A DNA stretch of 48,356 bases from an uncultured Clostridia bacterium (GTDB taxonomy: Bacteria; Bacillota; Clostridia; TANB77; CAG-508). Positions 1 to 48,356 of this stretch are shown here, piece after piece (position 1 is the stretch's first letter; every line of letters starts with the position of its first letter). Location of the stretch: assembly GCA_947599825.1 (NCBI GenBank), contig CANQFS010000007.1, forward strand, positions 1-48,356, given 5' to 3'. The notes below the pieces were generated by a model that was given only the letters and a program-made list of their open reading frames with translations, was not told the origin of the DNA and searched no databases. A program made the translations under genes and the position numbers.

Positions 1-407
1 TTTTCTTCCATAAATAATTCCTTTCTTGCTTTACTTATTTTGTTTTACTTAAAAGTACGCATATTTAAGACGTTTTTTTAAAAAAGACATAATACTAAAA
101 AATTTTGATGGTATCTCCCTTCTAACTAAATTTTAAATTCCATAAAAAAGATTGTAACTACTATTCTTTGGTAATTCTAATTTTATTTAACAACTTGGAT
201 TTTTCCTTTTTTAAATAAATTAGAAAAAAATTTATATTAAATTGAAATAATAATTTTAAAAATATATTATTTCTTTTAAATTATTGTTAAATAGTATGGC
301 AATTTTATGTAATCTAATAAAGCTATTAAATCATGACTTCACATAAAAAGCAAGAACTTTTCATCGTAAAATTTCGACATAATACTACATGTATTTTTTA
401 AAGAAAA

Positions 408-462
408 AAGCAAGCCTAAGATTTTCTACCAAATGGAAATTTTAAAAAAATCTAAGGCTCGC
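408..462 (-). terminator. Long GCGAG-type intrinsic terminator
   Basis: Read on the minus strand, GCGAGCCTTAGATTTT pairs with AAAATCTTAGGCTTGC around an AT-rich loop and is followed by a T run. The stem base and architecture match hairpins at 23974-24031 and 38365-38418, which lie behind surface-protein genes. Here no gene is seen upstream of it between the tuf terminator and this hairpin, so it may end a small RNA. Confidence 0.6.
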
Positions 463-598
463 CATATTTATAAGGAGAACTTTCCTACTATATAAAAAAG
501 AATATATGCCTGCTATTACATATATTTAAAATAACAGATGACTGGATACGCATTCCAACTCTGTATATATAGTATACTATATATTTTTTTATTGTCAG
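463..598 (-). ncRNA. Candidate small RNA or leader, minus strand
   Basis: A possible minus-strand promoter has -35 CTGACA (593-598), a 16-base spacer and -10 TATACT (571-576). About 100 bases further on the same strand lies a strong terminator at 408-462. The stretch between them has no start codon with a ribosome site and includes the self-complementary stretch GGAATGCGTATCC. This is inference from promoter plus terminator spacing only; no known RNA family was recognised, and it could also be an attenuated leader of a gene beyond the window. Confidence 0.25.
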
Positions 599-642
599 AC
601 TTTTTTAAAAAATATTCAAAAATTTTTAAAAATAAAAGAATG

Positions 643-695
643 TGGTGTCCCTAACGTTCCATTTTGGAACAAAAAAGGGCATTTCTCTTGTTCGG
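643..695. repeat. GTTCC/GGAAC dispersed repeat, copy 1 (degenerate)
   Basis: It contains the same order of blocks as copies at 21140-21194 and 30850-30905: GGTGTCC, the palindrome GTTCCATTTTGGAAC, an A run, then a GGGC...TTGTTCGG block. This copy has drifted in the second half. It lies downstream of the tuf terminator. Confidence 0.7.
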
Positions 696-731
696 TTACC
701 TGTTTTTTTCTCCATACTCAAAAGTAGGTCA

Positions 732-772
732 CAAAAAAAAGCAAAGTTTGCAATTTCTTGCTCAACTTTGCT
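732..772 (-). terminator. Terminator of tuf
   Basis: The inverted repeat GCAAAGTT / AACTTTGC at 741-771 is flanked by an A8 run on the left and a T7 run on the right, so it can act in both directions. It starts about 20 bases after the tuf stop and closes the str operon. Confidence 0.8.
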
Positions 773-793
773 TTTTTTATTTGCTAAAATTAA

Positions 794-1993
794 TTATTCT
801 TTAATATCAGCTACAACTCCAGAGCCAACGGTTCTACCACCTTCACGGATAGCGAATCTTAGTCCTTTTTCAATAGCGATTGGAGTAATTAATTCGATTT
901 CCATATCTACGTTATCTCCTGGCATAACCATTTCTGTTCCAGCAGGTAATTTAATAACACCTGTAACGTCTGTTGTTCTGAAATAGAATTGTGGTCTATA
1001 TCCATCGAAGAATGGTGTATGACGTCCACCTTCTTCTTTTGTTAGAACGTAAACTTGAGAAGTGAATTTTGTATGTGGATGTATTGTTCCTGGTTTTGCT
1101 AAAACTTGACCTCTTTCGATGTCTTTTCTATCAATACCTCTTAATAATACACCAATGTTGTCTCCAGCTTCTGCTTGGTCTAATAGTTTTCTGAACATTT
1201 CAACACCTGTAACAACGCTCTTGTTAACTGGTTTGATACCAACGATTTCAACTTCGTCTTGTAGTTTAACTGTTCCTCTTTCTACTCTACCTGTAGCAAC
1301 TGTTCCACGTCCTGTAATTGTAAATACGTCTTCTACTGGCATTAAGAATGGTTGGTCAACTGGTCTTTCTGGTGTTGGAATATAGCTATCAACTGCTTCC
1401 ATTAATTCTTTCATACATGCATATTCTGGTGCATTTGGATCTGTAGAGTTAGACTCTAATACTTTTAGTGAAGATCCTTTGATAATTGGAATCTCGTCTC
1501 CTGGGAAGTCATAGCTTGAAAGTAAGTCTCTAACTTCCATTTCAACTAATTCTAATAATTCTGGATCGTCAACCATATCGCATTTGTTTAGGTAAACTAC
1601 GATATATTTAACACCAACTTGTCTTGCAAGTAGGATATGCTCTCTTGTTTGAGGCATTGGTCCATCTGCTGCTGAAACAACTAAGATTGCTCCGTCCATT
1701 TGTGCAGCACCAGTGATCATGTTTTTAACATAGTCAGCATGGCCTGGGCAGTCAACGTGAGCATAGTGTCTGTTATCTGTTTCATACTCTACGTGAGCTG
1801 TGTTAATTGTAATTCCTCTTTCTTTTTCTTCTGGAGCACTATCGATTTGATCATATGCTTCATATTTTGCTTTTCCTAGTAATCCTAGGTATTTTGTAAT
1901 AGCTGCTGTTGTTGTTGTTTTACCGTGGTCAACATGTCCGATTGTACCAATGTTAACGTGTGGTTTTGTTCTTTCAAATTTTTCCTTTGCCAT
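794..1993 (-). CDS. tuf: Elongation factor Tu
   Basis: GTPase that delivers aminoacyl-tRNA to the ribosome. The 399-residue protein has the usual family length and all the GTP motifs: GHVDHGKT near residue 19 (P loop), the switch II motif DCPGH near 81, and NKCD near 136. These are followed by the two beta-barrel domains, ending with the conserved RTVGSGVV stretch. The ATG start is preceded by a perfect AGGGAGGAA ribosome site. It is the last gene of the rpsL-rpsG-fusA-tuf order, separated from fusA by 310 bases that carry a plausible promoter of its own (2163-2191) and a leader hairpin. A strong terminator follows. Nothing in the protein looks unusual. Confidence 0.98.
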
Positions 1994-2024
1994 TTGAAAT
2001 TTTCCTCCCTTTTTTTATTTGTCA

Positions 2025-2072
2025 GGGACACATCTTTTTCTAGGGTATTTCTTAAGGGATAAGATATGTCCC
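2025..2072 (-). promoter_or_regulatory. Leader hairpin upstream of tuf
   Basis: On the minus strand GGGACATATCTT pairs with AAGATGTGTCCC (12 bp, one G-U type mismatch), ending about 30 bases before the tuf start. The stretch just upstream contains CACTAATTCA, which is also present upstream of fusA in the same relative place. This is a candidate 5' leader structure; the function is inferred only. Confidence 0.4.
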
Positions 2073-2162
2073 TCCCCTAATGAATTAGTGTTTACCCTTT
2101 TTTAGATGTTTCTGACTCTTTATATTTTTTTAAAATTTAATAACTTAAGTTCAAGCACTTGC

Positions 2163-2191
2163 ATTTTATAACATTTTTACAAAAATTGCAA
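2163..2191 (-). promoter_or_regulatory. Candidate tuf promoter
   Basis: Minus strand: -35 TTGCAA (2186-2191), spacer of 17, -10 TAAAAT (2163-2168). It would give tuf a transcript independent of fusA with a leader of about 160 bases that includes the hairpin at 2025-2072. Confidence 0.4.
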
Positions 2192-2303
2192 GTGTTTCAA
2201 TAAGATTTTGTAAACTATTACTAAATTTACTTATCATTCTAGAGTTTTTTAACAATTCATCATTCAGTATGATAGCTTGTTTATCCATCATTTCAACCTT
2301 ATT

Positions 2304-4388
2304 CTATTCTTGTTTTTTTGCTCTAGATGCTACAATTACATCTAATACTGATTTTGGAACTTCTTCATAATGAGATGGTTCCATTGAGTATGTTCCTCTA
2401 CCTTGTGTTTTAGAACGTAAGTCTGTTGCATAACCAAACATTTCAGATAATGGAATAAATCCACGAATGATTTGGCTTCCGCTTCTTGCTTCCATTCCTT
2501 CCATTCTTCCACGACGAGAGTTGATGTCTCCAATAACATCTCCCATATATTCTTCTGGAACAGTTACTTCTACTCTCATGATTGGCTCTAATAATACAGA
2601 TTTTGCTTGACGACATCCTTCTTTGAATGCCATAGAACCTGCAATTTTGAATGCCATTTCTGAAGAGTCAACTTCATGGTAAGAACCATCTACTAGAGTT
2701 GCTTTAAAGTCTATAACAGGGTAACCTGCTAAGATACCGCTTTCTGCAGCTTCTCTAATACCATCTTCTGTTGGTTTAATATATTCTTTTGGAACAGCAC
2801 CACCAACGATTTGGCTTTCGAATATAATTCCTTTTCCTGGCTCTAATGGCTCTAGTTCAATCCATACGTCTCCGTATTGTCCACGTCCACCAGATTGACG
2901 AGCGAATTTTCCTTGTACTTTTACTTTGTTTCGAATTGTTTCTTTGTAAGAAACTTGTGGCTTACCTACATTACATTCTACTTTAAATTCTCTCTTTAAA
3001 CGGTCTACGATGATATCTAGGTGAAGCTCACCCATACCAGCGATAATAGTTTGTCCAGTTTCATGGTCTGTATACGTTTTGAAAGTTGGATCTTCTTCTG
3101 CAAGTTTTGCAAGTGCAATTCCCAATTTTTCGCTATTTGCCTTGTCTTTTGGCTCAATTGCGATATCAATAACTGGTTCTGGGAATTCCATAGATTCTAA
3201 TATAACTGGGTGTGCTGGATCGCAAAGTGTATCTCCTGTAGATACTTCTTTTAGACCAACTGCTGCAGCAATGTCTCCTGCATATACTTTGTCAATATCT
3301 TCTCTATGGTTAGCATGCATTAATAGAATTCTTCCCATTCTATCTTTTTTGTCTTTGTTTGCATTTAAAATTGTAGATCCCGATTCTAATGTTCCAGAAT
3401 ATACTCTAAAGAAACAAAGTTTTCCAACAAATGGGTCTGTTGCAATTTTGAATGCTAATGCTGCAAAAGGTTCACTATCTGATGTTTTTCTTTCTACTTC
3501 ATTTCCTTGTTCGTCAACTCCTTTGATATGTGGAATATCAAGTGGAGATGGCATATAATATACAACTGCGTCTAGTAATTCTTGCACACCTTTATTTTTG
3601 TAAGATGATCCACAAGTTACTGGTACGATTGTATTTGCAATAGTTCCTTTTCTTAGACCAAGTCTGATTTCGTCTTCTGTTAATTCTCCTCCGTCTAAGT
3701 ATTTCATCATTAATTCATCGTCTTGCTCTGCTGCTGCTTCTACCATTTCTGCTCTATATTTTTCAGCACTTTCCTTTAAATCTGCAGGAATTTCACATTC
3801 TTCAATGTCTTTTCCTAAATCGTCTTTATGGATAAATGCTTTCATTTTTACTAGGTCTACAATTCCTTGGAAATTGTCTTCTGCACCTATTGGTAATTCG
3901 ATTGGAACTGCGTTTGCTTTTAGTCTTTCTTTCATTTGCTCAACGCAACCGTAGAAGTCTGCTCCAATCATATCCATTTTGTTGACATATGCCATTCTTG
4001 GTACTTTGTACTTATCTGCTTGTCTCCATACGGTTTCAGATTGTGGTTGCACACCACTTTTTGCTGCTAAAACTAGTACAGAACCATCTAATACTCTTAA
4101 TGATCTTTCAACTTCTACAGTGAAGTCAACGTGACCTGGAGTATCTATAATATTGATTCTGTGGTCTAGCCATTTACAAGTAGTTGCGGCAGAAGTAATT
4201 GTAATACCTCTTTCTTGTTCTTGAACCATCCAGTCCATAGTTGCTTCACCTTCGTGAACTTCTCCGATTTTATGAGTTCTACCTGTATAGAATAGAATTC
4301 TTTCGGTTGTAGTTGTTTTTCCGGCATCAATATGGGCCATGATTCCTATATTTCTTGTTTTCTCTAAAGAAAACTCTCTTCCAGCCAT
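2304..4388 (-). CDS. fusA: Elongation factor G
   Basis: Translocase GTPase that moves tRNA and mRNA through the ribosome. At 694 residues it has the standard EF-G length. The P loop AHIDAGKT lies near residue 18, DTPGH near 82 and NKMD near 136. The characteristic second half ([11 protein letters not shown], then [18 protein letters not shown] and SRRGRMEG of domains IV-V) is intact. The ATG is preceded by AAGAAGGAGGAAAC. It sits between rpsG and tuf in the str operon, 132 bases after rpsG; that gap contains a hairpin-like leader resembling the one before tuf. Confidence 0.98.
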
Positions 4389-4416
4389 TTGGTTGTTTCC
4401 TCCTTCTTTATATTTG

Positions 4417-4490
4417 ACAGAGACACATTTTACATTTTTATCACTTTCATTTGGGCTAAGGTGTATCCTCTACCTTTGTGAATTAGTGAT
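4417..4490 (-). promoter_or_regulatory. Leader element upstream of fusA, related to tuf leader
   Basis: Between rpsG and fusA, the minus strand shows CACTAATTCA, then GGATACACCTT, then a partner AAAATGTGTCTCTGTC close to the fusA ribosome site. The order and several blocks match the leader before tuf (2021-2090), though pairing here is poorer. It may be a shared regulatory leader or a diverged duplicated spacer. Confidence 0.35.
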
Positions 4491-4520
4491 GTAAGTTTTT
4501 TGTGTATCTCCATAATTTTT

Positions 4521-4991
4521 TTACCATTTATAGTGTGCGAAAGCTTTGTTTGCTTCTGCCATTCTATGCATGTCTTCTTTCTTCTTGAATGCTCCACCGT
4601 TTCCAGCAATTGCATCTAAGATTTCAGCTGCTAGTTTTTCAGCCATTGTTTTTTCATGTCTGTTTCTAGCATAAGTTACTAGCCATCTTAACCCTAAAGT
4701 TTGTCTTCTTTCTGGTCTGATTTCTAGTGGTACTTGGTAAGTAGCACCTCCTACACGTCTTGCCTTTACTTCAAGTACTGGCATTACATTATTAAGTGCT
4801 GCTTCAAATACTTCTAGCGGATCTTTTTGCTCTTTTTCTTTTATGATGTCAAATGCATCATATACAATATTTTGAGCTACTGTTTTTTTACCATCTAGCA
4901 TGACATTGTTGATTAGTTTTGTAACAAGTTTGCTATTGTACATTGGATCTGCTATTACGTCTCTTTTTGCGATAAATCCTCTTCTTGGCAC
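4521..4991 (-). CDS. rpsG: Ribosomal protein uS7
   Basis: Small-subunit protein that nucleates assembly of the 16S rRNA 3' domain and lines the exit site. The 156-residue length and sequence are typical: [15 protein letters not shown] at the start, the central [13 protein letters not shown], then [12 protein letters not shown], and the C-terminal [20 protein letters not shown]. The start codon is GTG, preceded by AGGAGGGAAGAA. It lies between rpsL and fusA. Unusually, 344 non-coding bases with strong foldbacks separate it from rpsL, where most relatives have a short spacer. Confidence 0.97.
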
Positions 4992-5127
4992 TATTCTTCC
5001 CTCCTTTAATAATATTACTTAAAGTTTTCTTTAAGTATTTTTGGTACTCTTGAAAAATTCAATACTTTTTCTTTCTTCTCGAATTTTCCTAGCATAGCGC
5101 ATATAATCTATTCTAAATTTAAGTCCC

Positions 5128-5211
5128 TTAAATTAGTAAGTTATAGCGCACTAATTTAGTTTAAAACCATTGTATCTTGAAAATTAGAAGCAACCTTATA
5201 ATTTCAAGATA
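5128..5211. repeat. Two stem-loops in the rpsL-rpsG spacer
   Basis: The first stem-loop pairs TTAAATTAGT (5128-5137) with ACTAATTTAG (5150-5159). The second pairs TATCTTGAAAATTA (5172-5185) with TAATTTCAAGATA (5199-5211), with one bulge. Neither has a clear T tract on the coding strand, so they look more like RNA-processing or stability elements, or remnants of foldback elements, than terminators. Confidence 0.45.
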
Positions 5212-5220
5212 AAACAAAAT

Positions 5221-5324
5221 AAAAGTGGTATATTGCTAGGAAAGCAAATAAAAATTTTTGAGATAATACGAATTGTATATCGAAAAAATTTTTATGCAGC
5301 TTGACAACGCAAGATGCCGCTTTT
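5221..5324. repeat. About 104-bp foldback between rpsL and rpsG
   Basis: The ends AAAAGTGGTATATTGC (5221-5236) and GCAAGATGCCGCTTTT (5309-5324) pair with two mismatches. Inside, AAAAATTTTT blocks at about 5250 and 5284 pair again around a GATAATAC/GTATATC hairpin. On the minus strand the foldback is followed by ATTTTGTTTT, so it could attenuate transcription after rpsL. It could equally be a small non-autonomous insertion. Confidence 0.5.
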
Positions 5325-5335
5325 CTTTTGTTTGA

Positions 5336-5749
5336 TTATTTTTTTGGTTTTTTAGCTCCATACTTAGATCTAGCTTGCATTCTGTCTTTTACGCCTGCTG
5401 TATCTAAGGTTCCTCTTATAATGTGATAACGAACACCTGGTAAATCTTTTACCCTTCCACCTCTAATTAGAACAACACTGTGCTCTTGTAAGTTGTGTCC
5501 AATTCCAGGAATATAAGAAGTTACTTCATATCCATTAGAAAGTCTAACTCTGGCTACTTTTCTTAAAGCTGAGTTTGGTTTCTTAGGTGTTACTGTTTTT
5601 ACTACTGTGCATACACCTCTTTTTTGTGGTGATCTCTTATCTGTTGTTCTTTTCTTCATTGAGTTATAACCATGTTGAAGAGCTGGTGATGTAGATTTTG
5701 TAGTAGCAGTTTGTCTTCCTTTTCTTACTAATTGATTAATTGTTGGCAC
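5336..5749 (-). CDS. rpsL: Ribosomal protein uS12
   Basis: Decoding-centre protein of the 30S subunit and the classical site of streptomycin resistance. The 137-residue sequence has [12 protein letters not shown] at the start, the conserved [17 protein letters not shown] loop, and the [15 protein letters not shown]-like loop (here [15 protein letters not shown]). The C-terminus KYGAKKPKK is normal. The start codon is GTG behind a strong AAGGAGGTG ribosome site. It is the first gene of the str operon; the upstream neighbour is not rpoC but the terminator of the 810-residue coiled-coil gene. A weak promoter candidate (TTGTAA-17-TAAAAA, 5832-5860) lies in the spacer. Confidence 0.97.
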
Positions 5750-5865
5750 TTAAATTTCACCTCCTTGTTTTTGTTTTTATTTTGTTATTTTAAGATAAAA
5801 TGCTTTTTTTAGTTCTTTTTTATTATATTTATTTTTAAAAGCTTTTTTCTTTTTTTACAAAATAA

Positions 5866-5910
5866 AACCGCTACGGAAATGCCACTTTCTGGCAATTTCC
5901 ATTAGCGGTT
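5866..5910 (-). terminator. Terminator of the 810-residue protein gene
   Basis: The minus strand reads AACCGCTA, ATGGAAATTGCCA, a short loop, TGGCATTTCCGT and AGCGGTT, then TTTATTTTGT. The nearly perfect 20-bp stem lies 36 bases after the stop of the upstream gene and separates it from the str operon. Confidence 0.8.
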
Positions 5911-5945
5911 ACTATTTTATCATTTTTTTAGGTAAAAGTCAATAG

Positions 5946-8378
5946 TTAGCGGTCAATTTCTTCTTGTTCTTTTTCTTGTTTTTGATTTTTTTCTTGTGAC
6001 ATTCTTTGTTGTTCTATATGCTCATTTATTGCTTTTATTGCTTTTAGTTTTTCTATACCTGTTAATTTAGCAGAACCCCTTACTCTGTCCATAAATTCAT
6101 TTTTATCAAAGCCTTCTTTTGCTGACTCCTCTATGTATTGTTTTAAGATTGGGTTCATTTCATTTTGTTGCATAAATTTTTCTCTTTGAGTTAATATTTC
6201 TTCTTGTACTACTGGCTTTTCTATTCCTTTTTGTTCTTTTTCTTGATTTTTTTCTTGTGACATTCTTTGTTGTTCCATATACTCATTTATTTCTTTTATT
6301 ACTTTTAGTTTTTCTATACCTGTTAAATTAGCTGAACCTTTTATTTTACTCATAAGTTCATTGATGTCATGCATTTCTTGTTCGTACTGTCTTTTATCCA
6401 TTTTTAAAATTGAGTTTTTACTTTTTGGTTGTTCTATTAAGTCTATTTCTTGCATTGCTTTTTTTATATCTTCTTCAGTATAATTGTTATTTTCACTAAT
6501 AGTTTGAAGTATAAACTTTTCTGGATTACATTCTGGATTTTCTCTTTTTTCTTGTATATATCTTTGCACGATTGATTCATCTTTTACTTTTTGCACAAAT
6601 TCTTCTCTTTTGGTTAATGGCTGTTCTTGTGCTTGTGTTGCTACTTCTTCTTTTGATGGCTTTTTAGTTTCTGTTTCTTCTACTTTTGCTATATTTTGTT
6701 GCATATTTTGATTTTTAGATACGCTTTCTTCCTCTATTTTTTCTTTTGGTATATCAACTTCTACAGGAACATAATTATTATTTTGCCATTGATATATAAT
6801 TTTTTTACCTCTTGATGCTGCTTCTTCTTTTCTTCTCTTTCTTTCTCTTGCATCATTTGTTCTTGAATGGACTACTTTATATGCATCTTCTAATTTTTTT
6901 TGTTCTTCCTGTCTTCTAATTTCTTCTTCACTTAAGTCTTCTTGTTGTTTATTATGTTCCTCATTATAATTCTCTGCTTTATCCATTCCTTCTTCTATTT
7001 GTCCTAATGTATTGATTTGTTTGCTTTTCTTTTCTTGCTCATATCTATCTATTTCCTTCATGCCTCTTATTTTTTCTTTCCATGAATATGTATTATTTGC
7101 AGAAGCAATTCTATTTACAAACTCTTTTTTATCAAACCCCTCTATTGCCGATTCTTCTATGTATTGTTTTAAAATTGGACTTATTTCATTTTCTTGTAAT
7201 TCTTCTTGTTCTGGCTCTTCTTGTGGTTCTCCTAACTCTTCTTGTAAGTTTTCTTCTGGTTCATCTTGTAAAGTATTATAATGTAGTCTTTTTCTAAAGT
7301 TTTCTACAATAGTTTCATTTTCTGCATTTCTCATATTTGCTGTGCTTCTTCTTATTTCCATTTTGCTATTTTTCTTTTCTTCTTTTGATAAACCTTTTTT
7401 AGCGTCTTTTTCTATTTTTTTGTTTTGCCACCAATCTGTTACGTTTTTAGCTATACGTTTAAAGAATTTTTTAATAGTTTTCCATTGAATTGTAACTGCA
7501 TTGTTTTTTATTATTTCCTTACTCATAGTTTTAGCTATTTCGTTATATCTCTTTTGTCCTTCTTGGAAAACTTCTTTCATTTGCTGTTCTTTTTCTTCTT
7601 TTCTTTTTATTGTTTCTTCTAATTGTTGATTCATTTCTTCTATATTTACTAAATTTTCTGGTTTTGTTTGATATTGATAGGTTCCTGTTAAATCTTGTAG
7701 TTGATTTTCTATTTCATATTGTTCATCTAATATTTCATTATATTCTTCTAAAGAATCATTTAATTTTTGCTCATCATTTACACCTATAGTATGTTTTGAT
7801 GATCGGCATTGTTGTTTAAACTCTTCTACATCTATATATGCAATTTGCTTATCTAATTTGGTTTGTATTTTTGAGAATTTTATTTGTAATAGTAATCTTC
7901 TCCAAGGCGTTAATTCTTCTTTTTCTAATTTCTTTTTAATTAGCTCTAATTTTTCTAGAAGAGTCATGCTTTTTTGTATTTTATTAATATATTTATTATA
8001 ATTTTTGTTCACTTTTCTTTCTATGCGAAGTTTTCTTTTTTGTGATTTTTCTTCACTTTTTAAACTTTTTTCTTTTTTTGAGCTATTATCTACTTCTTCT
8101 ATATTATTTATTCCGTCTAGATTTTCTCTTTTTTCTGTACTTTTTATTTCTTTCACTTTTGGCTCTTTTTGCTCTTTTTGCTTTTTTTGTTTTTTTGGCT
8201 CTTTTTGTTTTTTTGGCTCTTTTTCTTCATTCTCTGCTTCTAAAGTTTCTTGACGTTTCAATAATTTTTTCTCTTTTCTAGTAAGCTTATAGTCTTCATC
8301 TTCTAATTCATAATCATTATATAAAATACTATCTCCTATGTCTTTTAAATTTTTTCTAATTGATTCTGGTAATTTCAT
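5946..8378 (-). CDS. Large charged coiled-coil protein with internal repeats, function unknown
   Basis: An 810-residue protein, extremely rich in Glu, Lys and Gln, with no signal peptide or membrane segment; it is therefore probably cytoplasmic. The first 150 residues are a Lys/Glu-rich linker; residues about 150-400 look like long coiled coils with a WKTIKKFFKRIAK amphipathic patch near 300. The second half carries repeated modules: PILKQYIEESA-EGFDK-EF, about residues 405 and 740, is followed each time by a helical unit ending in EI/AIN or EID. A related SANLTGIEKLKVIKEIN unit occurs near 690. The ribosome site is GGGGAGG. It follows a 44-residue gene by 17 bases (one operon) and has its own terminator. 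I do not recognise a family; a role in scaffolding is only a guess. Confidence 0.75.
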   Translation of the reverse strand: MKLPESIRKNLKDIGDSILYNDYELEDEDYKLTRKEKKLLKRQETLEAENEEKEPKKQKEPKKQKKQKEQKEPKVKEIKSTEKRENLDGINNIEEVDNSSKKEKSLKSEEKSQKRKLRIERKVNKNYNKYINKIQKSMTLLEKLELIKKKLEKEELTPWRRLLLQIKFSKIQTKLDKQIAYIDVEEFKQQCRSSKHTIGVNDEQKLNDSLEEYNEILDEQYEIENQLQDLTGTYQYQTKPENLVNIEEMNQQLEETIKRKEEKEQQMKEVFQEGQKRYNEIAKTMSKEIIKNNAVTIQWKTIKKFFKRIAKNVTDWWQNKKIEKDAKKGLSKEEKKNSKMEIRRSTANMRNAENETIVENFRKRLHYNTLQDEPEENLQEELGEPQEEPEQEELQENEISPILKQYIEESAIEGFDKKEFVNRIASANNTYSWKEKIRGMKEIDRYEQEKKSKQINTLGQIEEGMDKAENYNEEHNKQQEDLSEEEIRRQEEQKKLEDAYKVVHSRTNDARERKRRKEEAASRGKKIIYQWQNNNYVPVEVDIPKEKIEEESVSKNQNMQQNIAKVEETETKKPSKEEVATQAQEQPLTKREEFVQKVKDESIVQRYIQEKRENPECNPEKFILQTISENNNYTEEDIKKAMQEIDLIEQPKSKNSILKMDKRQYEQEMHDINELMSKIKGSANLTGIEKLKVIKEINEYMEQQRMSQEKNQEKEQKGIEKPVVQEEILTQREKFMQQNEMNPILKQYIEESAKEGFDKNEFMDRVRGSAKLTGIEKLKAIKAINEHIEQQRMSQEKNQKQEKEQEEIDR

Positions 8379-8395
8379 TTTTTCCTCCCCTTACC

Positions 8396-8530
8396 TTATT
8401 TATCTAATATTTTTTGTATTTCTTCAATTTTTGCTTTACACTTTTCTAATTCTTCTTTTTTCATTGATTCTATTTCTTTTGTATCTATTGTTATACCATA
8501 TTCTTCAAACTCAATAATATCTTTTTTCAT
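8396..8530 (-). CDS. Small 44-residue charged protein
   Basis: A short gene read MKKDIIEFEEYGITIDTKEI and then a Lys/Glu-rich amphipathic helix. I chose this ATG because GAAAGGGGAAA lies just upstream and a promoter (TTGCAA-17-TAAAAT, 8568-8596) would start transcription near 8561, downstream of the longer alternative start. It is the first gene of a two-gene unit with the 810-residue coiled-coil protein, and its C-terminal helix could interact with it. No family was recognised. Confidence 0.6.
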   Translation of the reverse strand: MKKDIIEFEEYGITIDTKEIESMKKEELEKCKAKIEEIQKILDK

Positions 8531-8567
8531 ATTATAGTTTCCCCTTTCTCTTTTGATAACCTTCTTT

Positions 8568-8596
8568 ATTTTACCATAAAATGACATAAATTGCAA
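8568..8596 (-). promoter_or_regulatory. Promoter of the 44/810-residue gene pair
   Basis: Minus strand: -35 TTGCAA (8591-8596), 17-base spacer, -10 TAAAAT (8568-8573), about 40 bases before the chosen start codon. Confidence 0.55.
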
Positions 8597-8684
8597 CTAT
8601 ATTATGTAAAATTTTAAAAATTTCGTATAAATTTTAATAATTCTAGCGTATTTTGACAATATTTTTAAGTAAAAGTAGTTATTT

Positions 8685-10043
8685 TTATTCTATTACTGCT
8701 TTTAGTTTTTGTATTGCAATGTCTGCTAATTTTCCATATTTTATTTTTTTATCTTTTATTTTTTCTGGCAATGTAGGTAATATTCCAAAATTAGCATTCA
8801 TTGGTTCAAAGTTTTCTTTTGGCGTAGAAATATAGTCTGCCAAAGCTCCTATCATAGTTTCTTTTGGAAATATTACTTTTGGCATGTTTTTTATTTGCTT
8901 TATGCTATTTAACGCTGCTACCATTCCAGAACTAATAGATTCTACATAGCCTTCTACCCCTGTTATTTGCCCTGCAAAGTATAAGTTTGGTATTTCTTTC
9001 ATTTGATAGGTTTCATTTAATAATTGTGGTGAATTTATAAATGTATTGCGGTGCATTACTCCATATTTCATGAATTCTGCTTGTTCTAGCCCTGGAATAA
9101 GTGAAAATACTCTTTTTTGTTCTCCAAATTTTAAATTTGTTTGAAATCCTACCATATTGTAAAGACTTCCTTCTTGGTTGTCTTGCCTTAGTTGCACAAC
9201 AGCATAAGGTCTTTTTCCTGTTCTTAAATCTGTGAATCCAACTGGTTTTAATGGTCCAAATCGTAATGTGTCTTGCCCCCTTTTTGCCATTACTTCAATT
9301 GGCATGCAACCTTCAAATATTTCTCTTTTTTCAAATTCGTGTAGTTCTACTATTTCTGCCTTTATTAATTCTTGCCAAAAGTTTTCATATTCTTCTTTAT
9401 TCATTGGAAGATTAATATAACTTGCTTCTTGATTTTGTAATCTTTGCTTCCAAGCTTCTATTTCTTCGTCTTTTCCTCTTTCTTGGTCGTAACGATTTCC
9501 AAAAAAAGCTATGTCAAAATTTATACTTTCTTTTTCTATTATTGGCGCTGCTGCATCATAAAAACTAAGTTTTTCTTTTCCGGTTAGTTTGGCAATTTCT
9601 TTTGACAAACTATCTGATGTTAAAGGTCCTGTTGCTATTATTACAATTCCTTCTTTCAATAATTGTTCTATGCTTGTTATCTCTTGCCTTATTATTTCTA
9701 CATTTTCCATATTTTCTAACGTTTTGGTTACTTTTTGGGCAAATTCTTCTCTATCTACTGCTAAGGCTTGACCTGCTGGAAGACTAGTTTCGTCTGCTAT
9801 TTTTATAAGCATGCTATCTAACATACGCAATTCTTCTTTTAGAAGTCCACAAGCATTTGTATGTAAATTTGATTTGAAGGAATTGCTACATACTATTTCT
9901 GCTAGATTTTGATTTGTATGCGCTTTTGAATATTTTTCTGGTTTCATTTCATATAATTTTACTTTTATTCCTGCTTTTGCAATTTGGTAAGCCGCTTCGC
10001 TACCTGCTAAGCCTCCTCCAATAACTGTAATATATTCGTTCAC
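8685..10043 (-). CDS. trmFO: tRNA (uracil-54-C5)-methyltransferase, folate/FAD-dependent
   Basis: TrmFO forms ribothymidine at position 54 of tRNA using methylene-tetrahydrofolate and FAD. The N-terminal dinucleotide site VIGGGLAGSEAA is followed by the family signatures: SNSFKSNLHTNACGLLKEE, the catalytic-cysteine stretch EGCMPIEVMA, RFGPLKPVGFTD, and a C-terminal YFAGQITGVEGYVES FAD stretch. From the GTG at 10043 the protein is 452 residues, starting directly before the FAD motif, with GGAAAGGA upstream. An ATG at 10091 would add 16 residues but lacks a ribosome site. A TTGAAA-17-TATGAT promoter lies at 10150-10178. It appears to be a single-gene unit. Confidence 0.93.
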   Translation of the reverse strand: MNEYITVIGGGLAGSEAAYQIAKAGIKVKLYEMKPEKYSKAHTNQNLAEIVCSNSFKSNLHTNACGLLKEELRMLDSMLIKIADETSLPAGQALAVDREEFAQKVTKTLENMENVEIIRQEITSIEQLLKEGIVIIATGPLTSDSLSKEIAKLTGKEKLSFYDAAAPIIEKESINFDIAFFGNRYDQERGKDEEIEAWKQRLQNQEASYINLPMNKEEYENFWQELIKAEIVELHEFEKREIFEGCMPIEVMAKRGQDTLRFGPLKPVGFTDLRTGKRPYAVVQLRQDNQEGSLYNMVGFQTNLKFGEQKRVFSLIPGLEQAEFMKYGVMHRNTFINSPQLLNETYQMKEIPNLYFAGQITGVEGYVESISSGMVAALNSIKQIKNMPKVIFPKETMIGALADYISTPKENFEPMNANFGILPTLPEKIKDKKIKYGKLADIAIQKLKAVIE

Positions 10044-10149
10044 TTTTAATTCATTCCTTTCCAAGGTACAAAACTTGTTCAATAATTCCATATTCAGGAT
10101 ATTAATTTATGTTTCAATTTTGCTATAATTTTCTATGAAAGTTTTCTGT

Positions 10150-10178
10150 ATCATACCATTTGCTTAGTTTTTTTTCAA
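10150..10178 (-). promoter_or_regulatory. trmFO promoter
   Basis: Minus strand: -35 TTGAAA (10173-10178), 17 bases, -10 TATGAT (10150-10155). The leader of about 100 bases shows no obvious structure. Confidence 0.55.
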
Positions 10179-10361
10179 GTTTGTTTATATCTACTTTTAC
10201 TTAAAATTTCTCTTTCTATTCTTTTTCTAAATAATGGTTAGCCTTAAAAATACAATTTCATACCTAGTAACCTGCTTGGAATAATTCGACAAAATAGTAT
10301 TAAAAATTTACTTTCTTCTTATTTGTCATGCAATTGTAATAAAAATTTAATACATCTGTTA
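10179..10361. other. Intergenic stretch with nothing recognised
   Basis: AT-rich spacer between the divergent trmFO and metallopeptidase-like genes. I see no open frame with a ribosome site, no strong hairpin and no repeat from the families found elsewhere in the window. Confidence 0.5.
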
Positions 10362-10390
10362 TTCAAACTTGCTCAACTTTCCTTTATAAT
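10362..10390 (+). promoter_or_regulatory. Promoter of metallopeptidase-like gene
   Basis: -35 TTCAAA (10362-10367), 17-base spacer, -10 TATAAT (10385-10390). The ribosome site AAGGAG follows at about 10410. Confidence 0.5.
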
Positions 10391-10427
10391 AAATAACGTA
10401 TAAAAAACGAAGGAGAAAATTCATATT

Positions 10428-11537
10428 ATGAGTATAGAAAAAGATTTACAGAAGGACGGAATTCATGTAATAGAAGAGTTAGATGCACTTAGCATTACTT
10501 TAATTGCTAAGTTTGTTGCAGAAAAATTTATTTCATTTTTCCCTTTTTCTGGTTTTCGTTATCACGATTTATTTGTTAAAGTATCTCGTTTAAATATGTA
10601 TGTTGCAGATATGCCAGAGGGTATGTCTGAGGCGAATTATTTGTATAAAAATTCAACTATTTATTTTAAAAAAGGGTTATCTATAGACGAAATGAAGGAA
10701 CTTACTATTCATGAGTTTATTCACCATTTTCAAGAAAGAAAAGATGAGAAGGGTACCTTGTATCGCTTAGGACTATGTGATTTTAATAATATGAAGGTAC
10801 ATGGTATGGCTATGAATGAAGCTGCTGTGCAGTTAATTTCTGCTAAAATGTTAAATAAACAGGAGGATACTGTAAAATATTATGGTATTGAGTTTAATAC
10901 AATTACACCTTCTTACTATCCTGTTATTTGTAATTTGATTAGTCAAATGGCTTATTTAGTAGGAGAGGCTACTTTATATCATAGTACATTATATAGTGAT
11001 GATCAGTTTAAAAATGCTTTTGTTCATCAGACGTCAGAGGCTACTTTTGTGCAAATTGAAAAGAATCTAGATAAAATACTAGACGCGGAGGAGAAAATTA
11101 TTCGTGTTACTTCTCATTTACACCAAGACGAGTTAAATGAAAAGGAATTGGCGAAAGTATCTACTAAAATTGAAAATTGTAAAAATATAATTCAAGAAAC
11201 TTTTATTGAAACCCAAAATAAAATTTTCACTTCTTATTTTGATAATGGTTTGCAAAATTTATATTCTGTGCAAGATATTGAAGATTACCGTAAAAAGTTA
11301 TACTCTTACAAAGATTTGTTAGGCACAACTGAGAATTATACTTATTTTAATGACTATTATATTCATTTAATGACTAAATTAGATGAAGTGTATGAACAAA
11401 TTACAGGTCAAACTGCTCTTGTTCCTTATAAAAGAAGTTTATGGCAAATTTTACTTAGCAAAATTGCAAAATTGCTCGGAATATCTAGTGAAGAAGAGGA
11501 AAGATTTGGGACGCGTCCAAATCTTTCCAACAATTAA
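10428..11537 (+). CDS. HExxH putative zinc metallopeptidase
   Basis: A 369-residue soluble protein without signal peptide. Near residue 100 it has TIHEFIHHFQE, a good zinc-peptidase HExxH helix. About 45 residues later comes MNEAAVQLISAK, whose Glu could be the third zinc ligand of a gluzincin-like fold. The second half is helical (EKIIRVTSHLHQDELNEKE). The substrate is unknown and the family could not be named. The ribosome site AAGGAG and a promoter precede it, and it stands alone on the plus strand. The last 13 codons, including GTRPNLSNN, are encoded by copy 1 of the ACGCGT palindromic repeat, so the present C-terminus was probably created by repeat insertion. Confidence 0.65.
   Translation: MSIEKDLQKDGIHVIEELDALSITLIAKFVAEKFISFFPFSGFRYHDLFVKVSRLNMYVADMPEGMSEANYLYKNSTIYFKKGLSIDEMKELTIHEFIHHFQERKDEKGTLYRLGLCDFNNMKVHGMAMNEAAVQLISAKMLNKQEDTVKYYGIEFNTITPSYYPVICNLISQMAYLVGEATLYHSTLYSDDQFKNAFVHQTSEATFVQIEKNLDKILDAEEKIIRVTSHLHQDELNEKELAKVSTKIENCKNIIQETFIETQNKIFTSYFDNGLQNLYSVQDIEDYRKKLYSYKDLLGTTENYTYFNDYYIHLMTKLDEVYEQITGQTALVPYKRSLWQILLSKIAKLLGISSEEEERFGTRPNLSNN
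11498..11528. repeat. ACGCGT palindromic repeat, copy 1
   Basis: A 31-bp near-perfect palindrome: GGAAAGATTTGG, core GACGCGTC, CAAATCTTTCC. It overlaps the 3' end of the metallopeptidase-like gene. Copy 2 at 11622-11652 is its exact reverse complement. Confidence 0.9.
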
Positions 11538-11621
11538 ATTTGTTATGAAATCTTTTATACATAAAAGATTTAAAACTTATGTAATTTGTACAGGTGAAAT
11601 ACATTTTTAAATTTTAACGAT

Positions 11622-11652
11622 GGAAAGATTTGGACGCGTCCCAAATCTTTCC
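11622..11652. repeat. ACGCGT palindromic repeat, copy 2
   Basis: Exact reverse complement of copy 1. The two lie between convergent genes and bracket 93 bases that themselves contain the hairpin AAATCTTTTAT/ATAAAAGATTT (11545-11569). It probably also acts as a terminator for the convergent transcripts. Confidence 0.9.
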
Positions 11653-11657
11653 ATTTT

Positions 11658-12512
11658 TTATTTTAAATATTCATTTATTGCTTCTGCTGCGTTTCTTCCT
11701 GCTCTTGCTGCCCATGCTACGGTTGCTTTTGAGCCTGTAATATCTCCTCCTGCAAAAATGCCTTTTTGTGATGTCATATAGTTTCTATCTACTTCTATGT
11801 AGCCTTTAGTGTTGGTTTGAATAGAAAGGCTTTTTACTATTTCTTGTTCTGGTTTTGAGCCTATTGCCATAACTACATAGTCCATTTCTAGAAAATAGTT
11901 GCTTCCTTTAATGTCTACTGGACTTGGTCTTAGGTCTCCTTCTTTTTGCACAAGTTCTGTTTTTATACATTCTATTTTTTGTACTCGTTTTATATTTTCC
12001 TTTGTATTTTCTTTTGGTAATATTTTTACTATATTATTTTGGAATAGGAAAGTAATTCCCTCTTCTTTTGCTTCTTCTATTTCCTTTTTTTCTGCTGGCA
12101 TTTGCTCTTCTGCTCTTCTATAAATTATATAGACTTCTTGTGCACCTTTTCTTTTTATTGTTCTAGCACAGTCTATTGCTACATTTCCGCCACCTATTAC
12201 TGCTACTTTTTTGCCTTTATAGTCTGGGTGCTCGTTATTTTCTAATAATTTATTGCCTCCATAAACTCCTTGCAAGTCTTCTCCTTCAATATTCATTTGC
12301 ATTGGAACATTGCTTCCTATTGCAAGAAATACGGCATCATATTTTTGTTGTAATTCTTGCAATGTTATACTTTTTCCTAGAGTTTGATTATATTTTACTT
12401 GAATTCCTAATTCCAAGATTTTTTGTATTGTTTTTTCTAAAATAGTATGGTTTAAACGAAAATCTGGTATGCCATGCGATAGTATGCCTCCGTAATTTTT
12501 CGTGTTTTTCAT
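11658..12512 (-). CDS. GltD-like NAD(P)H oxidoreductase, C-terminal part after a frameshift
   Basis: This frame holds the rest of a glutamate-synthase-small-subunit-like flavoprotein: YGGILSHGIPDFRL (FAD-domain continuation), VAVIGGGNVAIDCARTIKRKG (NAD(P) site), IIYRRAEEQMPA, and the closing FAGGDITGSKATVAWAARAGR FAD motif. The first residues MKNTKN are the shifted reading of the N-terminal part's YEKHEK. The real gene spans 11658-12927, about 422 residues. Family members move electrons between NAD(P)H and partner proteins such as glutamate synthase or ferredoxin. It ends 5 bases from the palindromic repeat pair. Whether the frameshift is real or a sequence error cannot be told here. Confidence 0.8.
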   Translation of the reverse strand: MKNTKNYGGILSHGIPDFRLNHTILEKTIQKILELGIQVKYNQTLGKSITLQELQQKYDAVFLAIGSNVPMQMNIEGEDLQGVYGGNKLLENNEHPDYKGKKVAVIGGGNVAIDCARTIKRKGAQEVYIIYRRAEEQMPAEKKEIEEAKEEGITFLFQNNIVKILPKENTKENIKRVQKIECIKTELVQKEGDLRPSPVDIKGSNYFLEMDYVVMAIGSKPEQEIVKSLSIQTNTKGYIEVDRNYMTSQKGIFAGGDITGSKATVAWAARAGRNAAEAINEYLK

Positions 12513-12927
12513 ATATTATTACTTCATAGCCTTTTCTTGCTAAGAATGCGCTACAAGTTAGTCCTGCTGGTCCGCCACCTACTACTGCTACTTTTTTGCC
12601 GTTTTTCTTTGGCTTTTCTTCTTCAAAAGGAATATTTTTTTCTAATGCTTCTTTTCCAACAAATGCTTCCATTTCTCCAATTGAAGTAGGCAAGCCCTTA
12701 AATCTACGAACGCAATTTCCTTGGCATTGGCTCATGTGAGGGCAAATTAGTCCACAAATTGGTTGCAATACTGTTGTTTTGCTTAATATTTGATAGGCTT
12801 TTTCTATGTTTCCTTGTTTTACTTCTTGTATAAATTCTGGTATGTTATTTTCTAATGGACAACCTTTTGTGCATGGTCTTGTTTTACAATTTAAACAATA
12901 TTCTGCTTTTTCTTTTATTTCTTCCAC
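12388..12927 (-). CDS. GltD-like oxidoreductase, N-terminal part before a frameshift
   Basis: The N-terminal [4Fe-4S] domain is clear: CLNCKTRPCTKGCP and CGLICPHMSQCQGNC supply the cysteines, followed by the FAD site VAVVGGGPAGLTCSAFLARKG. The expected continuation is lost after about residue 143, where the frame changes to unrelated residues. The correct continuation is in the other frame from about 12500. The most economical explanation is one extra or missing base in one of the two T5 runs of the plus strand (12496-12500 or 12505-12509). Upstream is an 18-bp tandem repeat region. The start has GAAAGAGG about 10 bases upstream. Confidence 0.8.
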   Translation of the reverse strand: MEEIKEKAEYCLNCKTRPCTKGCPLENNIPEFIQEVKQGNIEKAYQILSKTTVLQPICGLICPHMSQCQGNCVRRFKGLPTSIGEMEAFVGKEALEKNIPFEEEKPKKNGKKVAVVGGGPAGLTCSAFLARKGYEVIIYEKHEKLRRHTIAWHTRFSFKPYYFRKNNTKNLGIRNSSKI

Positions 12928-13015
12928 TTTGTTCCTCTTTCCTAGTTTATTTGCTTTTGCACTGTTCTTATTTTATTTTTTTATTTTCTGTCTTAATTTT
13001 TGTTTTATATTTTAT

Positions 13016-13110
13016 TTTCTGCTTTATTTTCTGCTTGTCTTTTATTTCCTGTTTGTCTTTTATTTTCTGCTTGTCTTTTATTTCCTGTTTTATTTTCTAT
13101 CTTATTTTTT
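13016..13110. repeat. 18-bp tandem repeat (minisatellite)
   Basis: On the minus strand the units alternate AGACAAGCAGAAAATAAA and AGACAAACAGGAAATAAA, ending with shorter GCAGAAAATAAA units. The 18-bp period keeps one frame open (RQAENK / RQTGNK), but that frame has no start codon and is closed at both ends. It lies directly upstream of the GltD-like gene and may be remnant coding sequence or replication slippage. Confidence 0.6.
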
Positions 13111-13170
13111 ATTTTATTTTAATAAATAACTCTTGTCTAGTAAACTGACTTAGCATTCTTATTTTTTTCT

Positions 13171-13728
13171 TTACTCTAGTTCTTGCATTTTTTTCTTAAC
13201 TTCTTTTAAGTCATTCCAAAATTCTATTTTTTTATTTTCATCTCGGAGAAGTGCTGCTGGGTGCCAAGTTGGCATATACATTATTTCTTTTTTCTCTATC
13301 CATTTTCCTCTTGCTGCTGTTATGCTATATTCTTTGCCTAAAATGTTTTTTAATGCTGTGCTTCCAAGTAGTACAATAATTTTGGGCTTTACAAGTAGAA
13401 CTTGATTTCTTAAATAGTCTAAGCATGCTGCGGCCTCGTCTTGCTCTGGAACACGGTTAGAAGGTGGTCTACATTTGACAATATTAGCAATATATAATTC
13501 TTCTCTATTTAGTCCTAAACCTGATAATGCTTTATTCATTAGTTGACCTGCTTTTCCTACAAAAGGCAAACCTTCTCTATCTTCGTCTGCTCCTGGACCT
13601 TCTCCTATTAGCATTACTTTTGCTTCTTTATTTCCTGTTCCAAATACAATATTGGTTCGATTTTGGCATAGTTTACATTTTTTACATTGCTTGATGCTTT
13701 CTTCTAGTTCTTCCCATGTTTCGTACAT
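13171..13728 (-). CDS. udg: Uracil-DNA glycosylase, family 4 (iron-sulfur)
   Basis: Removes uracil from DNA. The 185-residue length and motifs fit type-4 UDG: CKKCKLCQNRTNIVFG gives the first iron-sulfur cysteines, the active-site motif is GEGPGADEDREGLPFVG, then KCRPPSNRVP and CLDYL complete the cluster ligands. The C-terminal motif is TWHPAALLR, with the catalytic-loop His. A promoter TTGAAA-17-TATGAT (13770-13798) precedes it. With the OGG-type glycosylase nearby it forms a base-excision-repair set, although the two are not in one operon. Confidence 0.92.
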   Translation of the reverse strand: MYETWEELEESIKQCKKCKLCQNRTNIVFGTGNKEAKVMLIGEGPGADEDREGLPFVGKAGQLMNKALSGLGLNREELYIANIVKCRPPSNRVPEQDEAAACLDYLRNQVLLVKPKIIVLLGSTALKNILGKEYSITAARGKWIEKKEIMYMPTWHPAALLRDENKKIEFWNDLKEVKKKMQELE

Positions 13729-13769
13729 GTTTTGCTCCTTTTCCTTTTTTCATTTTTACGACTAATCGT

Positions 13770-13798
13770 ATCATACCATATTTTTCTATCCTTTTCAA
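13770..13798 (-). promoter_or_regulatory. udg promoter
   Basis: Minus strand: -35 TTGAAA (13793-13798), 17 bases, -10 TATGAT (13770-13775). Just downstream lies a small palindrome TACGA-CTAA-TCGTA (13757-13770), a possible operator. Confidence 0.55.
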
Positions 13799-13811
13799 CT
13801 ACATAGTGTAG

Positions 13812-13847
13812 TAAAAAGCCACGAGGTGCAACTCGTGGCTTTTTTTG
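13812..13847. terminator. Bidirectional terminator
   Basis: AAAAAGCCACGAG, loop GTGCAA, CTCGTGGCTTTTTTT. The strong GC stem has T or A runs on both sides. It ends the transcript of the pilin-like surface protein to its right on the minus strand. Confidence 0.85.
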
Positions 13848-13982
13848 ATTTCTATGAAAATATCTTTAAGATTTTCTATTACCATAATACTCTATCTTAA
13901 AAAAAATGTCAATAGTTTCCAATTAAATTTTTTTGTGTATATTTTTGGTCGCCATTTGTTGCCTATCTAGGTAGAACGCTAC

Positions 13983-13997
13983 TAGCACTCAGTGCTA
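13983..13997. promoter_or_regulatory. Small palindrome over the stop codon of the pilin-like protein
   Basis: TAGCAC-TGA-GTGCTA on the minus strand; the TAG at its left edge is the stop codon. A short hairpin right behind a variable C-terminus is what diversity-generating retroelement targets show. Here the stem is only 6 bp, so the assignment is tentative. Confidence 0.35.
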
Positions 13998-15386
13998 CAT
14001 GATATAAAGTGCAGGGCGAAAGCCGTAAGTCGTAGCAGTACTAGTCGCAGTGATGCAAGCACGGTAGCATGCAGGATAAGCAGAGTAAGTTCCTGTGAAT
14101 TGACCTCCACGAAGCACATAACACTCTGATTCAACTTTAGCATTTTCATTTGTCCATTCCCATAAGTTTCCAGCTACATCATATAGGTTCTTTTTCTTTA
14201 CATCTTCTGTACTTGCCGTAGTTCTTATTCCATAATGGTAGGTTTCATCTGATACTATAAAGTTTCCTATATCATAATTGTTTAGTACTGAATATCTACC
14301 TTGTCCAGCTTTAAAATGTACATTTGCACTATTATTAGAATAATTTCCCCATGTGCAATTTGTTGTTACTATTTCTTTAGTGCTTCCTGCTATAAAGTTC
14401 ATCATAGTATCCCACATTGTTCCTGTTACTAAACTACTTTGTACGTAACTTGAATCATCATACATACTATTACATAATTTTAATGCTGTAAAATAATCCG
14501 CATGGTAATATGGTACTTCGCCTGCTTTACTTGTTATTTTTCCCTCTGCTGTATGATTTAATCCATCGCGTATAGAGAATTGATCTTGTACCACCTCTGC
14601 ATTATGTTCTGCTGCAAAATTTGCACCTGTTGACAATGTAATTTCACTTGTGCCTGCTTCATATCTTCCTATATAAAAGCCTCCATATTTATCAATTTTT
14701 TCAAGCTCTTCTTTAGGTGTTTCTTGTTCCCAGTCTCCCCTTGAGTATTTTGTTTCACCATTTTCCCAATCTTTTTTTGCATATTCTTCTGTCACAGGTA
14801 TCCATACAAATTGATTACCTTTTAGTTCAGATTTTTCTGCATTTACAGTTCCGTCTTCATTATATGCTACTCCCGCTGGAATTCCTTCTTCTCCTTCAGC
14901 TTGTTCATAATCTGCATATTTATTTTGGTCTTTTGGATCATCTGATATAACAACTCCACTTTCTATTGTTCCACCTACATAATAGAAACCTTTTGGTACT
15001 GGAACTGCTTCTTTTTCTCCTTCTCCTTTTCCATTTTCTACTGCTATTGCTCTTACACTTATTTTTCTTTCTCCATTTTCACCTGTTGTTATCCATTTAT
15101 CTGGTAATTTTACTTGTGTTCCTACTAGCGTTTCATTTGTGATTTTTGGTAAGTTTTCATTGTCTCTAATTTCCATTTCTAATTCTGCTAGTGCTTTTTC
15201 TTCTTCTTTTTGTGCTTGAGAGAATTTCTCTGTTGCTTCTCTTGCTTTGCTAAATAATCCATTTTCTCCTAATATTAGGCTTATACTTATACCTGCTAAT
15301 ATGATTAAAATAATAATGGTTATTACAAGTGAGATTAGGGTTATTCCTTTAATAGATTTTTGTTTTTCGTTCTTAATTTTTTTCAT
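13995..15386 (-). CDS. Pilin-like surface protein with formylglycine-enzyme/C-lectin-like C-terminus
   Basis: A 463-residue protein. The N-terminus is a type IV prepilin signal: basic leader, cleavage after Gly14 (KG|ITLISLVITII...), then a long hydrophobic helix; position +5 is Ser instead of Glu. The middle is acidic. The C-terminal half resembles the sulfatase-modifying-factor/C-type-lectin fold: GGFYIGRYEAGT, NLYDVAGNLWEWTNE, VLRGGQF and GFRPAL. It lacks evidence for catalytic function, so it is probably a displayed ligand-binding protein. The last 36 codons have clearly higher GC (about 47% by hand count) and many C-ending codons. I chose the ATG at 15386 because of GGGAGG upstream. Its promoter is at 15505-15533. 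Confidence 0.75.
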   Translation of the reverse strand: MKKIKNEKQKSIKGITLISLVITIIILIILAGISISLILGENGLFSKAREATEKFSQAQKEEEKALAELEMEIRDNENLPKITNETLVGTQVKLPDKWITTGENGERKISVRAIAVENGKGEGEKEAVPVPKGFYYVGGTIESGVVISDDPKDQNKYADYEQAEGEEGIPAGVAYNEDGTVNAEKSELKGNQFVWIPVTEEYAKKDWENGETKYSRGDWEQETPKEELEKIDKYGGFYIGRYEAGTSEITLSTGANFAAEHNAEVVQDQFSIRDGLNHTAEGKITSKAGEVPYYHADYFTALKLCNSMYDDSSYVQSSLVTGTMWDTMMNFIAGSTKEIVTTNCTWGNYSNNSANVHFKAGQGRYSVLNNYDIGNFIVSDETYHYGIRTTASTEDVKKKNLYDVAGNLWEWTNENAKVESECYVLRGGQFTGTYSAYPACYRACITATSTATTYGFRPALYIM

Positions 15387-15504
15387 TAGTTTTCCTCCCA
15401 CATTTTTATTATTTCTTATAAATTTACCCAATTTTTCAATTATTATAATCTTTTATGCTATTTTATTGGTATTATGTTTATAAGTTGCTACTATTGTTTT
15501 TATA

Positions 15505-15533
15505 ATTTTACCAATACATTTTTCTTTCGTCAA
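15505..15533 (-). promoter_or_regulatory. Promoter of pilin-like surface protein
   Basis: Minus strand: -35 TTGACG (15528-15533), 17 bases, -10 TAAAAT (15505-15510). It leaves a leader of about 110 bases. The rest of the spacer up to 15656 shows no gene. Confidence 0.55.
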
Positions 15534-15656
15534 TACTTTTTATAAAATTCCCCTGCTTATTTGTTGTGAATTTATTATAAATTAGTAACATATTTGTAAT
15601 AAATTTTTAACTAATTATCGTAAGCGTAATTTGTTACATATTTAATCAAAAATAAA

Positions 15657-15682
15657 AAGAAGCAAATTTTAATTTACTTCTT
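15657..15682 (-). terminator. Terminator of the S66 peptidase gene
   Basis: Inverted repeat AAGAAGTAAATT / AATTTGCTTCTT on the minus strand with one mismatch, then TTTTATTTTTG. It lies about 85 bases after the stop. Confidence 0.65.
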
Positions 15683-15767
15683 AGTTTAATTTTTTATATT
15701 ATTTTAAAAACATATAATTTTATTGTTTTTGAGTATCTATTCATTTTTATATAAAAATTCACTTATA

Positions 15768-16682
15768 TTATTTTACACAATTTTCTAATAATTCAATTTT
15801 ATTTACCATACTTGTGTCAATTCTTGCCATAGTTCCAATTGGTATTACTTGCTTTTTGTCTGTATGTCCAAAATTATTAGATTTAATAATAGGAAAATTA
15901 TACTTTTTATCTAACGTATCTAATAATATTTTTTCTAATGAAATTGGTCCTTCGTAGTTTCCTACCCAAATGCCTTTTATTTTATCAAATACACCATTTT
16001 GCTTCATTTGATATAAATAGTGACTTACCATTTCAGGTGGACTTTCAAAAAATAATTCTTCTATAAATAAAATTTTGTCTGTAAAGTCTAAAGAATAACT
16101 TCCTGCGCTCATTCCTGCTGTTAAACTTAAGTTTCCGCCTATTAGCCTTCCTTTTGCTATTCCTTCTTGCAAAGTAATAAATTCTTCGTTTTCTTCTCTT
16201 AAAGATTTCTCCTGTTTTACAAAACGTTTAATAACTTGCTCGTAGCCATAAGACGTTTCCCATGAGGTTAAAGACTTAAATGTTGGACCATTGAAAGTTA
16301 CAAGCCCTGTTTTTTGCGTAATCATATTTGTAATGGAGGTAGAATCGCTAAAACCGCATAGAATTTTTGGATTGTTTTTTATTAATTCATAGTCTAAATA
16401 TTCAAAAGTTGAATTTGAGTTTGCACCACCTGTTGCACAAAAAATTGCCTTTATTTCCTTGTTTTCAAACATTTTATTTATATCTTCTGCTTTTTGCTTT
16501 GCAGTAGTGCCATATCCTAAAGTATTTTGAAATACATATTTTCCAAATTCAATTGAAAATCCTGAACTTTCCATTAATAAAATAGATTCATTTATGGCTT
16601 CTAAACTTTTTTCTGTAACTGGATTAGAAGGCGCAATAACTCCTATTTTATCTCCTTTTTGTAATTTTCTCGGTACTATCAT
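15768..16682 (-). CDS. LD-carboxypeptidase-like S66 peptidase
   Basis: A 304-residue protein of the S66 family (LdcA/MccF type), which cleaves L,D bonds of recycled muropeptides or detoxifies peptide-nucleotide antibiotics. It begins RKLQKGDKIGVIAPSNPV. The nucleophile Ser lies in GFSDST near residue 112, with GGNLSLTAG in the middle, the Glu of the triad in LFIEELFFE and the His in SNNFGHTDKKQVIPIG near the C-terminus. There is no signal peptide, so it acts in the cytoplasm. It stands alone between an OGG-type glycosylase gene and a terminator. Sequence alone cannot decide between muropeptide recycling and self-immunity. Confidence 0.88.
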   Translation of the reverse strand: MIVPRKLQKGDKIGVIAPSNPVTEKSLEAINESILLMESSGFSIEFGKYVFQNTLGYGTTAKQKAEDINKMFENKEIKAIFCATGGANSNSTFEYLDYELIKNNPKILCGFSDSTSITNMITQKTGLVTFNGPTFKSLTSWETSYGYEQVIKRFVKQEKSLREENEEFITLQEGIAKGRLIGGNLSLTAGMSAGSYSLDFTDKILFIEELFFESPPEMVSHYLYQMKQNGVFDKIKGIWVGNYEGPISLEKILLDTLDKKYNFPIIKSNNFGHTDKKQVIPIGTMARIDTSMVNKIELLENCVK

Positions 16683-16745
16683 AATTTTGCTCCTACTCTA
16701 AATTTATTTCTTTTTGATGTATGTATTGTGATGCATAAAACAAAA

Positions 16746-16776
16746 TGTACCTTTAGAAAACGTCCCCAAAGGTACA
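16746..16776 (-). terminator. Terminator of the OGG-type gene
   Basis: TGTACCTTT / AAAGGTACA (9 bp) on the minus strand, directly after the stop codon, followed by TTTTGTTTT. The loop holds GGGGACG. Confidence 0.75.
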
Positions 16777-17661
16777 TTATGCTTCTCTTTTCCAGTAAAA
16801 TAAGTATTGTTGAGCAATTCCTGCTAGAGAACCAAATTTTTCGTGAGCAATTTTTTGGATTTCCTCTTTTTTTACTTTGGTTTCATCTGGCTTTTTGATG
16901 TATAGCTCATTCATTACTCTTCTTACCCATACATCTATTGGAAAGGCTTCCCATCTTTTTAGAGAAGAGAATAGTAAAATGCAGTCTGCTACTTTTGGTC
17001 CTACCCCTGGAAGTGTAAGCAATGTATTTCTTACTACTTCAAAATCTTTTTCTTGCTTTAGTTTTTCTAAGTCTACTTGCTTGGTTTGTATCATTTTTGT
17101 TGTTTCATATACTCTCACATCACGAAAGCCTAGTCCTAGGCTTCTTAAGTCTGCTATGCTTGCTTTTGAAAGTTCACTAGTTGTTGGAAAGGTGTAGTAA
17201 CTTTTATTTTCAAATATTATTTCTTTTCCATATGTTTTGGATATTCTTTCTATGATTCCTTTGATTCTTGGTATATTGTTATTTGCTGAAATAATAAATG
17301 AAATGATGGTTTCCCACAAATCTTGGTTTAAGATGCGTATGCCTTGACCATAAGAAATGCTTGTTTTCATGTTTTCATCTATATTAGATAAGGTTTGCTT
17401 GATTTTTTCATAGTCTGTTTGAAAATCAAAGTAATTTGTAACAAGTTCTTGTAAATTGTCTTCTCCTACACTTTTAAAAATTACATCTTGTCCTTCTTTT
17501 TTTACTTTTATTACATTATTTTTTACAACTCCAATGTAACTTCCATCTATTTGCTCATTCCACCTAAAACATTGCCCACATTCAAAAATGTCTTTTAGTT
17601 CAAAGGTGTTGCATTTTTGTATTTTATATATTTGCTCTTTTTCTTTCACTATTTTTCTCAT
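16777..17661 (-). CDS. ogg: 8-oxoguanine DNA glycosylase/AP lyase (OGG1 type)
   Basis: Removes oxidised guanine from DNA and cuts the abasic site. The N-terminal OGG domain is seen in FECGQCFRWNE. The HhH-GPD core has LPGVGPKVADCILLF, with the catalytic Lys, followed by PIDVWVRRV, which carries the catalytic Asp. The C-terminus AQQYLFYWKRE is typical of Clostridia members. The start is uncertain: a promoter TTGAAA-17-TATGAT (17681-17709) would begin transcription near 17674, so I use the ATG at 17661 (294 residues). Upstream TTG/ATG starts at 17709 and 17685 would lie within the promoter. It is divergent from the HD-GYP gene. Confidence 0.9.
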   Translation of the reverse strand: MRKIVKEKEQIYKIQKCNTFELKDIFECGQCFRWNEQIDGSYIGVVKNNVIKVKKEGQDVIFKSVGEDNLQELVTNYFDFQTDYEKIKQTLSNIDENMKTSISYGQGIRILNQDLWETIISFIISANNNIPRIKGIIERISKTYGKEIIFENKSYYTFPTTSELSKASIADLRSLGLGFRDVRVYETTKMIQTKQVDLEKLKQEKDFEVVRNTLLTLPGVGPKVADCILLFSSLKRWEAFPIDVWVRRVMNELYIKKPDETKVKKEEIQKIAHEKFGSLAGIAQQYLFYWKREA

Positions 17662-17680
17662 TCCTTCTTTATTTTCATTT

Positions 17681-17709
17681 ATCATAACATATTTTTTTGA
17701 CCTTTTCAA
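17681..17709 (-). promoter_or_regulatory. ogg promoter
   Basis: Minus strand: -35 TTGAAA (17704-17709), 17 bases, -10 TATGAT (17681-17686). It implies a very short leader of about 13 bases before the ATG at 17661. Confidence 0.45.
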
Positions 17710-17796
17710 CTTGAAATTTTATCCTTCTATATTTCTATTTTATATTGCCAATTTTGCTGATATTAATTAAAAAAACTTATTTTTATTCTTCATTTC

Positions 17797-17825
17797 TTGC
17801 ATTCTATAAATAGAAATGTTATGAT
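17797..17825 (+). promoter_or_regulatory. Promoter of HD-GYP gene
   Basis: -35 TTGCAT (17797-17802), 17 bases, -10 TATGAT (17820-17825), followed by the ribosome site AGAAAGGA before the ATG at 17862. Confidence 0.6.
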
Positions 17826-17861
17826 TAATTTAATACAAAAGAGAGAAAGGAACTAATAAAT

Positions 17862-18806
17862 ATGTTTGAACCAAAAATCGATTTTTATAATCCTACAAAT
17901 TTAAAATCATACAATTTAGATGCTATTATGAAATATCAACTATCTATATTAGAGCAGTTAGATATTTTTACTAGACGCCATAGCGAAAATGTTGCTAATT
18001 TAGTTTGCCGCATTTGCGAATATTTGCATTGTAGAAAAACATTCACTATTCATGCTACTATTTGCGCTTATTTGCATGATATTGGAAAGATAGCAATTCC
18101 AAAAGAAATTTTAAACAAACCTGATATATTAACAGATGAAGAATATGAAATTATGAAGACACACACTACTATTGGTTATGAAATGTGTATGAAAGATTTA
18201 AAGTTAAGGCCTTATGCTGAAGGCGCTTTATATCATCATGAAGCTTTGAACGGAACTGGCTATCCTAATGGAGTAACAAAAAAGGATATCCCTTATGTAG
18301 CTCAAATTATTCGTGTTGCCGATGAGTATGACGCTATTGTTACTAAAAGGCAATATACTACACACATTAATATTTCTCAAACATTGAAAGAATTAATTAA
18401 AGATGCACAGCCTACAGATTATATAAAAACTGTTGCTTTGGATTCTTTAAAAGAAAATTATAAAGTAGGAAAAATTAATGCTAATGCCCTAAAAGCTCTT
18501 TTTAAAGTAGTTATAGATGATACTTTATATGAAATTAGTTGTGTTATGGAATATATTGATTATTTAGCAGAACAAATTAAACGTTTGGAAAAAATTGAGA
18601 GATATGATTTAAGGAGTCAAAAAGCAAAGAAAGATAAAGAGAAAGAATATTATAAAGAAGGAATGAGAATGTTGTTCTCGTCTGGCGAAAACGCTGAAAA
18701 TTATAAAAAGATTTTAGAAGAATATCGTAATGCTTTGTTTTTAAGACAAGATGTAAAAGAGAAATTATATAAAGAAATTAAAATTATAAAGAAACTAAAA
18801 ATTTAA
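17862..18806 (+). CDS. HD-GYP domain protein, probable cyclic-di-GMP phosphodiesterase
   Basis: A 314-residue cytoplasmic protein. Its HD-GYP core runs from residue about 30 to 170: RRHSEN, the metal-binding YLHDIGKIAIP, then THTTIGYEM, YHHEALNGTGYPNG (the GYP loop) and RVADEYDAI. These metal ligands are all present, so hydrolysis of cyclic-di-GMP or a related nucleotide is likely. No receiver or sensor domain is fused. The C-terminal 120 residues are helical and very basic/charged (LRSQKAKKDKEKEYYKEG). Together with the GGDEF protein at 35.5 kb it suggests a cyclic-di-GMP circuit. It is transcribed alone and ends in a 104-bp foldback. Confidence 0.88.
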   Translation: MFEPKIDFYNPTNLKSYNLDAIMKYQLSILEQLDIFTRRHSENVANLVCRICEYLHCRKTFTIHATICAYLHDIGKIAIPKEILNKPDILTDEEYEIMKTHTTIGYEMCMKDLKLRPYAEGALYHHEALNGTGYPNGVTKKDIPYVAQIIRVADEYDAIVTKRQYTTHINISQTLKELIKDAQPTDYIKTVALDSLKENYKVGKINANALKALFKVVIDDTLYEISCVMEYIDYLAEQIKRLEKIERYDLRSQKAKKDKEKEYYKEGMRMLFSSGENAENYKKILEEYRNALFLRQDVKEKLYKEIKIIKKLKI

Positions 18807-18817
18807 GAAATTGTTGG

Positions 18818-18921
18818 AAATTTTAGGGACAGGAATTAAAATTTCTAATTTGTGGAAAACTTTTGCTATTATTAACAATTTATCCACAGATTGAATTTTT
18901 AACCCCCGTCCCTAAAATTTT
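18818..18921. repeat. 104-bp foldback between convergent genes
   Basis: The ends AAATTTTAGGGAC (18818-18830) and GTCCCTAAAATTT (18908-18920) pair perfectly. Inside, TGTGGA (18851-18856) pairs with TCCACA (18883-18888). It separates the HD-GYP gene from the convergent mazF gene, so it could end both transcripts; the size is more like a small foldback insertion. Confidence 0.6.
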
Positions 18922-18933
18922 GCCTAAATTTTT

Positions 18934-19284
18934 CTAATCATCTAATCCAAAACTAACGCCTAAAGCATTATTTATTTTATTCATTACGACATCATCATTG
19001 ATATGCCCTATTTTTTCTTTTAGCCTACTTTTATCAATTGTTCTGATTTGTTCGGTAAGTACAATTGAGTCTGCTTTTAGCCCGCTATCTCCTGAACCAA
19101 TTTCAATATGGGTTGGTAGTTTTGTTTTTCCTGTTTGGGAGGTAATAGCGGCTGCAATTACTGTTGGGCTGTGCTTGTTTCCAATATCATTTTGAATAAT
19201 AATAACAGGTCTGATTCCTCCTTGTTCTGAACCTACGACTGGACTTAAGTCTGCATAAAACATATCTCCTCTTTTTATTACCAT
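18934..19284 (-). CDS. ndoA: MazF/EndoA family mRNA interferase toxin
   Basis: A 116-residue endoribonuclease of the MazF/PemK family. It begins [22 protein letters not shown] and has the hallmark [24 protein letters not shown] and a C-terminal [10 protein letters not shown] helix, as in EndoA of Bacillus, which cuts mRNA at specific short sites. I chose the ATG at 19284 because GTAGGAG lies upstream and the family starts here. In Bacillus the antitoxin gene lies directly upstream; here only 63 bases separate it from a GerS-like gene and no antitoxin frame fits, so it looks like an orphan toxin or is neutralised from elsewhere. It is probably cotranscribed with the GerS-like gene. Confidence 0.92.
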
Positions 19285-19347
19285 TTGCCTATCACTCCTA
19301 CTATTTTTCCATATCGAAAGTTTCATTTTTTAGATATATTTTAAATT

Positions 19348-19959
19348 TTATTTTGAGATTTTTATCTCAGTATATAATATGTAGACTAGCGTTTTTTGGT
19401 TAATGTCTTGGACTATCATTTTGGTTGGTTTTCCTGTTTTTTTATCCACATATAATTTTTTGTGCACATTATATGGATTTTCTTTATTTTCTATTTCTAA
19501 TAGTATTTCGTTTTCTTGACTACTGTTTTTTACGTTTTTGCCTGTTTTATATTCTTCTATAAAGGAATCTAACCATAGCCTGTTTTCTACTATATATTGA
19601 TAGTTTTCAAATGTTGTTTCTAAGTTTAGTTTGTTGTTTCTTATTTTTAAGTTTTTTCCGTCATATTCTGTTATAACTCCTGCTATGTTTTCTGGCTCTA
19701 ATACTTCTTGTTTTGATACTCCATTTTTCATACTTTGATTTACAACGTATTTTGTTTTGTTTTTGTTTGTTTCTATTGTAATTTCTAGCTTTGCTTGATA
19801 TGATGTCATATTTAAAATGGTATCTATTATTTTTTCTTCCGATTGGTTAATTATAGTGTTTCCAGTTTTTCCATTTTTATAATAGAAAATTAAAAAAATT
19901 GTAAGTGCTACTAAGATTAATATTATGAAAAGAATTAAAATGATTTTTTTGTTTTTCAT
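19348..19959 (-). CDS. Membrane-anchored GerS/LolA-like protein
   Basis: A 203-residue protein with one N-terminal membrane helix (IILILFIILILVALTIFLI) and an extracytoplasmic beta-rich domain. ILNMTSYQAKLEITIETNK, KQEVLEPENIAGVITEYDG and KLNLETTFENYQYIVENRLWLDSF resemble the LolA-like fold of the clostridial germination protein GerS, a partner of the cortex amidase CwlD. No lipobox cysteine is present, so it is anchored by its helix. A CwlD-type amidase occurs in this window at 34.7 kb, which fits. The ribosome site is AAAGGGG. A hairpin precedes it at 19973-20027 and mazF follows. The GerS assignment rests on sequence feel and needs a profile search. Confidence 0.55.
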   Translation of the reverse strand: MKNKKIILILFIILILVALTIFLIFYYKNGKTGNTIINQSEEKIIDTILNMTSYQAKLEITIETNKNKTKYVVNQSMKNGVSKQEVLEPENIAGVITEYDGKNLKIRNNKLNLETTFENYQYIVENRLWLDSFIEEYKTGKNVKNSSQENEILLEIENKENPYNVHKKLYVDKKTGKPTKMIVQDINQKTLVYILYTEIKISK

Positions 19960-19972
19960 ATTTCCCCTTTCT

Positions 19973-20027
19973 GAAACTAATATTACTTGGGCATTTTTGC
20001 GTGCTTAAAATTTTTTATATTAGTTTC
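19973..20027. promoter_or_regulatory. Inverted repeat upstream of GerS-like gene
   Basis: GAAACTAATAT (19973-19983) and ATATTAGTTTC (20017-20027) are perfect 11-bp arms with 33 bases between, ending next to the AAAGGGG ribosome site. It could be a leader hairpin that limits translation or a DNA-binding site. Confidence 0.4.
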
Positions 20028-20075
20028 TTATATTAAATAGTTAATAGATATGTTTTTTATACATTTCTAATAACT

Positions 20076-20100
20076 AAAAAAAAATAGCATTTTTGCTATT
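20076..20100 (-). terminator. dusB terminator
   Basis: AATAGCA / TGCTATT with a 4-base loop and, on the minus strand, a following T9 run. It lies about 10 bases after the dusB stop. Confidence 0.75.
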
Positions 20101-20110
20101 CTTTCTTTCA

Positions 20111-21088
20111 TTATATGTTTGTTGATGTAAAGTATGCTCTAAGACAAGTGGTAAGTTCTTCTTTGGTGTCTATTTTATTTATTTTTTCTCTCATGCTAGT
20201 GGCATCTGGCATATTTTTTATATATGCTGATAGATGCTTTCTTAGTTCATTTATTCCTACTTTTTCTCCTTTTTCCTCTGTTTCTAATTCTATATGTTTA
20301 AGTATTGTTTCTAATTTTTCTTCTTTTTCTATTTTGCGCTTAAGGTTTCCTTGTAAGTAGTTTATAATTTCTTCAAATATCCAAGGGTTCCCTAGGCTTG
20401 CTCTTCCTATCATTATGCCATCTACATTTGTTTTTTCAAAGATTTCTAAGGCGTCTTCTTTTGTTTTTATATCTCCATTTCCTATAACAGGAATTGAAAC
20501 ATTTTCTTTTACTTTTTTGATGATGTCCCAATCTGCTTTTCCTGTGTAAAATTCTTGCCTCGTTCTTCCGTGAATGGTAATGGCAGAGGCTCCCGCTTCT
20601 TCTATAATTTTTGCCGCTTCTACTGCTACAATGTTTTCTTCGTCCCAGCCTTTTCTAATTTTTACTGTAACTGGCACTTTTGAATTTTTTACTACTTCTT
20701 TTACTATTTTTCCTACTAACTCTAAATTTAATAATAGTTTACTTCCATCGCCATTTTTTACTACTTTTGGCGCTGGACAGCCCATATTTATATCTACTAT
20801 GTCTGCTATTTTTGATACGTATTTTGCTGCATACCCCATAGTTTCTACGTCGCTTCCAAATATTTGCATAGAAATTGGCCTTTTTTCGCCTTCTGTGTTT
20901 AATATTAGTTTTGTTTTTTCATCGTTATAAAATAAGCCTTTACTGCTTACCATTTCAGTACATACTAAACCTACGCCATAGTTTTTGCATATTTTTCTAA
21001 AGGCTCTATCTGTAATTCCTGCCATTGGCGCGAGTAAAATATTATTTTCTAACGTTACATTTCCTATTTTTAATGGTTTTAAGTACAT
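20111..21088 (-). CDS. dusB: tRNA-dihydrouridine synthase
   Basis: FMN enzyme that reduces uridine in the tRNA D-loop. The 325-residue protein has the Dus signatures in order: LLAPMAGITDRAFR, TEMVSSKGL, the catalytic-cysteine motif DINMGCPAPKVVKNGDGSKL near residue 100, VTVKIRKGWD, ITIHGRTRQEFYTGKADW, PVIGNGDI and the FMN-phosphate motif GIMIGRASLGNPWIF. The HExxH-like C-terminal helix region is normal for DusB. It lies behind the minD-minE-rodA unit, separated by a dispersed repeat, and is closed by its own terminator. Confidence 0.93.
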   Translation of the reverse strand: MYLKPLKIGNVTLENNILLAPMAGITDRAFRKICKNYGVGLVCTEMVSSKGLFYNDEKTKLILNTEGEKRPISMQIFGSDVETMGYAAKYVSKIADIVDINMGCPAPKVVKNGDGSKLLLNLELVGKIVKEVVKNSKVPVTVKIRKGWDEENIVAVEAAKIIEEAGASAITIHGRTRQEFYTGKADWDIIKKVKENVSIPVIGNGDIKTKEDALEIFEKTNVDGIMIGRASLGNPWIFEEIINYLQGNLKRKIEKEEKLETILKHIELETEEKGEKVGINELRKHLSAYIKNMPDATSMREKINKIDTKEELTTCLRAYFTSTNI

Positions 21089-21139
21089 TTTCTTTTCCTT
21101 TTTTTATTATAGATTACTAATTTTTAAATATATTTTAAA

Positions 21140-21194
21140 GGGGTGTCCTTAAGCGTTCCATTTTGGAACAAAAAGGGGCGTCCCTCCTGTTCGG
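21140..21194. repeat. GTTCC/GGAAC dispersed repeat, copy 2
   Basis: Blocks: GGGGTGTCC, GTTCCATTTTGGAAC palindrome, A run, GGGGCGTCCCTCC, TGTTC. Two mutually exclusive hairpins are possible: GTTCC/GGAAC, or GAACA...AGGG/CCCT...TGTTC. It ends two bases from the rodA stop codon, so it forms the 3' end of that transcript. Confidence 0.8.
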
Positions 21195-21196
21195 AT

Positions 21197-22303
21197 TTAC
21201 TCTATAAAGATTGCTTTTTGTCTTCTTCCACTAATATTTAATAAAAGGGCAATTAGAATAAGGTTTGTTAGAAGTGAACTTCCTCCATAACTTACAAATG
21301 GAAGTGGTACTCCTGTTATAGGAAGTAGACCAATTGTCATACCTATGTTTTCTACCATGTGGAATAGAAAAATTCCTGCAATTCCCATTGCTATATAGGA
21401 GCCTAGGTCGTCTTTGGCTGTTTTTGCTACAAATATTGCTTTTGTAATTAAAATAACGTATATTAGCACAATAGCGACTGTTACTACAAATCCCATTTCT
21501 TCACCTATTACGGCAAAAATGAAGTCTGTTGTTTTGGGATATAAAAATCCTAATTGTGTTTGGTTTCCTTTAAGCAACCCCATTCCAAATAACTGCCCTG
21601 AACCAATTGCAAGTTTTGATTGAAGAATATTATAACCTGCCCCTCTTGGGTCTAAGTTTGGATTTAAAAATACATCTATTCTTGTTTTGGCATGTTCTGG
21701 CAAAACGAAAAAGTATAGTAATGGCGCACTAATAACTACTATTAAAATAGATGCTATAATGTATCTTTTTTTGATTCCTGCAGCATACAAAATAAATACT
21801 GTTGCTACTAAAAATGCTAGGGCTGTTCCATAGTCTGGTTGCTTTATGATTAATAATACTGGCACTGCTATTACTAATAGTGATAATATTAGTTTCGTTG
21901 GCTTACTTATTTCGTCTCTTCCTCTTTCTTGTATTTTTACTACTGTATAGGCAAATGTTAATATTACAAAGATTTTTGCAAATTCAGATGGTTGGAACGA
22001 AAAACTTCCTATATTAAACCAACTTGTTGCTCCATTTACTGATTCTGTAAATAATACTGCAACTAATAAGATTAGAAAAATTCCATAAAAAATTGGTGAT
22101 ATTTTTACAATCACCTCATAATCTATACAAATAACGAAAATCATAATGGGAATGCTAACAACAAGCCAAATTATTTGTTTTTTTAATTCGTCTTGTGAAT
22201 TTTCTTGCGTTGCAGAAAATAGGGCTATCATTCCTATTATGATTAACAGTATGGTACAAATAAGAATAGACCATTCTATATTTTTAAAGATATTTCTCTT
22301 CAT
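21197..22303 (-). CDS. rodA: RodA, SEDS-family peptidoglycan polymerase
   Basis: A 368-residue multi-pass membrane protein (about ten helices). SEDS signatures are visible: QPSEFAKIFVILTFAY in the middle, KQPDYGTALAFL, the DPRGAGYNILQSKLAIGSGQLFGMGLLKGNQTQ-type loop starting near residue 220, FIFAVIGEEMGF and the C-terminal ITGVPLPFVSYGGSSLLTN. RodA polymerises glycan strands during side-wall growth, together with a class B penicillin-binding protein. The start overlaps the end of minE region by 2 bases' distance with AGAGG inside minE, so it is translationally coupled. The context minD-minE-rodA is a known clostridial arrangement. Confidence 0.93.
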   Translation of the reverse strand: MKRNIFKNIEWSILICTILLIIIGMIALFSATQENSQDELKKQIIWLVVSIPIMIFVICIDYEVIVKISPIFYGIFLILLVAVLFTESVNGATSWFNIGSFSFQPSEFAKIFVILTFAYTVVKIQERGRDEISKPTKLILSLLVIAVPVLLIIKQPDYGTALAFLVATVFILYAAGIKKRYIIASILIVVISAPLLYFFVLPEHAKTRIDVFLNPNLDPRGAGYNILQSKLAIGSGQLFGMGLLKGNQTQLGFLYPKTTDFIFAVIGEEMGFVVTVAIVLIYVILITKAIFVAKTAKDDLGSYIAMGIAGIFLFHMVENIGMTIGLLPITGVPLPFVSYGGSSLLTNLILIALLLNISGRRQKAIFIE

Positions 22304-22305
22304 TC

Positions 22306-22998
22306 TTAAACCTCTACGTGATTTGAATTTTTATCTTCTTCCTGTTTTTGTTCTTCGTTTTTTTCTGCTAAAGTTTCTTGTTTTTGATCTACTTCTTGTA
22401 CTTTTTCTTCTAATTCTTTTTCTTGCTCACTATTTGCTTCTTTTTCATTATTTTCTACTTGCTTATTTTCCTCTTGCTCAAAATTAACTACTTGTGCATC
22501 TTTTTGTTGCATATTTTTTACTTCTTGTGCTTGTTTTTGAGCCTCTGATTCTGAATTTTTTTCTTCATTTTTGTGTATTTTGCCTTCTTCTACGTTTTCA
22601 TTTTGCTCTTTTTTATTTTCTACTTCTCTATTTTCTTTTTCTGTTTTTTCTTGTTTTTGCTCTTCTTGGCCTTTTTGTAGTTTTCTTTCAATGTGAATTT
22701 GTTTAGTGTCATCTTTTACATTTAGAATTGGAATATTGGCATATAAAAACGGAGCACCTGTTGTTCCGTCGCTATTTACTTTGTTTGTAAGTTTGACGTC
22801 TATTGAATTTTCATCTACATCAATATATTTTTTTATAACTTCTATTATTTCTTGTTTCATTAATTCCATAAAGTCTGCAGATACGTTTGCTCTATCTTGC
22901 ATTAGAACTAAATGTAGTCTTTCTTTTGCAGTGTCTTTGGAATCTTTTTTATTTTCTTTTCTTAATTTTTTAAAAAAATTTAATATGCTATCGAACAT
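22306..22998 (-). CDS. minE: MinE with a long charged C-terminal tail
   Basis: The first about 95 residues are a normal MinE: MFDSILNFFKK membrane-binding helix, KERLHLVLMQDRANVSADFM (the MinD-contact region), EIIEVIKKYIDVDENSIDVKL. MinE stimulates MinD ATPase and drives pole-to-pole or polar patterning of the division inhibitor. Ordinary MinE proteins are about 85-95 residues; here about 130 further residues, almost only Glu, Lys, Gln and Asn, form a probably disordered or coiled-coil tail ending NSNHVEV. The ribosome site is GGAGGG. minD is upstream by 28 bases and rodA follows 2 bases later. The tail shares composition with the 810-residue coiled-coil protein. Confidence 0.88.
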   Translation of the reverse strand: MFDSILNFFKKLRKENKKDSKDTAKERLHLVLMQDRANVSADFMELMKQEIIEVIKKYIDVDENSIDVKLTNKVNSDGTTGAPFLYANIPILNVKDDTKQIHIERKLQKGQEEQKQEKTEKENREVENKKEQNENVEEGKIHKNEEKNSESEAQKQAQEVKNMQQKDAQVVNFEQEENKQVENNEKEANSEQEKELEEKVQEVDQKQETLAEKNEEQKQEEDKNSNHVEV

Positions 22999-23026
22999 TA
23001 TATTCCCTCCGTTATTCTTATTTTGT

Positions 23027-23821
23027 CTATTTTTTTGAGAAAATATTTTTTAATTTGGCTAAAAATCCTTTCTCTCTTCCAGGAATTGAAACTTCTACAT
23101 TTTCTCCTAAAATTCTTCTTGTTATTTCTATGTATGCTTTTCCTGAAGGCGCTCTATGGTTCGATACAACCGGCTCTCCTTTATTGGTTTGTGTGATAAT
23201 ATATTCATCATCTGGTACAACACCTATTAAATCTATAGATAATAAGTCTACTATGTCTTCTACGTCCATCATTTCGCCTTTTTTTACCATGCTTGGACGT
23301 AAACGGTTGATAACTAGTTGTGGATTTTTGATTTCTGATGATTCTAGTAAACCTATTATTCTATCTGCATCACGGATAGCCGAAATTTCTGCTGTTGTTA
23401 CAACAATGGCTCTATCTGCTCCAGCAATAGCATTTTTGAAGCCTTGCTCTATTCCTGCTGGGCAGTCAATTAAAATATAATCGAATTCTTCTTTTAACTT
23501 ACTTGTTAAATCTTTCATTTGTTCTTCATTTACTGCACTTTTATCTCTTGTTTGCGCTGCTGGAAGTAAGAATAGTTCATTAAAACGTTTGTCTTTGATT
23601 AACGCTTGTCTTAATTTGCATTTTTCTTCTACCACGTCAACGATATCATATACAATTCTGTTTTCTAGACCCATAACTACGTCTAGGTTACGAAGCCCTA
23701 TGTCAGTATCTACTAATACTACTTTTTTTCCTCTTAGTGCTAAGGCAGACCCTAAGTTGGCTGTTGTAGTTGTTTTTCCTACGCCGCCTTTTCCTGATGT
23801 GATAACGATAACTTCTCCCAT
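23027..23821 (-). CDS. minD: Septum-site-determining ATPase MinD
   Basis: A 264-residue deviant-Walker ATPase that binds the membrane in its ATP dimer form and positions the division site. Visible are ITSGKGGVGKTTTTANLG, LVDTDIGLRNLDVVMG, DYILIDCPAGIEQGF and VNRLRPSMVKKGEMM. The C-terminal amphipathic membrane-targeting helix (KGFLAKLKNIFSKK) is present. The strong AAGGAGG ribosome site and a promoter TTGACT-17-TATGAT (23888-23916) show it is the first gene. The usual upstream partner minC is absent: the next gene is an unrelated surface protein. Confidence 0.96.
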   Translation of the reverse strand: MGEVIVITSGKGGVGKTTTTANLGSALALRGKKVVLVDTDIGLRNLDVVMGLENRIVYDIVDVVEEKCKLRQALIKDKRFNELFLLPAAQTRDKSAVNEEQMKDLTSKLKEEFDYILIDCPAGIEQGFKNAIAGADRAIVVTTAEISAIRDADRIIGLLESSEIKNPQLVINRLRPSMVKKGEMMDVEDIVDLLSIDLIGVVPDDEYIITQTNKGEPVVSNHRAPSGKAYIEITRRILGENVEVSIPGREKGFLAKLKNIFSKK

Positions 23822-23887
23822 ATTTTTTCCTCCTTGAACTTTTTTTAGTTCCTATTTTTTAAAAAAGTGCATATTTTTAATGCTTAT

Positions 23888-23916
23888 ATCATATAATGAA
23901 ATTCGTAAAAAGTCAA
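23888..23916 (-). promoter_or_regulatory. Promoter of minD-minE-rodA
   Basis: Minus strand: -35 TTGACT (23911-23916), 17 bases, -10 TATGAT (23888-23893); leader about 60 bases. Confidence 0.65.
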
Positions 23917-23973
23917 TGAGGTGAGGAAAAATAATTTATTTCTGTTCATTTTATTCATACATATTCATATATA

Positions 23974-24031
23974 AAGCGAGTCTAAAGTTTTCTATCAAAT
24001 GTATTTTGTAGAAAATTTTTTATGCTCGCTT
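23974..24031 (-). terminator. Long GCGAG-type terminator of surface protein gene
   Basis: Minus strand: AAGCGAG, then an AT-rich stem (TTTTCTA / TAGAAAA), closing with CTCGCTT and a TA-rich tail. It lies about 30 bases after the stop of the 559-residue surface protein, and is related to hairpins at 408-462 and 38365-38418. Confidence 0.6.
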
Positions 24032-24059
24032 ATTTATAAATATTTTTTGTACTATAAAT

Positions 24060-25739
24060 TTAAGGTATTAGCACTGCACGGAAGCCATCTCCTGTGTTTG
24101 CTTTGCTCGTTGTACAATGAAAAGCAAAATTACCTACCTTAGAATTAAAATCATAAATTCCTCCACGCAAGAAAACTGGAGTCGTATACCCTGCGAAACG
24201 CGAGTAATCACTATTCCATGCGTTCGTGTTCCAACCTGAACTATTACTTCCTGCCTTACTTCCTGTGGTTTCCCTTATGGCATCTCCAAATATTTTTGTG
24301 TTTTTTGCAAAATTACTTTGGCTTGCCGTATTACTATTGTTTGTTGAAGTGTTTTCATCATTTGGATAAATAGTTACATATTTTGTGCTATGTCCTGTAT
24401 TAGCGTTTGCTTTGTTTTCACTTGTAATAGTTGTCTTTGCTTCTTCTAGTAAACTTTTAGCGTTATTTACTAAATTAGTATTTCCATTATCTACAAAGCT
24501 TGCTGTTCTTTCCCATGAACCTCCACTCATATCATAAATTCCTGTAATATTTCCTGTTGTGCTCGCTTTTTTTCCAGCGTCACTATGCCAATTTCCTTGT
24601 GCACTCCCATTTAATAAATCACTTAAGTTTAGATTTTTATTTTCTCCTTCATCATCTGTTGCTGCTCCATAACCCGTTACTGCATAAACAGTATTTGTAC
24701 CATTTGCTGATACATTATTAATTCTAATTTGTTTTTTGTTTTGTCCATATTTGCTCCATGCCAAATAAGTAACTGCTCCCCATTCACTGTTTTTCATTAA
24801 ATGGCTATCTACTGTTGAAGTTAGTCCATATTGGTTTCCTTCATCTGTTAAATGTCTGCATAGTGTAAATGCATCACTTACATTAATATTATTATAGCTT
24901 GCTTTATTTGCTTGGAATGTTGGATATTTCATTTTTGTACTAGTAGTTACTTTTCCATAATAATTTGTAACGTCATCAGTTGACGTATATGATACATTTG
25001 AATCTTTTGCAGAAGTTGGTACATTATAATTTCCTACATACCCCGCTTCAAATTTTGCTACCCATATTCCTGTTAATTCTTTATCCCAACCACCATTAGC
25101 AAACTGGATACTACTTTCGTTAGTGAATGCTGGGTGTACGTAGTAATCTGTTGTTGTATCTACTGGTGTTCCTGCTTCTCCTACGTTTTTTTCTGTTGCT
25201 CTTTTAGCTGCTTTACTACCAGTTTCTGTATTTGCTTCTTCGTAATTATCTGTTGTTCCTATTAGGAATTTTACATCTATTGTTCCAGCTTGTGAATGGT
25301 CATTGCTTGGTTCATAAGTTATTTTATATGCATATCTTGGTATCCATACCCACAATGAACCATCTGCACTTTTTGCATTTGCCCATTGTTGATTTTCATA
25401 ATTATACCATGTTGTATCTTCTTCTGTTGTTACTGTGATATTTCCATTTGCATCAATTTTTACTGGTGTTAGCCCTGTTCCTTTTATTTTAGGTGCATTT
25501 ACCTTTTTTATTTCATTCCAACTTGCATTTATTTTTTCATTATATATCTCATCAACATTATCTACATCTTCTCCATAAATTTGTGCAATTCTCATATTAC
25601 TTTTTAATTGAGATTTTAATAAAGTTGTTGTAATTAAATAACTTCCCATTAAAATTGCTAAAAACACTAACACTGTGAATAAAACTAATGTTGATATAGC
25701 ACCTTTTTCTTGCTTTACCAATTTTTTCTTATTTTGCAT
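24060..25739 (-). CDS. Membrane-anchored surface protein with formylglycine-enzyme-like C-terminus
   Basis: A 559-residue protein. N-terminus: short basic segment, KGAISTLVLFTVLVFLAILMG (membrane helix, pilin-like), then a stalk. Domain landmarks match the FGE/C-lectin-like fold of the neighbouring protein at 14.0-15.4 kb: SLWVWIPRYAYKI, GIWVAKFEAGYVG, GITGIYDMSGG-type stretch (NITGIYDMSGGSWERTAS), WNSDYSRFAGYTTPVFLRGG and a final GDGFRAVLIP. Codons from about 24165 to 24245 (WNTNAWNSDYSRFAG) are GC-rich compared with the rest. It probably displays a ligand-binding domain at the cell surface. The ribosome site is AGAGGAAA; promoter with palindrome at 25773-25801. It is not cotranscribed with minD. 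Confidence 0.75.
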   Translation of the reverse strand: MQNKKKLVKQEKGAISTLVLFTVLVFLAILMGSYLITTTLLKSQLKSNMRIAQIYGEDVDNVDEIYNEKINASWNEIKKVNAPKIKGTGLTPVKIDANGNITVTTEEDTTWYNYENQQWANAKSADGSLWVWIPRYAYKITYEPSNDHSQAGTIDVKFLIGTTDNYEEANTETGSKAAKRATEKNVGEAGTPVDTTTDYYVHPAFTNESSIQFANGGWDKELTGIWVAKFEAGYVGNYNVPTSAKDSNVSYTSTDDVTNYYGKVTTSTKMKYPTFQANKASYNNINVSDAFTLCRHLTDEGNQYGLTSTVDSHLMKNSEWGAVTYLAWSKYGQNKKQIRINNVSANGTNTVYAVTGYGAATDDEGENKNLNLSDLLNGSAQGNWHSDAGKKASTTGNITGIYDMSGGSWERTASFVDNGNTNLVNNAKSLLEEAKTTITSENKANANTGHSTKYVTIYPNDENTSTNNSNTASQSNFAKNTKIFGDAIRETTGSKAGSNSSGWNTNAWNSDYSRFAGYTTPVFLRGGIYDFNSKVGNFAFHCTTSKANTGDGFRAVLIP

Positions 25740-25772
25740 TTTCTAAATTTCCTCTCTTTTGTGTTTTTTCTT

Positions 25773-25801
25773 ATTGTATCTTAAAAGATACTTTATTTCA
25801 A
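25773..25801 (-). promoter_or_regulatory. Promoter with internal palindrome, 559-residue surface protein
   Basis: Minus strand: -35 TTGAAA (25796-25801), 17 bases, -10 TACAAT (25773-25778). The spacer contains the perfect palindrome GTATCTT-AA-AAGATAC (25776-25791), which would let a regulator block RNA polymerase. Confidence 0.6.
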
Positions 25802-25839
25802 TCTTTTTTTATTTTTTATTATTAAAATTTGTGTCTATT

Positions 25840-27087
25840 TTAGCTAATAATATTTCTATTGTTTTCTTTTATCCATTCAATGCGTTCTTTTCGAAGCAAC
25901 TCTCCTACTTTTTTTGTATTTTTTATATGATATTTTTCTTCTATATATTTTCCATTTATTTTGCTAAAACATTCTTTTCCAATTTTGTCAAACGTAATGT
26001 CTTGTGGCATTTGCCTTCCTCTCCACTTATCACATAAAACTACTATTTTCATTCCGTCTAATCCTAATTTTGACTTAGAAACTCTTTCTAAAAAATCTAC
26101 TTGTTTTGGCGCTGTCATTTTTGAAAAAATGCCACCTAGCATATGTTCTTTTGCTGCCGTTTTTCCGCATTTTATCCAAATTTCTGGCATTTTTAATCGT
26201 TTTCCGAAATTTGCTACCAGCAAAACCCCACTTTTATCATGCCCGTAGTGATGTGGTAACATTTCTTTTGGAGTAATTCCTTTTCCTAAGTCGTGTACTA
26301 AAGCACTAAAACGAATTTCTAAGTTATTTGTTATTTGTGCTGATTTATCTACTACCATCATGGTATGTGCAAAACTATCTCCTTCTGGGTGATATTTTTC
26401 TGGCTGAGTGCTTCCTATTAAGTCGTAAATTTCTTTAAAATGAATATCTAATACATCTGCTTTTTTTAATACTTCAAAGAAGATGGAAGGTTTATCTGTA
26501 CTTAGTGCTTTTCTAAATTCGTCAAAAACTCTTTCTGCAGATAATGTTATTAATTCTTGTTTTAGTTCTTTCATCATAGTAATTGTGTTTTCTTCTACAG
26601 TAAAGTCTAGCATAGCAGCAAATCTTGCAACTCGGTATACCCTTAAGGGGTCTTCACAGAATGCTTCACTTGTTGCTCTAATAATTTTCTTTTCTATATC
26701 TTGCTTTCCATTGTAAGGGTCTAGTATTTTTCCTGTTTCTATTTCTTTTGCCATTGCATTTATGGTAATATCTCTTCTTGCTAAGTCTTCCTCTATTGTT
26801 ATTTCTTTTCCTGTTGTAATAGCAAATTGTGTGTGTCCTATTCCCTTCTTTTTTTCTTTTCTTGCTAGCGCAAATTCTGTTGCTTCTATGTCATATACAC
26901 CAAAAAATTTTCCTCGTTTATGAGCTTCTGGAAACAATTCCTCCCACTCTTCTTCATTTAAGCCTACTACGCAATAATCTTTATCATGCACTTTTCTTTT
27001 AAGGAGTTCATCTCGAAGTGCTCCGCCTACTAAATATAGTTTCCCGCCTTTTTGCTTTATTTTATTTGCAATTTCTAGTATTTCCAT
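25840..27087 (-). CDS. cca: CCA tRNA nucleotidyltransferase with HD domain
   Basis: Adds or repairs the CCA end of tRNAs. The 415-residue protein has the class II nucleotidyltransferase head LVGGALRDELL and DKDYCVVG (metal-binding acids), RRDITINAMA, DPLRVYRVARFAA, then the HD phosphohydrolase part HTMMVVD and SALVHDLGKGITP, as in enterobacterial enzymes. I chose the ATG at 27087 (MEILEIANKIKQ), with GAAAGGGG upstream; a start at 27138 would add 17 residues without a ribosome site. It is divergent from the por operon; copies 3 and 4 of the ACGCGT palindrome lie between. Confidence 0.93.
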   Translation of the reverse strand: MEILEIANKIKQKGGKLYLVGGALRDELLKRKVHDKDYCVVGLNEEEWEELFPEAHKRGKFFGVYDIEATEFALARKEKKKGIGHTQFAITTGKEITIEEDLARRDITINAMAKEIETGKILDPYNGKQDIEKKIIRATSEAFCEDPLRVYRVARFAAMLDFTVEENTITMMKELKQELITLSAERVFDEFRKALSTDKPSIFFEVLKKADVLDIHFKEIYDLIGSTQPEKYHPEGDSFAHTMMVVDKSAQITNNLEIRFSALVHDLGKGITPKEMLPHHYGHDKSGVLLVANFGKRLKMPEIWIKCGKTAAKEHMLGGIFSKMTAPKQVDFLERVSKSKLGLDGMKIVVLCDKWRGRQMPQDITFDKIGKECFSKINGKYIEEKYHIKNTKKVGELLRKERIEWIKENNRNIIS

Positions 27088-27220
27088 AGTAGACTTTATC
27101 CCCTTTCTTGTTTCATAGTGTTTCACAGTAAGTCGCATAGTATTTTTCTATTACCTTTTTTATTGTAACACAAATTTTTACCTTTTATGAAGATTTCCTT
27201 TAATTTTTTTCCTATTCGTT

Positions 27221-27251
27221 GGAAAGATTTGGGACGCGTCCGAATCTTTCC
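27221..27251. repeat. ACGCGT palindromic repeat, copy 3
   Basis: Same 31-bp palindrome as copy 1 with one change (CGAATC instead of CAAATC). It is paired with copy 4 in inverted orientation at 12 bases distance, in the divergent region between cca and porG. Confidence 0.9.
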
Positions 27252-27263
27252 ATGATGTTATTA

Positions 27264-27294
27264 GGAAAGATTTGGACGCGTCCCAAATCTTTCC
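27264..27294. repeat. ACGCGT palindromic repeat, copy 4
   Basis: Identical to copy 2. It ends 30 bases before the -35 box of the por promoter. Copies 3 and 4 could fold together into one long cruciform. Confidence 0.9.
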
Positions 27295-27323
27295 TTTTTG
27301 ACTAGTCAGTCGTGATTTTTTCC

Positions 27324-27352
27324 TTGACATTCTTATATAATAGGCATATACT
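27324..27352 (+). promoter_or_regulatory. por operon promoter
   Basis: Perfect -35 TTGACA (27324-27329), 17 bases, -10 TATACT (27347-27352). It places transcription start near 27359, and so excludes the longer upstream start for porG. Confidence 0.75.
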
Positions 27353-27410
27353 TAAAGCATTGAAAGCATATATTTTTATTATATTTTATTTTATAGAAAG
27401 GGTGGAAAAA

Positions 27411-27995
27411 ATGGATAACATGATTGAAATTAGATGGCATGGTAGAGGTGGCCAAGGTGCAAAAACTGCTTCTTTGCTACTTGCAGATGCTGCTTTTAAT
27501 ACAGGAAAATATATTCAAGGTTTTCCAGAGTATGGTCCTGAGAGAATGGGTGCTCCTATTACAGCCTATAATCGTATTAGCACTTCACCAATTCGTCTTC
27601 ACAGCAATATTTATGAACCAGATTATGTTGTAGTAGTAGATGATTCTTTACTAGAATCTGTACCTGTTACAGATGGCTTAAAAGAAACTGGTGCTATTGT
27701 TATTAATACAACTAAAAATGCTGACGAATTAAAGTCATTACTAAATGGTTATAAAGGTAAAGTATATACTATTGATGCAAGAAAAGTATCAGAAGAGGCT
27801 CTTGGAAAGTATTTTCCAAATACTCCAATGCTTGCAGCAATTGTAAAGGTTTCTGAAATTATGACAGAGCAAGAATTTTTAGATGATATGAAGGATTCTT
27901 TTAAGCATAAATTTGCTAAAAAGCCTGAAGTTATTGATGGAAATATGAAAGCTTTAGAACTTGCTCTTAAAGAAGTTCATTTAATAAATTTTTAA
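27411..27995 (+). CDS. porG: 2-oxoacid:ferredoxin oxidoreductase, gamma subunit
   Basis: Gamma subunit of a four-subunit pyruvate/2-oxoacid:ferredoxin oxidoreductase, which converts a 2-oxoacid and CoA to acyl-CoA, CO2 and reduced ferredoxin. From the ATG at 27411 it is 194 residues: IEIRWHGRGGQGAKTAS at the start, GFPEYGPERMGAPITAYNRIS, VVVVDDSLL, and LAAIVKVSEI. AAGGGTGG is the ribosome site. It opens the gamma-delta-alpha-beta order known from Thermotoga-type enzymes. A 200-bp foldback starts 10 bases after its stop and separates it from the delta gene. Confidence 0.93.
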   Translation: MDNMIEIRWHGRGGQGAKTASLLLADAAFNTGKYIQGFPEYGPERMGAPITAYNRISTSPIRLHSNIYEPDYVVVVDDSLLESVPVTDGLKETGAIVINTTKNADELKSLLNGYKGKVYTIDARKVSEEALGKYFPNTPMLAAIVKVSEIMTEQEFLDDMKDSFKHKFAKKPEVIDGNMKALELALKEVHLINF

Positions 27996-28004
27996 CATTA
28001 TTCG

Positions 28005-28203
28005 TTTCTAAATTATAGTTAGTTTATATATTTATTTTTTTAGCGACGCCTTGAGGGTAAACTTTTATAGAAATTGTCAAAACATTTTTGGGAGAATCTC
28101 ATTTTTAATGAGAGGCCCCATAAAATATAAGTTACAATTTCTTTAAAGTTTAGCCCGAACTAGGAATAAAAAATAAATATATAAAACAACTATAGATTAG
28201 AAA
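28005..28203. repeat. About 200-bp foldback element inside the por operon
   Basis: Almost the whole porG-porD spacer folds on itself. The outer arms (28005-28040 and 28168-28203) pair over about 35 bp with few mismatches, including 18 perfect pairs (28023-28040 with 28168-28185). Then come an internal loop (GCGACGCCTTGA versus GAACTAGGA), an inner stem of about 23 bp from GGGTAAAC / AGTTTAGCCC (28055-28077 with 28132-28155), and an apical hairpin CTCAT/ATGAG. It is either a structured RNA, a transcript-stability element or a MITE-like insertion; no known RNA family was recognised. Confidence 0.75.
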
Positions 28204-28233
28204 TTATATAAATTTAGAAAGGAGAAATTATTT

Positions 28234-28530
28234 ATGTCTGAAGTAAAAATTAATAAAGAATCTCCATGGCAAGACTTAACACCTGGCGGAACTATTTATG
28301 ATGCAGGAAATTCTCTAAATTTTAAAACAGGTGATTGGAGAAGTGTAAAGCCAGTTTTCTTATCTGATAAATGCAAACAATGTGGACTTTGTTTCCCTGT
28401 TTGCCCAGATAATGCTATTCCTGTTGGAGAAGATCAAAAAAGAAGAGATTTTAATTATGATTATTGCAAAGGGTGTGGCGTATGTGCTAAAACTTGCCCA
28501 TTTGGTGCAATTGAAATGAAAGAACAATAA
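28234..28530 (+). CDS. porD: 2-oxoacid:ferredoxin oxidoreductase, delta (ferredoxin-like) subunit
   Basis: A 98-residue subunit with two [4Fe-4S] clusters: CKQCGLCFPVCP and CKGCGVCAKTCP, which carry electrons from the TPP site to external ferredoxin. The N-terminal half, SPWQDLTPGGTIYDAGNSLNF, is the usual delta extension, and KPVFLSDKC leads into the first cluster. AAAGGAG is the ribosome site. It lies behind the foldback element and 33 bases before porA. Confidence 0.95.
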   Translation: MSEVKINKESPWQDLTPGGTIYDAGNSLNFKTGDWRSVKPVFLSDKCKQCGLCFPVCPDNAIPVGEDQKRRDFNYDYCKGCGVCAKTCPFGAIEMKEQ

Positions 28531-28563
28531 AATTTGAAAAATAAAAGAAAGGAAGAAAAAACT

Positions 28564-29754
28564 ATGAGTATAAGAGAACGTTTAAGTGGAAACGAAGCCT
28601 CTGCTATTGCAATGAAACAAATTAACCCAGATGTTGTGGCTGCTTTCCCTATAACCCCATCAACTGAAATACCTCAATATTTTTCTACTTTTGTTAGTAA
28701 TGGAAAAGTAGATACCGAATTTATAGCTGTAGAAAGTGAACATAGTGCTATGAGTGCCTGTATTGGTGCAGAAGCAGCAGGTGCAAGAGCCATGACTGCT
28801 ACTTCTTCTAATGGATTAGCCTTTATGTGGGAAATGATTTACATTGCTTCTTCTTGCAGACTTCCTATTGTTATGCCACTTGTTAATCGTACACTTTCTG
28901 GGCCATTAAATATTCATAATGACCATTCAGATGCAATGGGAATTCGTGATAGCGGTTGGATTATGCTATTTTCAGAAAATAATCAAGAGGCTTATGATAA
29001 TTTAATTATGGCACACCGCATTGCAGAGCATAAAGATGTATGCCTTCCTCTTGCTGTTTGTCAAGATGGATTTATTACTTCTCATTCAATTGAAAATATT
29101 GAGTTAATTGAAGATGACAAAGCAAAAGAATTTATTGGAAAATATCAACCAGAACATTATTTGTTAAATGCAAAAGAGCCAATTGCTGTTGGTCCTATGG
29201 ATTTACAAGCATATCATTTTGAGCATAAATATCAACAAGCAGAGGCTATGAGAAATGCTAAAAAAGTTATTTTAGAAGTTGCTAAAGACTTTGAAAAATT
29301 AACAGGAAGAAAATATGGTTTATTTGAAGAATATAAATTAGATGACGCTGAAATTGCTATTGTTTGTATGAACTCTACCGCAGGAACAACAAAAGATGTT
29401 GTAGATTCTTTAAGAGAAAAAGGAATTAAGGCTGGTCTTTTAAAATTAAGAGTATTTAGACCATTTCCTGCAGAAGAAATTGCAAAGGCTTTGAAAAATG
29501 TAAAGGCTGTTGCTGTTTTAGATAAAGCAGATAGTTTAAATGCTTGTGGTGGCCCATTATTTACAGATGTTACTTCTGGTATGTATGTAAATAATTTAAA
29601 TGTTCCAACAGTTAACTACATTTATGGACTTGGTGGAAGAGATACCACTGCAAAAGATATTTTAGGTGTTTATAATGATTTACAAGAGATTGTAAAAACA
29701 GGAAATATAGATAACCCTTATCGTTACTTTGGATTAAAGAGAGGTGAAAAATAA
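28564..29754 (+). CDS. porA: 2-oxoacid:ferredoxin oxidoreductase, alpha subunit
   Basis: A 396-residue alpha subunit. It begins LSGNEASAIAMKQINPDVVAAFPITPSTEIP, with the conserved EHSAMSACIGAEAAGARAMTATSSNGLA loop starting near residue 61, PIVMPLVNRTLSGPLNIH, and the late CoA-contact domain KAGLLKLRVFRPFPAEEI. The ATG at 28564 was chosen because AAAGGAAG precedes it. The porB start overlaps its stop (TAATG), giving translational coupling. The sequence fits pyruvate better than branched-chain acids, but substrate is inferred from family resemblance. Confidence 0.95.
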   Translation: MSIRERLSGNEASAIAMKQINPDVVAAFPITPSTEIPQYFSTFVSNGKVDTEFIAVESEHSAMSACIGAEAAGARAMTATSSNGLAFMWEMIYIASSCRLPIVMPLVNRTLSGPLNIHNDHSDAMGIRDSGWIMLFSENNQEAYDNLIMAHRIAEHKDVCLPLAVCQDGFITSHSIENIELIEDDKAKEFIGKYQPEHYLLNAKEPIAVGPMDLQAYHFEHKYQQAEAMRNAKKVILEVAKDFEKLTGRKYGLFEEYKLDDAEIAIVCMNSTAGTTKDVVDSLREKGIKAGLLKLRVFRPFPAEEIAKALKNVKAVAVLDKADSLNACGGPLFTDVTSGMYVNNLNVPTVNYIYGLGGRDTTAKDILGVYNDLQEIVKTGNIDNPYRYFGLKRGEK

Positions 29755-30707
29755 TGGCATATAATGTAAAAGAAGTTGTTGCAACAAAACCTGCTGTATT
29801 TGAATCTGGTCATAGAATGTGCGCTGGTTGTGGTGCACCACCAGTAGCAAGAATGGTAATGAGAGCCTTAAAAGAAGGAGACCACGCTGTAGTTGCAAAT
29901 GCTACTGGCTGTATGGAAGTTTCTACTTGTATTTACCCTTATACTTCTTGGAGTAGTTCTTATATTCATTCTGCATTTGAATGCGCTGCTGCTACTTGTT
30001 CTGGAGTAGAGGCTGCTTATAAAGCAATGTTAAGACAAGGAAAATTACCACAAGACGAACATTTTAAATTTATCGCTTTTGGTGGAGATGGCGGAACTTA
30101 TGATATTGGACTTCAAAGTTTATCTGCTGCTATGGAAAGAGGTCATGACATGACTTATGTATGTTATGATAATGGCGCTTATATGAACACTGGAATTCAA
30201 CGTTCTTCTGCTACTCCTCATTTTGCAGATACCACTACTTCTCCTGCTGGTGAAGTTATTCCTGGAAAGATGCAAATTCGTAAAGATTTAACTGAAATTA
30301 TGGAAGCGCATCATTTACCTTATGTAGCACAAACTGCTGGATACATGAATTTTAAAGATTTGTATGAAAAAGCAGAAAAGGCTATTTACACAGAAGGCCC
30401 AACTTTCTTAAATGTACTTGCTCCATGTCCTAGAGGTTGGGGCTACCCAACTGATATGCTAACACAAATTAACAAACTTGCGGTAGAAACTTGCTATTGG
30501 CCTTTATATGAAATTGAAAATGGTAAGTATAAGATTACTTATAAACCTGCTAAGAAGTTACCTGTTGAAGAATTCTTACGTCCACAAAGAAGATTTAAAC
30601 ATATGTTTAAACCTGGTAATGAATGGATGGTTGAGGCCTTCCAACAAGAAGTAGATAAGCGTTGGGAAGAACTTCTAAAACTAGAAGAAATGTCAAATAA
30701 AGAATAA
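29754..30707 (+). CDS. porB: 2-oxoacid:ferredoxin oxidoreductase, beta (TPP) subunit
   Basis: A 317-residue thiamine-diphosphate-binding subunit. HRMCAGCGAPPVARM supplies the first cluster cysteines, ATGCMEVSTCIYPYTSW the next. The TPP motif is GGDGGTYDIGLQSLSAAMERG with YDNGAYMNTGIQRS after it, and APCPRGWGYP carries the last cysteine. It completes the complex. A strong terminator hairpin follows four bases after the stop. The enzyme is oxygen-sensitive, supporting an anaerobic host. Confidence 0.96.
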   Translation: MAYNVKEVVATKPAVFESGHRMCAGCGAPPVARMVMRALKEGDHAVVANATGCMEVSTCIYPYTSWSSSYIHSAFECAAATCSGVEAAYKAMLRQGKLPQDEHFKFIAFGGDGGTYDIGLQSLSAAMERGHDMTYVCYDNGAYMNTGIQRSSATPHFADTTTSPAGEVIPGKMQIRKDLTEIMEAHHLPYVAQTAGYMNFKDLYEKAEKAIYTEGPTFLNVLAPCPRGWGYPTDMLTQINKLAVETCYWPLYEIENGKYKITYKPAKKLPVEEFLRPQRRFKHMFKPGNEWMVEAFQQEVDKRWEELLKLEEMSNKE

Positions 30708-30710
30708 GAA

Positions 30711-30751
30711 AAAAGTGAGATTTTGAGGATTGACTTAAAAATCTCACTTTT
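30711..30751 (+). terminator. por operon terminator
   Basis: AAAAGTGAGATTTT (30711-30724) pairs perfectly with AAAATCTCACTTTT (30738-30751), 14 bp, followed by TAATTTG. Confidence 0.8.
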
Positions 30752-30849
30752 AATTTGAGTAATTAATTTTAAAACAGAAGTAATATTTTCTATGCTATAA
30801 ATAATTTAAAAAATATTAGTTTACGTATATTAAAAATTTAAAAAATGAA

Positions 30850-30905
30850 AGGGGTGTCCTTAAGCGTTCCAAAATGGAACAAAAAGGGGCGTCCCTCTTG
30901 TTCTC
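30850..30905. repeat. GTTCC/GGAAC dispersed repeat, copy 3
   Basis: Nearly identical to copy 2 but with GTTCCAAAATGGAAC, i.e. the central palindrome is inverted; the TTGTTC end is duplicated. It ends four bases from the stop codon of the minus-strand yoeB gene, the same placement as behind rodA. Confidence 0.8.
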
Positions 30906-30909
30906 TTGT

Positions 30910-31182
30910 TCATTTTCTCTCATAATGTGTCCATATACTAATTATTTTTACTATTTTTTCTTGCTCTAGTACTTGATAAACTAATCTATGTTGTATATTA
31001 ATTCTTCTAGAATAAGCACCTTGTAATTCTCCTAGTAATTTTTCATAAGGTGGTGGATTTTGGTATGGATTATTCCTTATTACATCAATTAAGTTTTTAA
31101 CCTTATTGCTTAAGCCAATTGATTTAATTTTAGGAATATCCTTTATTGCCGTTTTTCTATAAACTATTTTATACACTACCAT
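30910..31182 (-). CDS. yoeB: Txe/YoeB family toxin
   Basis: A 90-residue RelE-superfamily ribosome-dependent mRNA nuclease. The family core YQNPPPYEKLLGELQGAYSRR, then INIQHRLVYQV and the C-terminal THYER match YoeB, including the active-site Arg and terminal His-Tyr. Its start overlaps the 3' end of the antitoxin gene by 7 bases, so the two are translated together. The pair is on its own between the por operon and clpE and reads against both, suggesting a later insertion. The only unusual point is the repeat copy immediately behind the stop. Confidence 0.92.
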   Translation of the reverse strand: MVVYKIVYRKTAIKDIPKIKSIGLSNKVKNLIDVIRNNPYQNPPPYEKLLGELQGAYSRRINIQHRLVYQVLEQEKIVKIISIWTHYERK

Positions 31183-31424
31183 TCCACCTCATCTTCATTA
31201 ACATATTCTTCTACATTTTCTTTTAAGCCTTTAATAATATCATCTTTTAGACCTGGTATAGATGAAATATATAGTGTTTCCATTAAATTATTGTAATCTT
31301 CTTCTGATAAAACAACTGCATTTCCGTTTTTTGTTGTAATATTGATAGGCTCGTTATATTTAATTGTTTGTTCAAGCAATTCATAAATATCTTTTCTGAA
31401 GTTCGTAATATTAATGTTTGTCAT
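31176..31424 (-). CDS. yefM: YefM/Phd family antitoxin
   Basis: An 82-residue antitoxin that binds DNA through its N-terminal half (TNITNFR-type start, here NINITNFRKDIYELLEQTIKYNEPINITTKNG split by NAVVLSEEDYNNLMETLYI). The acidic C-terminus (ENVEEYVNEDEVEW) would wrap the toxin. A strong AAGGAGG precedes the ATG. A promoter and palindromic operator lie directly upstream (31440-31481), consistent with autorepression by the toxin-antitoxin complex. Confidence 0.92.
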   Translation of the reverse strand: MTNINITNFRKDIYELLEQTIKYNEPINITTKNGNAVVLSEEDYNNLMETLYISSIPGLKDDIIKGLKENVEEYVNEDEVEW

Positions 31425-31439
31425 AGTATAACACCTCCT

Positions 31440-31481
31440 TATACTATATTATAGTATAACATACGTTTTTGCGTACGTCAA
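31440..31481 (-). promoter_or_regulatory. yefM-yoeB promoter and operator
   Basis: Minus strand: -35 TTGACG (31476-31481), 17 bases, -10 TATACT (31453-31458). The -10 is part of the perfect palindrome TATACTATA-T-TATAGTATA (31440-31458). The spacer also holds ACGTACGC/ACGT repeats. This is the usual layout for a TA autorepressor site. Confidence 0.75.
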
Positions 31482-31542
31482 TATTTTATATTTATTTTCT
31501 CCTAATTTTTTATATTTTATGCAAAATGTAAACTTAATTTCA

Positions 31543-31571
31543 TTGACTATTTTACCTTTTTGTAGTATGAT
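31543..31571 (+). promoter_or_regulatory. clpE promoter
   Basis: -35 TTGACT (31543-31548), 17 bases, -10 TATGAT (31566-31571). I do not see the GGTCAAA direct repeats of a CtsR operator around it. Confidence 0.65.
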
Positions 31572-31605
31572 AGAAGAGTAAAAAATTAAGGAGGAAAGAC
31601 AATTT

Positions 31606-33933
31606 ATGTTATGTTCAATTTGTAATAAAAATACAGCAGTTATTTTTATTAATAAACAAATGCCTGATAATTCTATTGCTACTGAGGGTTTATGCTATGA
31701 ATGTGCAAAGAAAAAAGGTGTAAATCCATTAGATGCTTTAGCAAAACAGGCAAATATTTCAGATGAAGATATAAAAAATATGACAGATCAATTAGAAAAT
31801 ATGCTTCAAGACATGTCTTCTAATATGGATATAGATGCTAGTTTTTCTATAGAACCTTTAAATGGCGAAACTGAAGATGGTATGCAGTCTCCAAATGCTA
31901 TTCCTCTTGGTGCTATTTTTTCTAATATTTTGGGAAATTCACAAGATGGAACTGCAGATTCTAGTTCTTCTAGCAGTGAAAAGAAAAAAGTAAAAGTAGA
32001 TAAAAAGCCAAAAGATAAAAAGAAGAAGGCTTTAGATACTTTTGGAACTAACTTAACAAACAAAGCAAAGAACAATGAAATTGATATGGTTGTTGGTAGA
32101 AATAAAGAAATTCAAAGAATGATTCAAATTTTAAATAGACGTTCTAAAAATAACCCTTGTTTAATTGGTGAGCCTGGTGTTGGTAAAACTGCTATTGCAC
32201 AAGGCTTAGCCTTAAAAATTGCAGCAGGTAGAGTTCCTGCTAAGTTACTAAATAAAGAGGTTTATCTTTTAGATATGACTGCTATTATTGCAGGAACCCA
32301 GTTTAGAGGTCAATTTGAAGCAAGAATGAAGTCTATTATGGACGAATGCAAAAGTCTTGGTAACATTATTTTAGTTATTGATGAAATTCACAATATTATT
32401 GGTGCTGGCGATGCAGAACATTCTATGAACGCTGCTAATATTTTAAAGCCTGCTCTTGCAAATGGTGAAATTCAATTAATTGGAACTACTACTTTAAAAG
32501 AATATCGCAAATACATAGAAAAGGATACTGCGTTAGAGCGTAGATTTCAACCTATTATTGTAGAAGAACCTTCTATTTCTGATTCTATTGATATTTTAGA
32601 GGGTATTAAGAAATATTATGAAGATTTCCACAAAGTTAAAATTTCAACTGATGTTATTAAGCAAACTGTCATTATGTCTGAAAAGTATATTCACGACCGC
32701 TTCTTACCAGATAAGGCTATTGATATTTTGGACGAAGCTTGCTCTCGTATTAACTTAAATAACAAAGCATTGTATCAGTTAGAAGTATTGAAAAATGAAT
32801 TAAAAGCAGTTCAAGAAGAAAAAGAAGAAGCAGCGCAAGCAGATTCTACCGAAGACTACCAAAAGGCCGCAGAACTAAAGGCTAGAGAGTGTAGCTTAAT
32901 GGAGCAAATTGATAAAATTAATTCAACTTTAAAATTAACAGAACTTACTATTCAAGATATTGCAGAAGTTGTAGAAAGTTGGACTAAAATTCCTGTTAAG
33001 AAGATTACTGAGGAAGAAACTTTAAAACTTTTAAACTTAGAGCAAAATTTACACAAAAAAGTTATTGGTCAAAATGAGGCTATTGAGGCGGTTTCTCGTG
33101 CTATTCGTAGAAATCGTGCAGGTTTAAAAAGCACCAAACGTCCTCCTTCTTTCATTTTTGTTGGACCTACTGGTGTTGGTAAAACTGAACTTGCAAAGAG
33201 TTTAGCTTACGAAATGTTTGGAGATGAAAATTCTATTATTCGTGTAGATATGTCTGAATATATGGAAAGTCACTCTACTTCTAAGCTAATTGGTTCTCCT
33301 CCAGGCTATGTTGGCTATGATGATGCAGGTCAATTAACTGAAAAGGTAAAGAGAAAACCTTATTCTATTGTTTTACTTGATGAAATTGAGAAGGCTCACC
33401 CTGATGTATTTAATATTCTTCTTCAAGTATTAGATGATGGAAGATTAACGGATAACCAAGGAAATACTGTTTCTTTTGAAAATACTATTATTATAATGAC
33501 TTCTAATGCAGGTTCTAACTTAAATACTAATTCTATTGGTTTTGGTGGTAATAGCATTTCTAATAAAGGCAAAGTATTAGATGCCTTAAAGCAAAGCTTC
33601 CGCCCTGAGTTTTTAAACAGAGTTGATGAAATTGTAGTATTTGAGCCATTAAACAAAGAACAATTATTACAAATTGTTGATTTAATGTTAGAGGATACTA
33701 AAAAAGCCTTAGATGATAAAAATATTGTATTAGAAATGACGCAAGATGCAAAAGAATATTTACTTGAAAAAGGAACTGATTTAAAATATGGTGCAAGACC
33801 TTTAAGGCGTGCTATTCAACGTTATTTGGAAGATGAATTATCAGACAAAATTTTAAGACAAGAATTAAAAAACGGTCAAAAAGTTGTAGTATCTAGTGAT
33901 ACTGAGAAATTGTTATTTTCTGTAGAAGAGTAG
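31606..33933 (+). CDS. clpE: ClpE-type AAA+ unfoldase with N-terminal zinc finger
   Basis: A 775-residue Hsp100 ATPase that unfolds proteins for ClpP. The N-terminus is a four-cysteine zinc finger (CSICNK ... CYECAKK) in place of the ClpN repeats of ClpC, the architecture of Bacillus ClpE. After an acidic and a Lys-rich linker comes AAA1 with GEPGVGKT and VIDEIHNIIGAG. A UVR-like coiled coil follows (EDYQKAAELKARECSLMEQI), then AAA2 with VGPTGVGKT, LLDEIEKAHPDV and the C-terminal FRPEFLNRVDEIVVF and YGARPLRRAIQ. The ribosome site is AAGGAGG. It is a single gene; whether it is heat-inducible cannot be seen, since no CtsR site was found. Confidence 0.93.
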   Translation: MLCSICNKNTAVIFINKQMPDNSIATEGLCYECAKKKGVNPLDALAKQANISDEDIKNMTDQLENMLQDMSSNMDIDASFSIEPLNGETEDGMQSPNAIPLGAIFSNILGNSQDGTADSSSSSSEKKKVKVDKKPKDKKKKALDTFGTNLTNKAKNNEIDMVVGRNKEIQRMIQILNRRSKNNPCLIGEPGVGKTAIAQGLALKIAAGRVPAKLLNKEVYLLDMTAIIAGTQFRGQFEARMKSIMDECKSLGNIILVIDEIHNIIGAGDAEHSMNAANILKPALANGEIQLIGTTTLKEYRKYIEKDTALERRFQPIIVEEPSISDSIDILEGIKKYYEDFHKVKISTDVIKQTVIMSEKYIHDRFLPDKAIDILDEACSRINLNNKALYQLEVLKNELKAVQEEKEEAAQADSTEDYQKAAELKARECSLMEQIDKINSTLKLTELTIQDIAEVVESWTKIPVKKITEEETLKLLNLEQNLHKKVIGQNEAIEAVSRAIRRNRAGLKSTKRPPSFIFVGPTGVGKTELAKSLAYEMFGDENSIIRVDMSEYMESHSTSKLIGSPPGYVGYDDAGQLTEKVKRKPYSIVLLDEIEKAHPDVFNILLQVLDDGRLTDNQGNTVSFENTIIIMTSNAGSNLNTNSIGFGGNSISNKGKVLDALKQSFRPEFLNRVDEIVVFEPLNKEQLLQIVDLMLEDTKKALDDKNIVLEMTQDAKEYLLEKGTDLKYGARPLRRAIQRYLEDELSDKILRQELKNGQKVVVSSDTEKLLFSVEE

Positions 33934-34021
33934 TAAGTAAAATTTATTTTTTACATTGTATGATAAAATAACAATTTTTAGTAAAAAAACGTACTAATCG
34001 ATGTACTATAGGAGGACTTAT

Positions 34022-34612
34022 ATGGCAAAACACATACCTAATATGCTAACTATTTTAAGATTTATATTAATTCCATTTATTGTAGTTTTTATTGCTTTTA
34101 ATAATTATATTGCTGCTTTTGTTGTTCTTACTATATCTGGAATTACTGATATTTTAGATGGTTTTATTGCAAGAAAATTTAATTTTATTACGAATTTTGG
34201 AAAGTTAATTGACCCTCTTGCTGACAAAACAACTCAAATTTCTGTTTTAGTAACATTGGCTTTTAAAGATATTATTCCATTTTGGATTTTAATTATTGTA
34301 TTTTTAAAAGAATTTTTAATGATTGCCGGTGCTTCTTTCCTTTATGGAAAGGAATTAGTTGTTTCTAGCAAATGGTATGGAAAACTTACTACAGTGTTAT
34401 TCTATGTTGCAATTGTATCTTCTTTCTTCATTTGCACGTGGAATGCTCCACTAGTAGGCCACCCAGAATATTCTACGCCAATGCTTCCACATTTTGATAC
34501 TTATATTTATTATTTAGCTTTGGTATCTACTATTTTTTCTTTAGTTATGTATTTCCAAGCATTTTATCGCCAAGGCTACTTGAAGAAAGAGAATTTAAAG
34601 ATTAAAAATTAA
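34022..34612 (+). CDS. pgsA: CDP-diacylglycerol-glycerol-3-phosphate phosphatidyltransferase
   Basis: A 196-residue integral membrane enzyme that makes phosphatidylglycerol phosphate. The CDP-alcohol phosphotransferase motif is complete: DILDGFIARKF followed by FGKLIDPLADK. The N-terminus HIPNMLTILRFILIP is typical, with about five further helices. I chose the ATG at 34022, preceded by TAGGAGG; a start seven codons earlier has no ribosome site. It follows clpE by about 90 bases and may be partly cotranscribed. A terminator hairpin follows immediately. Confidence 0.93.
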   Translation: MAKHIPNMLTILRFILIPFIVVFIAFNNYIAAFVVLTISGITDILDGFIARKFNFITNFGKLIDPLADKTTQISVLVTLAFKDIIPFWILIIVFLKEFLMIAGASFLYGKELVVSSKWYGKLTTVLFYVAIVSSFFICTWNAPLVGHPEYSTPMLPHFDTYIYYLALVSTIFSLVMYFQAFYRQGYLKKENLKIKN

Positions 34613-34650
34613 AAAAATGCTATCAACTATGGTAGCATTTTAATTTTTTT
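34613..34650 (+). terminator. pgsA terminator
   Basis: AAATGCTA / TAGCATTT stem with a short loop, followed by TAATTTTTTT, directly after the stop. Confidence 0.75.
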
Positions 34651-34680
34651 ATTATGTTTAAATTTTTAGTCTTTATTTTT

Positions 34681-34711
34681 GGAAAGATTTGGACGCGTCC
34701 CAAATCTTTCC
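34681..34711. repeat. ACGCGT palindromic repeat, copy 5 (solitary)
   Basis: Identical to copies 2 and 4, but without a partner. It lies between the convergent pgsA and cwlD genes, five bases from the cwlD stop, where it may serve as its terminator. Confidence 0.9.
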
Positions 34712-34716
34712 ATTTC

Positions 34717-35433
34717 TTATTTATTTTCATAAAAGTAATCTATTATACCGTTATAAATTCCCCATGCTAGCTTATCTTGATACTCATCTGTTAGTAATAG
34801 TTGCTCTTCTTCTGGGTTAGATAAGAAGCCACATTCTACTATGGAAATTGGTATTTCTACATGCTTAATTATATATACGTTATCTAATTTCATTGCTACT
34901 CTTTTGTTTTCTTTTTGTATAGCATCATTTAAATTTTCTTGCAGACTTTTTGCAAGTTTTATGCTTTTTTCGTCTGTTTCTTTATAAAAGCATTGCCAAC
35001 CCCAATATTGCCCTTGTGGTATTTTATTTAAATGGATAGAAATAAATAAATCCGCAGAAGATTCATTTCCAATTTTTACTCTATTATGAATATCTGATAC
35101 TTTCTTTTGTTTTAGTGTTTTACTATCTAAATCATAAATTGCATTTTCGTCACTTCTTGTTAGTATAACTGTGCTTCCTGATTGTTCTAATAGTGTTTGC
35201 AACTTTAATGCTATTTTTAAGTTTGTTTCTGCTTCTGTTGTTCCATTACTACTTTGTGCTCCTTCATCTGGTACTCCATGCCCTGCATCTATTACAATTA
35301 CTTTATTGCTTACTGGCAGTGCTACTGTTGGCACTGTTTCTTTTATTTGTGCCTTTTGAAAAGTAAATGCAAAAACAGAAATGGTAACAAGTGACATTAC
35401 AATTAAAATTCTTTTTTTATCTATAACAACCAT
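34717..35433 (-). CDS. cwlD: N-acetylmuramoyl-L-alanine amidase, CwlD type
   Basis: A 238-residue amidase_3 enzyme with an N-terminal membrane helix (ILIVMSLVTISVFAFTF). The zinc site is visible: VIDAGHGVPDEGA (first His), the Glu in TEAETNLKIALKL, DLFISIHLNK (second His) and the C-terminal catalytic IVECGFLSNPEEEQLL. CwlD removes peptides to make muramic-delta-lactam in the spore cortex, which needs a GerS-type partner in clostridia; a GerS-like gene is at 19.3 kb. It is the last gene of the Ig-like/CmpB/GGDEF/cwlD strand cluster. Its ribosome site AAGGGGAG lies inside a hairpin (35434-35480), suggesting control of its expression. Confidence 0.85.
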   Translation of the reverse strand: MVVIDKKRILIVMSLVTISVFAFTFQKAQIKETVPTVALPVSNKVIVIDAGHGVPDEGAQSSNGTTEAETNLKIALKLQTLLEQSGSTVILTRSDENAIYDLDSKTLKQKKVSDIHNRVKIGNESSADLFISIHLNKIPQGQYWGWQCFYKETDEKSIKLAKSLQENLNDAIQKENKRVAMKLDNVYIIKHVEIPISIVECGFLSNPEEEQLLLTDEYQDKLAWGIYNGIIDYFYENK

Positions 35434-35480
35434 AAAAAAACTCCCCTTTAATATTTTATATATCTTATGAGAGTTTTTTT
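35434..35480 (-). promoter_or_regulatory. Hairpin overlapping the cwlD ribosome site
   Basis: Minus strand: AAAAAAACTC (35471-35480) pairs with GAGTTTTTTT (35434-35443), just before the ATG. The right arm contains the last bases of the AAGGGGAG ribosome site and ends in a T7 run, so it may work as a terminator for the GGDEF transcript or as a translational lock on cwlD. Confidence 0.5.
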
Positions 35481-35511
35481 ATTTTATTCTTTATATTATT
35501 ATTTTTTATTT

Positions 35512-36450
35512 TTATTTACTTTCATAATGCTTTCTTCTATCTATTACATAGGTGCTTCCTTGTATTGTTTTAGCCAAGTGTTTTACGCCAGCTCCTGCTT
35601 CTCCTATTTCTAGTACATTATGAAATCTTCCTTCTTCTACTTCTACAACTCCAATAGAAATTGATGTTAATGGAAATTGCTCCATTACTCCTTTTCTATT
35701 TTCTACTTCTATGTATCCTTTTTGGCTATCTTCTTCTGTGAAATATTTTAATACATTTGCATCAAAGTCAGCAATAATATTTTGACATATTTTTTCATAG
35801 TCTGTTTTTGATATAATTGCAACAAAATCGTCGCCTCCAATATGCCCTACGAAACTGTCTTCATATTCGTCAGTGTGAACATTTTTTAAAATGGTTTTTG
35901 CTGTGAATTTTATAATTTCGTCACCTTTTAAGAATCCATATACGTCATTATAGGCTTTGAAATTGTCTAAATCTAAGTACATCATAGCAAAGGTTTCTTT
36001 TGCTAAAAAACGCTTTTTCATTTCTGCTTGTATTTGCACGTTTCCTGGAAGCCCTGTTAGTGGACTTACTCTTCTATTAATATATATTAGCTTTAATATG
36101 TTTTTTATTGTGTAATATAGATATTCTTCATCTATTGGGTGTTTTATGTAATGAGCAATGCATAGTTTTAACATATTTAAACGGTGTTCATGATCATTAT
36201 TTGAAGATAGAATGATGATAGGAGTAATGCTGTTGTCTTCATCTTGCTTTATTTTTTGACACATTTCTAAAATGTCTTCTTTTATGGTGTCTTCATTTAT
36301 AATGATAAGTGATGGTATATTTTTTAGTGCTATTTCTAATTTGTCTGTAGCAACACTTGTAAAACGATATTCCTTATCATTTTTAAATATTCTTTTTAAG
36401 GTTTCTTTTAATTCTTTATCTTCATCTATTAAATAAATCTCTTGTACCAT
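35512..36450 (-). CDS. Receiver-GGDEF protein, probable diguanylate cyclase
   Basis: A 312-residue cytoplasmic protein. Residues 1-120 look like a receiver domain: acidic pair in LIDEDKE, IIILSS and a Lys in YIKHPI are in place, but the phosphoacceptor position reads LIIINED, so the usual Asp appears replaced by Asn. The GGDEF domain follows: SPLTGLPGN, DLDNFKAYNDVYGFLKGDE and the active-site HIGGDDF, then SISIGV. The catalytic motif is intact; I do not see the RxxD inhibitory site before it. It follows the CmpB-like gene by 2 bases (operon) and precedes cwlD. It probably makes cyclic-di-GMP, opposing the HD-GYP protein. Confidence 0.85.
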   Translation of the reverse strand: MVQEIYLIDEDKELKETLKRIFKNDKEYRFTSVATDKLEIALKNIPSLIIINEDTIKEDILEMCQKIKQDEDNSITPIIILSSNNDHEHRLNMLKLCIAHYIKHPIDEEYLYYTIKNILKLIYINRRVSPLTGLPGNVQIQAEMKKRFLAKETFAMMYLDLDNFKAYNDVYGFLKGDEIIKFTAKTILKNVHTDEYEDSFVGHIGGDDFVAIISKTDYEKICQNIIADFDANVLKYFTEEDSQKGYIEVENRKGVMEQFPLTSISIGVVEVEEGRFHNVLEIGEAGAGVKHLAKTIQGSTYVIDRRKHYESK

Positions 36451-36452
36451 AT

Positions 36453-37277
36453 TTACTCCTTGTTTTCGCTCTTGTTATTTTTTCTTATTTTTGTAATATC
36501 TATTTTTTGACTTAAAAAGTTACTAATTGCTTCTGACTTCATACTTGGAAAAGCCTTTTTTAAACGATTTGCTTGTTTGTATATACGGATTTTTAGCTTT
36601 TCTTCTTTTTGCTTTAATTCTTGAATTATATTTTCTATATTTTCAATGCTACTTTTTTCAATGGCTGCAACTTTTGGCTTATTTTTGTCGTTTAATTCTT
36701 TTAGCTCTTTTACTTTTTCTTTTATATTATCTCCTAGTTCATTGATTTTTGTAAGCATTGATTGGAAGTTGGTAATTGCAATTATACTGAAAACTAAGTC
36801 TACAGATATTGCAATTCCTATGATAATATTAATATAAAGTAAAATTGCTATTGGAATCATAGTAATATATTTTTCTATGAATGGGTGTATAATACAAATG
36901 AATAATACCCCTAATATTCCCCAAAAAAGTGAGTTCTTTAAGCATACTCTTCCTTGAAAGTTAAATTTTAAGTGAGAGTAGTCCCAATATTTGGTTTTAA
37001 ATACTTTTTCTAAAAATACTCCTACTAAATATTCCCATATAGATAAGATAAAGAATGCTGCTATAAATAGTAAAATTGGTTTTTCTTTTAGAAAACTTAA
37101 ACAAAGTAGCATAATTAGTGCTCCAAATCCATATATTGGACAAAATGGTCCATATAGGAAACCACTATTTACAAATTTCTTTTGTTCTACTGTTTTACAT
37201 ACAGATTCTAGTACCCAACCTGCAAAAGAATATAATATAAGATATGTGCAAAAATATATAATTGTATCTGTGTTCAT
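36453..37277 (-). CDS. CmpB-like multi-pass membrane protein (DUF1113-type)
   Basis: A 274-residue protein with about six membrane helices in the first 180 residues. The signature GWVLESVCKTVEQKKFVNSG, then FLYGPFCPIYGFGAL and WEYLVGVFLEKVFKTKYWDYS, RVCLKNSLFWG fits the family named putative ABC-transporter type IV/CmpB, widespread in Clostridia and of unknown role. A charged coiled-coil tail of about 95 residues follows (IKEKVKELKELNDKNKP...). It lies between the Ig-like membrane protein (18 bases) and the GGDEF gene (2 bases), so the three are very likely one operon. Confidence 0.8.
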   Translation of the reverse strand: MNTDTIIYFCTYLILYSFAGWVLESVCKTVEQKKFVNSGFLYGPFCPIYGFGALIMLLCLSFLKEKPILLFIAAFFILSIWEYLVGVFLEKVFKTKYWDYSHLKFNFQGRVCLKNSLFWGILGVLFICIIHPFIEKYITMIPIAILLYINIIIGIAISVDLVFSIIAITNFQSMLTKINELGDNIKEKVKELKELNDKNKPKVAAIEKSSIENIENIIQELKQKEEKLKIRIYKQANRLKKAFPSMKSEAISNFLSQKIDITKIRKNNKSENKE

Positions 37278-37295
37278 TATTTTCCCTCTTTTAGT

Positions 37296-38216
37296 TTAAA
37301 TTGTTGCTTCTCCTGAAACTTCTACTTCTAATCCACTAATATTATATGCTTTAATTGTTATTTTATTTTCCCCTTGCTCTAATGGTTGTGTAATTTTTAG
37401 TTCTTTTCTATTTAAAGGTGTTCCTGTATTTTGTGGATCTGTTGAATGTTCTATACCATTTAATGTATACTCAATTTTTTGAATTCCTTCTTCATCAGTT
37501 ACTGTTATTATTAGATTTGTTCCATCTTTTCCTAATTCAATTTTTGGTTTTTTTACTCCTTTAAATACTTGTTCTTTTGTTGCTTCATTTCCTGCTTTGT
37601 CGACTGCTACTATGGTTAATGTGTTTTCACCTTTTAATATGTCTATTTTTTCTTCTATTTGTTGTAAAGAGTCTTCTCTTACTTGTACTGTTGTTTCGTC
37701 TTCATCGTTCCAATAGTATATTATATATGCTAGTTCAGTTTCATCTTTTGCTACTATTTTTACTTTTGAGCTTTCTACTAGTAATTCTATTTCTGGATTT
37801 GTTACATCACCTTCTGGTAATGTATAGGTATTTTGGTAAGTTGTTGTTTTGTTATTAATATCTGTTACTTTTAATACAAAGTTATTTGTTCCTTTTGGCA
37901 ATGAAATTGTTTCTTGTAATTCTGTTCTACCCATTCCTTGTAAAACTGTTTCTGTACTTTGATTCCATGAATATACAATTTTATCTATAATTTTGTCGTG
38001 TGCTATGTTTATTTTTAATACCGCTCCTTCTTGTAATATTTCTACTACTGGAAGTGTTTGACCTTCTTGCTTGTTTTTTAGCATATTAAAACCAGCCACT
38101 CCTGCTAATATTAGTCCAAATACTATGCAAAGAATAGCAAATATTATGAAAATAGTTTTTAGTTCTAAAGGTCCACCTTTTCTTTTTTTATTATCCATAT
38201 ATAATATTTGATTCAT
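37296..38216 (-). CDS. Membrane-anchored protein with Ig-like repeats
   Basis: A 306-residue protein. A short basic cytoplasmic start is followed by one membrane helix (IFIIFAILCIVFGLILAGVAGFNML), then three extracytoplasmic Ig-like beta domains: residues about 60-135, 135-215 and 215-306. Each has the pattern ...I.Y.WN....E.......L..G.N...V.V.D..GN..., as in VLKVTDINNKTT, LTIVAVDKAGNEAT and ITIKAYNISGLE. No enzymatic motif is present. It is probably a surface sensor or adhesive stalk and, as first gene of the operon with the CmpB-like and GGDEF proteins, might be the extracellular input. The ribosome site is AGGGGTGG; promoter TTTACT-17-TATAAT at 38271-38299. Confidence 0.75.
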   Translation of the reverse strand: MNQILYMDNKKRKGGPLELKTIFIIFAILCIVFGLILAGVAGFNMLKNKQEGQTLPVVEILQEGAVLKINIAHDKIIDKIVYSWNQSTETVLQGMGRTELQETISLPKGTNNFVLKVTDINNKTTTYQNTYTLPEGDVTNPEIELLVESSKVKIVAKDETELAYIIYYWNDEDETTVQVREDSLQQIEEKIDILKGENTLTIVAVDKAGNEATKEQVFKGVKKPKIELGKDGTNLIITVTDEEGIQKIEYTLNGIEHSTDPQNTGTPLNRKELKITQPLEQGENKITIKAYNISGLEVEVSGEATI

Positions 38217-38270
38217 TTATTTCCACCCCTATTATTATAAACCTAAAATGAACATTTTTAAACTGAAAAA

Positions 38271-38299
38271 ATTATATCATAAGCATTTTTTAAAGTAAA
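38271..38299 (-). promoter_or_regulatory. Promoter of the Ig-like/CmpB/GGDEF operon
   Basis: Minus strand: -35 TTTACT (38294-38299), 17 bases, -10 TATAAT (38271-38276). Confidence 0.5.
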
Positions 38300-38364
38300 C
38301 TATTTTGTATAAAATTGTAAAATTTTAGAAAACCCTTTGAATTACTGCATTTTTCAATAAATAT

Positions 38365-38418
38365 AGCGAGCCTCAGATTTTTGTTAAATTTTCATTTTAT
38401 AAAAATCTTAAACTCGCT
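38365..38418 (-). terminator. Long GCGAG-type terminator of the adhesin gene
   Basis: Minus strand: AGCGAGTTTAAGATTTTT pairs with AAAAATCTGAGGCTCGCT around an AT loop, about 20 bases after the adhesin stop. The base of the stem (GCGAG/CTCGC) is shared with 408-462 and 23974-24031. Confidence 0.6.
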
Positions 38419-38439
38419 TATTATAAAATATATTTTTTA

Positions 38440-41400
38440 TTATAAGATATATTTTTTAATTAGAACTGTGCCTGATGCTAAAATTCCTAATGAAATAGTA
38501 GTTACTATTATATATTGTGGATTAATTCCTAATCCTGTTTTTACTGATAAAATAACTGGTGCATCGTCTATGTCGTCTTCTTCTGGTTTCTTATTGTTTG
38601 GTGTTGAGTCTATGTCTGGTGTGTCGCTATCGTTTTTGTCTTTGCTAATTTCTGCTACATTTATTTTTTCTCCAAAGTTATTTTTTCCATTTATCCAGGT
38701 AAGTAGTACTTCTACTTCTGCTGTTTCTCCTGGTTGTAATAGAGTATCTTTTAATGCATCTGTTACTATTTTTCCGTCTGCTTCTTTCCAACTTGGGTTA
38801 TCTTCTGCTACAAATTTTAGTCCTTCTGGAATGTAGTCTGAAATTTCTGTTGCATATCCTGCAATTTCACCTTCATTTTTTACTCTTATTTTATAACGGA
38901 ATTTCACTACTACTTTGTTTAATCTACTTTCTTTGATTTCTACCTTTACTAGTTCTTCTGGATCATCTTCTGCTTTGTGTCCTGTTTGTGTTACTGTTTC
39001 TTTTCCTTCATCTATAACAATTGCTTCTGTTACCCATTTTCTTAATGATAAGTCAAAGTATTTTACTTTTACTTTTTCAATATCTTGGTCGTCTTCATCT
39101 TCTATCCATTTGTCTGGAGTAGAGTCGTTATCAATTACATCTTTTCCGTCTTTGTCTGAGTCATCTGAAATTTGAGCTTGGTTAATTAGAATTCTGTCTG
39201 ATGTATTTGGCTCTGTGACTTTAAATGCAATTTTTATATCACGATAGTCTGGCTCTTGCATGTTTTCTACATCAAATTTTGTTAATAGATTATCTCTTTG
39301 ATTTAAGTCTCCTTGCTCTTTTGATAGATAGTCTGTTTTTACAGATACTGCTTCTGAAACATTTTCTGTTTCTTCTCCGTTTTCATCTACCATAACCCAA
39401 CCATATTCTTTGTTTGTTTCATTTTCTGGTAAGAATTCTAAGCCTTCTGGTAAGTCGTCTTTTATTTCTTTTGCATAGCCGTCTTTGCTTCCTTCATTAT
39501 AGATTCTTAAAGTATATGTAACTATATTTCCGTTTTCCACTTCTACAGGCTCTTTTGTGTGTTCATAAGTGTATTTTCCGTCTTCTGTTACTGTGAATTT
39601 TGGAACTCTATTTGTTACTTCTGTATCATTTACTGCTGTAATGAATTTTCTTAGGGCTAGGTCAAAATATGTTAATTTTAGATGTTCTTTATCTATGTCG
39701 TCTTCTTTTTCGTTGTTATTGTCTGGTATAGAGTCTCTGTCTTCTACTTCGTTTCCAGTTTCATCACTGTCGTCTGAGATTTCTGCAATGTTTGTTATTA
39801 TTCCTGTATATGTGCTAGGTGCAACTACTTTGAATGCTACTTTTACGTCTTTGTAATCTGGTGATGTTTTGGTGCTATCAAATGGAGCTATTAGATTGCT
39901 TCCTTCTTCTTGTTCTTGTGTTTTTGATAGATAGTCTGTTGTAATTTTTACTGCTTTTGAAACATCTTCTGTTTTTTCTCCATTTTCGTCTAGCATAACC
40001 CATCTATATTCTTGATTTGTTGCATTCTCTGGTACAAATTCTAGACCTTCAGGAATGTTGTCTGTAATTTCTTTTGCATATCCTGCAATGTCGCCTTCGT
40101 TATAGATACGAATTGTATATTCTACAATGTCTGTAGTTTCTACTTCTATTGGTTCTTTGCTGTGTTCGTATATATAGTTTCCATTGCTGTCTTTTACGTT
40201 TGTGAATTTTGGAATTCTACTTGTTATAGGTGTATCATTTACTTGTGTGATGAATTTTCTTAATGCTAAGTCAAATTCTTCTAAGATTAGTTTTTCAAAG
40301 TCGTCATCGTCTTGTTGTCCTTGGTAGAAGTAATTTGCGTCGTTTAATACTGATTTATTGGTGTCGTTTCCTTTATAGTCTGGTAATTTTGTATCATCTG
40401 GTATATTTGCATTTTGCTTTTGTGAGTCTCTGTCTGTGACTTGTTTGCCCTCTGCATCTGTAAATCCTGTAATTTCTGCAATATTGGTGATTGTTTTTTC
40501 TAAGTTTTCTGTTGCTACTACTTTGCATTTGATTTTTAATTCTTTATAACTTAAGTTGTTTCCATCAAATGCTTTTATTAGATTATTTTCGTTTTCATCT
40601 GCGTAAATTCCATTTTCATCTTGTTTTTTTGCTAATATTGTTGTTGTTACTTTTCTTTGTCCTTCATCTAATACCCAGCCATATTTTGCATTAAAGTTAT
40701 CATTTATGAATTCTAATTGTGGTGGTAAGTAGTCTGTTACTTCACTTACGTATCCATCTAATTGCCCTTCATTATATATTCTAATTGTATATATTACAAT
40801 GTCTCCAACTGATACCCCTTGTGGGTTCTTTTGATGATTGTAGTTTGCTGTTGTTGCAGTTGCTTGTTTTAATAGTGTAAGGTCAATTGATGGTTCTCTT
40901 GTGTATGTATTTTCGTCTTTCTTTAATTCTTTGTCATTAATGCTTGTAACAAATTTTCTTAGTGCTAAGTCAAATGTTTTTCCTGGTATTAATAGTTCTT
41001 CGTAGTCGTCGTCATCTTCTACTCCTATACCTTCTGTTGGTTTTTGTGGAGTATAATTATTTCTTTGTTCTTCTTGTAAATTGTTTGGAATAGAATCGCG
41101 GTCCACAATTGTTTGATGGTCGCTATCTTTTGCTTCTGTGATTTCTGCTATGTTTTTTAATTTTTGCTCAGTAGATGAATTGGTTGCTATTACTTCGCAT
41201 TCTACTTGTAGGTCTTTGTATTGTACTTCTTGTCCACTAACATATGCATCGATTAATTCATCTGCTAATTTGGTAGAGGATATTATTCTTTCATTTCCAT
41301 TTTCTGTATGCCATTGATTATCAGTGTTAATTTGACTATTATCTTTTAATTTTAGCCCTTCTGGTAAGTAGTCTGTTACTTTTGTAGCATAACCACTAAT

Positions 41401-42807
41401 ATCTCCTTCATTATATATACGAATGGTATATGTAACTGTGTCTCCTGGATTTACTTGTACTGGATCTTTTGTATGAGTTTTTGTTGCTGTTGTGTTATTT
41501 GTTAATGTTTCTTTTTGCACACTTGGCTCTCTAGTAGGAACTGTAGTTTCATTAACTTTTGTGATGAATTTTCTTAATGCTAAGTCAAAGTTTGAAGGGT
41601 TTAGTTGTGCTTCTGCTGTAAATGTTTTTTCTTCTGGTTTTATTTCTACTACTGGTTGCTCTGCATTAGAACTGCTGCCATTTACTTCCCAATATGTAAT
41701 TGTGTTTTGTTTTACTTTTGTTGTAATAGTTAGTTCTACATTTTCTATGTTTGTATTTCCGTCTTTAGATATTTTTATATAAAATGGTTGTCCATTGTCT
41801 GCTAAAGTTTTTATGTCTGTTGTTTGTTGTTTACTTTGATCTAATAATGTAAAATTATTTGAATTATTTACACTTGCACTTATTGTAAATTCTCTATTTT
41901 CTTCTTTTGTTATAGTATATGGACCTGCTAAGTAATATTGTGAACCGTCTTCAGCTTTGTGTAATGTTACTTTTGCACCTGTTGAATTTAATTGAATTGG
42001 ATTTATTGCATCTGTTGTAGTTGGAGGAGTATCTTTATGTGATTCTCCCTCATCTATAAAATATTGGTATAAGGCTTTTACTTCATCTGGTAAGTCAAAG
42101 TCGCCAAATACATCTTCTATATTTTGATAATTAGTATCTTCTTCCTTCTTTTGGGCATAGATAGTTGTGATTTCTTCAGCTTTGTATTTATCAGTATTTG
42201 TAAAATACCAAATAGCTACTTGTTGCACAATATCAATTAAATCATCACTAATTATGCTATCTTCTATGTCTGCTGCTTTTAATAATTCTTTTTTATATGC
42301 TTGTGCTTGTTGTTGCTCTTCTTCTGATGCAGTTGTTGGTGCTGGTACATAGCAATGGTCTAGTACCCACATAAGAGAATTATACCTTTCATCACTATTG
42401 TCTAGTTTTTGTTTTTTATATTCATTTATGATGTCACTATCATTATTTTGTGGATTTTTCATATCTGCATATTTAGTATATGTTTTATCTTCCGTTGGAC
42501 TTCCATTTACAGAACCAAAACCTACACCCATTTTCAAACAATATATAGTGCTATTTTCATTTTTTGGGGTTTGATTATTACTATTATATTCATAGATTTT
42601 CCACATTTCTAATACTGTAGTTTCGCTAGCAGACCTTAAGCCTAATTTATAAGCATAGCCAGAAGGAGTACGATAAGTTGGTATTTCCATTTTTAAATGT
42701 TTTGCTTGGGTTGCTATTGCTGCTTGTGATGTTGGTGTAATTAAAAATGCACCTGTTAGAATAACTCCTGTTACTAATGTTAATAATAAATTCTTTTTCC
42801 AATTCAT
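38440..42807 (-). CDS. Thioester-domain surface adhesin with five repeated beta domains
   Basis: A 1455-residue secreted protein. Signal peptide residues 1-30 (LLLTLVTGVILTGAFLITPTSQA). Residues about 40-250 are a thioester domain: Cys90 in STIYCLKMG and Gln196 in VQQVAIW fit the [YFL]C ... QxAIW pair that forms an internal thioester used to bond to host surfaces. After a linker domain come five modules starting FDLALRKF (near residues 404, 608, 842, 1046) or FDLSLRKW (1248), each with YTIRIYNEG, DYLPEGL and a closing Asp-rich DRDSIPDN-type linker. The C-terminus has SVKTG, a membrane helix and KKYIL, resembling a non-canonical sortase signal. Promoter with palindrome at 42850-42878; ribosome site AAAGGATGG. 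Confidence 0.85.
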   Translation of the reverse strand: MNWKKNLLLTLVTGVILTGAFLITPTSQAAIATQAKHLKMEIPTYRTPSGYAYKLGLRSASETTVLEMWKIYEYNSNNQTPKNENSTIYCLKMGVGFGSVNGSPTEDKTYTKYADMKNPQNNDSDIINEYKKQKLDNSDERYNSLMWVLDHCYVPAPTTASEEEQQQAQAYKKELLKAADIEDSIISDDLIDIVQQVAIWYFTNTDKYKAEEITTIYAQKKEEDTNYQNIEDVFGDFDLPDEVKALYQYFIDEGESHKDTPPTTTDAINPIQLNSTGAKVTLHKAEDGSQYYLAGPYTITKEENREFTISASVNNSNNFTLLDQSKQQTTDIKTLADNGQPFYIKISKDGNTNIENVELTITTKVKQNTITYWEVNGSSSNAEQPVVEIKPEEKTFTAEAQLNPSNFDLALRKFITKVNETTVPTREPSVQKETLTNNTTATKTHTKDPVQVNPGDTVTYTIRIYNEGDISGYATKVTDYLPEGLKLKDNSQINTDNQWHTENGNERIISSTKLADELIDAYVSGQEVQYKDLQVECEVIATNSSTEQKLKNIAEITEAKDSDHQTIVDRDSIPNNLQEEQRNNYTPQKPTEGIGVEDDDDYEELLIPGKTFDLALRKFVTSINDKELKKDENTYTREPSIDLTLLKQATATTANYNHQKNPQGVSVGDIVIYTIRIYNEGQLDGYVSEVTDYLPPQLEFINDNFNAKYGWVLDEGQRKVTTTILAKKQDENGIYADENENNLIKAFDGNNLSYKELKIKCKVVATENLEKTITNIAEITGFTDAEGKQVTDRDSQKQNANIPDDTKLPDYKGNDTNKSVLNDANYFYQGQQDDDDFEKLILEEFDLALRKFITQVNDTPITSRIPKFTNVKDSNGNYIYEHSKEPIEVETTDIVEYTIRIYNEGDIAGYAKEITDNIPEGLEFVPENATNQEYRWVMLDENGEKTEDVSKAVKITTDYLSKTQEQEEGSNLIAPFDSTKTSPDYKDVKVAFKVVAPSTYTGIITNIAEISDDSDETGNEVEDRDSIPDNNNEKEDDIDKEHLKLTYFDLALRKFITAVNDTEVTNRVPKFTVTEDGKYTYEHTKEPVEVENGNIVTYTLRIYNEGSKDGYAKEIKDDLPEGLEFLPENETNKEYGWVMVDENGEETENVSEAVSVKTDYLSKEQGDLNQRDNLLTKFDVENMQEPDYRDIKIAFKVTEPNTSDRILINQAQISDDSDKDGKDVIDNDSTPDKWIEDEDDQDIEKVKVKYFDLSLRKWVTEAIVIDEGKETVTQTGHKAEDDPEELVKVEIKESRLNKVVVKFRYKIRVKNEGEIAGYATEISDYIPEGLKFVAEDNPSWKEADGKIVTDALKDTLLQPGETAEVEVLLTWINGKNNFGEKINVAEISKDKNDSDTPDIDSTPNNKKPEEDDIDDAPVILSVKTGLGINPQYIIVTTISLGILASGTVLIKKYIL

Positions 42808-42849
42808 AATTTTACCATCCTTTATTTTTGATATAATTATCTATATTTT

Positions 42850-42878
42850 ATTTTAAACGCGTTTATGCTATCCGTCAA
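42850..42878 (-). promoter_or_regulatory. Adhesin promoter with internal operator palindrome
   Basis: Minus strand: -35 TTGACG (42873-42878), 17 bases, -10 TAAAAT (42850-42855). The perfect palindrome TAAACGCGTTTA (42854-42865) with a central CG, as in LacI-family sites, overlaps the -10 and spacer. Confidence 0.6.
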
Positions 42879-43112
42879 TAGCAATATTTGGCAGTATTTT
42901 AGGTAATTTTTTTGTCTATTTTTTTTACATTTACGGAAATAGACACTTCCTATTTTATGTTTTACCTTTTGCCCTATATTACAATTATATTACATTTTTG
43001 TAATTTTTTCAATATATTATGTGAATTTTCTTACGAAAATAAGCATTTGAACGACTTAATATAAAAGCATTTTCTACCATATTAACCGTCTCCATATATT
43101 AATTTCGTAACT
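42879..43112. other. Intergenic region between adhesin and accessory island
   Basis: A small hairpin GTCTATTT / AAATAGAC (42914-42944) is the only structure seen. There is no open frame with a ribosome site. The composition is very AT-rich. The spacer from 43157 to 43279 to the right likewise shows nothing. Confidence 0.5.
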
Positions 43113-43156
43113 AAAAGTCGTAAAAACATTGATATATCAATGTTTTTACGACTTTT
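43113..43156. terminator. 44-bp perfect palindrome, bidirectional terminator
   Basis: AAAAGTCGTAAAAACATTGATA is followed directly by its exact reverse complement and a T5 tail. It lies 124 bases after the stop of the HAM1-like gene and marks the left edge of the accessory genes. It could equally be a terminator or an element-end inverted repeat. Confidence 0.6.
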
Positions 43157-43279
43157 TCTTTGGAGGTGTGCTTTGGTTTTATATTTTTATGAGGTTAGTA
43201 ATATCAATACTTGCAAGGCATAGAATGTAAAAATTAATGTAGTTATAATGTAGTTTGAAAAGAGTTTTTATTATTATTT

Positions 43280-43870
43280 TTATATATTATTTACTATAAA
43301 ATCAATAACATCGTCTTCTTTATAATTTTCTTTGTTTTTATCTTCTTCCGTTAAATCAACAAAATATTTATTGCATTCTGGCATAATTGATATTGAATCT
43401 AATGGATAACCTGGGTTTCTTTTTTCACAAGGTCTATTTATAAAATAAAAATGACTTTTGCTCCAGCTATATTCTTTTGTTTCTTTACCATCATATATTA
43501 CCATTCCATATATCCATTTAGCTGTTAATCTTCCTCCATATTCATTGACCAGATTACAATAATACTCAATCATTTCATCATCATTTAGTTCCTTTCCGTT
43601 TATTCTTCTAACATGAGTCCCTGGCTGCTTTTCATCTGGTAATTCTTCTATATATAAATTATTATCCATTCCTATTGTTGTTATTTTGGTTTCATCATAA
43701 TATGCTTTTGCCTTTATATATGCATTTTCTATTGCATTTTTTCCTGTTTCTTCTGGCTTTATATTTATTCCTAAGTCTTTGATGGTTAATACTTCTATGT
43801 TTCTTTCTTTTAGTTTTTCTGCATATTTTTTTATTTTTGCTGGATTTGTTGTTGCAAATAATACTTTCAT
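43280..43870 (-). CDS. HAM1/RdgB-like nucleoside triphosphate pyrophosphatase
   Basis: A 196-residue protein of the Ham1/RdgB family, which hydrolyses damaged or non-canonical purine triphosphates (dITP, XTP) to monophosphates. Family landmarks appear in order: LFATTNPAKIKKYAEKL, ETGKNAIENAYIKAKAYY, GMDNNLYIEEL, PGTHVRRI, GYPLDSISI and KYFVDLTEEDKN. The usual catalytic DSG reads DNN, and the Ser-Ala-Arg region is HVRRI, so it is a divergent branch and specificity may differ. Its start overlaps the stop of the glycosylase-like gene (TAATG), so the two are translationally coupled. It lies on an accessory island carrying phage and plasmid genes. Confidence 0.75.
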   Translation of the reverse strand: MKVLFATTNPAKIKKYAEKLKERNIEVLTIKDLGINIKPEETGKNAIENAYIKAKAYYDETKITTIGMDNNLYIEELPDEKQPGTHVRRINGKELNDDEMIEYYCNLVNEYGGRLTAKWIYGMVIYDGKETKEYSWSKSHFYFINRPCEKRNPGYPLDSISIMPECNKYFVDLTEEDKNKENYKEDDVIDFIVNNI

Positions 43871-44232
43871 TATTTTACCTCCCTGAAACCATTCCTACTC
43901 CATAACCATAAAGGTGTATGTATATCTATTGGTTTGTATTTAGCTCCTTTAAATAATTCATTCCATCTATCAACTACTATGAGTTGAACATCATTGTTAT
44001 TTAATTCTTCATTACTTATTAATCCTAATTTGTATGTTGCTTGAATTACATGTGTATCTGGTGCAACTGTTAGGTGCTCAATATTTTTATATTTTCTATC
44101 AGTATATTGATATATTACATATAACCAATAGTTACATATTTTTGTTCCAGATAAATAAGGAAATTTCTTTTTATTTTCTTGTTGAATAAAATTTCTTATT
44201 TTATCAACATCATTATCTAATTGTTCAAACAT
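43870..44232 (-). CDS. HhH-GPD-like DNA glycosylase, C-terminal half
   Basis: A 120-residue reading frame. FPYLSGTKICNYWLYVIYQY matches the HhH motif of DNA glycosylases (compare PGVGPKVADCILLF in the ogg gene of this window), with Lys at the catalytic position. VAPDTHVIQATYKLGLI matches the motif with the catalytic Asp (PIDVWVRRV). The N-terminal helices of the fold are found in the upstream overlapping frame, so the protein is either split into two subunits or frameshifted at an A6 run (about 44228). Substrate unknown. It is followed, with one base overlap, by the HAM1-like gene. The assignment is by eye and needs structural confirmation. Confidence 0.5.
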   Translation of the reverse strand: MFEQLDNDVDKIRNFIQQENKKKFPYLSGTKICNYWLYVIYQYTDRKYKNIEHLTVAPDTHVIQATYKLGLISNEELNNNDVQLIVVDRWNELFKGAKYKPIDIHTPLWLWSRNGFREVK

Positions 44233-44480
44233 TTTTTAGGTTTAAATACAAATTTTGTCTCTTTATCATTATATGTCTCTAACGCACTTTGCCATAATTT
44301 ATATGAATTTCTCTGATAATTTGAAGCCATAGGTAATGTAAAATAAAGATAATTTTCTATTGATGATTTTTCTAAATGTGGATTTGCATCTTCAGGCATA
44401 ACTTCGCCACCAAGATTACCATTTTTCCATAAATTATATAAAATTTCAACTTTTTGTAGTATTTCTTCTTTATTATACAT
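44217..44480 (-). CDS. HhH-GPD-like DNA glycosylase, N-terminal half
   Basis: An 87-residue frame starting MYNKEEILQKVEILYNLW. IENYLYFTLPMASNYQRNSYKLWQSA looks like the helices that precede the HhH in this fold (compare DLWETIISFIISANNNIPR in ogg). It ends FVFKPKKCLNN, where a single-base shift in the A6 run would continue directly into the downstream frame at its MFEQL. I chose the ATG at 44480 because AGGTG precedes it; the longer frame would need a TTG. It is the first gene of a three-gene unit with the C-terminal half and the HAM1-like enzyme. Confidence 0.5.
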   Translation of the reverse strand: MYNKEEILQKVEILYNLWKNGNLGGEVMPEDANPHLEKSSIENYLYFTLPMASNYQRNSYKLWQSALETYNDKETKFVFKPKKCLNN

Positions 44481-44544
44481 AGCGCACCTCAATTATTATA
44501 CTACACCACAGAAAAAATTAAAATACTTAAATATAAAGGGGGTG

Positions 44545-45267
44545 TTAAAAATTAATGATTTTATTTATATTTTCTATAAAGTCTATTCCTTCTATCTTAT
44601 TAATTCCAAAACATTTTTTTCCTAAATCTTTGAGTGATGCTCCACAATGATAAAGCTCTTTGTTATCTATAATAATGAATCTATCATGAAATTTATCTGT
44701 TCGTGCTATTTTTAGTGTCCCATATTGCTCATTAAACTTCTTAATATCTAATTTTGTTAGATTACAATTTTGTGAAGTAAAAATAATTGCTTGGACATTT
44801 TTATTTTTCTTTTGTAGCATTTTAAGAATAGTATCGTCTATATAATTATCTATTATTACTATTTTACTTTGAGCTGTTTTTATAATATCAATTATTAATT
44901 CATAGCTATCCCATATTTGTCCTTTGAAAAATATTTTTTGTTTGAATTCTTGTTCTTTATTCTTTTGTAATTCATTAAATACTTGATTGAATTTATTATC
45001 ATGTTCTAATAATCTATATTCAACATTTGTTAATCTTTCAAAAACTTGTCCATTTATGGAAATAAATTTTCTCATTTCAACAAATGCATTCATTATGTTT
45101 ATACTTACTTGAACTGCAATTTCATTTTTTAATAGACCCGAAAGCATTGCTATACCTTGCTCTGTGAACACATAAGGAAGTTTACTTTTATTTCTCTTGC
45201 TATTCTCTTTTTTCTCATGCGGTCGCAAATTGCGACCGCATATCTTCGCTTTCCAATAAGGTCGCAA
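44545..45267 (-). CDS. ORF6N/PLD-like phage-type protein, C-terminal part after a frameshift
   Basis: From SKLPYVFTEQGIAMLSGLLKNE onward this is the second half of an ORF6N (phage antirepressor-like) DNA-binding domain, followed by a coiled coil (VFERLTNVEYRLLEHDNKFNQVF). A phospholipase-D-like domain follows: IVIIDNYIDDTILKML, ending HDRFIIIDNKELYHCGASLKDLGKK. A single HxR/K-type motif suggests it acts as a dimer or binds DNA. The first 30 residues are the shifted reading of the palindromic RSQ-coding stretch. The N-terminal half is in the other frame (45215-45529). Such proteins are typical of prophages and mobile elements. Confidence 0.75.
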   Translation of the reverse strand: MRPYWKAKICGRNLRPHEKKENSKRNKSKLPYVFTEQGIAMLSGLLKNEIAVQVSINIMNAFVEMRKFISINGQVFERLTNVEYRLLEHDNKFNQVFNELQKNKEQEFKQKIFFKGQIWDSYELIIDIIKTAQSKIVIIDNYIDDTILKMLQKKNKNVQAIIFTSQNCNLTKLDIKKFNEQYGTLKIARTDKFHDRFIIIDNKELYHCGASLKDLGKKCFGINKIEGIDFIENINKIINF

Positions 45268-45529
45268 TTTGCGACCTTAAACATGAAAACTCATCTTCCG
45301 TTAGCTGAAAACAAAAATTTTCTGGAAATCTTTCCTTATTTCTAGTAACTGTTTCATTTATTCTTTTAGTTTGATAATGATATAACATTGCTACGTCGCT
45401 ATCTAGCATAACTTGTTTTCCTCTAATGCAATAAATTAAATTCTTAATATCAACTGTTTTATATTTTACTAAATTTAATTCTTTATTTACTGGCTCAATA
45501 TTAGTGAGATTATTCATAAATAACTTCAT
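45215..45529 (-). CDS. ORF6N domain protein, N-terminal part before a frameshift
   Basis: A 104-residue frame with the ORF6N hallmark: YCIRGKQVMLDSDVAMLYHYQTKRINETVTRNKERFPENFCFQLTED split over residues 33-80 (key parts IRGKQVMLDSD and RNKERFPENFCFQL). It ends RSQIATLLESEDMRSQFATA and stops, where relatives continue into LPYVFTEQG; that continuation is in the neighbouring frame. The RSQIAT/RSQFAT codons are two palindromes. Intact relatives are about 300 residues, matching the sum of both parts. The ribosome site is AAGGAAGG. Confidence 0.75.
   Translation of the reverse strand: MKLFMNNLTNIEPVNKELNLVKYKTVDIKNLIYCIRGKQVMLDSDVAMLYHYQTKRINETVTRNKERFPENFCFQLTEDEFSCLRSQIATLLESEDMRSQFATA
45218..45240. 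repeat. GGTCGCAA palindrome 1 in ORF6N gene
   Basis: TGCGGTCGCAA-A-TTGCGACCGCA, perfect 11-bp arms. It encodes RSQFAT in the N-terminal frame, at the frameshift point. Confidence 0.85.
45257..45279. repeat. GGTCGCAA palindrome 2 in ORF6N gene
   Basis: TAAGGTCGCAA-T-TTGCGACCTTA, perfect 11-bp arms, encoding RSQIAT. Both palindromes share the GGTCGCAA/TTGCGACC core, so each can also pair with the other. Confidence 0.85.
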
Positions 45530-45912
45530 TCCTTCCTTGTGTAAATTTTGTTTATATTAAAAAACAAATGTTTGCAAATGTCAATATGTTTATACGAATA
45601 AATTATATTTTCTATAAAAAATGTTAATGTAATTTTTATGAAAAATTAATGTAGTTTTGGAAAATTATAAAAAATTGAAAGAAATTATAAGAAAATTAAA
45701 ACCCTTGATATAAAAAGCTTTAGGCAGTTACAAAAATTCCACAGAAATATTAAAAATCTGTGGAATTTAAAAATACTTTGGAGCAGACGTCGTAGTTATC
45801 TACAACTTTTTTATCTCTTTGACGATTGATACAAATATCAATCAATTTACTAAAGTATATCACAATTTTAATAAATTACAATACAAATAACTAAAAAATC
45901 ATATCTATTTTG
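45530..45912. other. Intergenic region with hairpins between ORF6N gene and membrane-protein cassette
   Basis: No gene is visible. It has a perfect 12-bp hairpin AAATTCCACAGA / TCTGTGGAATTT (45734-45768) and the small palindrome GATTGATA-CAAA-TATCAATC (about 45825-45844). Both may be terminator remnants or recombination-site structure; no integrase gene lies next to them. Confidence 0.4.
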
Positions 45913-45960
45913 GTTACAATTTGCAATTTTATGTTAAATGTGCTATAATTAAATTGTAAC
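45913..45960 (+). promoter_or_regulatory. Promoter flanked by a perfect inverted repeat
   Basis: -35 TTGCAA (45921-45926), 17 bases, -10 TATAAT (45944-45949). GTTACAATTT (45913-45922) and AAATTGTAAC (45951-45960) are perfect 10-bp inverted arms on both sides, a likely operator for a dimeric or looping repressor. Confidence 0.65.
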
Positions 45961-45989
45961 ATATTTTTGTTGCCTTTGAAATCATATAT

Positions 45990-46024
45990 TTCGGAGGCAA
46001 AGTCCTCCGAACAATTAAAGGAGG
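45990..46024 (+). promoter_or_regulatory. Leader hairpin able to compete for the ribosome site
   Basis: TTCGGAGG (45990-45997) pairs with CCTCCGAA (46004-46011). The same CCTCC can instead pair with the true ribosome site GGAGG (46020-46024). The leader therefore has two exclusive folds, one leaving the ribosome site free and one hiding it. Confidence 0.5.
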
Positions 46025-46032
46025 AAATAACA

Positions 46033-46536
46033 ATGGGAAAATTTGCAAAACTTTTTTTGGTTCTTGGTATCATCTGCACTGTTCTTTTTGGGGCTTGGGC
46101 AACTTTACGGATTGTGAAAGCAGTGTCCTTTGACATGAATTGCCATGCATATATCCATAGAGCTACTGGAGCTACCGAGATTGAAACTGCAAAAGTTGAA
46201 TTGACAAAAGCAATTAAGTACATTGAAGAGAATAATTTGACCGAAGGCACTGTGTCTATATTCCTCAAAAATCCTAGAAATGATCTTGGTTTTTGGTATA
46301 GCACTCTTAAAAGTGCGTATAAGGAACTTGACACATTTTCAGAAAATGCAACTCAATTAGAAAAATCCAATTACCTTATGAGAATGCGTGAAAGTTTTTA
46401 CGAGGTAGGATTGCCCAATGGAATAAGTATTTATCCCCATAATGTTTTATACTTTTGGTGGTCTATGCTTTCGCTACTGGGTGCAGCTGTATTCTACATT
46501 TTGTCGTACGTTGCTTATGATAACGACTGGGACTAA
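46033..46536 (+). CDS. Two-helix membrane protein of foreign composition
   Basis: A 167-residue protein, start chosen at the ATG behind AAAGGAGG. It has an N-terminal membrane helix (LFLVLGIICTVLFGAWATL) and a C-terminal one (VLYFWWSMLSLLGAAVFYILSYV) with about 110 residues between, probably outside. These include two landmarks, CHAYIHRATGATEIETAKVELTKA split near residue 37-60, and GTVSIFLKNPRNDLGFWYSTLKSAY-type stretch near 75-100. No family recognised. Codon use is richer in C and G than its neighbours, with its own promoter, operator, leader hairpin and terminator, so it looks like an imported, self-contained cassette. Confidence 0.7.
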   Translation: MGKFAKLFLVLGIICTVLFGAWATLRIVKAVSFDMNCHAYIHRATGATEIETAKVELTKAIKYIEENNLTEGTVSIFLKNPRNDLGFWYSTLKSAYKELDTFSENATQLEKSNYLMRMRESFYEVGLPNGISIYPHNVLYFWWSMLSLLGAAVFYILSYVAYDNDWD

Positions 46537-46551
46537 AAAATTTAATTCCCG

Positions 46552-46577
46552 CCCCACAAGGTTTTAACCTAGTGGGG
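46552..46577 (+). terminator. Terminator of the membrane-protein cassette
   Basis: CCCCAC-A-AGGTT-TT-AACCT-A-GTGGGG followed by ATATTTTTT, a strong intrinsic terminator 15 bases after the stop. Confidence 0.9.
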
Positions 46578-46621
46578 ATATTTTTTACAAAAAAATTTAG
46601 TAACAAGTTTATAAATTCAAT

Positions 46622-46918
46622 TTAAAAAATGTTATTAAATAAATATAAAGCAACTTGATTTTGTTCTTCTTTTGCCATCTCCATAATTTTAGCCATTGCA
46701 AACATTATCAAATGATATTTAGCAAAATTTATTAATGTAGTTCTATATTCTTCATCAATTTCTTTTAACATATTATCAAATCTTACATACATTTCAGGTT
46801 TATCATATTTTAGATTAGTATAACTACTATTACTCATACATATTGCAAGTCTTAATTTGTTTTTTATATTCATATCATTTATCATATCTATTAAATATTT
46901 TACTTTATCTGTTTCCAT
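46622..46918 (-). CDS. Small helical protein downstream of MobV relaxase
   Basis: A 98-residue, all-helical acidic protein (METDKVKYLIDMINDMNIKN ... EEQNQVALYLFNNIF) with no recognised family. TGGAGG precedes the start. It follows the relaxase gene by 18 bases, so it belongs to the same transcript and may be a mobilization accessory factor. Confidence 0.6.
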   Translation of the reverse strand: METDKVKYLIDMINDMNIKNKLRLAICMSNSSYTNLKYDKPEMYVRFDNMLKEIDEEYRTTLINFAKYHLIMFAMAKIMEMAKEEQNQVALYLFNNIF

Positions 46919-46936
46919 ATTTAAATTACCTCCATT

Positions 46937-48328
46937 TCAAAATCTTGTATCATTTTTCTTTCTATTATTTTTACTACTGTTAACTTCATCTATTGTTTTT
47001 ACTTTTTTGTAAATTTTATTCGCAATTTCATTATCGTTGTCATCAAAAATACCATTCTTGTATAGGTCATCACTTACAATTTTATAGTTTTCGTCTTTAT
47101 CATAGCAAATTCTTTTATGAAAATGGCTCATAATATTATGCCAAAATCCTTTAAATTTCTGTAATTCTTGTTTTATCTTTTCTTTTTCAGTTTGTAATTT
47201 ATTTATAATTTTATCTTTTGTAGATAGTTCGCCTTTTAGATTATTTATTTCATCATCTTTCAACTCTAATTGATATTTAAGTGAACGATTTTCTTTTTCT
47301 ATTTCAAATGTAGAATGTTCAAAATCTTTAATTGCCAAATTTAAGTCATTTACACTTCTAACTGTTTCAGTTATATCTTTTACATCTTTTGTATATTTTT
47401 TTAGTTTCTGGACATCCTCGTTTGAAATAACCATATTATTTTTGTTGAGCTTAGTAGGTTTTAAATTGTCTAATATTTCATTTATATCTTTACTTGTATT
47501 ATCAAGTTTTTTAGTTTGATTATTAGCCTCAAGTAATTTTTGTTCTTTCTTTTCTTGTTGTTTTTTAATTTGTCTATAATCGCCCATATCTTTAATATTT
47601 ATATCTTGATTTCTACCTTTTTTCTTCTGTTTTAATAAAGAATGTTCTGAATAAACTTTATTATATGATTTTATACAACAAGCTCTCATTTCATCTTGTA
47701 ATTTTGTTAGAGTTTCTTTTGTAAACACCTTTGATTTAGCAGGTTGCTTTTTCATTCCTTTTTTGTAATCATCTTTTATTGGTACACCAACTAAATGTAA
47801 ATGAGGAGAGATTTCATCAAAATGTATTACTGCATTAGCAATTTTAAACTCTGGTACTATTTTCATTAAATCTTCTATTTGTTCTTTATATACATCTATC
47901 ATTCCCATTCTATAACTTGTATCTTTATCATTCCAAAAATCCATATCTCCAAGTTCAATTATAAACTCACAAGCTAAATCTTTTTGCTTGTCTTTTGATA
48001 TATGCTTAAAATAATCTTGTATTTTTCTATTATCACGACTTTGCTTTGCATTATATTCTATTCTTGCTTGTTCAAATTCTTGTAAATACAAGTTTTGAAC
48101 ATCTTTATATAAGTTATCTGTTCCATAGATAATACAAATATTTTCTCTATCATTATCATAATCTCTTAAATTGTGTTTATTTACTTTTGAAAGTTGAGTT
48201 GAATTTTGTATTCCATTATTTGAAAATGATGTTGTTTCTGATGGATTATTCTTTGCAATCTCTTTTGCTTTTGTTGTTTTATTTTTATCACTACCTAAGT
48301 GAATAGAATATGCTAATTCTTCGCTCAT
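46937..48328 (-). CDS. mobV: MobV-family relaxase (plasmid recombination/mobilization, Mob/Pre)
   Basis: A 463-residue relaxase that nicks an origin of transfer. The N-terminal half holds SYSIH-like start (LAYSIHLGSDKN), the KVNKHNLRDYD motif, and the metal-binding motif AVIHFDEISPHLHLVGVPI, the MobV HxDExxPHxH signature. VFTKETLTKLQDEM follows. The second half is a long coiled coil (ELKDDEINNLKGELSTKDKI) typical of Mob/Pre proteins. GGGAGG is the ribosome site; the origin of transfer usually lies just upstream, i.e. mostly beyond the window end. It shows that this end of the window is a mobilizable element or its remnant. Confidence 0.92.
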   Translation of the reverse strand: MSEELAYSIHLGSDKNKTTKAKEIAKNNPSETTSFSNNGIQNSTQLSKVNKHNLRDYDNDRENICIIYGTDNLYKDVQNLYLQEFEQARIEYNAKQSRDNRKIQDYFKHISKDKQKDLACEFIIELGDMDFWNDKDTSYRMGMIDVYKEQIEDLMKIVPEFKIANAVIHFDEISPHLHLVGVPIKDDYKKGMKKQPAKSKVFTKETLTKLQDEMRACCIKSYNKVYSEHSLLKQKKKGRNQDINIKDMGDYRQIKKQQEKKEQKLLEANNQTKKLDNTSKDINEILDNLKPTKLNKNNMVISNEDVQKLKKYTKDVKDITETVRSVNDLNLAIKDFEHSTFEIEKENRSLKYQLELKDDEINNLKGELSTKDKIINKLQTEKEKIKQELQKFKGFWHNIMSHFHKRICYDKDENYKIVSDDLYKNGIFDDNDNEIANKIYKKVKTIDEVNSSKNNRKKNDTRF

Positions 48329-48356
48329 CTTTTTCCTCCCTTTGACATTGCTTCGT

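Follow-up and report, generated by a model that had tools for sequence, protein, structure and literature searches.

A decayed glycosylase-Ham1 gene pair in an uncultured Clostridia bacterium: a possible nucleotide-sanitation operon

The DNA analysed here (the window) is a stretch of 48,356 nucleotides from an uncultured Clostridia bacterium (contig CANQFS010000007.1, assembly GCA_947599825.1). Near one end it holds a broken glycosylase gene followed directly by an apparently intact gene for a divergent Ham1-fold protein, and our tentative reading of this locus is a nucleotide-sanitation operon in decay, of a type carried at least in part by mobile elements. In the intact relatives the first gene would encode a HhH-GPD-fold N-glycosylase of ~250 aa. 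The second, whose start touches or adjoins the stop codon of the first, would encode a Ham1-fold pyrophosphatase in which the base-recognition motifs are altered; the Ham1 enzyme would cut an unwanted (d)NTP to the monophosphate and the glycosylase would then strip the base from the mononucleotide using a Lys/Asp pair, so that the nucleotide could not be rephosphorylated. We infer both activities, the order of the steps and the mononucleotide as substrate of the glycosylase.

Ham1-fold enzymes, DUF84 proteins, dUTPase and many Nudix enzymes produce monophosphates, and Qng1 and DNPH1 may serve by analogy as precedents for the removal of bases from them. A wider proposal, which we hold with less confidence still, is an undescribed two-step detoxification pathway in which a Ham1-fold enzyme of new base specificity would yield an odd NMP and new Qng1/AGOG-type mononucleotide N-glycosylases would strip its base, the glycosylase being interchangeable in DUF84, dUTPase, Nudix, ASCH, UDG and Qng1 cassettes that mobile elements would have carried to gut Clostridia and Bacilli. 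Neither the glycosylase family nor a glycosylase-Ham1 operon was found described among the open-licence papers searched. The broken copy in the window is itself ordinary, unlike the glycosylase family it belongs to. The usual reading of HhH-GPD proteins is as DNA repair enzymes, whereas this gut family looks more like a nucleotide glycosylase, and its position beside successive nucleotide-cleaning enzymes could reveal a general disposal route for unwanted nucleotides.

Layout of the locus

A preliminary description of the window had reported three overlapping minus-strand frames beside relaxase and phage-type genes. The frames are present (43280-43870, 196 aa; 43870-44232, 120 aa; 44217-44492, 91 aa with an ATG at 44480), and Pfam places a MobV relaxase and an ORF6N-type gene close by.

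43113..43158, no strand assigned: terminator-like 46-bp inverted repeat and T run downstream of the Ham1 gene (by eye)
43280..43870, minus strand: Ham1/RdgB-fold nucleoside triphosphate pyrophosphatase-like protein of a divergent subfamily, 196 aa, apparently intact
43870..44232, minus strand: C-terminal remnant of an AGOG/Qng1-like glycosylase gene, 120 aa, with the catalytic Lys and Asp and an HTPLW motif (profile positions 127-246)
44217..44480, minus strand: N-terminal remnant of the same gene, 87 aa (profile positions 1-91; DNA alignment with genome G003)
44227..44236, no strand assigned: 10-bp repeat, the single copy left at the deletion junction (two copies, 139 bp apart, at loci L084 and L090)
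44545..45529, minus strand: upstream ORF6N-type gene in two frames (44545-45267 and 45215-45529; Pfam ORF6N and PADLOC PDC-S05 models)
46937..48328, minus strand: MobV-type relaxase (Mob_Pre) of a presumed mobile element (Pfam PF01076, 4.5e-15)

Of the start and stop bases that the frames were said to share, one is indeed common to the Ham1 ATG and the stop codon of the ORF before it (TAATG). The ORF6N match is strong for 45215-45529 (4.9e-25) and below the cut-off for 44545-45267 (7.7e-5), and the PDC-S05 models that the gene matches in PADLOC are candidate defence models. The overlap of its two frames contains repeated palindromic GGTCGCAAATTGCGACC-like DNA encoding repeated RSQ(I/F)AT peptides. 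The inverted repeat at 43113-43158 lies between the Ham1 gene and the gene for a DUF11-repeat protein. Elsewhere in the window, separate OGG-like (16777-17709) and UDG-like (13171-13728) genes were recognised by eye.

A deletion in the glycosylase gene

The two frames upstream of Ham1 had been taken for natural halves of a split HhH-GPD-like glycosylase, a reading that did not survive comparison with whole copies. In DNA alignment with the 93%-identical copy of genome G003 the window is without 139 bp; the C-terminal piece matches a section of a 253-aa frame there at 93% identity. L084 and L090 have two copies of the 10-bp sequence at a distance of exactly 139 bp, and the window keeps a single one, at the junction; since these direct repeats flank the missing DNA, the apparent split is a repeat-bounded deletion with a frameshift, and the 120-aa and 87-aa frames are, by sequence comparison, remnants of one gene of ~250 aa. 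Besides the shift of frame, the window copy has lost about 45 core residues, and as the lost segment maps onto core helices in the model, this glycosylase is very likely inactive. This copy is thus probably dead, and Ham1 alone is likely to be made from the pair; the C-terminal piece (43870-44232) has no visible Shine-Dalgarno sequence and Ham1 has a good one of its own upstream. A split enzyme or programmed frameshift was rejected, as about 45 core residues are gone and not the frame alone.

Searched on their own, the 120-aa and 87-aa pieces gave no Pfam or NCBIfam match and no usable PHROG match (the 87-aa piece has two near E 0.2). The C-terminal piece was matched in 10 of 95 related genomes, namely the window's own, eight strongly and one weakly; the eight strong matches comprise one frame of ~250 aa in six genomes and a broken frame in G076 and G054, where the breaks are small indels at other places than the deletion of the window. 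A profile scan of GTDB yielded 154 relatives of the glycosylase, of which the best 80 loci were fetched; in this collection, whose search favours whole copies, the homolog is a single ORF at 80/80 loci, aligned over at least 235 of 247 residues in 77.

There is a small chance that the 139-bp gap is an assembly error; TGT frames are broken in G003 and G038 as well, so frame breaks do exist in these genomes or their assemblies. G003 is the reverse case of the window, with a whole glycosylase and a Ham1 that stops at 96 aa. The window copy is also a caution: what looks like a split enzyme in an assembled genome can be a simple deletion. A further decayed glycosylase copy (G674:C50:1739-1980) has profile parts 14-57 and 205-244 side by side.

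The glycosylase family

The predicted structure of an intact homolog has an all-alpha HhH-GPD fold and is closer to Qng1, a nucleoside-monophosphate glycosylase, than to EndoIII, OGG or AGOG, although Qng1 is longer, which can raise its structural Z. The fold proposed earlier for the joined halves therefore holds for an intact relative, which is what was modelled; the likeness then expected to OGG, AGOG and MutY extends to the HhH-GPD fold, but the closest solved structures are the Qng1 nucleotide glycosylases, so that a nucleotide becomes a likelier substrate than phage DNA bases. The preliminary description singled out Lys in SGTK and Asp in VAPD, and both are real: K160 and D188 are invariant in the homolog alignments (50/50 and 17/17 rows), and the catalytic Asp aligns with D172 of AGOG.

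Qng1 (DUF2419, PF10343), the queuosine-5'-monophosphate N-glycosylase, is the best structural match to the intact homolog, and its catalytic Lys and Asp are taken from the titles of mutant PDB entries (K199C, D231N). The glycosylase is about 70 residues shorter and has no detected sequence-level similarity to it. D298 and W302 are pocket residues of StDUF2419 (PMC11592518); the glycosylase shares the [D/N/H]-x-x-x-W pocket spacing with Qng1 and has His where StDUF2419 has Asp, a correspondence by spacing and not by alignment. AGOG (PF09171), the archaeal 8-oxoguanine DNA glycosylase, can be aligned with the glycosylase in fold, catalytic Lys/Asp and the D-x-x-x-W region. Its 8-oxoguanine contacts include D208 and P172 of the Pab enzyme, according to PMC9638937; allowing for an assumed step from Pab to Pae numbering, D208 is replaced by His and the Pro by Ala. 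The pocket Asp of AGOG and Qng1 is His in 50/50 homologs, and the Pro at D-2 is Ala in 50/50.

At the level of sequence the closest match is AGOG (PDB 1xqo, E 0.092). The best family member, the archaeal L012, scores 20.3 bits against PF09171 (E 3.9e-4), below the gathering score of 26.1, and three gut proteins scanned with Pfam gave no AGOG match up to E 10. Q_salvage (PF10343) was matched neither by three gut members and L012 nor by the glycosylase part of the L151 fusion; hhalign found no sequence link to Qng1 (probability 0.1), and sequence-profile kinship with Qng1 was rejected. As no Pfam or NCBIfam family was matched above cut-off, these proteins would make up an unnamed family of HhH-GPD-fold N-glycosylases of ~250 aa, close to Qng1 and AGOG, with an activity predicted from the model and the conserved residues.

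The Ham1 protein

The preliminary description called the Ham1 enzyme divergent, with DNN in place of the catalytic DSG, and both points are upheld. The protein (43280-43870) matches PF01725 at 3.2e-17, above the gathering score, and Escherichia coli RdgB at 1.6e-8, and scores 57.2 bits with the RdgB equivalog model TIGR00042, far below its cut-off of 145.35. With the ITP/XTP pyrophosphatase RdgB/HAM1 it shares the fold, N-x-x-K, EETG/ENA and the second Asp of DDSGL; it differs in reading MDNNL for DDSGL and GYPLDS for FGYDP and in the absence of SHR. Other rows of this divergent subfamily carry close variants of the same motifs, and neither FGYDP nor SHR occurs in any Ham1-like row of the alignment; these two motifs we take to contact the base in RdgB/HAM1. 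The predicted structure is of middling confidence (pLDDT 69.4) and was therefore used for the fold only.

Matches at E 1e-8 occur in 54 of the 95 related genomes, the weaker ones resembling ordinary RdgB, and matches of at least 42% identity in 39. In the genome of the window (92% complete) the divergent Ham1 is the only PF01725 match and no canonical RdgB was found; G022 likewise has the divergent Ham1 as the only PF01725 match listed, and of 37 genomes 25 are listed with a strong match of canonical type (E below 1e-47). Around the subfamily, 45 same-strand adjacent genes from 34 loci, two glycosylase neighbours being left out and no control set used, include NUDIX (6), NT5C nucleotidase (2) and one each of Maf, methyladenine glycosylase and NADAR.

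Recurrence of the pair and other partners of the glycosylase

A neighbourhood survey had been proposed as the check on the pairing, and Ham1 follows the glycosylase directly at 9 of the best 80 of the 154 loci. Both genes appear whole at seven (L084, where the contig edge cuts the glycosylase start, L085, L086, L088, L089, L091 and L100), and at L087 and L090, the latter on the G003 contig, a Ham1 fragment follows. The coupling claimed for the window pair recurs: in 7/7 relatives inspected the distance from the glycosylase stop to the Ham1 ATG ranges from a 1-base overlap to a 1-base gap, and a GGAG-type Shine-Dalgarno sequence stands just before the ATG. A UDG-family gene comes after Ham1 at L085, L086, L088, L091 and L100 and after the Ham1 fragment at L087, making six of the nine Ham1 loci. 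The contig of L088 starts (1-120) with a low-complexity poly-Pro translation that resembles sequencing adapter.

Ham1 is absent beside the glycosylase at the other 71 of the 80 loci, which counts against the sanitation reading. A tree of the 80 glycosylases, built by a quick method that left 39 of its 76 inner branches open, calls for at least 3 changes of the Ham1 state. The two genes stand about 2 kb apart in G038, with Nudix-like and HD-like genes between them (by eye), and about 10.5 kb apart in G054; Ham1-like proteins of at least 42% identity occur in 5/9 glycosylase genomes and 34/86 others, no striking co-occurrence.

The partners at other loci include DUF84, dUTPase, Nudix, ASCH, an OGG-like protein and the queuosine-salvage enzyme Qng1. 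A downstream gene is present at 78 of the 80 loci, in 54 on the same strand within 150 bp, and the Pfam families of these 54 are Ham1 (8), HD (8), DUF84/NTPase_I-T (4), ASCH (3), Q_salvage, NUDIX and UDG (2 each), together with general families such as ABC transporters (3). Among upstream or second-downstream genes (80 scanned out of 81 that qualified, a very long upstream ORF being omitted) UDG was found in 7. None of the partner families is among the 25 commonest in 134 control genes, which lie four or more genes away and remain from 140 sampled out of 388 after six were dropped, five of them for length. When genes were sorted by phmmer, with queries chosen among the neighbours, which biases the sorting in their favour, and with HD and DHH uncounted, nucleotide or repair families accounted for 23 of the 54 close downstream genes against 11 of 441 distant control ORFs (Nudix 5, ASCH 3, UDG 2, deoxyribosyltransferase-like 1), and such a family is present in 31 of the 80 operon runs; the 441 controls include no Ham1, DUF84, Q_salvage or dUTPase. 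As the loci are related to each other, the tallies lack independence. With 'other' and 'none' counted as labels, the tree requires 36 or more changes of the downstream label.

Qng1 is fused or directly adjacent to the glycosylase at 4 of the 80 loci, and at L151 the two form one ORF (Q_salvage 6e-47); L147 and L103 look like fusions with methyltransferase-like and GNAT-like parts (by eye). DNPH1 has a fold different from that of the HhH-GPD glycosylase. It is a dNMP N-glycosidase that sanitises hmdUMP, and its likeness lies in the concept of a pool kept clean through removal of the base from a monophosphate; the operon run at three loci (L096, L097, L103) includes a Nuc_deoxyrib_tr-like gene (0.0071, below cut-off). 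A second OGG-like HhH protein lies downstream of the glycosylase at L126 (6778-7548), L131, L162 and L128; the one at L126, the only one scanned, matches Ogg-HhH at 2.3e-5, below cut-off. At L044-L047, in part of the taxonomic order, the glycosylase instead has a Fur-like regulator and a permease as neighbours (by eye).

Alternative explanations

A close rival of nucleotide sanitation, somewhat less probable in our judgement, is DNA repair, in which the glycosylase would excise a damaged base from DNA in the manner of AGOG or OGG and Ham1 would keep the matching damaged dNTP out, a division of labour like that of MutT and MutM. The HhH-GPD fold and the invariant Lys/Asp suit it, and so do the partners: the UDG-family third gene at 6/9 Ham1 loci, the OGG-like neighbours of the glycosylase and, at other loci, a methyladenine-glycosylase neighbour of Ham1. 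The family's weak sequence match is to AGOG only, a DNA glycosylase, and Qng1 is unlinked to it by hhalign, which like the UDG and OGG-like partners argues against sanitation. The structural comparison points the other way, its best match being a nucleotide glycosylase, as do the fusion with and adjacency to Qng1 and the loss of two AGOG contacts to 8-oxoguanine (Asp to His, and Pro at D-2 to Ala). The UDG and OGG-like partners and the AGOG echo in the sequence keep DNA repair open. Nucleotide sanitation is also set against the view that the genes share no pathway and are accessory cargo, side by side on mobile elements that carry many small nucleotide enzymes. Partners do change often on the tree, Ham1 occurs in many genomes without the glycosylase, and two genomes of the same genus carry the pair with one gene broken in each; the conserved order, the stop/start contact and the bias of partners to one functional theme make this view improbable.

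The Kongming complex KomBC is a HAM1-containing defence complex, showing that the fold can serve defence, and the preliminary description had suggested that the pair acts on modified phage bases. An anti-phage role, with the pair sensing or destroying modified phage bases or nucleotides as Brig1 (a glycosylase) or KomBC might, nevertheless has little support, the least of the main readings, and we rate it slightly lower than unrelated cargo. PADLOC models found no match in Ham1 or the HD protein; one glycosylase (4.5e-4, against a type IIG restriction enzyme model) and one UDG (0.003) matched, but weakly and in part; a reading by eye of the first residues of the ORFs at seven pair loci brought up no SIR2-like partner, a difference from KomBC; nucleotide and repair enzymes make up the most frequent families close downstream; and the phage collections gave no match to the glycosylase. 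Far less probable than any of these is queuosine salvage, with the glycosylase as a second queuine-releasing enzyme. The Qng1-like fold and the Qng1 fusion fit, and TGT is present in 9/9 glycosylase genomes tested, but TGT is near universal (14/14 controls), the fusion already holds a Qng1 domain, and Ham1, UDG and dUTPase are not queuosine genes. The genome of the window gave no Q_salvage match in a search of ten genomes that included a positive one and matched that one only (1/10).

Mobile setting and distribution

The mobile setting proposed for the pair has support at related loci. A related MobV relaxase lies near the glycosylase at 5 of the 80; that of L085 (1.3e-140 against the relaxase of the window, in a region of 79% DNA identity over 1.5 kb) is 2 kb from an intact glycosylase-Ham1-UDG operon. 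At L090 a homolog of the ORF6N gene stands beside the glycosylase, and a cluster read by eye as serine recombinases occurs near it at 7 of the 80 loci. The distribution of the glycosylase is patchy, as the family was found in 1 of 398 genomes of the phylum and 2 of 291 of the class, the window's own being in both counts.

A phage origin of the glycosylase was considered and rejected: a search of 50,697 phage records with the C-terminal piece found nothing, nor did the viral_contigs scan find a member of the family. A relative of Ham1 (38%) is present in a short unannotated faecal phage record.
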